In this document: piece after piece, positions 1 through 64,000 of the stretch
How positions within the stretch are numbered: position 1 is the first letter of the stretch
Layout: every line of letters begins with the position of its first letter
Assembly: GCF_964204645.1 (NCBI RefSeq)
Contig: NC_134026.1
Span: 22,214,650 to 22,278,649, forward strand
DNA length: 64,000 nt
Reading direction: 5' to 3'
Source: Tubulanus polymorphus
Taxonomy: Eukaryota > Nemertea > Palaeonemertea > Tubulaniformes > Tubulanidae
Position numbers and translations under genes: made by a program
The notes under the pieces: generated by a model
What the model was told of the DNA's origin: nothing
The model's database searches: none
Seen by the model: the letters and a program-made list of their open reading frames with translations, nothing else

Positions 1-1
1 G

Positions 2-224
2 CGCAGGTTGGAAGAAACTCTTCGACAAATGGTACAGGCATCGAAGGCAATCGGCAACACGGATTTAGAAAACAAATTCTCTGAGGGTAAATACATTTCA
101 ATCAGTTTTGTCATGCAACCAATTTCAACTGTCTAGTCGTAACTTGTGAATTTCATATTTTCAATTTTCAGGTATAACAAAAATGAAGCGAGATATCGTG
201 TTTGCTGCGAGTTTATATCTGTAG
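2..224 (+). CDS. 3' end of an unrecognised gene (last two coding exons, partial)
   Basis: The frame starting at base 2 is open to a GTAAAT donor at 87. A pyrimidine-rich acceptor ends at 171. Joining 2-86 to 172-224 keeps phase 1 and reads to a TAG stop at 222-224. The visible C-terminus is about 45 residues, charged and helical at first (RRLEETLRQM), and ends MKRDIVFAASLYL. The upstream part lies outside the window, so I cannot name the family; the beginning looks like the end of a coiled-coil or helical-bundle protein. A canonical AATAAA at 450-455 fits the end of its 3' UTR. Confidence is moderate because the call rests on splice signals and frame agreement over a short stretch. Confidence 0.6.
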
Positions 225-449
225 TTTCCGTTGTTAATGTTGATCTCGTTAGAAGTCAAGTTTGCGCAGTTTAAGATTCTTTCTAGCTTAGAGGAATCTA
301 TGATCATAAAAATGTTCGCTTGAAACCTTGAATCACGGACACTGGTAATCAATCACCAAATGAAAATTTCGGAACTTTCATTATGGATCATTGTTTTAAA
401 TGGCTACTGTAAAAAATCTTGCATTTATCTTTTGTAACTTTAATGTGTA

Positions 450-455
450 AATAAA
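450..455 (+). terminator. Poly(A) signal AATAAA of the left-edge gene
   Basis: Canonical AATAAA 226 nt after the TAG stop at 222-224, in AT-rich sequence. It is the first canonical signal after the stop. Confidence 0.5.
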
Positions 456-1222
456 AAGTTTATGATATTCAAAATAGATTAGAGCGTAGTTGTTTACTAT
501 GTTTTTCGTTAGTTTGATTAAATCCCACTAGCAAAGAAAATACTCATTTTTGTGGAACTCTGTCCAATGATTTCATTCACTCGACTCGTTTTCAAAAGAG
601 TAGGTATCGAGACAAAAACCGCTTCATAACAACTCCCCGGAGCTCCGTCCTCATACTGTGCTGCACTAGATATTGTCGGAGTTACCCTTATGAGCGTGAA
701 CAGTTTTGAAACATTCCTTAGCAGCCCGTGGAGACGCGTACAACTGTCAATCCCAGTCTGCTTTTTATGCTGGGTTACTCTGTCACTATGTGAGTAACCA
801 GCTAAAACCAAACCAAACCCTCTCAGAATCCTTCAAAGTTTTGTAATGAAAAACAAAAAGTTACTTAATCCATCATGATAACTTAACCATCATTCATTAT
901 TTCAATTCATCGAAATTAAATCAATAAATTGCTCCTCTATCTACTCAACATATGCCGCTACTACTTCTCTTGGTCTATTACCTAAATTCAGCCGTTTCTT
1001 CAACCCGTAACAACGACTGGAATTCAGACTACTACTACTCTCTACTACTCCTGGCATATTTTTGTCGGATAATAATACAAGTTTATCAAGACCAATCATC
1101 ATGGCAATCCAATATATGACGTGTCAATGAAAACAGATCACAGATAAACTTTATTAGGCTACTTTACTAAAGATATTGGAAATGTCAACTATCAAACAAT
1201 AATGCTGCTTTTTTCATTTCAG
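456..1222. other. Intergenic DNA and probable 5' end of the TLCD4-like gene
   Basis: No convincing coding sequence. The 97-codon minus-strand reading frame at 518-811 has no recognisable family and no supporting splice context. A TTTTTCATTTCAG acceptor ends at 1222, just before the TLCD4-like start codon. The TLCD4-like gene therefore very likely has a 5' non-coding exon and its promoter somewhere in this stretch; I could not place them. Confidence 0.4.
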
Positions 1223-1245
1223 AATAAATCTATGAATTATTGTAT

Positions 1246-3148
1246 ATGAGTCGTGCTGCTGCCAAAATGGAATTGAATGATGCTCAGCCTCAAAGGTTGC
1301 AGATGGATGAAGTTAACTACTGGCATTACTGTCTATATAGCGTAGTTGGATTTATATGCATTTATTATGTCCTCAGTCCGTGTATCTCGGGCATCATTTG
1401 TCCTGGCTATAAAGTTCTCAGCGTTTCCAAAAAAGTTGACTGGAATGCAAGGTTAGTACTTTGTACGAAGGCAGGCCTACTTTCATTAAATGGGTACAAT
1501 AATGAAGGTCTATTATTATGATTGAAGAAGTGTTACAATGAGTAGGCCTAATGATCTTGGATGAAAAACCAAATTTCAAAGTTCTATTTTCAAAATTATT
1601 TTCAGGGTCATGTCAACTGCGCACGCAATCTTCGTAAGTTTTGGCTGCGTCTATGCATTTGCCGTTGATAGAGAATTGTCGGAAAATATACTGAGGTTAG
1701 TATCGAGTTAATTTAGCTGCACATTCATATTTCTTTTTTGGAGGAAATTATTATTCACGATCCTGACAAGAACATTAGCACGTTACAGTTAATAATTTCT
1801 TTAACATGAGAGTTTTTTATTGAGGTTGCACAATTTGAAATCACTGACATAAAAGTCTTCCTTTCATATCGCTGGTTAGGATAAGCTGAGTTTGTATACA
1901 ATTTTTGTGTTAATTGCGGTGTCATAATAATCCTTTTATTCACCTTTTTAAGAAACTAGACACGCTTTTCGGAAATTGTCTCTAATACTGCTCACTACAA
2001 AAACTGAAATGTACACAAATGAATGTACTTTGCAGGTCTAAATCACCAATTGTGTACACTGTTTGTGCCACTGTAATCGGATACATGGTTGCAGGTTTGT
2101 AATATCCACTAATTCGCGAATATCAAATAGCTAGGCCCAATTCATACCAATCCTTGCCTCAACTTTTAAAAGTTAGCTTAGCGTCAACCGTAACCTTTAA
2201 CAATTCGAAATGATTTTACGTGTGAGCGAATAGTAATGTCACTGCGTGCTCTACTATGATATATGTAATCTTGCTCAATTTTATTAATTCATTTTCTATG
2301 CATAGATTTGTTAATAATGCTGAAACATTATGAGTCAATCGGACATTCAACATATCTGCTTCACCATTTAGCTTCAATATATGCGTATTATTTTCTTATG
2401 GTGAGTACAATCAATGAATTCTCAATCAACTCTTTATCTCATGTTAATTGAAGACTCTTGTGAAATTCATTTATTTCTTTTCCAGCAATATGGATTACTT
2501 TCTTATTTTGCAAATTTCCGGTTGATTGCTGAATTCTCAACGCCTTTTGTAAACTTAAGGTAAGACACATATGAGTTGATACTTGGCCCTCAGTTTTACG
2601 AGAAGCTATTGGATCTTTATTTTTGCACCTACTAGAAGTGTGATAGATCAGCAACTGATAATTTTGAAAACCAGGCCTTACCTTCATCGAACAGATAAAC
2701 AATCTCTATAGTGTATGGCTCTTTTTTAATTGTTTCTGTCTCATCTCTGAGCAGGATCCTCAGATATCAAACCACTCCTTAGCGCTCATATAAATAATGA
2801 TTTTGCTTCAGTGACTAATCTGTAGTAAATGAAATCCATTTCTTTTGCAGATGGTTTTTGAGTGCGTTAGGAAAACCAAAATCGTCTGTATTATTCATTG
2901 TCAATGCGATCATGTTGGGAGCTACTTTCTTCCTTTTTCGTATACTCGTAATGCCGTATTTCTGGTATAAAGCGTACTCGGTTTACGACGACCTCGCTGA
3001 TGACGTCAATAAACTCTACGCCGTGCTCATTGTTACGTGCAGTGCTCTGGATTTGACAAATATAGTATGGTTTTATAAGATATGTAGTTTGGCTCGGAAT
3101 TTACTGGTTACTGTCGACAAAAATGACAATAGCTTGAAGGCGGACTAA
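1246..3148 (+). CDS. TLCD4: TLC domain-containing protein 4-like (TMEM56-like), complete, six exons
   Basis: Exons read as 1246-1451, 1606-1695, 2036-2094, 2306-2400, 2486-2559 and 2851-3148. All introns are GT-AG and the join is 822 nt, 273 residues. The order of motifs follows vertebrate TLCD4/TMEM56 (about 263 residues) from end to end: SPGF/KKxxWNxR-type segment in exon 1, VMSTAHAIFV (TM2) in exon 2, the His-His pair in LLHHLASIYAYY near residues 138-139, NFRLIAEFSTPFVN in exon 5, and two last membrane helices in exon 6. TLC proteins are polytopic ER/endomembrane proteins related to the TRAM/LAG1/CLN8 fold; the exact activity of TLCD4 is not established. Start: ATG 1246, with an in-frame alternative at 1267 that has the better context (gccaaaATGg). 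ATTAAA at 3222-3227 is a candidate poly(A) signal. The tail ends in a lysine/aspartate stretch with no KKXX motif. Confidence 0.9.
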
Positions 3149-4349
<1,201 letters not shown>

Positions 4350-4560
4350 GTTGGTGGCAGCACTATACGGTCACCTAGTGGAATTTCTGTGAACTAATGT
4401 AATAATAATAACGTGAGCTACTCGATCGCCGAGTAGCTAACGACCAACTAATGATCTCCATATTTTGAATATTAAGTGGAAATTAATGTATTAATGCGGC
4501 CGCGGTATTGTATTAGTTCACAGAAATTCCGCTAGGTGACCGTACGGTGCTGCCAACCAA
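4350..4560. mobile_element. Palindromic MITE with ~48-bp terminal inverted repeats
   Basis: The left arm (about 4350-4398) and right arm (about 4512-4560) are inverted copies of one sequence. It reads inward as TTGGTTGGCAGCAC, then CGTACGGTCACCTAGCGGAA, then TTTCTGTGAACTAAT. The middle contains a small 8-bp hairpin (GCTACTCG/CGAGTAGC, 4417-4437) and a NotI-like GCGGCCGC. No coding capacity, so it is a non-autonomous element. Its terminal sequence is also the core of every unit of the satellite at 9.9-12.8 kb, which suggests a shared origin. Confidence 0.7.
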
Positions 4561-5200
4561 GTTTTGCGGCATTCAGCGAAATTAACCCGGAAGTGTTGTA
4601 CAAGGTAAACAACAGATCCGTGAAATGATATTGAGATTGAAATCATCACAAGATAATCTCTCCTCCATATGCAAACGATGATCTTTTAAATGAAAGGACT
4701 TCTTGCCCTTGCATTTACTTTATGCCAAGGTTTGTTTAATAATACACACACTGTTACTGTTAGGGTAGACAGAGTGACTCTTAGTTACCTTTGTCTTTGA
4801 CATGACATTGTTGACAGTCGGTCTACAGTTCTTTTTTCTCTTTCATTTTCTTTAAGTTCTCAAATTAAAAAGGAAGGTGATATTTTGCCAATGCGGCATA
4901 ACTATTCCGGTGGACCCTGCTTTGCCAGCCCAATGGCTGGTTCCAACATTGACTGCGCGCAGCTTGATATTTTTCATTTGTTTGTTGGCAAAAGTGGTAT
5001 ATACTAACTAAACTATAAATAATGCTGCATTTCAAAATATCCACTTCCGATTTGACATGTCTTAATTTTTCGATGATTAACCTAAATTTTTCTGTAATCT
5101 GTAGCCATATGTTGCAGATTCCGTTATTTTCCGGTTATTTGCTTTTTGGGTACAGCTCCAATTCAATTCATTTTTCAGGTGAACGAACACTGAAGAAAAT
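4561..5200 (+). promoter_or_regulatory. Probable 5' UTR/promoter region of the multi-pass membrane protein gene
   Basis: A TTTTTCAG acceptor ends at 5178. The 22 nt from 5179 to the ATG at 5201 carry stops in all three frames, so coding must begin at 5201 or later. Upstream, ATG 4690 opens a 13-codon signal-peptide-like reading (MKGLLALAFTLCQ) that runs into a GTTTGT donor at 4730. Spliced to 5179 it would make a 21-codon upstream ORF that ends across the main ATG. Whether this exon is used is unknown. Confidence 0.35.
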
Positions 5201-8200
5201 ATGATTCGTGAAAATGACACAAGTGTAGGCAAAGCAGTGGAAGAGCGCAAAGAATTTGCACCTCTTTTGATGCCCGTCTCGCACCCTGTAAAGAAAAATG
5301 TCATTAACTACGAGGCTAATTGCAGCGAAAATGAAGAAACCGCCGAATTTTCTGACAAAGTTTTATTCATCCATCAGAAAAAGACTCGAACTTCTCTCCT
5401 TTTCAACGATTCTTTGATTTTGGTTCTCGAATTTCTTCAACTATTCGCCCTGCTGCAATCGCTTTCCTTACGTTGGCCATGGCCGCCGATGTGGGTGCGT
5501 AATTTCAACTTCTTGATGTTGTTCAACTTTGACGTTTGGGAATTCATTAAAGTTCACACGAACGGAACGTACAAGAGCGTCAAAGATTATTACACCCCGA
5601 GCGACACCGTTCCAATTCCATTCTGGAGCATCTTGTTAACCTGGGGTTTGATTATTGTATTCCTCGGCGTGGCCTATGTCGCTGCCTATATTACACTACA
5701 CAAGAAGAACGGCCCATTCTTATTCGTACAACTGGCTCGTATGCAACGAGTTTACATCATTCTCGTGCAGGTTCTAGCCGTACCGATCGGTGTAACTTTG
5801 GGCAAGTTATTTCACCGTGACGATAAAGGACAACTCGACGTCGACAACAAAGTCATATTTGGAGGTGTCATCCATCTCAGCGCTTACGTCGTCCCTTCGA
5901 TATTGTTTTCGACGTTTTTCTTCGTCGTACCGACGATATTCTTTGTAAAGATCACGCGGCGAGAGACGCTGCGAATGGGCACAAAGAAGCACGAACAATT
6001 CCTGCAACTGAAAGAACTCGAATATAACCACAGAATGGATATGCTCTGGCAGATCGCTCACTATCATATTTTCTCGTCGTTTAAGAAGTTTGGCACGTAC
6101 TACCGGGCTGGTGTACACATTGGAAAACTCATTCTGCTCATAGTCTATGCTGGTCTATTTCAATTCACCCTCCCTCAAGCTGTTGTTGTGACATTGGTAC
6201 TGGCCATCATGCTGGTGACTTTCTGTGTAATTCGCCCATTTAGAGTACGTTCGTTTAATTCCATGTTGATGTTAAACTACCTATGTTTGTCAGCTGTTTC
6301 TTTGATGGGTGCCCTCATTGCCAGTTATAACCCATATACTGTCCAGTCCCCTTGGTTTACGCCGAACTATAGTTTCTGGGTCATCATTCTTATAGCTTCT
6401 ATCTGGTTGATCTGCGCTCTCGTCTTTTTCATTCACATTGCTCTTCGTTATCATGGTTTGTGTATCTGCTTCAAGAGGCCTCTTTGGCCTTTGTTGACAT
6501 CTGAAGGCCTCAATAAACTCGGACCTTACACAAAGAAATACCTGAAAGCAATGCTGAGATCAAGGAGAGTCTTAGGTAGGCTTTTTCTCGTCAGTCAAAG
6601 ATTTATTTCAATAGGCTATGAGGAAATCAGTTCAATTTTCCATCTTATAGGTCTAAAACAGTCCAACATTTGTTCTTTTTTCAGAGAAAACACTTGCCAT
6701 GCCTCCGATATTTGCCCCAGTGCACGACTTGGTTAGAGAAATACGGATTATTAACGCTTACGCTAGAGAAGCGGAATATCTTAAAGACCCTATCCACGAT
6801 TCACTTCTGGACGTTCTCGACGAGTTGATTGATTGCCACGGAGAACTAGCTCCGAGATCTTTGTTTGCAGGTGATAATTGCCTTGGCTAAACTTAGTGAT
6901 AAAACTTGACAATAATTTCCAACAAATATTAGAGAAGGGTTATCATTTGAAATAAATTATCGTTATATTTTCTTTTAGCGAGTATTAAGGATAGTATTCG
7001 TCAGACTAGCGCTATGTTGATGGATATGATGCCAAAGTTTGTTCATTGTTTAGCGCAGCGAGAATATGATTTCTTACTAATGAATCCAGTTAAAAGACGT
7101 CTTCTACTGAAAATGTACTGTATGGGTATGTATAAACCAGTTGGCCTATATCAATTAGTCTTACCTGAATCAGTAATGCAGTAGAACCGGTTTTCAATTC
7201 TGTCATTGATTAGTTAAGGACCTGACTGGCAAAATCCCTAAAAGCCTTCTTGAAGGTGTACTGGTTAATTGAACGCTCAGATTAACGTAAAGATTTGTTA
7301 AAAGCATGTAAGTGAATAATCTCTAGCTGCTTTGTGTTTTGATTGATAGGTGTTTTCCTCAATGGACGTGCGGATAAAGTTAAAAAGAAGCAGGAACTTG
7401 CACCAGCAGTTGAGAAAGTATGGATCCAAAGAGATGAGGATGCAAAAAGTGAGTGCCCATGATGAAATACATAGTATTCTGTGCAATAATGATGCTAGTA
7501 AGAACTACATGATTCCATAATGATAAGTAAATGAAATACTGATTATTGGAAAAGTTAATATCTAATAGTAATTAAATGTTTCCCTGCTTAATCAACTTCA
7601 GTCTTCTGAATAGATGTGTGTGTTTTCAATGTTGCTGTCTTATTTTGAGAGTTTTCCAATTTCGCTCTGTAGGTGAAGCTGGTTATTATGGTGACATGTA
7701 TCCAGAACCAGTTTTACCAAGTTTCCAGCCGTACAATAAGGATGTCTCGGCTGATATTCTATTGAGCGATGACGATGATGACGAGTATCTAGCTATGCTC
7801 GACGAATGGGCTGCCAATAATCCTCTATCGAGACAAGACAGACTGAATGAGGTAACTAGGGTTGATTTAGTTACTAAACAATCATTCTATTACTTAGCTG
7901 CTGTGTATGCTGGAGAGCTTTTGTCACTATGTAGTCAATTCACATTGATAATATAGAAATTATATTTTTATTTTGATCAAAATTTTTGAAAATTTCGATT
8001 GTTTCAATTCTCATACAAACTTATAGAGTTTTAAACCTTTAAGCTTTTTATTTCAGAGCCTGGTGAATTTGTTAGAAGAATGGAAAGATGTTCAATCAGG
8101 ATCAAGAATACCAAGTACTAATGTTACCCCTGAGCCAATGCCTGGCATTTCTAATGAGACCAAACTATTAATGGGTAAATATTCTGACTATTTCTTCGCT

Positions 8201-8835
8201 CAATTTGAAATGGTCTAAAAGGAATTTCATAAATCCCATGGTCGATTGCAGATTTAGGATCGAATGAGACCGGCATTGTTAATATGGCGTACCATTCAGA
8301 TGAGGATGTTGAGAAAATTGTCCAATTGCCTGAAACTGAAGAAACTTTGATCGACATCACGCCGGTTACTACAGCGCCAAAAAGGAAGAAATCAATGAAT
8401 TCGTCGAAAGCTGCTTCACGCAATTTGCAATCCAGTGTGGATGAGGCGGAAACAGAAAGAATGCTACAGGATGAAGAATCTTCTCGACAGACGATGAACG
8501 AAAATCCGGATGAACCTGCCGTCGATATTGAGGCGAGTTTACCTCGTAAAGGGCGTAAACTTTCGCGAAAAACGTCACGTATGAGTGTTAAGTCTCAAAA
8601 CGGAAATGAAGGCGACAAACAGCGATCTAAATCGGTGACAAGAAGAGAAACTTCGGAGAAAGAAGAACCGGTCGTGTCCACTGAATCAAAGCGTAGAAAA
8701 TCTAGTGCTAAATCATCCCCAAAAACACCTAAGAAGAAAATTTCACAATTTGCTAAGAATGAAGCAAATAAATCAGACGGTTATGTCGAGATCCCCAAAA
8801 TTACTACGCAAAAAATCTGTACCGGAAATGGGTGA
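5201..8835 (+). CDS. Unrecognised multi-pass membrane protein with long charged C-terminal tail, complete, seven exons
   Basis: Exons 5201-6575, 6685-6870, 6979-7125, 7350-7448, 7673-7851, 8057-8174 and 8252-8835 join in frame to 2688 nt, 895 residues. Residues 1-65 are polar and charged. About eight hydrophobic segments follow, near 71-90, 143-165, 183-202, 219-249, 305-325, 327-345, 353-375 and 390-414. Distinctive pieces are RWPWPPMW (91-98) and an IRPFRVRSFNSMLMLNYL stretch (344-361). A basic-proline and loop-N pattern like this is seen in C-terminal membrane regions of several large eukaryotic surface proteins, but I cannot assign a family. Residues 415-895 are soluble: a helical part (420-600), an acidic cluster DDDDDEY (exon 5), then a Lys/Ser/Arg-rich disordered tail with SPKTPKKK-type repeats suggesting phosphorylation or nucleic-acid/membrane contacts. 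The start is set by upstream stops in frame. Poly(A) signals lie at 9477 and 9810. The 3' end may contain a frame discrepancy (see findings). Confidence 0.8.
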
Positions 8836-9476
8836 TCTGAAAACTGAACGAAAGTCGCCAAAAAAGAAAAAGAAGTAGTAAGCTTTGTATTGAGCATGAC
8901 GCCAGTGCCTTGGTTTTGCTAATCATTATTATTCAGTCACCAAAATTTAGACAGTTGTTTCAAAGTGGTTTAATGATCATCGAATCCTAATTTGCTTTTA
9001 GTGAAACTGATCCACGAACATGTAATCACTTTCAAAACAAATTCATAGTTGCTGGAGTATCTTTTAGTTATTCACTATCAATCTGTATGATATGTCATTT
9101 ATTCAAGTAGAGACCTATTGATTATGTTAAATACGAATTCTCCATTCGATGATTAATTTCTAAATACATGTATTTACATTCCATCAGCTGGAATTATTTC
9201 AACTGTTAAGAGTTGGGATACACTCTCGGTATCAAAATGAAGATTCATATTATACAGACTAAAGATCGTGGAACTGGATCCATTTGACAATTTACGCTTT
9301 TTACCCTTTTTAACAGTATTTAAGTTATGTTGAAAATTATGTAATACATTTGTATGTGCAATCCATAAGAGATAATCAACTCTAGTATTAATGTATCTAC
9401 CTGTATGAAAGTGATTGAATTATGGTGCTGATCATTTAAAAAAACAAAATGCTTTATTTCTTATTCTTTACTGATC

Positions 9477-9482
9477 AATAAA
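9477..9482 (+). terminator. Candidate poly(A) signal AATAAA
   Basis: First canonical hexamer I noticed downstream of the stop at 8833-8835. A second lies at 9810-9815. Confidence 0.4.
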
Positions 9483-9809
9483 TGTAATTTTTATGAAACA
9501 TTTTTCAAAAGTTGATAATGTACATGTATTTATCATGAAAAGGAATACAACTGTCAATATTGTTTGCATTCCTTCCTTTATTTTCCATCCAATGATCTCT
9601 TTAAATGAAGTTTTAAATCTACTGAAATTTAGGTACATGTATCTACAGATCAAATGTTTAATTCTGAATCTGCTTTATATAATATCTTAACGATAATCTC
9701 TGTGATATTTAATTTCTGCGATTTACTGGGCTGGACCCAATTTTTTTTAAAAATTCCTTCTGCTGTGCAGAATTGATGTCATTTGTTGTAATTTGTTTTT
9801 TGATTCAGC

Positions 9810-9815
9810 AATAAA
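9810..9815 (+). terminator. Second candidate poly(A) signal AATAAA
   Basis: Canonical hexamer followed by AG-T-rich sequence, about 980 nt after the stop codon of the multi-pass gene. Confidence 0.4.
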
Positions 9816-10264
9816 GTAGAGACCAGTTGAAATGACTGTTATATTTTCATTAATTCGCGTTGGTGTAGGTAGTGGTATCATGGATTCTCAATGTATTGAT
9901 AAATGACGATTTTATCGAGAAATCAATCCGTCACGGATGAACCGTCGAAATAAAACAAAAGAATTTTTTCATCGATCAACACGCCGCGCTCCATCCCGCG
10001 TTATTATTTTAGTTCGCAGAAATTCCGCTAGAGTACCGTACGGTGCTGCCACCAAGTTATGTTTTTTCGCATGCTCACGTTACAATCCCCCGATTGCCAC
10101 AGTTGAGCTCACCGACGTTTTTTTTGTAATGCAATTGTAATATACCATGGATAAATATATTGATAAATGATGATTTTATTGAGAAACCAATCTGTCACGG
10201 TTGAACTGTCGAAATTAAACAAAAGAAATTTTTACATCGACGAACAGCGGCACCCCAGCCCTCG

Positions 10265-10628
10265 TTAGGGTTTTCTGACTGACTTTCGTCGAAAACCCTC
10301 TTGAAATTCTGTTGATTATTATTAGGGTTTTCTGACTTTCGTCGAAAACCCTCTTGAAATTCTGTTGATTATTATCATTATTATATATTTTCCGCCGATT
10401 TCGTCAAATAAAATTCATCTTCATTCAGATTCGGCAACTGACAGCTTCGAAACGAAATGTATAAATTGATACTGTAATAACGGTCTCTCTGAACAAACAG
10501 ATTGTCTGAAAGTACTTTCCATCCTATTTGAAACTTAAAATTACTTATTAGGTTACTGTAAATAAAGAATTGAATTGAATTGTACCCCGAAATGCGGTAG
10601 TCATATTATGCCTCTGGATCCGCCACTG
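10265..10628. mobile_element. Insertion replacing half of a satellite unit
   Basis: The second unit stops at CTCGTTA and resumes near 10625 at the start of the next unit. The insert begins with two copies of a roughly 57-bp piece, each holding AGGGTTTTCTGA and TTTCGTCGAAAACCCT (an inverted AGGGTTTTC/GAAAACCCT pair). It ends in AATAAAGAATTGAATTGAAT, a (TTGAA)n-like tail of the kind found at LINE/SINE 3' ends. The element class is uncertain. Confidence 0.5.
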
Positions 10629-12269
10629 TTGATAAATGACGATTTCATTGAGAAATCAATCCATCACGGATGAACCGTCGAAATAAAACAAAAGAATTTT
10701 TTCATCGATCAACACGCCGCGCTCCATCCCTCGTTATTATTTTAGTTCGCAGAAATTCCGCTAGGGTACCGTACCGTGCTGCCACCAAGTTATGTTTTTT
10801 TCGCATGCTCACGTTAGAATCCTCCAATTGCCACAGTTCGGCCCACCGACGTTTTTTGTAATGCAATTGTAGTAATATATCTTGGATAAATATATTGATA
10901 AATGATGATTTTATTGAGAAACCAATCTGTCACGGTTGAACTGTCGAAATAAAAGAAAAGAAATTTTTACATCGACGAACAGCGGCACCCCAGCCCGCGT
11001 TATTATTTTAGTTCGCAGAAATTCCGCTAGGGCACCGTACGGTGCTGCCACCAAGTTATGTTTTTTCGCATGCTCACTTTAGAATCCCCGATTGCCACAG
11101 TTGAGCCCACCGACGTTTTTTGTAATGGATTGTAGTAGTATATCATGAATAAATATATTCATAAATGATGATTTTATCGAGAAACCAATCCGTCACGCAT
11201 GAACCGTCGAAATAAAACAAAAGAATTTTTACATCGATGAACACGCGGCGCTCAAGCGCGCGTTATTATTTTAGTTCACAGAAATTCCGCTAGGGTACCG
11301 TACGGTGCTGCCACCAAATTATGTTTTTTCGCATGCTCACGTTACAATCCCCCGATTGCCACAGTTGAGCCCACCGACGTTTTTTGTAATGCAATTGTAG
11401 TAATATATCATGGATAAATATATTGATAAATGATGATTTCATTGAGAAACCAATCTGTCACTGTTGAACAGTCGAAATAAAACAAAAGAAATTTTTACAT
11501 CGACGAACAGCGGCACCCCAGCCCGCGTTATTATTTTAGTTCGCAGAAATTCCGCTAGGGTACCGTACGGTGCTGCCACCAAGTTACGTTTTTTCGCTTG
11601 CTCACGTGAGAATCCCTCGATTGCCACAGTTCAGCTCACCGACGTCTTTTGTAATGCAATTGTAGTAATACGTCTTGAATAATATATTGATAAATGAAGA
11701 TTTTATTGAGAAATCAATGCGTCACGGATGAACCATCGAAATAAAACAAAAGAATTTTTACATCGATGAACACGCGGTGCTCCATCCCGCGTTATTATTT
11801 TAGTTCACAGAAATTCCGCTAGGGTACCGTCCGGTGCTGCCACCAAGTTATGTTTTTTCGCATGCTCACGTTAGAATCCCCCGATTGCCACTGTTGAGCC
11901 CACCGACGTTTTTTGTAATGGAATTGTAGTAATATATCATGAATAAATATATTGATAAATGATGATATTATCGAGAAACCAATCCGTCACGGCTGAGCCG
12001 TCGAAAAAAACAAAATAATTTTTACATCGATGAACACGCGGTGCTCCATCCCGCGTTATTATTTTAGTTCACAGAAATTCCGCTAGGATACCGTACGGTG
12101 CTGCCACCAAGTTATGATTTTTCGCATGCTCATGTTAGAATCCCCCGATTGCCACAGTTCAGCTCAACGATGTTTTTGTTACAAAATCGTAGTGATATAA
12201 AAAATATATTGATAAATGATGATTTTATATAGAAACCAATCTGTCATGGATGAACTGTCTCTACCTTCA

Positions 12270-12509
12270 GTAGGCCACCTTCGGTTATCGGAGTTAGTCG
12301 ACTGTAGTCGAACTAAATGAAACCGAATCTCCGTTAGTCGGAACTATAGTCCGGAAATGGTCGACCACGCAATTGAGCACGGTCGCTACAGTTCGGACCT
12401 AGGTTCAAGACGGCCGACACTGTGAAATACGTTACGACTGAACTATATTGTGTTCCGTTATTAGTTCCGACCACTAGTCGACTAGCTACGAAAACCGAAG
12501 TTGGCCTAG
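12270..12509. mobile_element. Small MITE inserted in the satellite
   Basis: GTAGGCCACCTTCGGTTATC at 12270 is matched in inverse orientation by CGAAAACCGAAGTTGGCCTA ending near 12509. The inside is GTCGAC/TAGTCG-rich and the satellite sequence continues on both sides. No coding sequence. Just downstream, CATAGACTGGTT (12577-12588) and AACCAGTCTATG (12614-12625) form a separate perfect 12-bp inverted repeat. Confidence 0.55.
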
Positions 12510-12787
12510 ACTGACTGCGAATGCAGGTGGCGCAGAATTGGACAGGCGACCAGTTTATTTTACATCGATGAAAAAGCATAGACTGGTTACCGGTCTCTAT
12601 CTTCGGGACAGGCAACCAGTCTATGAAAGCAGCGTTATTATTTTAGTTCGCAAAAATTCCTCTAGGGTACCGTACGGTGCTGCCACCAAGTTACGTTTTC
12701 TTCGCATGCCAGAGAGAAAATCCCTCGATTGCCGCAGTTAGGCTCACCGACATTTTTTGTGGGGCCGCAGTAATATACTAATAAATG

Positions 12788-15700
12788 ATTCGTTTATCTT
12801 TATGTCAAAATAAAACATCAAATTTTATCCTCAAACTTTATTCACTGCATCCGTAGAAGTATCCTTTGCCAATTCTTAAAAAACGAGTTTTGAGACAAAG
12901 ACATGGAACGGAAGACAACTACTTGTAATTTCATTATCACTCCAAGTTTATTCACCTGTTGTGTTCATGGTAAAGTTCTAACCACCTTATGGTCCATTAA
13001 TATGTACTACAGTAACAAGATTATTACTACTGGCTGACAATTTCAAATTTCGTATTCAAATTAGGCGATGATGATAATATGGGCTCGTAGATGTACATGG
13101 CTTCAGTAGCAAGAAGCTTTTTCATCACATAGCGCTACAAGCCCATCCTATCAACCATCAACCTAAACGTTATGGTTATTAACTTCTTCACGCTTATTTC
13201 ACGTGTTATCATCTATTTATATCAATAATATCATTTTTATGTTATCATTTATTTATATTGTTTTATCTACAGGTACAATGTATTTAGTTTGTTATACATA
13301 GGTCTACGTTTTTGTATCTATCTATTTTTGTCAACAAAATGATGGGAAACCACAGTGAAGATTAATGCATCTAACATTCATACAACTACAAAGTTTTTCA
13401 TTTTCGGCGTGGGACATAAATGCTTATATATTCACATACGTAATAACCATATCATGCCGATTTTCTATCCTTATGTACAAGGTTCAAAGCACAAAACACG
13501 TTCATGCGATTTGATGCGGATTGCACATGCATATTATTATGAAAAACTCGGGGTATAACATTTCACAAATGCCTAACAAGCATCTTACTCTCCCGTTTCA
13601 CAAGGATAATGGTGCAAAGAAATCTTGTTCCAAACAACTGCAGAATATAGCTAGAGGTCATTGTTTAAGCCATTGGTCAAACTTTAATTGGTCATATTGG
13701 TTTAATTAAGTGCTTAATTGGTATCTAATTAGGCTTTTACATGGACCCAGCAGCTAGGAATTCAGCATATGTAAGTTACAACATCTTTTGCCTCTTTACT
13801 CTATGAAAGTGTAGCTAATTTGGGGCATAACCTATTACATCTTTTTTGTCAATTTTCTCTAAATATATTCAAGGGGCACACAAGTCTGTCTACTAGACTG
13901 TCTGTGCGTGAATTGCTTTTGGAGGAATGAACTCTGAACAAGAAAATGAGTAGTAAAGTAACAACAGTAAATTTAAATCTCATAATTGTGAAAGCCAAAA
14001 CTTTTTTGAAAACAACGAATAAATAATTATAACTTCCTTCAGTCTTTCATTTCATCATACATGAGGACACAACAAGGATCCATCATCGTACAGGGTAGCC
14101 TGACATATATATTCACAGCCACCATTCATATATTTCTTCACATCACAAATGAATTTACATGTACAGATATACAATATGTACATGTCTATACATTAAACAT
14201 GTACACATCTGAGACCACAAATCAGATTAAGCTAGACGAGTAGGGGGATGTTACCTCTGTATGGATAGAGGGGGTTTAGCAGTCTTGGGTTAAGGCTGTA
14301 GCCCAAGTCAACCTATACTCGAGTTAGCGGAACTATAATTAAGGTAATATTTACTGACAGAATGTGTTGTTTCTCAGTTTCAAATCCACACATGGAATTT
14401 CGGAATGTTTTACAGTTTGCAAATCGAGTGCTTCTCTCATCAAAACGTGGCGGAATGATGATGAGTTGTCAGGAACACACGAGATATATTGGGCCCAATA
14501 TTTTTCACATGACACTTTTTACATATACACTACTACCTCTACTCAACAAAGACTGGCTCATGAACATACATATAGCGTTATATGTACTTCTGTCCGTACA
14601 CATAAACACTACATATATATGTGTTCATCTTAATCAATATATTATGTATGTGTTTTTTAACAATCATCACAGTTTATGATATAATATAATAATGTATTTA
14701 TTAATTTTGCCTACACGCATATTATTCACTGGCTAGAATCCTTTCGTATTTTGATAACATATCAGTAATAATAATAATAATAATGATAATAGAAAAAATA
14801 ATATTAATAACTGATATACCAGTAATATTTAATCAATTGTTACTGAATGACGATATATTATGACTTATAATGGAGGCATAATACATGTACGGAAAATAAT
14901 ACATTCTCCAACTCATTTTATTAAACGTAAACAAGTTTAATTAACATAAATACTTAGAGTAAACCGAGTAAGGTTTATCATATCGTACCATACATCGACA
15001 ATACTAGCTCTGAAAATTATTATCCTCTGAATTTGTCCGAGAAAAGATGCAACATTCTATATAAATAGATATTGTATATATATAAACAAAATGAAAATAA
15101 ATTTGATTTCTCATAATTTTCTTTTGAAACAACGTATACATAGAGCACACCACAATGGCTTTCTCTAAGAACAATCTATTCATAAATGTATAATTGCAAC
15201 TGACTAGCTACAGATCATGTGCATCGCCATTGTTTAATTCGAACTAAATGGTTCGAGTGACTTTGCACCTATCTGCTTTCTTATATGGCATTATCAATAT
15301 AGAATATTCCATCAATTTCAACTAGGACTCTTTTGTTCATAGATTTTCTACATCAGTCTATTTGTGTAAATAGATGTGAAGTTTATTTTGAAATGGCAAA
15401 TACGAAAGTGTATGAACAAAATATCGCTTAGATAAAACCCGCTTAAGATATATGCCGTTGACCTATAGCTTGTTCCTAGGTCCATCAATAACTAGATATG
15501 ATGAAAACCCTGATTTTCTTAGTGAATTATCTCATTCCACATGAATATGTTAGCCAATTTTGCGACCACAGTCAGCTCATAAACCAATATCTCGCAACTA
15601 TTTCAATTTCATCCTGTTTGAGAATTTACTGTTATTACTCTTAAGGCCAGCGAAAGGTGATCATACTTTGTATACAATATAAACTAAGATGATATTTCTA

Positions 15701-16370
15701 CAGACTCTGTGCGCCAAACGGATACATAACATTATTACTGTTTTATTTTACTTCATCTTATCAAATAGTGCCGTTGCTATCATCATGAGCACAGCAAAAT
15801 AATAAATAAATTAATCAATCCCAGCAATCAACGTTAATATTTTTACCATATATGAATTATTTAATGGAAGTTTGCTTTACATTTTTGTGTGTATTTTCTT
15901 AATTAGTTCACTAACTATATATAATACCCCCACATGTCCTGATGTCTGAGACGAACTTCTATGTGAACTGAATGATGCCTGTGTTAAGATGAGTAACCAA
16001 GTCCGCCAGTTTCGCGCTTTTTGGCATTTTTTCCCCATATATATTCGAGGAGGCGTCTCTATACCTCCCGAAGATACCAGATATACACAGCTGCTTTTTG
16101 AAATGAGAAGAATGAAATCGGTCGCCGCGTTTCTAGTTGTCATGTTTTTCCTTTGCGTTTGTTGTTGTTTTTTCGTCAATCTACCAGACATGGCGACTAC
16201 TTATAACGAGAACGAACCGATATTGTACGGATAGTTATAATAAGGATTAAGATCACCAGATGAAGATCTGCCCATCAGTATTTGTCATTGGTCGTCGCTG
16301 GCAGAGGGCTAAACGAGTTCGAACATACGTTTATATATTTTATACAACAGAGTGGCGCGTTGCGGGCTTA
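12788..16370. other. Intergenic DNA and probable RAB3 3' UTR
   Basis: AT-rich DNA between the + strand block and the RAB3 stop codon. The part nearest 16370 should be the 3' UTR of RAB3 (minus strand). TTTATT at 14697-14702 is one candidate reverse-strand AATAAA. It contains an AAT trinucleotide run near 14767-14783. The two-frame reading at 15877-16234 shows a hydrophobic Cys-rich stretch but has no family resemblance or splice support. No other gene seen. Confidence 0.4.
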
Positions 16371-19300
16371 CTAACACTGACAGCCGCTGTTCTGTTGATT
16401 CGGGTTCTCCGTCAGACGCGTGCCCTTCGATTGATTGCTGACGATCGTCGGATCAGAGTCGAGGCTTTCGCTCATTTTGTCGCATATGATATCCACCAGT
16501 CGTTCGAATACGGCTTTAACGTTTATGTTCTCTTTCGCCGATGTCTCGAAAAACTCTAAACCTGAAAATCGGGACAATGATAGAAAAACACGGATTAGAA
16601 AATGCCTTAACAAATATCGACCAATATTCACATCTTCTGAACAATGTCACATTAATGCAGCCAAAAAGGCAGTTAAAATTGGCTACTACACTTCTCTCTA
16701 TGTACATAGTAGCCACGATCGCACAAGCGTTTTTGGCCTGTTCCAAGTTTGGCCAGGAACTACTGTTCACACAGATGCCCACTGGACTTGGTTTGTTTGG
16801 CCCGGCCAAAAACATCGGACCAGGCCCGAGCCAAATTCTAGCATGGGTCAAATTATTGCTACAGGTTTCGGAAGTGACTCATTTCGCTTTGTTTAGGTGG
16901 CTTACATGTGAACGTACTCTCTTATGAGGCATGGGCCAAATCGCCTCCGTGTGATCGCGGCTGATGTTTAAGATTGTGTAAATGGAGAGAAAAGGGTTAA
17001 AGATAAGCAAAATTTGGCATAAACACAGATATAGACATCATCAGTAGGAAGTCAAATTCAGGACATGCATATCGTTGAAGCTAATTGCCCTATTCAGAAC
17101 GAGTTAATCATCTATCTATTACAGTAATATGTATATACATGGATACAATATTAGCATGCTCATTTTGACATCTGATAATTTGATTATTTACAACTATGAG
17201 CAACATGCCATAAATCTACTACGACTGATGTCTATAAGCGCTTCCTTCAGAAATCTGATGTCAACCTGACTACGACCTACACAAATAACCCGAGATAATT
17301 TCCGCCAAATCTTTTAAATGTCGACGTTAAAGTAGACACAGCAGGTGATGCCGCAAACCAACCCAGAGCAGTTACGCATCAAACAAACTCTTTTCGCGAC
17401 AATTAAACCGGAAATAACAGAAAGTTCACTTCACAAGTTGAAAATTAATTAAATTTCCCAGACGCAGTTGAATCGACCTTGCAATTATTTCCACTCCGAG
17501 CAGTAGCTCTCAATACACGCAGAACACCTATTTGATGACGCAGCCTGCAGTGGCAATATTAAAGACTCTTTGATGTTTTCGGATTGTCGTTATTATTTCA
17601 GTTTCGTATACATGACCGCCTCGGGTAGCCTTACATACTCACGTTGTTAATACTTATCGATTGATTAGTCTCCGCACCTTAGAGTCAATTTTACCAGGGC
17701 GGATTCAAAAAATGAATTCTCAGCGTATTGACTTCTACTCGAAATGCCTGAATTCCATAACTTCACAAGGGGAAAACACAATGTATATACAGCAAAACAT
17801 TTCTGGGTGTTGAAATAATTGAAATCTGCCAATTCAAAGAAATCAATTCATTTCAAGTACTGTTCTCCCTATATAACAGCCAGCCGGTGCTACATACAAA
17901 TTGATTCGAATCCATGAGTCGAAATATTATAACGCGCTATTTACTTTATCAGAACCTTAATATTGATTCTCTGGGTGACAGTGCAATGACGGATAATGTA
18001 CCCCGTACTCTGTATGTGCACGCTGATAATGAAATAAATATTCAAATTCAAACAACTGTAACAGAAGATCGCAAGTTTTCTTCTATCAGATCTTCTCCAT
18101 CAGTACTGATCGTACTAGAAATGACTTTCCTATTCTAAAATCCGAATTCAGGTGAAGTGTACTGCATCGATCAATCAATTATGAATTCAAGTTCAATTAC
18201 GATATTCAATTTACTGCAGATGTTGAACAAATTATTGTCGAGTACGTTTAATTTGTGCTTAGAAATGAGGTAAGTTTAAAGATTGGGGACTTCGTCTGGT
18301 GGATGTAATTATTTTCTCATTTTGATTCGCGAATCAATACGCGGTTAACATTCATCGGTAATGGAATCAGTTCGTAATTTGTTCACAACTATCTCCGATT
18401 AATCGAAGAATAGACTAGGAAACAGCGAACCTGTTAACGCACCCTGTATGTCCATTAACAAATAAAACACGCAACCACTAATCGTTGACGCTTTCGTCGA
18501 AATGTCAAATGATTGTTTGCGTTATTCATCTTCTGTAGCGGATACAAGTTACAATGGTTGTCTTTTTATGTAGCATTTCAAATGGCATAATTATTACCAG
18601 GTACTCAATTCATTACTGAAACATACCTATAACCACCATCTAAAACAACCAGATGCAATGGATAAACAAACAAAAACCAATGAGATATCATAATTAAACT
18701 AAAATGGGCTCAGTTCGACTGTTGTGAGTTAGATTTGACGGAGTTGAATTTAGGCTAAAAAGTCTATTGTTTCCCCTTTCTTCTGAGCTTAGAAGTTGAC
18801 CCGGCCAACCGCCAATCTACCCTGTACATAAGTTTTTTACCATAACTATAGCTACAGAAATGAACTGATAACAAATGTCGCAAAGGTGTTACAAAAAGTG
18901 ACCAGGCCAGCTAGGAGAAACAAGGTATCTTTTTTAGCCTTAGCTACAAATCGCAAATTCTAACAACGAAACCACCAGTATAATTATTAGAACCGGTTCT
19001 ACTATTTTCATTGTAAAACCTCAGTTCAATAATCTTGAGAGTTCACCTGATAAACATGAGAATAGATATATACACATCATGACACAGTTCCATAATCATG
19101 AGTTAAAATTTCAGTTACAAAAAATTCAGATCGTCAACTCGACTTTGAACCGAGAAATATTGAACCGGTCTAAGCAAACATTCATAGACCCCGATATTGA
19201 CTTATCTCGAAAATTATGTGAAACCTCCGTGTAAGACATAACTGGTTTCACGGGTGACTACACAACACAATGCTGAATCGAAATCAACTTCAAACTGCGA

Positions 19301-22300
19301 CCCATCCATGCGCACGACGAACGATAGTGAATTAATTTCTAAATGTTCTGTTCCGTTGTTCGCATCGATGAAATTCGCACCAGTCAGAGAGATAAGAGAG
19401 ATTATACATGAAGATTTCAACGTAGGGAATTGTGTGTTGGTTCGTGACATGTCTGCGATCTTCATGCTAAAGTAAATTCAGACTCACGATGAATTACGGC
19501 GACGAGATCTGTGCACCTATGTTTGAAGTTGGTTTACATCATTGACATTGTGCATGTGTGTCCCCTTAAATGGTATTGAAAAATGCTCTATGTGCATTTT
19601 GTTTGTGGGTTAACTGTGCTTAAAATCAGTATGTGCAAAGTATGGACTTCCACAGATAAGATGGCTGTCTCGATGAATTCCATGGTGACATCACCAAATT
19701 ATGTAGTCATTCATTAACTCAGCTAATCGGCAATTAATCGTAATTAGTGATGCCATATGGGGATTTTGAGGAGGCAGCTTTCTTTTCTCTGGAAGGGTTA
19801 TGTCGATGGCAAATCAAAACCTTCCCAAATATGATTTAGAATTGATTTACCACCATGATGTGTCAATAACCTATCCGAATGGCCTCATGACAAGTTGCAG
19901 AATATCTACCGGTAACCATATTCATGGCCAGGGTTGTGATGAGAATTTAGTGGCAAAATGTTTAAAATCCTTTTTGATCATGGGCCCAAATGCCTTTTTG
20001 TCATTCATGCCCCAACATACCAAATCAAAAACAACATGCAAATTCATCCACTGAAAATTACACCTACGATTCATCTACAATTCAAGCAACTGACCAAGTG
20101 ACGAGTTACCATCAAACACTGCATCTACTTAAGGAAAAGGTCACTTCTACCAAGGACTCTAAATCATGCGAGATATAGAGCCCATGTTTCTACTGAACAC
20201 ATATCGTTACCTAGTTGATCTGCGAGCTGTTTTCCACGTTCTGTCGAGACTACGCGTTCGTCTTCAAGGTCGCATTTGTTTCCCACTAGCACGACCTGCG
20301 CGTTGTCCCATGAATATGTCTTGATTTGGGTACACCTGCAATTTACCACACATAAAAGATATGATACTTCAGGGCTTGCATATTCACCATAACCGGCCAG
20401 CGAGCTGTTGGGTACAACAGCCATGTCTCTGTGGTCATTTTTGTTATTTTATTGACCAGTAATACCTGTGCATCACTTGTGCACCTACAAAAAAGCATGA
20501 AGTGGTGTGGTTGCATGATGTCTCCCATCACCATTTTTGAGAGCTGAAGAGTAAGGTGAATGAGGAAAGTATCAGCCACCGAGCAACTAGCGTATGAGAA
20601 TTGAGGAGTACATAAGCCACGTTCACACTATGTCATTTAGAACATTCCAAACTTGAAACGGTCAAATTTTGATCAGACCAAGCATTCATACTACCTAAGT
20701 CTGTTCTAAATTGGCCCATTCCATGTAAAAACAGACTTTAGACTGAGCCAAGTCCAAATTAGGTTAGAACAGACCTTGCCTCTATGTATGAATGAAAAAT
20801 TCGCTTTGATAGCCCTTCCAGACCAAATTAGAACAGTGACAGTGTGAATGCGCCTATAGTGCAGTCTGTTCTTAGTGAGATTTCTCTTTTCAGAAGTAAG
20901 ATAAAATTGAATTGGGAGATCACCAAAATGCATGAGACTACATCGCAGGATTTCTCTTGTTATTGAATCCTAAAGTGCATTTGTTTTCTGGAAAAGAGAA
21001 GTTGACAACACGTCTCTTTTTACTAGCATTGCTAAAATATTTAATGATCAGATTTTTTATAAAATATCACAAGGGGATAGGGTGTCCATAAATGCGAGCT
21101 TAGAAGGGTGGGGGTAGTGCAAAGAGAAATGACTGAAACAGAAACACTGTTTGATGTCCATCTAAAAATCTTTCTAGGAAAAAAATAAGCAACATAAGGA
21201 GATACAATCGTAACGGTAAGATAATCCGGCTTTTTCCCGTCGCTGAAAAGAAACGTGCTATAAGATCGTAGATGAAAAGGCTTTTAAAACATCCAGTTAC
21301 CCATGACATGTATTAACAAACACCAAGGGTGTAGGTATGGTCTGCACACACACATAATATACATATGAATATAGGGAGGATGCAGAAGTGCTCGGTATAC
21401 GTGATCTTAGAAACCTATAACTTATTATGGCATTGCTTTGTTTGATTTCAACAATTATGCAAGAGCGTTACGCACAAAATCAATTCACATTAATTCATCA
21501 CAGAATCTATTCATTTTCAATCTGAGTGCAGGATAGGATATGGAAGCTGAACGGAGGAACGAAAGAGGAAGTTTCTCCTACGTTAGTTTTGTTTGTAATA
21601 TCGATATTTTGCGCGTTCGTAATGCGCAGCAACAAATGCCAACAGCACGAATGGGCGCTAAAGTAAACATACTTTCTATTCTGTTTATCAATGTTCACAG
21701 GTTTGTTCAGAAAGCATCGAAATGGTGTATGACGAAAATAATGGTGTCTGATTAGCTATTTATCCAGTCAATAAGTTTGTGAAAATTTGACATCTGTAAG
21801 CAAAATATTCTGTGATGATAATAACCATAATATCTGTATTTGAAGTATGTGAATTTGCGACGAATTCCCTTGTAGCACAATCATCGTTGCAAAGCAGCTA
21901 CCGTCACAATCCAGCCCCCGCAATGGTGAATCGGCTGAAACGCATGAAGACAGAACACAATTAACTCACGCCAATCCCACTACGGCAATCTCATCAGAAA
22001 GTGTTGCATATCAACATTATTTAGAATGGTTCATTCGAATTTCATTTAAGCCAACAAAGACGTAATGTGCATTCGCTAGTTTTCTCGCGCTCTCTGTCTC
22101 TGGTACGGAGTGGGTAGCGCAATGCGACTGTCGGCTACAAGATAACAACACCTTTGCTTCTGCGCATTTCTTGGAAGTCAACATCAAAATATTTATGAAA
22201 CTTTGATTCAACCGAAATGATTTTTCTAATGTATTTTGACAACACTATCAATGGGGTAAATATCACGGGTGGCATTTAGAGTTAATTGCATTCAGCGTCT

Positions 22301-25300
22301 GCCTTCAAATCGACCATGCTTCTTCTTACCTCGAGTTAAGTTTCATCATGGATCGGCTTGACCTTTATTGCACCTACCTTATTTAACAAACGCAAGATCG
22401 CCCGACTTAAAGCCCGAACCCGAATTCAATTAAAACCTGAGGACCCGTAGATGATCCGTGATACCATCACCAATCCCTGAGGTACTGGCGGCGTACACAT
22501 CAAACATTATCGATTACCAATTACCATTTTGAGATATATATATATTCAAATACGAAATCTATGTATAATCAATGTTAATTTATGCAAATCAAATAATCAC
22601 TTTGACGTGCACTGATTAATCGTAGGGAGAATTGTTTTTGATTTGTGTGATATAGATGTCGTTTATCGTCTGCAAAACGCACCGAAATCAATCGATTATG
22701 GACAGACGTATAATTCACTTAAGAAATGCAGCAGACGAACTTGATATTGAAATATACCCGTCCACGAACGGGTAATCCGTTTAAACCAGATTTTGAAAGT
22801 ATCGTTAATCGATACAAACCGATAGGCCTCGACAAATAATAGGCAAACGTTCATATTACACAGTATCGATAATTTTTGATCCAGCGGCTCCATGTGATTA
22901 GTTAGCAATCCATCACCGAGGTTATTGTCCAACAATGACCCGAATGGTTGGTTATGGAATGTAGAACGTAAAACGACCGTCATTGTTCCGAGGATTTAGT
23001 TGGTTACCTAGATTTTCGGCGAGTTTTTCGCCGACTTCCTTGTTGACCTTGCGGATGTCTTCACGGTCGCATTTATTTCCGACTAAGAGAACCTGTGCAT
23101 CCTCCCAAGCATGGGTTTTTATTTGTGTTACCCTGAGGTTAGGAGAGGAGAGAGAGAGACATTTTATATACAAAGTATATCTGATCGTACAGACACCCTA
23201 GTGGTTTCAGGCATATCAATATGCAACAAGAAACATTAACCCTTTCCTGCCCTGTTGCTAAACTGCTGGCCTCTGATATCAGAACTTAGAAAATGACACC
23301 AAGTATTGTAAATTCTTTCGTTAAAAGTAGTACCGGTATACAGTTCAAAAATCATTTTCTGGATTTGTACAAATTGTGGCCCGGTTCATCACTTAACCTT
23401 CATTTAAAACAAAAGGGCATGAAAGGGTTGAAAAAAATTGAAATACTCATTTGCAAAGGCTCATGAATCATCAAAATTCTTATTTCGAGAGCATAGATTT
23501 ATAGATTTTAAAATGGCAGTCACAGATCTCTGTCAAAGCGATGAGATTAAGGCGGTTGCCGTATAGCGACTTAATCACATCGCTAAATGAATCGATCTCG
23601 ACTCGAGAGACTTCCCGTTCATGATAATTTAATGCTAAGTTAACATCTCTCGCTAACAAGATTTGTTTTCTTTTGCTCGATAATAAGCTGCAAAAATCCA
23701 ATTTTGCATTGAATTTATGAACTGGAAGAAAAGCCAGAAAGACATTATTTCTTCAAACGTGGAAGTACCTTACTTTAAATTGTTAAGAGTGGGCTTCATG
23801 CAGATAGAGGAAACACAGCAATCATTCTCTTCATAATGTTTAATCACATTCGAAAATATCAATATTCAACCATAAAGAACTATCTTGGATATTGATGTTA
23901 TGTTGGCTATGTAAGAGCGAGCTCTGCAGTTGAAATTCAAGCTCTGCAGAATACATTTATATTGATCAGTCAGATCTGATGTTAATTCACCAAAATAGCT
24001 AGTATTTGGTTTTTTGAAACATTAACAAGTTTTATGACCGAACCAAAATGTATTATCAATTGTTTAAAATAGGAGTCTAGAATTCAGAAACCGAGATTTG
24101 TAAATCAAACCAATTTGAATCCCTAGTGATGTGGAATATATTCATTAACTGCAGAACTGGTTCTTGAGTATGTTGCAGTATTATATGGTCTAGTATCCCG
24201 TAGAAAAGCACCTACGAGCTCATAGCTATTGGAGCCAACACATGCCCCCCCCCCCCCCCCCGCTTACGCATTGTAACAATGCTGTTAATTTAGCTGCACA
24301 ATGATTACCAGTAATTTCTCCGTCATGGCAAACGATGCGAAGAAACGATGCAGCCATTCATCACCAGACTCCATCGCCGACGCCGCCGCATCCATGACAA
24401 CGGGCCGCGATTTATTGGCTCTAAGTCACGATATAACATCCATTATGTTCATAAGCTGATCAACAGATTTTTCAATAACGAATGCAGTTATACACGCGCC
24501 CGGATTCAGATTTATTACACGTTACAACCACACAGGGTAGGCTGCGAGTAACTTAAGAGATGCTTTCCGTGCGTTACTAAGGACGTTTTATGCCGGGGCA
24601 TTGGGTGTTGAGAACGTTATCATTAAAAGTTAAAGAGGGCAGCGCTATTGCAATATCATCATCTCGAGAGAAGGTCAAGGGTACAATCGGTAGGAAGATG
24701 ATTTCTTAGAAATGAGTAGGAGTTGCTACTATTATTGTTGCTCAACCGGGAACTTCCCGGAGTCAATGATGCACGCGATAAAAAGAATCGATGGTGCTTT
24801 ATAATTTCATTAGCGGATCAATATAAGGACATCAAATGAATTGATCATTTCTATATTTAGTAAATGAACTTTGTCATCATCAAAGTGAAGGTTCGGCCAT
24901 TGAGTCAGCATCAACGACGACGTACTAACAAGTGAGTCGGTCTTATTAATGGCGAAATTGAATTAGCAGATGACAGGATGAACTGAAAACCCTTCAAACT
25001 CATTCGAGCACACGCAACGAGTAGATCTACGTAAAAGTCGGCGAACACCTACCAATCTTGAACGGCGTTGAATGACTCTTCGTTTGTGACATCGTACATT
25101 AATATGAAACCCATAGCACCTCTGTAATACGCAGTTGTGATCGTTCGATATCGTTCTTGACCAGCCGTATCCTGAAAGTGAATAGAAGAAATGAAAGCCA
25201 ATGCCATTATATCATATCACAGGTGTTTTCATTCGTTTCTATACTCTGACATTTAATAAATAGCTTATCGACTAATTTAAATGTATGGATTAGTCTAATC

Positions 25301-28300
25301 TTTGTCATTGTTAATACTGATTTCCTTGAAATAAGGGCAAATGATATTTACATCCTTTGCACGATAAAATCAGGAATATAAGGACTCCTTACATTCCTGA
25401 TTTATCGTGCAGGACAAAGTTCATATTTTTGTAGAGGTCCTTACGACATCACTGACCTCAAATGCATGGTTACTAATTTGATGGATGTATAAACTAAGTT
25501 TCTACATCCATGCTCTTCCAAGATACTTTTGCACTGCCACAAGCACCAAAATATCTAACCTATCAACAAGTACATTTTCATTCAAAACGAAGCTACTTCC
25601 TAAATTTCCAGAAGAATCAATGGTTTACTTTGCAGCGATTAGACATCAGGCCTGGCAATCAGTCCATTTCCAATCACTATAAAGCTACTTTAACTATAAA
25701 TTGAATATATTGGGCACATAAATAAAGGCATATCGATTTGCTTTCTAGTTACTTCTTTGAGGCAAGATATTTCAGATCTAGCATTACAGTACCAGTACTT
25801 GTTGGTAAGGTGTCGAGGTTCATTTAGGTAATTCTAAGGTGTCTTGACTACCAGCAAGTACATTTGATACTCCAATACAATTTTGCGTGGGCAAGATGGC
25901 AACCATTCGACGTCATTTATTTCATCAGATTACTTTGCGCGAGATCTACAATCCATTAGTACTAAGAGTCCATATGCTGCGAACGCGCTTCTTCGTTTCC
26001 TGACAAGAGGAAGGTCGTGCTAGGCGCATCACCGGTTCGAGAAAAGCTAGGTCGTGAACTAACGACGACATCTTGTATTACCACAAACATCTATAATTCG
26101 TCTTGAAGATTGATGAAGGATGCTGGCGATTAATGCATTAGTCACTAGGCGCAGGGGTTCACTCCTTGTGCCACTACAGGATCGAATTAAACATTCAGGG
26201 GAAGCACGAGTAGACCTCAATCAACTTATCCTCCTGTGAGCGGTAGCAGCCTTGACTGGTTGCTTTTGTTAATCTATTCAACTTCAGGCGGAGGCCTTTG
26301 ATTTCACATTCCGATATACGCTGCCACTATCTTGCAAATCGTCTATCAAGCCTTATTCCGCAATGACGAGTCATCAAGATCAACTTTGCATAAACAGATG
26401 GCGGATTTATGCCATAATTGAAGCCGTTCGCGTCGACTCTCGGCATCGTTTTAATGAATTTTGCACGCAGCGTAGACTGGGTATAGTAATAAACCCGGTC
26501 AATTTTTATGCGGCGCAAACACGGAATAATGATGGAATCGTGTTTGGTGCCAGTTGGTAATGAAATCGCCACTGAACTGATTGGAATACTAATGAGACCG
26601 ACAACGCAGCAGCCCTGAGACTGCGCTTCTATAACGAGAGAGTGGTCTCTTCAAGAAATGAAACCGTGCATAACCGTGTCAGCGCCTGGACAACCAGTTC
26701 TCAATCATCATCAGCCTTTTTTTTAAAGATTATCCAACTCAACTGACTGGAGGCAATTATAGTAAATATTTCCATTATCGCTAATTGCCTACTTAAATCA
26801 TACCCTCGACAACGTTATACTTGACACAATACCTTCGTATCATTAACCAGTGCACTTAGATGGCTTCGTGTATGATTGAATTTTGACCCGATATCGACTA
26901 ACAGCGCCGAGACACGACTCTATCAGAATTTCCAATGAAAACACGGGCAATGATGAAGTTGAAAAAAAATATATGACAACATGCCAGATGCCATGTGAGA
27001 TAGATACTTAGGACTGCGAGAGGAAGTAGGCAGAATACCAAAACAAGTTTTCTTATCGCAAAAAGAGCTTTCGAGACACCTTCCTTGATAAATCTACCGG
27101 GATCGCCGTATTTTGTCATCCGAACATCCCACAATCTCCAATGAACTTTAGAAGAAAAGAGAAACACAGTGAACAATTTTTTTCACGGAGAACTAAAAGC
27201 AAACATCAACAATACAATCGGGGCTTTATTTTGAAGCTTCATATTTGATGTTGTTGATGATATGAAATTGAGCGGATGATAACAAGGACCAAGCATTATA
27301 TTGATTCGTACGTGAGACAAATGTCGTTTCTCTCACAGCAAACATAGTGATTACTTTTTGAAGAGTGACATTCATACGCGTATAATACCTCAGGGAATAT
27401 AAATAGGAGATATATTTGGCTTTATTTGTGAATAAGGCTATCATTCCGTGCGCGTATCTGTTCTATCGGAAAACAAGGGGTCCAGGGAGGTAACAGGTAA
27501 TAATCCCCCTGGTAGAAATCCCCCTCAGGAACAAATACAGTGATCAATGATTTTGAAACTATACCACAATCATTCAAATTGGCACGGATCAGGCTTGGGC
27601 CAAATTTGGCCCGTGCCTAATTAGAGAGTGCGTTCACACGCAAACCATTCACTCGATACTAAACGATGCTCAAACAAAGCGAAGTGGATCATTTCCGGTG
27701 CCAGTTGCAATTCAAACGCAATCATTTGTCTGGTGCTAAAATTTGGCCCGGGCCTGGTCTGACGTTTTTGGTCGGGCCAAATTTGGCCCGGGCCAAACAG
27801 GCTGGGGCCCATTTAGCACCTGTGTGAACAGTTATTCCAGGCCAAATTTGGCCCGGGCCAAAAATGCTCTTGTGATCGCGGCTATAGAACACGTCATGAG
27901 CTACAACAGCAATTGATTGTGGTTACAAAATATACATGTAGGCACCAAAATTAATTCATATACCATGTAATTCGAACATTTAAACCCCGCCATGGCAAAC
28001 CTTGGGTAATCAATGACCTTAAAACTTAAAAATGTTAAAGGGCATTTGAACTCAGTGAGCAGGCAGCAGATGCATTTTTGCATTTGAACTCAGTGAGCAG
28101 GCAGCAGATGCATTTTTTCGTAAACGATGTCTTTTAATGTGGCATTTAATCACTTGATGGTTTCAGTGTTTCTGAGTAAAATCTGGCTCTCGGTGAATTA
28201 GAATTATTGAAAAGCTGACTTTAAACTAAGTCAAAACTGTGGAGCTGGGTCCTGAAGGTATTCTGAAGAAATGACGAAAGAAATTTCTGATGATTTCATA

Positions 28301-31300
28301 CACTCCGTTGAGGTTCACTTCGATTATTCCTTTTTAAATCCAGATAATGGATTCTCGGTGATAAAACAACCATTTTGCGTAACACCACAAGGTATACATT
28401 TCAATTCCTAAAAGCCAGTAATTTGCTAATGACTTACTTACGTCAGGCTTACTAGCACCGAGTTCAAACCATGAAGAGAGAATTTTCAGCAGGCTGTGTA
28501 TTACTGTATTTGTCAGTTCTAATCACAACTGATTAACTACTGAAACCCACGTCTTTACTTCCATTAACGCACATTAAATTCCGACCCCACACGGATGAGG
28601 TTTCCACATTGCTGTCTGTGATAAAGACTTCAAGCACGCAACAAAATCTCAAAGTTGAAATATGACAGTGGGTGTTTTATGCAAAAAGTTAAATTGAATG
28701 AGAAAACTAACTTGGAAGTTTATTGAGGTATTGAAAAATAACACATTTTATAACTCAATATCGTCAATGAATAACATAATATGAAATTATATAATATTAA
28801 GGATCACTTAAGTTATTTTGGATTTGAATATGGATAATTGAATTGACCGGCAACCAGTCTAGCCCCAATATATTGATGACATCCTCTCAAAATTAACCAT
28901 CAAAATTTTGCAAATATGAAAAATAAAAAAAAAATAAATAAATTAATTAAAAAAAATTAATTAAATAGAGTTAAATAGAGTTAATAGAGTTATGAAATAT
29001 AATTAATTACAAAATAAATGCCAAAATTCCCAATTGTAATTGTTATTTTGAAATGCCAATATTGATGACATAGTGCACATAACGCATACTAGGTATCATT
29101 TGTTACAGTTTTTACGGCGTCAAAAAATATAGGAAGCTAAACGATACTCCAGTTGTAAACCTGAAAACATTCACCATTTCTTGTGTGAAGTCTTAAATGA
29201 ACTTTTTTTTGGAAATGACGATGAACGGTGATAAAATGTCAGGTGTGTTTTCCGTCAGTGCAATTCGAAATTTTGAATACGTTCTTCGAAGACGTTCTTC
29301 CTGCATTAATGACACAAGAGATTTCCAAGGTTGCAAAGGATTTCTATGTTTCACCCACTCGGCTTGGGATTGACTCGGTAAGCTTTACCGCAACTATAAA
29401 CAATGTTATCATCCCTACGGCTGCCGGTGGAAGACAACCACTGATACTTTTCAAACGATAAACCCTCGAGATCTATAATACCATTTTCAGCCTCCGGCTT
29501 TTGCGTTGGAGGGAGCATTTGTATTACGCATTGGATAAGCTTACAAAGAATAATGCTTTGTATTGCGTAAACTGGGGAGTTAAAAGTCAAGCTGAATATC
29601 AATACTGAACTTGAGGGTCTTTAGCCGCGATCACACTGGGACGATTTGGCCGGGGCCAAATCGGCAGGATCAGGCCCGAGGCAAATTTGGCCCGTGCCTA
29701 ATGAGCGAGCACGTTCATATGTAAACCGCTCACTAGATACTTAACAATGCTCAAACAAAACGAAGTGAGTAATTTCCAGAACCAGTTGCAATTTACACGT
29801 AATAATCTGACCCGTGCAAAATATGGCCAAGGCCAAACAGGCAAGAACAGCCATTTGGCACCCATGTGAACGGTTGTTCCGGGCATAATTTAGAACTGGC
29901 CAAAAACACTCATGTGATTGCAGCTAATAACATCCACATTAAAACCGCGAAGATAAACGAAATTGAATTTTATCATCTGGGATTCAGCCTTTCTCTCGAA
30001 GATGTAGTTGAGTATCATCAGTATGATAATTCTCCTGACAGTACATACAAGTTACCCAAAAAGATAGCATGGTATGCTGCGATCTTTAATCACACGCAAA
30101 TCAAATCAATGACCAATTCAATTCTTCAAATCATGTAACTAAATCTAGAGCTACATCGGCCGAAGAAAGTTCATCAAGCCATCAGTTTCGTAGTAATACT
30201 GCGATGTATACGAACATTGACAAGCCGCATACACATACATACGCAGCTTCCAGCTAGAATTTCGAAACATATTAGATTACATCGTTCGAAAATCAAATCA
30301 CGCAGATTACCGCGAAGAAATAAGGTGACACTTTTCGCAAAAGAGCGAGCAATTTAAAGAGAATATCTTACAATAAGCCTTGTAAGGCATAAAAAACGTT
30401 TAGGCATAAGGCTAAGCTATTGAAAGGATATATTTCTTTCTCAGAATTGCACGATATCCAAACTACGCAGCGAGATGGCCAGCCGAGACACAACATCGCT
30501 GTCAAAGCAAATCATCTACGGTTATCGGTGGTGCCTTTTGGAAGGATAATGGCTTGCATAAGAAAATGGCTTCTATCCATGAACACATTACTGAAAATCT
30601 ATGCACAATATTCATTCGATCATGAGTACGACCATGATCATGGAATTCATGAAAATTCCAAAAACTAGACCATGATACTAGATACCTAATGTATCTATTG
30701 ATAATCTTGTAACCAGTGTTCTTCTGATGTGCAAATGCAATAGATATACTCCCTATCCTTTTAATATAAGTGCCTTTTCGAGGAAAACACCATTTAAAAG
30801 ACATTGGGGTACACTACGTTGCTTTTCATTACCATAAAAAGTAAATCATGAATGATCAAAGCTTTAAGTGTGTCAAATATATATGCAAATAGCACACACT
30901 TATAAAAGTTCAAAGTGGAAAAAATGAAAGATTTACAGTCATTTTCAATGGAACAGAAATTCTGCATTAAATGCACAGTTTATTGAACCACGACTCGACG
31001 CTGCTATTTCTGGTTTGATTTTCAATATAACGCGCAGTGCAGAATTCATAATTAACAGCAAATATATTTCGTATGCAGATCATGAAACAACTGCGATAGT
31101 TCTCATCGCGTTACGAACATCGATGTCTTCGCTTCATCTTCAATTCTGTAACAATTTCGCGGTGAAGTGACTCTTCATGGGTTCTCGTACGCGCGCCAAG
31201 AGAGCTCATAACGACTGGCGATACTGGCCCTAGTACAGCCATACACCAAACAGACTCATCAAAACAAAAACTGCTTCATTTATACGTTCATGCATGTGGT

Positions 31301-32542
31301 CGCCGTAAAAAACCGTTACAATTATGTTTATATACATTCTGCGGCGTAATATAAGGGGTTCTGTGTAAGACGATGTGCACTACATCATCAATATTGGCGT
31401 TTCAAAATAACGATTACAATTGAGAATTTTGGCATCTATTTTGTTATCAAATCTGTTTCATAACTGGTATGTGCATATCGAGGCTAGACTGGTTGCTGGT
31501 TAATTCAATTCAATTATCAATACATTCAAATCCAAAATAAAAATTGATCCTTAGATATCATAAAATTTTTCATTCATTGTCGAGAATTAAGCAATATATG
31601 TATCATTTTTCAAGGCATCAATAAACTTCCAAAATAGTTGTCTTCTTTATTGAAATTCATGATTATGAGTTTGGATTTAACTTCAATACTTAAAATATAT
31701 TGAACTCTGTTTAGTCACAGATTTACACAGAAAAGCAACCGGGCTCCAGTGTTTTTGGGTGAAACTTTTTCACGTTCACTTACAAATAAAGTGTTGATTG
31801 AATTGAATTGACCTTTTGAAATCATGGTTGTTTCTTCTTCCTCTTGCGCATACTGGACGCCTTCATCAGTTTGAAGATTAAGCCAGTTACGCACTTGGAG
31901 TCCGTTAAAGGATATGCCAAATTCATAATCCATTAGGCAACTATAATCAATTAGGTAAACTGTCACAGCTATAGATCTGTGTAAATTCTTATATTCATAT
32001 TCTGAGTAGTTATTTCCACTGCAGGCTTACATGCCCCTCTCTACATTTATTTAGTTTATTCAATACATTATACCTGAAAAGGCTGAAGTGACTAAGTGAA
32101 ATTGATCGTACTAGAATACATACCATTTATAAAGGATAGGTTTTGTTTTAGTTACACGATCCTGTTGTCGCTTTATACGTTATGCAAAATTATCTGTAAA
32201 CCGATGGTTTGTGTGTTTCAAGCTTTATACGCTGGGCCGATGGAAACTTTTTCATTACATAAGATATTCGAGATGCGAGATACGCCATACGCGATAGAGT
32301 TGAACATCTTTACTTACCCATATTTGTAATTTGACTCGTTTGTCTTGTCTGAATACTGTCTTCACTTTGAAATCTATTCCGACCGTGCTGACGAACGCCG
32401 ACGTGAACGAATCATCCGCGTATCGAAATAAAAACGACGTCTTACCGACGCTACTATTTCCGATGATTAAAAGTTTGAACATATAATCGAAATTCTGATC
32501 GGCGGCGTCTTTTTGCCATTTCGAGTCGCTTGCTGAAGCCAT
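16371..32542 (-). CDS. RAB3: RAB3 small GTPase, complete coding region, with two alternative fourth exons
   Basis: Minus-strand coding exons are 32542-32318, 25171-25053, then either 23132-23008 (B) or 20335-20211 (A), then 16561-16371. With one alternative exon the message is 660 nt, 219 residues, the usual Rab3 length. Motifs, numbered from the ATG: P-loop GNSSVGKTS 28-36; switch I STVGIDF 52-58 with Thr53; DTAGQE 76-81; NKCD 134-137 (alternative exon); SAK 164-166; C-terminal CQC for double geranylgeranylation. [20 protein letters not shown] and [15 protein letters not shown] are hallmark Rab3. Rab3 cycles on synaptic and secretory vesicles and binds RIM and rabphilin. An acceptor TTTTCTAG abuts the ATG, so 5' non-coding exon(s) lie upstream (above 32542). 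All junction phases agree (0, 2, 1). Confidence 0.95.
16562..20210 (-). other. RAB3 last intron
   Basis: Non-coding apart from a TIR element at 16710-16963 that sits about 150 nt upstream of the last acceptor. The short reading frames at 17.9, 19.2-19.5 and 19.8-20.2 kb have no recognisable family. Confidence 0.6.
16710..16963 (-). mobile_element. TAGCCGCGATCAC-type MITE, copy 1
   Basis: Starts TAGCCACGATCGCACAAGCG and ends GTGATCGCGGCTG, inverted ends of one TIR. The inside is rich in GGCC/TTTGGCC blocks (GTTTGGCCCGGCCAAAA). Orientation is opposite to copies 3 and 4. About 254 bp with no coding capacity. Confidence 0.7.
20211..20335 (-). CDS. RAB3: RAB3 alternative exon A (conventional sequence)
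   Basis: Acceptor AATTGCAG ends at 20336 (minus strand) and donor GTAACG begins at 20210. The exon is 125 nt, phase 2 in and phase 1 out. It encodes [18 protein letters not shown] then NKCD and [19 protein letters not shown], matching canonical animal Rab3 almost residue for residue. It supplies the end of helix alpha3, the alpha3-beta5 loop, beta5 with the guanine-specifying NKCD, and helix alpha4. It is the exon nearer the 3' end. Confidence 0.95.
20336..23007 (-). other. RAB3 intron between alternative exons B and A
   Basis: About 2.67 kb, non-coding, containing the MITE at 20611-20857. No third exon copy was seen: the NKCD-encoding motif appears only twice on this strand in the window. 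Confidence 0.6.
20611..20857. mobile_element. MITE with ATAGGCGCATTCACACTGTC-type ends
   Basis: Left end TAAGCCACGTTCACACTATG and right end CAGTGTGAATGCGCCTATAG are inverted relatives. Inside, GTCTGTTCTAAATTGG and CCAAATTAGAACAG-type blocks repeat in both orientations. About 247 bp, non-coding, in the RAB3 intron between exons B and A. Confidence 0.6.
23008..23132 (-). CDS. RAB3: RAB3 alternative exon B (divergent duplicate)
   Basis: Acceptor CCTCTCCTAACCTCAG ends at 23133 and donor GTAACC begins at 23007 (minus strand). The exon is 125 nt, identical in length and phases to exon A. It encodes [22 protein letters not shown], then [19 protein letters not shown]. It is identical to A at 26 of 41 codons. 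The G4 motif is intact, there is no stop and both splice sites are good, so it looks functional rather than a decayed copy. Changes fall mainly after NKCD (L/R, E/I, V/K, S/N, T/K, R/V). It probably arose by tandem exon duplication. Confidence 0.93.
23236..23433. mobile_element. piggyBac-like MITE
   Basis: TTAACCCTTTCCTGCCC at the left and GGGCATGAAAGGGTTGA at the right form inverted ends of about 16 bp with TTAA/TTGA flanks. piggyBac elements are known to insert at TTAA and often start CCCT. About 198 bp, non-coding, in a RAB3 intron. Confidence 0.55.
24245..24261. repeat. C17 homopolymer
   Basis: Seventeen consecutive C in an RAB3 intron. The length is prone to sequencing error. Confidence 0.9.
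25359..25410. repeat. Short near-perfect hairpin
   Basis: GCACGATAAAATCAGGAAT (25359-25377) pairs with ATTCCTGATTTATCGTGC (25393-25410) with one bulged A. The loop is 15 nt and itself contains AAGGA-C-TCCTT. It could be a tiny foldback element or a hairpin RNA precursor. Confidence 0.6.
27576..27884 (+). mobile_element. TAGCCGCGATCAC-type MITE, copy 2 (left end missing)
   Basis: Closely matches copy 4 from AAATTGGCACGGATCAGGC onward and ends TTGTGATCGCGGCTA. The first ~20-40 bp, including the left TIR, are absent. A fragment of the 154-bp unit follows directly. Confidence 0.7.
28042..28117. repeat. 38-bp direct tandem duplication
   Basis: Two identical copies beginning GCATTTGAACTCAGTGAGCA at 28042 and 28080. 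Confidence 0.9.
28714..29120 (+). repeat. Left arm of a long inverted repeat
   Basis: Reads GGAAGTTTATTGAGGTATTG, then TTTTGGATTTGAATATGGAT, GCAACCAGTCTAGCC, TGCCAAAATTCCCAATTGTA, and ACAGTTTTTACGGCGTC. All of these recur in the same order on the opposite strand at 31312-31631. The left arm has an extra AT-rich stretch at about 28895-29010. Confidence 0.75.
29228..29461 (+). other. Orphan 77-codon reading frame inside the long inverted repeat
   Basis: Reads [20 protein letters not shown] and continues with a normal-looking composition up to a possible GTAAGC donor near 29379. There is no recognisable family and no good acceptor upstream. It may be a remnant of an element bounded by the inverted arms, or chance. 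Confidence 0.2.
29622..29926 (+). mobile_element. TAGCCGCGATCAC-type MITE, copy 3
   Basis: Starts TAGCCGCGATCACACTGGGA and ends ATGTGATTGCAGCTA, about 305 bp, flanked so that TA is the only shared dinucleotide. Lies within the stretch bounded by the long inverted repeat. Confidence 0.75.
31312..31631 (-). repeat. Right arm of a long inverted repeat
   Basis: Reverse complement reads GGAAGTTTATTGATGCCTTG, TTTTGGATTTGAATGTATTG, GCAACCAGTCTAGCC, TGCCAAAATTCTCAATTGTA and ending near GGTTTTTTACGGCGACC, in the same order as 28714-29120. Confidence 0.75.
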
Positions 32543-32951
32543 CTAGAAAATACGAGAACAATTGATTAGAATATCGCACAATGGTTACTCGGAAAAGTAT
32601 GTTTTCTGAACTTAAACCTTTTATCCAGTTGTAAAGTGATATGAAAATCTTGATAATTCTCATTGTTCGATCTAAGCTTAGGTTGTCCTTACAATAAGAT
32701 ACACTCAGCATGCTAACAGAATTAGACAGCAGTTATTAGTTCATGCAGAATAGGCAGTTATGAGGGTAAACTATACAACATTTTAGTTGTGATGATATCT
32801 ATATGGAACGTCTTCAAAAATGGCGGATGAAAAAATGTCATATTTGGGAGATGAAGCAGGTAAAAACTTGATTCATACAAGCGGTGAGCCATACAGACTT
32901 TCTCGGCAGCGTTCGAAAGACAACATCTTTGGGATCCAGACGCTGGGTGTT

Positions 32952-32998
32952 GTCACCCTGACATGTGCATTGTTGCAATAATCGGTTGTCAGGGTGAC
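32952..32998. repeat. Inverted repeat, 12-bp stem
   Basis: GTCACCCTGACA (32952-32963) and TGTCAGGGTGAC (32987-32998), perfect, with a 23-nt loop. Confidence 0.85.
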
Positions 32999-33203
32999 TC
33001 TTCTCCTTTCGGTTTACCTAATTTTTGGGCACCAAAAAAATCAGCAATAACTCATAAAACCTATGAGTGAAGAGACAAATCATTTCACTTGATAGCATAC
33101 AACCGGTCTCAAATAGAAGTCAAAATCTCATGTCATCTTCGTATTTTGAGGTCGTTGTGTGTGCTCATGAGCTTTCATTACTGACTACAACTCATCGACA
33201 CGA

Positions 33204-33491
33204 TTAACCCTTTCAGTGCTGACTAATTAATACCATATAGTGCTGGAGATAATTTGAAAATTCCACCCTAGTCTGTTGAAGAGCGGATATACCACTATAG
33301 TGCGACGACACCGTGGCGCGGTGTATCGTTGGTTACTAATATTTCACTATGTTTGACAGGTGCTGCCATCTTTCAAGAGAGATAATTACTAATTACATCA
33401 ATACACCGTAGTGCGGTGTATTGATGTAGAGTAGACATCATCGATCATCGATTTATACACCGCAATGCCGTGTAGACGCGCTGAAAGAGTT
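33204..33491. mobile_element. piggyBac-like MITE with internal palindromes
   Basis: Begins TTAACCCTTTCAGTGCTGAC and ends GCGCTGAAAGAGTTA, about 14 bp of inverted end. Inside are ACACCGTGGCGCGGTGTA, and ACATCAATACACC paired with GGTGTATTGATGT, so the element folds repeatedly on itself. Non-coding. Confidence 0.6.
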
Positions 33492-35192
33492 ATCATATCG
33501 AAGCAGAAGCATATGCTACTACAGATTGTCAATATTATGATCGATCGCCGCCGAATTAACCGCCATTTTTAGATATCCGTTGGCAGCCCCGATGTTATAA
33601 ACGATGTGTATTGTCTCGACAAGGAAAAATGAAGAATACAGCCACACCGCTGGTGCACACACGTGAATGCCATACTAATGATTTAAGCTGATTATCAGTC
33701 AGTTTCACTCCGTACGTGCAACACTCAGTATTGATCATGAAAATATCCTGGTGGTCCGTGGTCGATGACGATTTTTAAAGATCGATACAAAATATCGAAT
33801 ATGACTTAATCAGAAACAACAGTTATGTTAACAAAAATGTAGTTTAGTATATGTACATACGTACAGCTGCAGCTGTGCAAACCACATCAGTCATAATCCC
33901 GGTACTAATTTGGACGATTTCTGAATCAGTGTGGCACAGAAAAATTGGAATTAGAAATCTTCGGATCGGTTATAGGAAGATGATTTATTCCCGAGATCCT
34001 AGACATTTCGCTCATGTCAGAGGCAGAAGACTTTCCACAGAAAAGGCTGAAGAATTACTATAAGTTGACAATTCGCTACATATTCACTAACTTGCTAGTA
34101 AAACATCAGTTCGTATAACTATGCAATACTATCGATAATGTATGGCTGCGCTCTACATCATCTTCTACTCTACATCATCATCCGAAATACAAGTAGACAG
34201 CGCAATTTGAAATGCGATGAAAAGGCACCGCATATTTGTTAATATTTCTATGTTATGAAGATCATGATATGAGATTGTCAAATGCAATTACGCCCAAATC
34301 ATATAAAATTACATGGAATAGAATCACAGTGTCGTGCACCAACCTCAGATTATCATTCCCAGTGTCTGTGCCTTACATCTTCAAGCTAATTACAGAGACA
34401 CCACCAACACGATATACATTTGTATCATATTACACGAAAACAGGACTGCAATACAGCGGCATTAGCCAGCATAAGAGTAAGGTTTCATGTAAGCTACAGG
34501 GGGAAAAACTGATGAAGCTATATCATTAGTATAAACTGGAGGTAGTTTTAAATCAAATGGCAGAATATTATGTCTTCCTACACAAGCAGCTCGATATAAC
34601 ATACAATTATGGTGAAGTCCGATTTAACTGAAATGTTTGTGTTCAACAAGGATTTCGTCACTGAGTGTTGTAATCGGGGATTAATGTACGCATCACGGGC
34701 CCAATCAACATTTCCGAAATCTTTCTACAACATGGGAAAAAATCTATCAATTTACTGAGATTATGTCGTCATCCAGCAATGACGTCAGGGATCAGGAAAA
34801 TGTATCACGACACAGCTGATTAAACAAAAACAAGCAGAACACAGCCAGACTGACTAATAACATATTTCAATGCCTTTATCAACTAAATTATACCCGAGCA
34901 GGTGGTGCGTAATAATCATAATATGGAACTCAACATCTGGCTATGGGGATGAACCCATGAGGTTGGGTTTAATTCCCAGAATTTAGGGTGATTCAAACTT
35001 CTCTGCGGCGGCTGTTACCATATTTGAATTTCTAGTCAGTTGTTTAAAAATGATTGATCACCGATTTCTACGAATTAGAGGAAGCCCCCCAGAGCAAAAT
35101 TACCTTTACCAGAATATCGCGAGTAAGTTTCTAGTCTCTCAGTAAAATGCTGATAAAAATAGCCTCAGCGCAAGGCTAATAATTTCATGCTA

Positions 35193-35832
35193 AAATGGCC
35201 AAGGAAAGAATGGCTAAGGAAAAAATGGCCAGGAAAAAATGGCCAAGGAGAGAATGGCCAAGGTATTTGCCTAGAAAAAAATGGCCATGGAAAAAAGGCC
35301 AAGGAAGATTAAATAGAAAAACTAACCATCATTTCATTGACTAAAAAGAAATCAAATGCATTGATGTTTTGACATGTCACTTTTTGAGATTATTAGTCCT
35401 GGATTAGTTTAGGTGTATTCATGATGAGCATATCTCACTTCGATGTTATCAGACACTACACCAGTTTGCTATATAAATTACCACACAATTTCAATGCATT
35501 TACCTTTGATGATTTAAGAGTCTGTGCCCTAATAGCTTACTTAGATGTTTTGAAATATTAATTTAACTAATTTATTAATTTTAAGTTTATCACTATTAAG
35601 TTTATCCATTGCCCACTTTCATGATAGTTCTTGATATATTCATCATATGTAATGAAATAAATGTAAGTTCATCACATTTCTGAACTCATTCTACCGATTT
35701 CAATTGTTTTTAGCCCCATGAAAAATAAATGATGTCATTAAATTGAAAGCTTAAAGTTTATTAACATTGTCAGTAGTAAATTTTTCTTGGCCATTTTTTC
35801 CGAGGCCATTTCTTCCTTGGCCATTTTTTCCT
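35193..35832. mobile_element. Foldback-like element with inverted minisatellite arms
   Basis: The left arm (35193-35307) is about seven degenerate copies of AATGGCCAAGGAAAAA. The right arm (35781-35832) is the reverse complement, TTGGCCATTTTTTCC, about three copies. The 470 bp between are AT-rich and non-coding. Such minisatellite-in-TIR structure is typical of foldback elements; the assignment is inference. Confidence 0.5.
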
Positions 35833-36154
35833 ACATTCAATAAACGTGTAACCCTTTCCTGGCTAGTCCTGAAATTATTCAGCTTAAAGAACTGATTCCA
35901 AAATCATTGGTTGAAAAAGGTTTCAGTCCGATATATCGTTCACAAGAAACTGCGGCACTCAATATCTATAACTCCAACAACAACGACTCACTCTTTGCTA
36001 TAATGAGACCTAATTTGTAGAAAATGGAGAAGCAATCACAAGCTTTGTTTTATCAACAGAAGGAATAGATGGTTCCGACAAGCAATGATCCTCGGCATAA
36101 GCCTAGACTGAAAATACTTGTGAACCCAGGATAACATAGTTTTGAAAGTCACTT

Positions 36155-36311
36155 AGGGTCATTCATTTATCACGTACGCATCAGGGAGGGGGGAGAAGTC
36201 AGTGCAATTGTGTACTGTAATGCTTAACGTATATGAAAAAATGGCCGATTTTGGGTACAGAGGGGTTGAAAAATTCAAATTTTATGCGTACGCAATAAAT
36301 GAATGATCCCT
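36155..36311. mobile_element. 157-bp MITE with AGGGTCATTCATTTAT ends
   Basis: Left AGGGTCATTCATTTATCACG then TACGCA, right TGCGTACGCAATAAATGAAT then GATCCCT: about 27 bp of inverted terminal repeat. No coding sequence. Confidence 0.75.
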
Positions 36312-37920
36312 TAATGGCCTCTGATTCTATACTATGAAGATATAAATGTCCCAACGCCCGGTGGATGGACAACATCCACGACTATACCAATGGTAGTGTG
36401 AACACAAAATCGGGCGTAATCAAACATTACTCGTTAAGATGGATATCCGCAGGAAATCAGGTATGAGCAAATATCGTTTGGCAATCCAAATCGATCAGTT
36501 CAAAGTGAGGACATTGTTTATGAAACTATTCATTAATGGCTGATTAAACATTTGAAACTAAGTGTCGTAATAGGGTCAACTGGTGCATCAAGCGATTCAA
36601 ATAGGACTTATCAGTTACAGCGACGGAAAGTTCTCCAAATACATCCTACAACAACGGTTCTTTAGGAAGATACCTACATCAAACGGTCTACTCCAAGCTT
36701 GTTACTCCCTAAAACTGCCAGTGGATCATGCTCGTGAAATATCTAAGTCTCTTGTGAATCTTAGATGAAAATAAGATCTTAATTTTAAGTCATGAATGGC
36801 GAGATTTATCATCAGTAGCAACTTGTGCTTAAATCGCCAAGAAGTCATCTGGCCATACTGGACGATTTTCATAGCCTAATCGCGGGCAAAAAATGACACC
36901 ACTATATAGTTGTGGGTGCCATGTCACTTCAAGGGGCCTCCATTTTGTGAATTACTAATGATTCTTATCTCATTGATTGGTAATTTGTTATAGGATTTGT
37001 CAGTAGAAGCTGTACACTTGGTGATTGATAGTTATTTGCTGCCGAATTTGGGGATGGGGAATGGCTGGTGACCATTTGTCTTACGAAAAGAGTTACCAGT
37101 GGCCGCAGACTAGGCGATATTTGTAGCTTGCGACGAACATCACCAAGAAATTGGCAAGAAATCACGTAGATTCTATAATCGACAGGCTTTACGAAAGCTG
37201 ATAGACGCCTCCTCCCATTACCCCCACTGACTATTCATCTAAATATCTATATATAAACAATAATTCTTTTTGCCAATATCTCACAATGGGGAATATATCA
37301 TCAAATATCTACATTTCTCCATTTACATATGTATATATACATACACTAGATTAAATCTAAAGTTATTATTGTTTTCCTGAAAGGCTGTTGTCCATGCTTA
37401 CCACGACAGATGTTTTTGCTATGTTATAAATGTTTGATGAAGTCATAGCTGTTACTTTTTTGAGAGACGAAAAGCATGTGACTCGAAAACAGCTGTCCGC
37501 TTAGTAATGAAACCTAAACCAACGAACCACCCAAACATTGGCCGGTGTCATCTACTGGCCTGAATACGAGAAAAGCTTTCGACCGATTGGCCGCGCAATT
37601 GAACCCATTTGGGCTAGTGGCGCGAGTAATTATTCTCCGTAGACGAACCAATCGACGAGTAATATTCCTGTGCTGACGATAACCAATCCTGTCACTATGA
37701 CGAGAGAGATGTCGTCGCAAACAAATAACAATTATCGTCGTTTGTCGAGTTACGCTGATTCTTCTCGAGACGTCCGGCTCTATCACACATGGAATGTGGA
37801 AAACGAGAAAAAAAAGCCTTTCCCACATCAGCGTCAAACGAAATTACGTGTATCTATGATTTTGCCATGTCTGACATGAACATCGAAAAACCTACGATGG
37901 CTTTTTCACGATGTCATCCA

Positions 37921-38091
<171 letters not shown>

Positions 38092-41000
38092 CCGGTATAT
38101 TATCTATTATGTATTAGCTAGCGTACATACTGATGAAGTATCGGCGACCACCACCACGCAAAGTGGTCGATAAAAATCATCAACGGAAAATTGATCGGAA
38201 ATATTTGTGACTCAACTGTCGGTAGAATGTATGTACGAATGTATACATCGATGTACATCAAGTATACGCAAGAAATTCTCTCAAAGCGAATGGCCATAGA
38301 GAGATAGATGGATAGATAGAGAGCGCGAGGGGAGAAATCAATTGAATTGATTTTCTCTGTATAAGACGCCATCAGTATATGTCGTCGTCATCATCGCCAG
38401 GGTTAGGCAGCGCCGTACCAATACCACCAATACACGATGATGAACAACAAGCAATCAAGCGCTGCATAATATATGATCTCTGGAACGTATTCTATATATT
38501 CGACCCTGTGTAGAGAAACAAAACAACAGACACAGTAGTCTGTGAGCCTGGGGTGGGTGTCATAATCCCATAGATCGCACTATGAAACAATGGATTCATC
38601 AAAGTAAGGTGGTTATTACTTATGATAATATCTGTAGTCAAGACGTGTTGGTATATCTGACTAATTGAAAGATAACTGCGGGTGTTAATGATGAATGAAA
38701 ATGGCACGTCATGGAGGCAGGCGTCTCCTTATTTCAGATGACCAATGTTCTTGCACGTACAAAGAGTTCAAAGAGTTTGAGTCAAGTGATAATTCTACAT
38801 ATGAATTAATGAAAACTTGTACCAAAAATTCACAGCTACAAGTTTCAACAAAAATGGCTTCATATAGAGCCTCATCGGTATTACTCCACAAACTTCTTTT
38901 CTCCCGAGCATAAATGTATATGACCTACAGGCCAATCTAAAGATAACAGTTTTTATTAATTCTAGCAATAATGTTTATCCACACCAACATGTCGCACCGC
39001 CCTTGTTTGATAAATTACATGGCAGATGACATCAAGCAGTCCAAATAAGTGGATGTACCATGTTTAACGACAAACAGCCTAATCGATATATGAAATTGAA
39101 ATTTCGCATAGGTTCATACGTCCTGCATATGAAACGAAGCCATAATACTTGACGTATGTGTACAGTGATAATCTATTCGGGCTAATTATACCAACTAATT
39201 TTGCCATCACGAACGGCAAAACAAAAAATTTACTGGTACATAATTCGAGTTCATGTCTGCATCGCTGTCAACAAGCGATAGACACACATTTTCATTCAGT
39301 TCAATTTATCAAATCGTTCATGGAAATGAATATGATCTAATACATCTCTATCCACGAAGTGAAAAAGTTCACATCGATCTTACTAATATCTGGTGAACTA
39401 TATGTCTAAAACGTATAGCCCATAAAAATCGTACCGGTATCAAAGAAGAAATGCTTAAAAATTACCATAAAATCCTAGAAACCTTAAACATGGATCCAAT
39501 AGAAACGGTTATAGATATTTTAATATATTGTTCTAATATCATAAATATAAACCAGCTTTATTCAAATTGTTAGGCGATCATCATAAAACAAATTAACCCC
39601 AATCACTAAAGTTCTAATTGATTTACTATTAATATAAATATGGTAATTACAACAATAGAACTGAACTGAGCCATTAAAGCTTTTAAACGATGAAAACCTG
39701 ACGATACCTAATCCCTGGATGAATGAGAACGCCGGTGAAAAACCTACCTTATTATCCAGTCCGAACGTTTACAATATGATATTTTAGTTCAATTTAAGAT
39801 TAATTCCGAGACGTGTAATTTCGGCGATTAAATGATTTTGCGAATCGACAGTAGTTCCCGAAGCCGCGATTCTCGTTTCAAAATGGCTGCAAAGCAATGA
39901 ATCCTGGCGTGTACAGCGACCTTCTTTCATTCGCTGAATCAATATATGCTAATGTCGCGTAGCAGCAGTGTGAATATTCCAGTGCGCACGCCGCCGCCAG
40001 TCACCAATGACAGTACACACAGATATACAACACAGCCTGTATGCGTTACCATAGTAATCAATATCGTATTCATCGATACAATGAAATCATCAGAAATTTT
40101 GACGGATTTCGCGCGCGTGCACCGATAGGGGGTACGCGGGGTAACGGGGCGATAATTAATATTAATGACGTAACAGATTCATTACGCGAAAAGGGTAACA
40201 ATGACAACGTTGTTTGGTGGTAGAAATAACTGGAATCAAGTTCTGACAAGAGGGCCATATATACACGAATTACGGGTTTGATATTTTGTGGATATTTCTC
40301 CGCCCTTCGATGTCGGATCAAACCATTCGAACATTCGTCATAGGGAAAGCAGATAGATTTGAAAGATGACTAGCGATCGATATTCCACAGCTGGGACACT
40401 CCTTTCTATATCGTATGTTTAGGGTTGAAATTCGTCCTTGAAGAAGTGGTTTTGGCCCAGGCGACTTAGAGTGCTTGAACCGAGAGGTATCAAATTCATA
40501 CCTGATCTGATAAATTTCAAATTCTGGCGTCTTTTTTTTAAAAGAATTCTCATCATCGAAGCCAAATCGATACCGCTCCCATTCAACGAGGTCAGGATTA
40601 AAAGACGAAATACAATACAACGTCATCTCATTAAGGACTGTTTTTCATCCCATCATGATTACATTATCATTCGAAAGTGGCACAGGCGGAAAAACGTTCG
40701 CGCGATTACGGCTTTAAAATAACGTCATACATCAAATTTTCATCGTTTCGAAGAAATCTTCCTCTAGGATCAACTTTCAACTCATATACGCATACTATAC
40801 GGGGAAATTAACCCAAAAGGACAAAGTTACTTATAATACGAAATGTAGTTATTTATTCAACCCCGGAAGAAATGTATTATTTGCTACTTAATTTGATCAC
40901 GACCACACCTTACTTAAACCTACGTAATACCCCTGAAGACAATCTTTTTTTTTTACAATACAAAATTTCTTCTTTGATTAAATAATTTAAGCGCGTAGAT

Positions 41001-43369
41001 ATAATAGTAGTATCTATTCATCTTACGGAATAATGTAACAATCAATTGAATATGCCACCGAAAAGGATGGATGAATGGAACCTCAGGACAGGGAGAAAAA
41101 ATAACCAACACTGTCAGTTCCCAACCGCCGTGGGACTAGCGCGTACACTTTCATAGTTAATCAATTACACGAAGCCTATACCTTGAAGTAATCATTTGAT
41201 TACTCCAAAAGCCTACACTATAATTAACTGGAAGTCGAAATCTTAACATTACTTATAAGAGATAAGGTACTTAAAAATGGTTATTCTTAAACCTATAAAT
41301 TGGAAGACTCATAAGAATTCACAAACTCATCATTGTCTCATGAATTAAGATCAAAAGAGTTTAAGGATGAAAGTGCGAAAACTGACTGGCGACAATTCCC
41401 CATGACCTGACTTCAGGTGAGGCAAGTATCAAATCACAATTGAAGCCAGGTTCGATTTGAGTTGTGGCTGTCTCCACAAGAGAGATGTTAGAACAGTTTA
41501 AAATATGAACTCATTTTGGTGCCACTGAACCGAGCCTGGTAAATCAGTAGGACCGGTCCTAAGATTCTAAGACAATTTCTCGAACTCGTCACGCCTGTCG
41601 TTAGTTTGAACTACAAAATATAACTTACAAGCACTTTATAATTCTTGCGAACACTTGCATTTCGTATTACCGATCTCTTTTCCTTCTTGACCATTCTTTC
41701 GATACGGTCCAGTACAGCAGAGCCGCGTTATCGCAAAGCCAAAAGCGCCAAAAAACCAACCAACATTCAACCTCAGTAGCACTGGATCGGAAATTTTGAA
41801 TTTGTCAAGTCGTTATTCCGGGCTTGTTATAACGAGGTTTCAACACAATTAACACTACCATATAGTAGTCCTCATAATTGGACATGGAATTCATTCACTA
41901 ATGAAATGACATGAAATATATATTACATATACATATATTTTTTCAAAATTTCAAATAGTTCATAAGTCTATTCATGAACTTGTATGATAGTCATAGTACA
42001 TACTAACAAGGATTTATAGGTTCAGTGGTTATTCTTTTGTCTAAGATGTCTAATCTTGACTTATTCTAGGAATGCGTGCACAATAATTATGCTTTACACA
42101 TAGCAGGCAGTAGTAGGCCTATATACCCTTGAATTAAACCCTGCTATCGAGCTAATTATAAAATTCTAATCACTTCTTAGAGAGTAGAAAATAGATCAAG
42201 CTAATTCATCGCTAGGCGGCAATATACCAACTTTGTTGTTGGGGGTATGTTGAAACCAAAGGTGCATGACAAGCGACACTTGGCCACACTCAATGTCTTA
42301 ATAATTGATTAAACTCTAATTACACAAGGAGCCCGCCTGATGAAAACGACCCGCGTATAACAATCCAGCGCAGTAACAACTATATCAAAAATGCTATGAA
42401 CAAATAAACAATGCCTGTTAAGGGAAAACAAAGTGCCCAAATGAGAATGTTAGCAAGATTCCGAAAAATCCGAGGTGACGAACTATGCTCCGAATGAATG
42501 AAGATATTACGTGAACGATGAACTACAAAAATTATGTGCATGAAAAAGCGATTTGTTGTACGTACCATGATAATGGCACCAGCCATCTTGTCCACGGAAG
42601 TTTGCGAACTGCATGGCATCCTCTTATGAGCTACTCAAACGTAACCGTCGCGTTGACACTCTTAAGCAGGTGCACATTATGATTTTTGATGCCAGCTTAT
42701 AATGAATGATATGCATTCAATTTTTTATTCATTTTCATAGATATTAATCTGATAACCCTATTTAGCTGTTCTCCCATATTAAGTGGTCATTAACCTTGAT
42801 GATTATCATTTCATTCACATCTAAGTGACACGACAGGTGGTTTAGGACTTACAAATTTACCCTTTTCAAATATCTATCGACATTTTAGTGATTTTATAGT
42901 CTAGGCCTATATATATTCAAACTTCTTTTGACCCATTAACTACGCTCGCTGCTTCAAAAGGGACTCTATACCTTTACCATCAGCCACTACAACTAAGATA
43001 ATCCTAAAATTGGGCATGCAACCTAGACTAGGGGCTATGACCAATTATACCTATTATATCCATTCACTCTAGAACATATTTTTGAGAATGGTCCCTATCT
43101 CTCAACACTGTCAGAGCTATTATATTAGCTATACAGACATAGGTGCTTGCCTGTAAAGGAATCTTAATCAATATTTCGCGTTCAACAATCTTTCGAACTA
43201 TAAACCATAACCTCACTAGTATAGGGAATACAGGGAGTATGGGAAGAGTATAGGAGGTAGTAGGATGTAAGGAGTCCTGGGTATAAACCAACGATGCCTT
43301 CACCGATACAAGTACGCCACCGGACGAACACCGATCGTCCCGCAATCATCATCATCATTACCTTGTATA

Positions 43370-43760
43370 ATGGCGAGCTTTGAAAAGATTTATTTTTTGA
43401 ACTGTGTAGTCTATAGTATCGATCGCGTTGTTGATATTCGCGACTGCGACGACGAATACGCTGCTGTTGTTTTCGTTTATGAAACTGTTGTTGTTGCTGC
43501 TGCTGCTGCTGCGGTGGTTTGTCTCCGCCGAAATTCTCTCGTTGCATTGTCCCGCATTTTGAGCGTTAATCGAAGTAGCCGGCGTCGGCGCCCGGAGACT
43601 CGCTATGAAGACGACACATCTACTATGTACGCGGTCGGAATAATAGCGCGGCTGTGGTTGGACTGTGTAGAGCGAACACACATCTGAACATACGAGGAGG
43701 ACTCGTTCGTCGTTGGCTGTCGTGGTGTGCAGATGATGACGACAACGGGGGCCACTGATG
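43370..43760 (-). promoter_or_regulatory. CG-richer segment, candidate RAB3 promoter/first exon
   Basis: This stretch has clearly more CG dinucleotides than its surroundings (for example GCCGGCGTCGGCGCCCGGAG near 43580) and a GTT/GCT trinucleotide run at 43485-43512. On the minus strand it lies upstream of RAB3. The overlapping Gln-rich reading frames come from the trinucleotide run. It is a plausible 5' UTR/promoter, with no direct splice evidence. Confidence 0.25.
43485..43512. repeat. GTT/GCT trinucleotide run
   Basis: CTGTTGTTGTTGCTGCTGCT and continuing, about nine triplets. Confidence 0.85.
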
Positions 43761-43854
43761 GATGACTGACTGCCTAGCTGTCGCTTTTAATCGATACGTT
43801 TATTATTTGTTCCCTAATATTTCGTTAACGATTGCTTCGATTATTCGAAATAAC

Positions 43855-43922
43855 AATCGAGGACCTGCTTCCATGGTTCTTAGATATTAATCGAGGACCT
43901 GCTTCCATGGTTCTTAGATATT
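43855..43922. repeat. 34-bp direct tandem duplication
   Basis: Two perfect copies beginning AATCGAGGACCTGCTTCCAT at 43855 and 43889. Confidence 0.92.
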
Positions 43923-44674
43923 GAGTTTGACTCGATAGTTTGATAGTAAATTGTTCGATTAAACCTTAGTCAAATTCAGAACTGAGTCGAGAATCTCGGT
44001 GGAAATTTGACCAGTCGGTTAATGTCCCTGACAGATGTGGTGGGTTTGTAAGGGGCAGCAAATCAAATCAAAAAAGCGAGGAACTGTGGAACTGATGATC
44101 CAACTGTGGAACTCATTAACCAGACCACAGACAGTTAACATTTTGCGTTGAGGTTGAAGTTTTTTTTGTACCGACCAAAACATATCATTAAAACCGAAAA
44201 TAGTCCTGTCCACCGAACGAGGAAACTCATACTTGTTAAGGGGTAATCTGTTATCCTAAAAGCCCCTGAAGGGATGCCGTGATTTTACATTTAGTCACGT
44301 ATGTCGGCACAATTTTGCCGCGGTTTTCTAATTGGTTCAAAAACGACATGATTTCGTTTCGTAATTGAAACGAAAAACGCTCGGCGAAACATAAGAATTG
44401 ACATCATATATCTTGATAACAACACGATTTGATGGAAACGCTTTCATTATTCAAATCCCGAGCGATTTTGACACAACGAATAATGCAAATCCCATCATGT
44501 AAAGGCCGCCATGCCAAAGCTGTTTGGAGAGAAAAATAGTCGCGATCGTCTGAAAGCAAGTCAAAATTTATTTGAAGCATGGCCCATTCATTAAAGCATG
44601 AATTCATGCTTCCGTTCGCCGTATGTTCTACTAAGAGGAAGGGACGTTGAAAATCAGCAAAATCCGTTATTCAA

Positions 44675-45019
44675 TAGCCGCGATCACACGGACACGATTT
44701 GGCCCGGGCCAAATTGGCACGGATCAGGCTCGGGCCAAATTTGGCCCGTGCCTAATTAGAGAGCGCGTTCACAAGCAAACCATTCACTCGATACTAAACA
44801 ATGCTCAAACAAAGCGAAGTGGATCATTTCCGGTGCCAGTTGCAATTCAAACATAATCATTTGTCTGGTGCTAAAATTTGGCTCGGGCCTGGTCCGACGT
44901 TTTTGGTTGGGCCAAATTTGGCCCAGGTAAAACAGGCTTGGGCCCATTTGGCACCTGTGTGAACAGTTGTTCCGGGCCAAGTTTGGCACGGACCAAAAAT
45001 GCCTGTGTGATTGCGGCTA
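44675..45019 (+). mobile_element. TAGCCGCGATCAC-type MITE, copy 4 (most complete)
   Basis: Starts TAGCCGCGATCACACGGACA and ends TGTGTGATTGCGGCTA; about 345 bp. The middle has several near-palindromic TTTGGCCCGGGCCAAA blocks and CAAACAAAGCGAAGTGGATC. Both ends are present, so this is the best reference copy in the window. Confidence 0.8.
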
Positions 45020-48000
45020 ATGATTAACGAAGGATTCGAAAAAATATTTCCCGGTTTTCAATAGAAAACTAATGAAATTGAACACAAGTAAAGCCTAGGG
45101 TTTAAGCCGTACCCGGCCTACAATGAATCCATCTTTGATTATTCCCATTACTGATTAGAGCCATCAGCACCTGCTACGGCGAGATAAAAGGAAATATTAT
45201 CAATAAAAGTCAACAGCAATCAGGCGAAAAAGAAAAGAATTCAGATTCCGGTGTACCCATCAGTACCCTGATCGGAAATAAGAGAGCGCCGCGATATTTT
45301 ACTTCGTTTACATGACAAAAGATTGAAGATAGAGACAGGTGTTGTCCGAACAGAGGATGGCGTACCGGGTGGTATTCATTGAAAGCAGTAATATTTACGC
45401 GGAAACTATAAGATCATAACTTCTTCCGTAAGTGGCCCAAAGCGAGGTACAAGACAATAACGTGTCGCTGTATGGAACGTCAAAATTCTTAAAAACTGGT
45501 AACCGAACCGGAATGAGCCTCTCAAAATCACCTTCAACTAATCGTTTTAGGTTCGTATCATAAAATAAGAAAAGTCTAAAACAAACAGGAATTATATATA
45601 ATTCTACTCAAAACCAGTATTGACTAAAACTGAACCACCCGAACCGGAATTAAGACTCGATGAAAACCAAAGAAACTCACCTTGAACGAATGAAAAAACT
45701 TTTTTATAATATTTTTTTTTCAAACAAATTTGGATGCTATTCCAAAACCTCCGAAACAAATGAGACACTACTTAAAACAAGTTGACTGCAAAATAACCAC
45801 AATGTGCACCCGCCTTTATTCATTTCTATAATTCATGTCTTTGATAATCAGGTCTTAGCGTGTACCACTCGAAAAATAGCGTTTGGTTGAGTGATCAAAC
45901 ACAAAATTTATCCGAACGTCTTTAGTATTGCCACTACATGGCTTACTGTTATATATCAAATACACCATGTTGATTTCGGCACCGGAACTAGGCCATCCCG
46001 TCAAATACTATACATTGATATGACCAGTCCTCGTTGTTTCACGGTTAAGTCGGCCAAATAGATAATAAATCACTACCGAGTTAAAATACTATCGTTTGAA
46101 AGATCTGAATTCATGTCCTTCACCTGACATTAATCTAATCTTAAAAAAGAAATCGACGATTATCCACCAACTTGGCAGAAGCGAGACAAACCACAGGCTT
46201 CAACAGTTCTCTCAGGCTCAGGCTCTACGAAATTACCATGCGTTATTTCCCATTACAATTTGGAGGGCCAATAGCTAAATTTAGCCAAGATAACTTATTG
46301 ACCCCGTTCCTAAGTTATGAGGTCATCTCAAGGTCATAACGCTGTCGCCTAGTTCTGCCGCACTGGGTCATTCTTTGCACTGCACAACTAGACCTCCATC
46401 CAAATGTTGAATGAAGTGTCATCAAGATCGACCCATTATTACAAAGCTAAGTAGCTGAAAGACAGACATACAGATAAGACGCACAAACAGTATGAGAATA
46501 AGGGTCTTCATGTATGAATGCGACCAATATTAACAACAAATATTCCATCCGTCACATTGGACGTCAAATAGCAGTGAACTATGACCATTTATTTCAGTTA
46601 ACTGCTTGCGCTTAACGTCCAATACGACTCAGCTCTTCATAAGACAATTGCAAAACTTTCATGCAGTAGGCCAACGGTTTTGATGAATCCACCCACACGA
46701 GGATTTACCGGGACCTTCACTCGCAAGGTTATCATATCACTAAACACCTTTCCTCCACTGAAGATACTACTAAACAGATTTCAATTCCTGTCGCTTTAAG
46801 AGGGTTTGATAAACTCGAGATCGTTCTAATGCGAATTTATCAACAGCCTTGAATCAAAGCTCCATTTAGAAGCTTAGAGTCGCAACTCGACACTAAAAAC
46901 CAAATCCGATCAATAGCGTATATTTCCTGATTATCTCGCATTTGGTTAAACTTCAGAGCTTATTATCACCGAACTAAATGATCTACGCCTTTGTAGCGAA
47001 ACATTTTCAAATATCAAATATTCAATTTACAAAGCACATAGTTTAAATAGGCTATCAGAGTTGAATGTTGACAATTCACAAATCAATGTCTTGTCATATT
47101 GGATTAGTCTCAAGTGGACCTCTCAAGAGCCGTGTCTGTTTTAAACATTCCTACATATCACCACCTATCCGGCAGAGGTGGGACAATAATTTTTTCAAAA
47201 AAGAGTAATATTTATAATCAGACCTGCATATTTGTTCTAACTGAAAGAGCAAATATAGAGAAGTTATCATACAGTCTGTATTAGGCCGTGTATGAAACGA
47301 TCATATCTAACTGCATATCTAAATACAGCTGGCCGCAGCGAATTCGTTTCCCAAGTCATGTAAGAATTCGCAAATTATAACATGCAATAGAACGGGCGGT
47401 AATTATCATAATACTAATAAATCATCACAATTCCGATGAAACCGCGTCTCTAATAAATATACACACACGTATCACTTAAAATTGATCTCGGTCAAATCAA
47501 TACCCACGCATAGTCGTTATTAGGCAGCAGCAGTCGTTTCGAGATAATGCAATGGGGAATCGAATTCGACAGGGGTGTATCCCATCTAATCTTAAACGCA
47601 AAGATCTTTCGGCAGCGCATCAGGGTAGAGTCATAGAAACAAAAAGGCTTCAAGAGTGTAGGTTATTAATATAGGCTAAGCCATTTCAGTTTGAACATGC
47701 TTCACTCTATGTCTAAGAGTCGAGGGTTTGAATGACTAACAACAATCAATCAACATGTAGGAATGAAAAATGTTATTTCAATCAACATGAAAATGACACA
47801 TATTTATATCGAGATAGTTGCAGATCCAGGGGTAGATAGATTTCCATAAATTGCCCTTGCAATAGAAATTTTTATCATGTTAATATCTTTTTCAGAAAGC
47901 CATCAGACAGCGTGTCTTCAATTTTTCAAAACCTTTAAGGTGGAATCATTCTAGACCCGCACAAGCATAAACTCTTCACACCTTCAGAGGTTGCTAGTGA

Positions 48001-48350
48001 TTAAAAGAATGCCTCGTTCCCAAATATTGGCCCTGGATCTGTCTGTCAAGGCAATAAAGCAGTTTGTGTTACATCGAAAAATTCAGCAAAACGAAAAAAC
48101 AATTAGTGATATCTATAAAACAATTCAGGCATACAATCTGAAAGTGCTTGAAAGAAGTTTAGCAAAACATTAATTTTTGAATAAGAAAGAGTTAATTTTC
48201 AGCTCTCCATTAAATGCAATATGTAATTACTGATATTTCATGCAGTTTTAGAAGAAGCCACATACTACCAGTAGTGTAGATATAACACACTATGCCCAAC
48301 GCATTACTGGCAATACTCATGCAAACTGTAGATAGAGGGTTAGCAGCAGC
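45020..48350. other. Intergenic DNA, repeat remnants only
   Basis: No gene recognised. 46315-46490 ends in AAAGACAGACATACAGATAA and looks like a dispersed-repeat tail. The 60-codon frame at 47991-48173 is Lys/Gln-rich and unsupported. Confidence 0.35.
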
Positions 48351-48351
48351 G

Positions 48352-49469
48352 TAGTTGGGCTTAAAACAGTCACGTCATATAAAACTAGGGGTCCAGGGAC
48401 ACCATGCCCACTTGGGAAGTGGTTTCAAATGCTCAACAATCTTACAATTTCAACATTCAACACCCCCTGGTGACCATTTACAAAAACCAATGACCTTGAA
48501 ACTCACCACAATCATAGAACATGTCAGCAGCTATGATTTTGTAATTGATTGTGATAACAAAATATGCCTCGTTACCAATTTAATATGGAAATACTAAGTC
48601 ATTCTACTACTCAACGCCCCCTGGTGACCATATTCAAAACCAAATGACCTCGAAACTTACCACAATCGTAGAACATGTCACGAACTATAACTTTGTAATT
48701 GATCATGGTAACAAAATATGCCTAGGTACCAATATAATAAGGAAATACTAAGTTATTCTACTATTCAATGCCCCCTGGTGACCATATAGAAAAACTTATG
48801 TCCTTAAAACTCGCAACAATCATAGATGATGTCATGAGCTACAACTTTCCAATTGATTGTGGTTACAAAATATGCATAGGTACGAATATAATAAAGAAAT
48901 GCTAAGATATTGTATTATTCAACGCCCCCTGGTGGCCATATACGAAATCCAATTACCTTGAAACTCACCACAATCATAGAACACGTTATGAGCTACAACT
49001 TTCTAATTGATTGTGGTAGCAAAATACGCTTAGGTATCAATATAATGTGGAAAAACTTTTTCCCACTTACGAATGAGTACTGGTGACACCAAGATGGCCG
49101 CCAATTGCGTCATAATTGGCTGATGAAAAATACCTGTCTCAGGCATAAAACATCCCTTTCCAAAGAATACCCATCACAAATTGTAATGAGAAATGGCAAA
49201 CCAGTAGGAAGCTACATGACTCAGAATTCGGGCCAAAATTAACATTTTTGGGCACTAAAAAGGTCATAGGACGGCCATCTTGAGTCCGACCGACCCACTT
49301 TTTGTTATGTTGATGGGCCCTGGGGGGATTCACATATATCCGAAAGATCAAGGTAATTGATCAAAGCGTCTTCAAAATTTCCCTCAAAAAGTTCCGTCTA
49401 CGGACGGACGACGGACGAAAAGTGAACGCAATAGCCCGCTGGGACTGAAGTCCCAAGTGGGCTAAAAAA
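48352..49469 (+). mobile_element. Non-autonomous element with a 154-bp tandem core and 3' hairpin
   Basis: The flank GTTGGGCTTAAAACAG leads into four tandem units and then a unique tail. The tail ends GGACGGACGACGGACG, AAAGTGAACGCAATAGCCCG and the hairpin AGCCCGCTGGGACT-GAAG-TCCCAAGTGGGCT followed by AA. The short-flank plus ~150-bp tandem-core layout resembles bivalve pearl/CvE-type elements. A CTAA terminus beside a hairpin would also fit a Helitron-like 3' end. The class is inference. Confidence 0.55.
48461..49076 (+). repeat. Four tandem 154-bp units
   Basis: CRCCCCCTGGTGACCAT occurs at 48461, 48615, 48769 and 48923, exactly 154 apart. Each unit continues CTTGAAACTCACCACAATCA and AATTGATTGTGGTTACAAAA. 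A single diverged unit fragment lies at about 27886-27960. Confidence 0.92.
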
Positions 49470-49748
49470 CATAGTAAGGGATGGCAGGCGCAACATAATA
49501 ACATTCATTTTTCGTTCAGAGCAGAGTAATATAATAATATAGGTATCAAATATCATTCTCTAAATGGGAATGAGTTAGGTTATTGATAGGTTTATGATAG
49601 GTTATTGAAATTTGTACAACCTATATGCAGAGTGGCTACCTTGTTTTACAGTGGATTGGATCCATGATACAGGCTAGATTATCAGTACTGGTTATGGTAC
49701 AAAGACTATAAGGACCGATATTTACCCATAACTATGGGTTCATTCAAC

Positions 49749-50075
49749 TATTGCTGTGATCACGCAAACATTTTTGGCCCCTGCCACACAGGCATGAGCT
49801 AACCATTCACCCGGGTGCCAATGGGCCTGTGCTTGTTTGACCGGGGTCAAATTTGGCCCAAACAAAAAGTCGGACAGGCCTGTGTCAAATTTTTGCACGG
49901 GTCAAATCATAGCATGTGATTGCCTACCAGTTCTGGAAGTGACTCGCCTCGCTTTGTCACAGCATCGTTTAGTATCAAGAGAGTAGTTTACACGGGGACG
50001 CGTTCTGTAATTAGTTACAGGCCAAATTTGACTTGGGTCTGATCCGGACCAACCGTCTCCGCGCGATCGCGGCTA
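49749..50075 (-). mobile_element. TAGCCGCGATCAC-type MITE, copy 5 (diverged)
   Basis: Starts TATTGCTGTGATCACGCAAA and ends GCGCGATCGCGGCTA. It contains TTTGGCCC blocks and GACTCGCCTCGCTTTGTCAC in inverse order to copy 4. About 327 bp. Confidence 0.65.
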
Positions 50076-53000
50076 ATTAGTCACTTGAGTAAACTCCAGG
50101 GTTCAAGTCAAAAACATGTCTTTAATCTAACCTAAAGCCTGGCGCAGACGGGCGACTTTTGATCACCTGGTTGCCACAACCAGCAATCAGGAGAGCTTTA
50201 ACCAGTGGAACTGTGACCAAAAGCTTGCTTCATAGTCCAGATGACGATTAACCCCAGGAAAACAAATTAAAAACTGTTCATTCATTTCCATCTTGGTAAA
50301 GATTTTATCCCTGTAGGGAAAACCAGTTTCTAACATTTACCACTTAGTACCATGATACACATGAACTTATATTCCGTTGGTTTTTACAACAAACAATTCA
50401 GTAATTGGCGTGCAAAAATGAGTAGGCTGGCTTCAGCAATAAATAAGAAACAATTATGCCTGTGATTTCAACCAGTTAGCCTATTCAGGTTGTACACTAG
50501 TATTTTCTTTTTTAGGCAATAACAGATATGAAGAGAATTGACAGATTAAAGAATACATTGAGCGGTGATTCGTGTTAAAAACAGAGAAATATTTAGAATA
50601 AATACAACACAAAATGATGTGGTACCTGCATGAGCCCGTCTGCCCTCATTTCACGTTATAATACACGGCACTAAACAATCAAGAAGAAAAGAAAATACAT
50701 TTCTTACTCTGTAATAACCTTTGATACAAGCAGCGGTAGCAGTTCGATCATCGGCGAATATCATTAACGCTTTCGTATTCGAAGACATATTTACTGATAT
50801 TCGGCATCATCGAAAATAGTCCTCGGTTTAGAATTACAGCAGAACCTCATCACAAACCGTAAATTATGTCCCGAATTAGAAAATTTGACGACACCATATC
50901 ATACCAAACTATCGGTTAACATAACTGGGCTTTGGTAATAGATTTACAGATCCTGATATCGTTAATTATAATGAGGATGTTATGCTGTAGATTATTTACA
51001 AATGCCCGAAATGCGTTACCGGACATGGAATTTTATCCGAGCACGCGGCTTCTTGTCAGCAATCTCAAGCGCGAGCCTCGCTTGATGAATTATCATTCAT
51101 CTAAAATTTATAGCCTATATGTAAGTTGCAGCAAGACAACTAAGAGACACAGCCTTTCTCTCTAGGGAATTGGATCGAATTAAGAATTCGATCAGAATTA
51201 GATGCCGGTCGGTTGCCTCATACGAATTTAATGTTCACTTTACAGTAAATGATACAATTAATGCTGAATTGATTATCGACTAACCTAGTAACATCAAAGC
51301 ACAGACAGAAATGGTAAGTATTGAAACCTATTTAGGCCTACAGATTTTACTTGTAATGAGTTTTACACGCAAATCCTATATTTGAGCACAAGCACTTGAA
51401 TGGGTTTTCGATACTGGAAGTATAATTGATAATCCACAAGAATCCTACTTCGATCATCAGCCATTTTTAGAACAATGAATTTATCCATGATGCACCACAC
51501 ACCCTTTTCTATATCTATATTATACAGTAGGACAGGAAATGATCTTCTCTGCCCTAATGCTAAGTTTACGACCAATGATATTGGGATATAAACCAAACAC
51601 TACCATTGATAACCTAAGTTGGTTTCTGGAACGAGATTTTTATCCTGAATTATCATTCTAGATGACTATTAGATGACATTGGCCAATGTTATTACATATT
51701 AGTATCTGGCTAGAAAAATTATGAAATGTTCATCAATAAATGAGTGGGGAATTCAAATACGATCACTAGATGGCGTGTCATGGGTGCTTTGTCGGAAATA
51801 CCTGTATGCATCTTCGGGATTGCTGTGACGTCTGTCGTCCTGACTACAACGGATATAAGCTAAGCATTACTACTAAGAGATAGGACTGTTTCCTGCCTTT
51901 CTGTATAGAACAGATAGAAAAGGGACACGTGTTGATGATAATGGGTTAATTCCTTCGAGCTTGTATGTTGTTGGGCAGATGATGAAGAAATTGAACACTA
52001 CATATCAGCAGTAGTGATCACTAGTGGATATTTTGTTTTCACCAGTATCAAAGCCCATATTCAAGTGCCTGTGATTTGAGGTCCTCAGAGAAGCAAAATA
52101 GAAGAATTAGTGACTTTATCGTTCAGTTAAAACGGCATTCCCTGTTTGGCAAGTGAGCCAGAAACTGGGCTGGAGACGGAGTAGTCTAAAGTGGAATGTT
52201 ACAACAACCAAAACCATCAACTTTAACCTGCATAAAAAGACTCTGAAACGGCCGAAGCTTTATTCTTTACCCCTCATACTAGACTGTAGTTGATGAATTA
52301 CCATAAAATTGTATTCTGTACAAAAGTCTTGCCTAAAAAAGCAATGAATCTGGAGATTTACCTGAATTTCTTCTCACACTTCAAAATTCGGCTCCACAAA
52401 TTGAAATGAAGAATGTTTACTAACTACTAAGACCTCTAGCGCCATCTGACCGTAACAGAATTCGCGATTTTTATTAGGTTCGAATCCCGATCAAAATGAA
52501 TATTTAAAATGATATTGAATATTCATAGATTTCTCAATGATATCTATTTGAGTTATTCATATGGTATTGGCAGTAATTAGTCGTCTTGGCTACATGTATT
52601 TGCCATTGCCCATTGGACAGGTTTTTATTCCAACCTTATCAACGACGAGATTTTTCGGCCTAGAGTCCCAGCTACCACTGGGTGTGAACGGGTAGTGTTG
52701 GGATTTTTTTCGAATGTAAAAATTAATGAAAACGCTTTGTAAAAATTGTCTTCTTATACTTTGCCATCAACGTCGCATGTCTTATAAAAAGGAAAACAGA
52801 TACAAAAAAATTAGAATCAATCGAATTGTTACTGGGGGTACTGAGGGTACCGGGGACCCAAGGGCCCGCAAAGGAGTGACCCCCCCTTTGCTCATCTTGC
52901 CATTAAATCCTTATACCCTTAGCTAAGTTAGTTACCTAATCGTTGGTGGTAAGCTTTTTATAATCGGATGGATTTATGTGAAAATATCCGATCGTGAAAC

Positions 53001-56000
53001 TAAACCACAGACAGGTTACTGACTAACCCTTAGCGTGAAGGACAAGGCAGTTTAGATAAGCAGCGGACCAATCCCTCAATATTCTTTCGCGACTACGCGC
53101 GCTTGAAGTTTTCTCTTCGCAATTTTAGCCTTGATCGGGAGATTGACCTTAGTACTGAGTGCTCGGAAATTGGAAATAACATTTATCCGATCCGGTTTTT
53201 ACATACCGGGTATCAGTAAGTTATTTAGTCATTGTTATTGAGGTATTTTCAGCAGATGTTTTTGACATGAACAAAGTCATTAAACTATGCGTTGTGCATC
53301 GACTCTTTATAGAAATGTATAAGCAGTTGTTGATCAATGCTCTAAAGATATTCTTTAGAGCATGGACTCATGTTGAAATCATCCAGCTTTCCTGACCCGG
53401 ATTTAGTGTGTGATGCTCAGCTCAACCATCGACGATGTCTTCCCATACTTAGCTGTAAAACTATCATCAAAATTTTCTGCTTCACTTTCAATAACACAAT
53501 AGTATCCTAGTTTTCTTCCTTTCTTTGTCGTGCTTGTTTTGTAAAATTAATTAGCTTCTTGTATTCTTTTTTCATAAACTTGAACTTGAAATATACGGCG
53601 GGCGGGGGCAATCTGTGGTCGATTTCCGTGGCTTACTGGGTGTAGTTCCACACAGTTATGAATCTAAATATTCATATATTCATTTGGTCATCAAATAATA
53701 ATTAACTCTTAGCATGTAGCCACATTTTAACTGATCAGGTTTGGTTATAGGGACCACTGTTGAGGGTAGCACAAATTATAAAAAGATGCATCTCTACGAC
53801 AAAGGAAAATATTGAAAGTTCACCGCTTTTGGTGCAATTTCTAAACAATAAATGAAGTAGTTTCCAGGCAATAAATATCATCAAGAATGGTGTGCCTTTT
53901 TGTTGGAAATCATCTGTCTCGTCTCGTAATAATGTGCCCTTTCCTACTTATGGGATTGTTTTGGACGATTAAATGCGCCCTTTTTATTTTGAGAACGAAA
54001 TTTTTGCGACTACCATCTGAATCCATTCATCCATTCCCCTGGTGAATAAGGTAACAGAAAAACGACCGTGGGACAACGATCCTCTGCTTGACAAAAGAAA
54101 GAACACTGTGAGACAGGACAATAAACGAAAAACGACTGTGAGACACCATATTAACTATAAAATGTTTGTTTTATTTTTCGTAAGAAATTCAGATCTAAAA
54201 TAATCGTAATCTACTTCATAATGTAACAACCATGGTCAATAGATCGCCTGAAATTCGGCGTTTAACCAGTTTAAATTTCATTTGCTATTCGAATGGAGTT
54301 TACACCATCAATTATTACTAATCCGGTTAATTACAAAGTAAAACGTATCATTTATGAAATTATCCAAAACGGTTTTCTATTCAAAACACCCACAAGCAAT
54401 GCCCATTAATTGAATATTGAATGGATCTGTTTTTCATATACAAGTATTCAAATATGCCTTCTATAAAAAGGACTGAATACTAATTTCTAATTTGATTTCA
54501 TAGAATAAATACAGGGTTTTATGTTAGTGATGTACATGAATATTGGAATCTAATTCTGGTATTTTCAGTAAAGGGTTTATGTTCTACCAATGATCATCCA
54601 CGTCGGCCATAGAGAAACTGGCCTTATATCGACACAATCATACCTAAATTGATATAATGATGACACATACAATGTACCGATTACATTAAAATCTCTGAAT
54701 GTTAGAAATACTGAAAATCAGTGACCAGTTCTACAGGTCTTGGTTGGATTTGACTCTAGAGTTCAAAAAGTCTAATCTGAGGAGTCAAATATTAACTGGC
54801 GACTGCGAAACTGAGTCCAGTACGTTATATATTCTTGCCGATAATTGAAAATTCCGAGAAAAAAAAATTGTGGAACCACTTTACATAAAATCTCTTTGTT
54901 CGTTATATAATCAAAAGTTTATTACAACCAAAGTATGATCCAATCAAATTGTGTCATTTCTGCCTAAGTTTTCAGTTTGTTACATATGATAAATCGTTTC
55001 ATTGCATTTTGGTAAGGCAAGGTTCCACTGTTATCATGCAGCATTTGATTATTCACTTCGATGATAATCAAATTTTGTGATATAATAAGCTATGTTTAAA
55101 TGACTGACAACATTCAAAATGTTTGCTAATCAATACTCCCGAATATTAAGGCTATCTGATAACTTGTTTCAAAGATCACAAACGTATTTAATTATTGAGA
55201 TAAAGTAAAACCCGCTCGATCTGGAACATTTCGGGCCAATAATATTCATCTGGTTTCATGACAAAACAGATTGAAATCATGATATTCTATATATGTTTAA
55301 GTACAATTTGGTAACGGAAATATTTCAGATCGAAAACAATAATCTGAATTAATCTAATCCATATCAAGCGGGTCTTTACTGTTTAACACCTGGTTGAAGA
55401 AACGTAAAGATGATGAATGTACCTGTCGCGTTTTAAATATAACACAAAGAATAGCACGACTCTTTTATTTTTCAACATCGCTTGCATAGATAAAAACTTT
55501 GAAAACAATATACAAGAAACATCTAAACTACGTTGTACTTAATTGATACAAAAAAATCCCTACCACTTCTGCCAATTCTACAAAACTAGATTACTCGGTA
55601 ATTTATATAAATTTTACAATGGAATGACGATGCGTCTTAAACTAATACTCAATATATCTTAAGTTCAATCGAAGCAAAACTACAATCAAAACAAGAAATT
55701 GACATAACTATCCCAAGATCATTAACATTGATGATGATTTTCATGATGGTTATTATCATATTATCATATTGCACAAATGTTGACAGGAAACGAAAGAACC
55801 ACTACATTTTTGCGTGTGTAAATCTTAATAAGTTATCATTGTCGTAATATAAATGTACCCATAACAACGAGATTAAGCAATAGCGGATGATTAATAAATA
55901 AATAATCAGTAATAATAATTCCGTTTGTGTAGATAGCGGACACAAAGAAACAATTGAAAAAATACTGCAACCATCATGATGATTATAATATGTTTTATAC

Positions 56001-56979
56001 AGATATTGAAAGACTTTAGTCGATTTGTAATTTACGATTAACAAAGAGGAACATCTCGAGACCTCACATTCCATGTGGGGTCGTCGGGCTAGTAATAGTA
56101 AACTATGTACAAGAATTTACAGCAACACGCGAAAGAGTTCTTGTGATCATCAGAAAAACGACTTAGAAATAAGAAAGAGGTACATATTTATTCATAAACG
56201 AATTAACAGCAATTCGTTGTAAGAAAGATTATTCATTTAATAGTCAACCTACCAAAAACGAGGAAAAAGTTGTCCACAACGGCAACTTTTAAGTAATAAA
56301 AAAGTCACAAAGTCGCGCACAATTCCCATGTGTTGGTAGTGTATTGTATACAAGGCAGCAATGATGAGGGCCTGAGAGCAGAGCCATAGCATAAATCATA
56401 CAAATTGCACATACATATGCCAAGGCTTCTAGTGTAGTATAAATCTATATACATATGATATTCAGTCTCGAAGTTCCAAGCGTCTGTCTCTCATCTGGAA
56501 ACTCGTGTAAAATCAACATTTGTAATTCGTTTCATAATGTCAAAACAAATGAAATATTCACACATTTAAAAAACCTGTAACAGGTATATATGTTATATAT
56601 AGAGAATCCAGGTGGCCAAAACATTATATTTAACGTAACAAAAAAATGGCTGTGTATCGCCATATAGTATCGTTCATCATTTGCAATACCACATACGGCA
56701 TGTATGATCCAGCAAGCACACTACAAAACCTGAGCGACTGACGATAACATTTGGTAAATTCAGCATTCCACTTTGTTGTTTTCATTTTTCATTTTCAGTA
56801 ACACACAGAGCAACGCCTTTTTTGAAAGTACGAATGAGTATGCAGAGCAGATCAGCAGTGTTGTGTCATTAATGCAAAATGGTATTTGCATAAAGATAAC
56901 GATAATCAGATGCTCCGGCAGTGTGCTGAAAACACCGAGGAATTCAAAAGGAGAGTAAAACGTAGGATTTTCACAATTG
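50076..56979. other. Intergenic DNA and probable 3' UTR of the PATJ/MPDZ-like gene
   Basis: No gene recognised. The part from roughly 55.7 to 56979 is the likely 3' UTR of the minus-strand PDZ gene; TTTATT at 56187-56192 is a candidate reverse-strand AATAAA. Near 52435-52490, CTCTAGCGCCATCTGACC and GGTTCGAATCCC suggest a degenerate repeat with a B-box, not a tRNA. Confidence 0.35.
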
Positions 56980-59900
56980 TCACGACATGATAGTCAACGT
57001 CACAATCCCAGTTGAATTTTTTAGAATGTTTACAGCATCGTCGTGCGTCGCTCCATCTAATGGCTGTCCATTTACGGCCAGAATTTGATCACCACGGTGT
57101 AGATCCCCACATTCCGCAGCTGCGCCCTGAGCAAACACCGTTTTGACGTAAATTGGAAGATCTCCGTGCGGACTGCCGTAGCCACCAACTATCGAGAAAC
57201 CAAGTCCAGCAGGACCACGTCTCAGGTTCACTATTTTCACCTCGGGAGGCCTGAAATCAGATCAATGAATGTATCATTAAACATTTCCATTCTTAGAACA
57301 AAAGAATTCTCTTACTGTTGACAAAAACAGTCCACATTCAGATGAATTTCAATAAATTTTGAATGTATTCAGATTATCAACTTTTGACGTTGAAAATCGA
57401 TATGAGAATTTCAGTTTTATATTCAGGCTGTACTTATCGTGGTACTACAATGTCTTTTCTGAACATTATAACAAAACTAAGATTTGGTTTTCTCAAGATT
57501 CACTGATTTTCAACAAAATAACTGTGTCGTACATTTGAGAAAAAATAACCTCCTCTTACCCTAGATCTTCATCATGATCCTCTTCTTCATCAGCAGAAGA
57601 TGCTATCTTGCGGTGGCCACGGTTACTTGCATTGCTGTTCTTAGACTGCTGAGAGGAGAAACTGTCATTGGCGGCATTTCTGTGCTGTGGATCACCTATA
57701 AAAGAAGATGGAGGAAAAAGCATGATGAAAGGTGACATCACATGGCGTCCAGCATTTCATGATGGTGGAGAAGTCAGCAACTATATTTTTCTCAATCTTG
57801 ATTCTAGTCTAGAGCTAAGAAGCTTCTAACACTTCGAGTCTGGCCATTGTTGATGTCAACTGTATTTTTGTCGAAGGCTGTGTCATTGGGGATAGAAACC
57901 TGCCACTAAAAACTTTCACAGCTTGGATGATACAACTCATGTACAGCCATTAGTCAAACTGCCAGTCACACAGAACAGGGCTATTCCTGGCCCTGTTCTG
58001 TGTGTCTTTGAATCAGGAGAAAAATGCCATTAGATTAATGAGACTAGGGTATCCAATATATCAGGGAAGGCATTTACCTGAGTATACTAAAGTTTTAGTG
58101 TAATATTCATACCTGGAGTGACTTCTAAAGTTACTGTCCCTTTGGCTTGAACTAGCAAATTAGCAGCTTGAGTCTGAGAAAGGTTTTCAGTTGAAACTGA
58201 ATTGATCGCAACGATATGATCTCCAACCTAAAATGAACAAAATCTCATTATTGTAAGTCAACAACCGTAAATCGATTCTAATTCATGATTCACAGGATTC
58301 ACTTAAAGGGTCCGAAAAATGTCCTTAAGTCTCCCAAGTTGTCTAAAGACCTATTTCAATTTAGTCCAGTCTATGGTAAGTTTAATCAGTGTAACTGGCC
58401 CCTGAAGACATCATATGAATGTGAACGGAAATCATTTGACCTAACAAGTACCATTAGATTTTTTGATTTAGCTGCCGGTCCGTTTGTGCTCATGCTCGCA
58501 ATGATAACGGGTGTATTGCCTAATGGACTGCCATGTCCACCGGCGATACTGAGTCCAAGTGAGCCACTCATATCTCGCACGAGGTGCACAATTCTCGTCA
58601 TTTTGTGACTCCCCTGACTACTACCACTCACATTGCTGTTTCCTGAAATCATTCAACAAAAAGCACGTTAAAACCAGCGCAATAAACAAGCATCGAACGA
58701 AATAAGAATTTCTTTCATTAAATCTTTTAATCATTTGACCCTATGTAAGAGTTCTTTTACAAATTTCGGCTCAAATTCGTCGGATCATCTACGAACATGA
58801 CATGCAGTGCTATGTTCCCTAAACTAATCACATGAAAAAAATCATAATGACTTCTTATATCATGCAGATACATTCATATAAAAATAAATAAGAAATTGCT
58901 AACCTATCCTAATAAACAGCTACTTTAATTAACATCATATCTCTAAATCCTATCATCTGCTAAAACCAACTCTAAACATGAAAGCATAGTACATTATCAA
59001 CAATGCATAATGATTATTATAATGATGATGAATGATGAAAAAAAAATAATTTCTGATACAAAATAAAGTCCTTTAGAACATGCAAAAAATCAATTGGATA
59101 TGCTACATTGCAATATCCATTTTCCATAAAGGGAATCTCAGCAACTTTCACTTTTACAAAAGTTCTAGTTCATAGAAATAAAGCGACTATATACTTTCTG
59201 CGTTTCTAACTCAATGAATAGGAATAAGTAGCATTCTGTTTTACGAATGAAAAATTCACAATTTCAACATCTGACATCAAGAAGCCGTCAAAATCATAGG
59301 CTTGATTTCAAAGGCTTCCATCATGCAGGTATACTAATTCGAGAACACAAAAATAATATGTGTAAACATACAGATAATAGCTAACCTTCCATGGAAGATT
59401 TTAAATCCACAAGTATGAACATAGAATAGGCGCGAAAACGAGACTATTTAATGTTGGAATGCATTAATTTTTGCTCTCAATATGTAAGCTAGATTTAAAA
59501 ATGAAATTTTAGCAATCGTATCAAAAATTGTCAGCCCTGTTTATACCTTAACAGTAGAAAAATGCTGGCCACTGATCAAAATGTATTCATTTTACTCTGA
59601 TTGTAAAACATTTACTCTGAATGAATTCACAAGCTCAGATTTCAGAAAAGTGAATGTATAGAGATCGTGGTATTTTGGTTAATGAATTCAAATATATTTC
59701 TAAAAATGATTTGGCAACGACAATAGTCAGGTCCTCAGTAACTTTTGGATGATGGTAATCCTGTGAAAAAAAAACAACAAAGAAAGTGATCAGACAGTAG
59801 AACATCAGTGATATAAAATATTGAACTTTTGTGCACAATTCCCTAACTACCGAAAGTCCGTACCAAGAATATATACATGCATTACCAATTTAAACCTATA

Positions 59901-62900
59901 TCAATTCAGCAAATCTGCTGCTTTGGCAAGAAATGATAATAACAATACAGTAACCGATTAGTGATCAGGTTTGACAATCATCATTATTAAGCACCGTGTC
60001 CCACTATTCCTACAAATTAGACACAGATTGATCGGACTTAAGGTAAATAAAGATAGAAACCATTGAAAGATTTTCGAGATGTAAAAACGAACACATCTGA
60101 TTCATCGAAAGACCTGTACAAGCTAAGATGCACAATGTGTAATTTTTTGTAATGGGTGATTTTACCAACAGAATCATCGTGCTAAACCCCATCAATCTTA
60201 TTCCTCAAATATGTCCATATATTTGAAGCAGCAGCAGCAATTTTCAAGCAGGTTCATAAAATGCATATGATGATGGAGCAAAGATATATTTGTCAACAAC
60301 AAAGTTTGCACACTTTTGTTTACAGAACTGACAACCTGAATGTACATGTAAAGTATCTTGAATCAACACCTAAAAACACCTGGGTTATTAATGAGTAAAT
60401 GGAGTAAAATTGAAATTGCATTATACCGGTACTTCATTGGATAAAGCTTGTCTAAAAATGAGATACAAAAGACAATTTAAATCTTCAAGGAAAAGGGGAA
60501 GAGAGAGATAGATGTTGAATCAAGATGACATAGTTTTGACACAGTAAACCTGATCATCATGCTTCTTGTTCTGATAACCAGGTGCACATTGCTTATTTCA
60601 CCTGATCTCATACTCTGCATCCACATAACTTTGGTAAAACTTTATAAGAAGAAAAATATATAAACCAAACTTAAAAAAACGAAAACCAATTCAAGTGCAT
60701 CAGTGAGTCAGGGTGATACTATGTGAAACCAAGAGTTCTAAATGAAAAATTTGTTATTGTGGGGTATTGTTTTTAAGGGTGATGCATTCTCTGAAAATCT
60801 AACTGTATGAGCAATCCTCGTAGGTCTGATGTAGTACAGCACATATAGTGCAATACAAAACTGAATTCAATACAGAAACTCAGAAAGGATCTCTAGAAAG
60901 ATTTTAAAGTTCTTCTCAGGTACATCCATGAAGATGGGTAAGATGGTGAAATTCATATGGAAGAATTCATACTACAAAAGCAGATAGCAATTATATAGAT
61001 AAATATGTATATGCAACACTAGGAAGAATTCTTAAACCATATGTGGATGCGATGAAAAGTATGTACTGGCACATGTACATGTACATGAAATGTACCAGAT
61101 CGAATTTTATGAAATGTCTAAAATGCATGGATGTGTACCGGTAATTCAAATTGAAACACACCTTTTGGATGTTTTCCTTTATTTTTCACATTACTCGCGC
61201 TGGACTCAGATTTTTTCAGACCTCGATCGCTTGCATTACTCGAGTTGCGTCTGGATGATGATCGACTGCTGATCTTTAATCTTCCAATCACTAGCGTCAC
61301 TTTCCCCATCAATGTCTGTAAAGACAATATTGAAAGCGGTCAGGAAAATTGGATGTACTTTAATTTGTAAATATGACCATTTTTGGAACATCGCAATACA
61401 TTTAGATGACTGCAGCCGAATAAAAACATCTTCATTCTACGGTATCAGGATAGGTAGGATTAATACTTCATGTACATACTTTTAACACAGTAGCTGCATA
61501 ATCTTGAGTAACACCTTTCATATCTTCACCATTCACAGCGAGTATTTGATCACCTTGCATCAGTCTCCCATCAGCCTCCGCCACTCCACCCTTTACCTGG
61601 TTGGAATAATGAATGAAATCATTTCAAACAGGCTTATTTGTGGAAATGATAAGAAAAATTAGTACAAATTAGTTACAAATTAGTAGAATTAATACTTACG
61701 ATGTCTGAAATGAACACACCGACATCATTCTTTTTGCCCACAATGCTGAGACCGAGTCCTTTGTTTGGCTTCTTCATCAGTTCAACAGTAAAAACATCGT
61801 AAAAGTCTTCATCTTTGACTTGCGCGTCATCACGTAGAACGATCATACGTACGACAGGCGGCGTCTGACGTAGGACTTGTATAGCGCGATCGTGAGATGC
61901 CTCGCGTAGATCATCTCCGTTCACCTAAGAATAATTTCAGCATCATGAATGATCATTATTCCTGCATGACGGAGCATAGAAATGACAAAATATACCTCTA
62001 ATATTTGATCACCCGCCCACAGACGTCCGTCTTTCGCTGCAGCACCATCTTCGTATACTTCATGAATAATTATAGCACCCTGAATGTAATAAATCATTGA
62101 GGTGATTAGATCAGCGAGATGAATAAAAGGTACTTTCGGCAGTGCTTGGACCATGATTGATATTGCATTCACAGTGTTTGACCATGAAGATGATTAAGTA
62201 TATCATTATCGGGTCACCTTTTTCTCATTGGATATTAAAGGTTTTTTTACTTACAAGTAAGGTATCACTTCCGCCTACTATGCTCAGACCTAGGCCTGAC
62301 TTTCCTTTCTGGATTTCGATCACAGTTTCATGTCCAGGAGATATCACACATGTTGCCGGATCACCCTGTATATTTGGCGTGGTAGTAACATTACTGATTG
62401 AACGTTTTTCTTCTTGGTTTGATCGCTGGTCAGGATCTGGGATTTTATCTGAATCGGGGAAATAAAAAAACATAGTAAATTATGGCATTTATTCATTGGG
62501 CCTCTGCAAAATAGATTCTAATGCAACAGAACACCAAAAACTAACCACAAGTGCAACCTCAGATGAATGCTGGTAGGAAAAAAGTATAATGGGTATCTTG
62601 GGAGAAGTCAAATAATTCATGGTATGAATGGGGTACTAGTGATTCATGAAGGCAACAAATTCAATTTTTAAACTATTCTAAACAAATCTTTTCATCAATA
62701 TCCTTAATTGATGCTGCACTATAAGTCCTGTGGCACAAACTAAGTTTTCAGATATTAGGATAATGCTATTTGCACAGGAAAAAAGTGAGCCATATCAGTG
62801 AGTTACTAAACAATTGTCAACCCTGCATAAACCTAGGGAGATCAAAATCTGACCACCAGCACCAACTAAAAAAGTGATTGTAACCTCATGCAGTCACAAT

Positions 62901-63953
62901 ATATAAACAAGAGAAAATTCTGGAGGTATATTGTTTACCAGGAATTATGATTGCTACTGAATTGTAGTCACCATTGTCCATCACATCGAATTCAGCATCT
63001 GAAAACAATCTCCACAATGTCACCATCGGCAAATGATGTTATCCCCCAGTATGATAATAGAATGTCACTAACATCGGAGATCAAGGGAAAACAGGAGTGA
63101 CTGCTGGCTAAAATGTCTGTTCACATCAAATCATGTCGCGTTCATCCCGAAAAGTAGCACTAATATCATTGAATGATTATTTATGACCACGAAAAAGCTA
63201 TTACTTGAAGAATTAATTTCTTACATAAATTTAATTTATCTATGCTTAAACGGATGAAAATCGTATATAAAGTGCATTATGAAAAAACAAAAATTGACGA
63301 GCAAAGATTTTTGTAGAGGAGTGTCTCTTGCGAGAAAACCCGATGGAATTAAAGCGGGATGAAGCAAACTATCTGGATGTATACCACCCACAAATCCAAT
63401 ATTTGATGGCAAATTTATATCATTTTCTACTGAAGAAATCAAAGATAAATCCACCAATGGTGATGCAGACCACCAACTCTTCTGTGCAAAAAACAAAGTA
63501 ATAACGATGCCTATGTCTGCCAGCCATTTGTGATTAATTCGCAATGAATGTGAATCATGCACTATAACCTTCATTAGAAAAAAGCCGAGGATGTTTTTTC
63601 CTTATACGATCAAACTTTAAGACCAATGACCTCAATAAAGCTTATCGCTTAAAATACCCATCTTTTTCAAAGCAAATAAAAGCCGAGGTTATGTTATTCA
63701 TTTTCCCGTCTCTATAAGTACCAGTATTTGTATATGTATGATATGTGAATTAGTGTTTTTGAGTTTTTTTACCAGTTGAAAAATCATCATCAGAGACAAA
63801 TGACGAAGAGCTTTCGCTGCGACTGATATCAGGAGAATTCTCAGTCTCAAAACTGATGGTGAATTCCTGTTCTTCTTGTTCAGCTTGAATAAAGGAACTT
63901 TGAAATTCATTTCGAATTCGGTTACGATTAAATTTCATGCGGACATGTTTTTT
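56980..63953 (-). CDS. PATJ: PATJ/MPDZ-type multi-PDZ scaffold protein, 3' half (four PDZ domains), partial
   Basis: Exons in transcript order: 63953-63773 (start tentative), 62998-62939, 62448-62255, 62079-61996, 61924-61700, 61596-61480, 61315-61162, 58642-58452, 58227-58113, 57695-57560 and 57250-56980. All junctions are GT-AG and in phase; the stop TGA is at 56982-56980. They encode an acidic Ser-rich linker, then four PDZ domains with carboxylate loops [27 protein letters not shown] and GLGFSIVGG. The order matches the last four PDZs of PATJ (INADL) and [35 protein letters not shown], then the C-terminal [19 protein letters not shown]. The protein ends TLTIMS, as the mammalian ones end shortly after the last PDZ. 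PATJ is the Crumbs/PALS1 polarity scaffold at tight or apical junctions. Which paralogue it is cannot be decided, because the N-terminal L27 region is outside the window. Confidence 0.93.
57967..58004. repeat. Perfect 15-bp hairpin in a PATJ-like intron
   Basis: CACACAGAACAGGGC (57967-57981) and GCCCTGTTCTGTGTG (57990-58004) with an 8-nt loop, in the intron between exons 58227-58113 and 57695-57560. Confidence 0.9.
58643..61161 (-). other. Large intron of the PATJ/MPDZ-like gene
   Basis: About 2.5 kb, AT-rich, between the exon carrying the Ser-rich linker and the exon opening the third PDZ. No additional exon recognised. Confidence 0.6.
62999..63772 (-). other. Intron of the PATJ/MPDZ-like gene
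   Basis: 774-bp intron between the acidic linker exons; the reading frame at 63236-63574 shows no family resemblance. Confidence 0.55.
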
Positions 63954-64000
63954 CTACAATGGCCGTGGTGATACAGCTACTGATAATTCCCTTCGGACAG

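Follow-up and report, generated by a model that had tools for sequence, protein, structure and literature searches.

In the RAB3 gene of the nemertean Tubulanus polymorphus there are two versions of the third coding exon, and we consider it probable (close to four chances in five) that an old tandem duplication of this exon has left two functional alternatives, B or A, one of which is taken into each productive message. The pair is best read as a case of mutually exclusive splicing imposed by the reading frame; exon A would give the conventional Rab3 protein, and exon B a Rab3 with an altered patch. We favor the use of exon B far more strongly than any named consequence of that use.

The RAB3 gene and its paired exons

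The window analysed here, a stretch of 64,000 nt, corresponds to C2:22214650-22278649 of a 267.8-Mb, 77-contig assembly, and the RAB3 gene, of a kind that helps control secretory vesicle release, lies on its minus strand (Table 1). The GCQC at the end of the protein is a C-terminal cysteine motif, and the first nine rows matched by isoform B in the PDB are all Rab3 chains. The N-terminal exon finds one place in the assembly at 100% identity, the next match being at 52%, and when the assembly was queried with isoform B and with exon B, which gave 43 and 10 matches respectively in searches that score the best candidates, neither a second RAB3 locus nor another copy of exon B appeared. The ATG of coding exon 1 follows immediately upon an AG, so that a non-coding exon probably lies upstream. 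The original prediction had placed A and B as fourth coding exons; they are actually the third, since the exon at 32542 begins with the start codon, and they would be the fourth only in a count that takes in a non-coding first exon. Elsewhere in the window, two open frames on the minus strand (56980-57261 and 61921-62193) resemble PDZ domains by eye, and a 517-residue open frame on the plus strand (5183-6736) has many hydrophobic stretches and is possibly a membrane protein.

Table 1. Positions in the window of the RAB3 coding exons and of the stop codon read when B is spliced to A
Feature	Position	Strand	Details
RAB3 coding exon 1	32318..32542	minus	ATG to ...LQIW, 75 codons
RAB3 coding exon 2	25053..25171	minus	119 nt, DTAGQE... 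to split Trp
Alternative coding exon 3, copy B	23008..23132	minus	125 nt; acceptor 19/21 pyrimidines; donor TAGgtaacc
Alternative coding exon 3, copy A	20211..20335	minus	125 nt; acceptor 12/21 pyrimidines; donor TAGgtaacg
In-frame TAG of B-to-A splice	20286..20288	minus	75 nt before A 3' end
Last RAB3 coding exon	16371..16561	minus	ends GCQC then stop

Direct reading and translation of the two exons bears out the prediction that they are equal in length and phase, with an NKCD motif in each; both also have AG/GT borders and open frames. Both complete the split Trp codon, and each ends on the G of a Gly codon that the intron interrupts. They share 82 of 125 nucleotides, with identities of 28, 34, and 18 of 41 at the three codon positions respectively; the 26 of 41 identical residues claimed earlier need a small adjustment, as whole codons give 25 of 41 and the figure of 26 is reached as 26 of 42 when the border Gly is included. 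A query with exon B recovers exon A within the window (E 1.5e-14), and across the whole assembly exon A again ranks directly behind exon B itself (63%, E 1.7e-10); the likeness is thus not due to chance. A third, decayed copy near position 20474 (DAQVLLV in one frame) was considered and rejected: aligned locally with B it scored 27, where shuffles averaged 24.2 and 183 of 1000 did as well; with a profile of both exons, 293 of 400 shuffles did as well; and the nhmmer matches that come after A and B have E-values of at least 2.1.

The reading frame restricts how the two exons can be combined, as had been predicted. Joining B to A brings an in-frame TAG at nucleotides 48–50 of exon A, and skipping both shifts the last exon so that reading ends 14 residues after the Trp; this second stop lies in the last exon, and the message would give a truncated protein. 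Because joint use and joint skipping both break the frame, a productive message would use A or B, and only one of them. The TAG of the double-inclusion message lies 75 nt before the junction, and by the 50–55 nt rule for nonsense-mediated decay such a message would probably be cleared. B could act mainly as a regulatory exon that lowers RAB3 output by way of B-plus-A inclusion and decay, an explanation that gains from the location of the TAG and from the fact that B comes first in gene order with the better pyrimidine tract. However, an exon of this type need keep neither its frame nor its residues, yet B keeps both, and we regard it as highly improbable that lowering output is its main role.

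The pyrimidines in the 21 positions before the acceptor number 19 for B and 12 for A, compared with 18 for exon 2 and 16 for the last exon. Donor scores from a consensus table are 77.3 for B, 77.5 for A, 77.6 for exon 2, and 87.5 for exon 1; the donors of the pair differ little from each other and score like that of exon 2, and weak donors thus do not mark out the pair. Competing RNA pairings among the three introns did not rise above shuffled sequence, which counts against the preferred reading: the strongest duplexes were matched by 35, 40, and 49 of 100 shuffles. Some inverted repeats were also listed. Past exon A, on the minus strand (20169-20006), there are three GCATG motifs, one of them TGCATG, at 42, 172, and 201 nt beyond the A donor. 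As many are present in 68 of the 6370 300-nt windows of that strand, and the cluster was found after inspecting seven motifs in six places; it is a possible lead for RBFOX-type control. We also note 17 consecutive G (minus strand) at 24245-24261, in the intron before exon B.

Divergence and constraint of the two copies

Comparison with five PDB Rab3 chains (3A, 3B, 3C, 3D, and a chain named Rab-3, which we take to be fly Rab3) distinguishes the two exons. Residues are numbered as in Rab3A, counting the Leu of DTAGL in 1zbd as residue 81. Exon A matches these chains at 33–36 of 42 positions and exon B at 25–27. Exon A was predicted to be the conventional Rab3 sequence, and indeed it keeps all 28 of the positions that are invariant in the five chains; B keeps 23 of these 28, which are not a formal defining set, and departs at Y123H, S124A, D126E, N127D, and V144K. 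In relative rate comparisons there are 8–10 changes found only in B and 0–1 found only in A for each outgroup (chi-square 5.4–8.0, the outgroups not being independent). By these comparisons A is the conserved copy and B the fast one.

The introns flanking A and B agree at the first five bases of the donor and at the acceptor CAG but beyond that look unrelated, suggesting that the duplication is old. The divergence of the exons themselves is considerable at synonymous sites (pS = 0.74, near saturation), and the dN/dS-type comparison proposed for B, made pairwise against A, gave a pN/pS of 0.33 (bootstrap 0.19–0.51). We simulated neutral divergence by holding A to synonymous change and letting B mutate freely. 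With 80 mutations per branch the third-position identity is matched (mean 17.9, against the observed 18 of 41); the mean number of identical residues is then 11.7, the frame stays open in 12% of runs, and an open frame together with at least 25 of 41 residues was reached in none of 4000 runs. With 40 mutations per branch the observed state was reached in 74 of 4000 runs, but this setting is a misfit with too little divergence, its mean third-position identity being 25.1 against 18 of 41. At a threshold of 26 residues, where the whole-codon match is 25 of 41, the simulations gave 0 of 20000 runs from each start. Among the residues that B keeps are NKCD, Arg143, Val145, and Gly150, the last three of which are common, though not universal, in other Rab rows.

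These observations bear on the possibility that B is dead, a remnant of the duplication that splicing now passes over. It is the faster copy, and disuse that began recently would leave little trace in its sequence; nevertheless, its frame is open, its borders and its rich pyrimidine tract are intact, and its residues have been constrained while synonymous sites approached saturation. We consider a dead relic very unlikely. Judging from its sequence, B is not a decaying copy; its protein sequence has been constrained through much of its past, although its use may have been lost recently. Our preferred reading is that the duplication took place long ago and would have given two functional copies, both of which are probably spliced.

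The altered patch and its possible partners

The isoform with exon B would have the same N-terminus, switch regions, NKCD, SAK motif, and C-terminal cysteines as the isoform with exon A, in keeping with the original prediction of shared switch regions, membrane anchor, and NKCD; it would differ in the alpha3-beta5 loop, the beta5-alpha4 loop, and alpha4. There are 16 changes between A and B, and 10 of these are in the 20 residues after NKCD. The description of B as charged and divergent after NKCD is accordingly apt for the divergence, but the difference in charge is slight, with 10 of 20 residues charged compared to 8 of 20 in A. In the papers cited here we saw no evidence of effector contact by the region after NKCD.

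The W-D-N residues of the alpha3-beta5 loop are described as lying in the second RabCDR, with which RabSF3 overlaps, and as part of the rabphilin-binding pocket (PMC4552854, PMC9308819). At these contact residues B keeps the Trp, D126E is conservative, and N127D adds a charge, with Y123H and S124A immediately before them. In the fly, Rab3 with the substitution WDN124-126AAA is reported to localise normally and to rescue fully, as do mutants of the other two CDRs, in a single assay that scores active-zone composition and not rabphilin binding (PMC4552854); Rep15, another Rab3 binder, is described as binding without use of the CDRs (PMC9308819). The suggestion that the isoforms differ in effector choice is weak, as the Trp of W-D-N is kept and the fly triple substitution rescues fully.

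It is also possible that both isoforms are made and are largely redundant, B being a tolerated variant. We hold this to be a substantial possibility, though somewhat doubtful. The complete rescue by the triple-alanine fly protein in that one assay is in line with redundancy, as is the account of the two Rab6 isoforms as largely redundant (PMC7538953), whereas the title of one study assigns non-overlapping roles to the Rab6 isoforms, and B alters five positions that are invariant in the five Rab3 chains. The retention of an old second exon also suggests some distinct use. The least certain part of our interpretation is that B adjusts how partners or regulators bind, rather than duplicating the function of A.

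A gene that we name rabphilin-like is present in the assembly, where an exon at C2:5144208-5144285 reads RSGAWFF, so that a partner of the CDR pocket would be available. Three exons of this gene were recovered (C2:5142029-5144285; L082, L083, and L084), the third of which reads VWKRSGAWFFKG.

Some comparisons hint at a direction of change in B. Searched alone, exon B scores 30.8 bits with Rab8A and 35.3 with the SEC4 chain 6o62, compared with 25.8 and 27.0 for exon A, and the score with Rab3A (1zbd) drops from 76.3 for exon A to 48.2 for exon B; with exon B the remaining SEC4 chains reach only 23.5, and Rap1b drops from 35.0 with A to 26.4 with B. The H-A-W-E-D of the B loop resembles the H-A-N-E-D of human Rab10 and of one exon in the assembly. 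Of the 16 changed positions of B, 11 are covered in human Rab10, which agrees at 5, and 11 in Rab8A, which agrees at 4. Among 26 rows from the organism's own genome (30 loci fetched), some of which read into introns, 0–4 of the changed positions agree, 19 of the rows having all 16 covered; one row (L075) agrees at 3 of 6 covered, a higher fraction than that of Rab10, and the organism's own Rab10-like row agrees at 3 of 15 when read across an exon edge, while the exon proper would give 5 of 11 by eye. The likeness to Rab8 and Rab10 is post hoc and involves few positions and no null. We think it unlikely, although worth stating, that one RAB3 gene makes a conventional Rab3 together with a second form in which the alpha3-beta5 loop and alpha4 have come to resemble more closely those of Rab8, Rab10, and Sec4, such that one splice decision would couple the same switches and anchor to other secretory partners.

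Precedents in other genes and genomes

The nearest relatives of this arrangement are found within and outside the Rab family. The two forms of RAB6A, RAB6A and RAB6A', reportedly rest on a duplicated exon. They are the closest precedent, in that one Rab gene yields two isoforms through one swapped internal segment, an event common to human and mouse (PMC1950890); they are forms of another Rab, however, and differ in three amino acids (PMC3578815), as opposed to 16 of 42 positions for the RAB3 pair.

Beyond the Rabs, a human survey predicts mutually exclusive pairs by length, frame, and similarity, together with junction reads, and finds that for many of them the frame is lost when both exons are included (PMC5740500); a second human survey describes convergent tandem exon duplications in vertebrates and invertebrates (PMC9741552). 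Like the surveyed pairs, RAB3 A and B are homologous, neighbouring, in the same frame, and of like length, and their equal length and phase, borders, open frames, and homology are what the first survey uses to predict such pairs. The surveyed pairs differ in that their use is backed by junction reads or annotation, whereas A and B are known from genome sequence alone. The main texts of the two surveys mention no Rab gene under the words searched, a human small-GTPase splicing survey lacks the term 'mutually exclusive' (PMC9714508), and the exon passages of a study of C. elegans Rabs describe no exon pair of this kind (PMC3504004). No title among the literature matches listed concerns a Rab3 exon pair; this is weak evidence, as in one set none of the 15 entries names Rab3. 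Predicted isoforms of this type may be present in NCBI annotations.

A search of bacterial and archaeal genome contigs recovered 21 loci at 29–68% identity. The sole split match (L041) was rejected as a Rab3 exon pair, its second half not being Rab3-like. This locus (1016-1460), in a record whose title names an archaeal MAG contig, codes for a Rab whose reading is broken by intron-like stretches, and is presumably a eukaryotic Rab11-type contaminant. Viral contigs yielded five stretches, none of which was confirmed.

Exon swaps of this type are thus known in other genes, and the RAB3 pair adds a Rab3 case. Vertebrates also have several Rab3 proteins, Rab3A–D, with the same switches and type of anchor as the RAB3 isoforms (as seen in PDB chains), but these are encoded by separate genes and all four have YSWDN where isoform B has HAWED. 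Swapping one exon within a single RAB3 locus would instead yield Rab3 diversity by splicing. As the two isoforms would be identical outside 42 residues, the gene may provide a natural exchange of the alpha3-beta5 loop and alpha4 from which their role in a Rab protein can be read.
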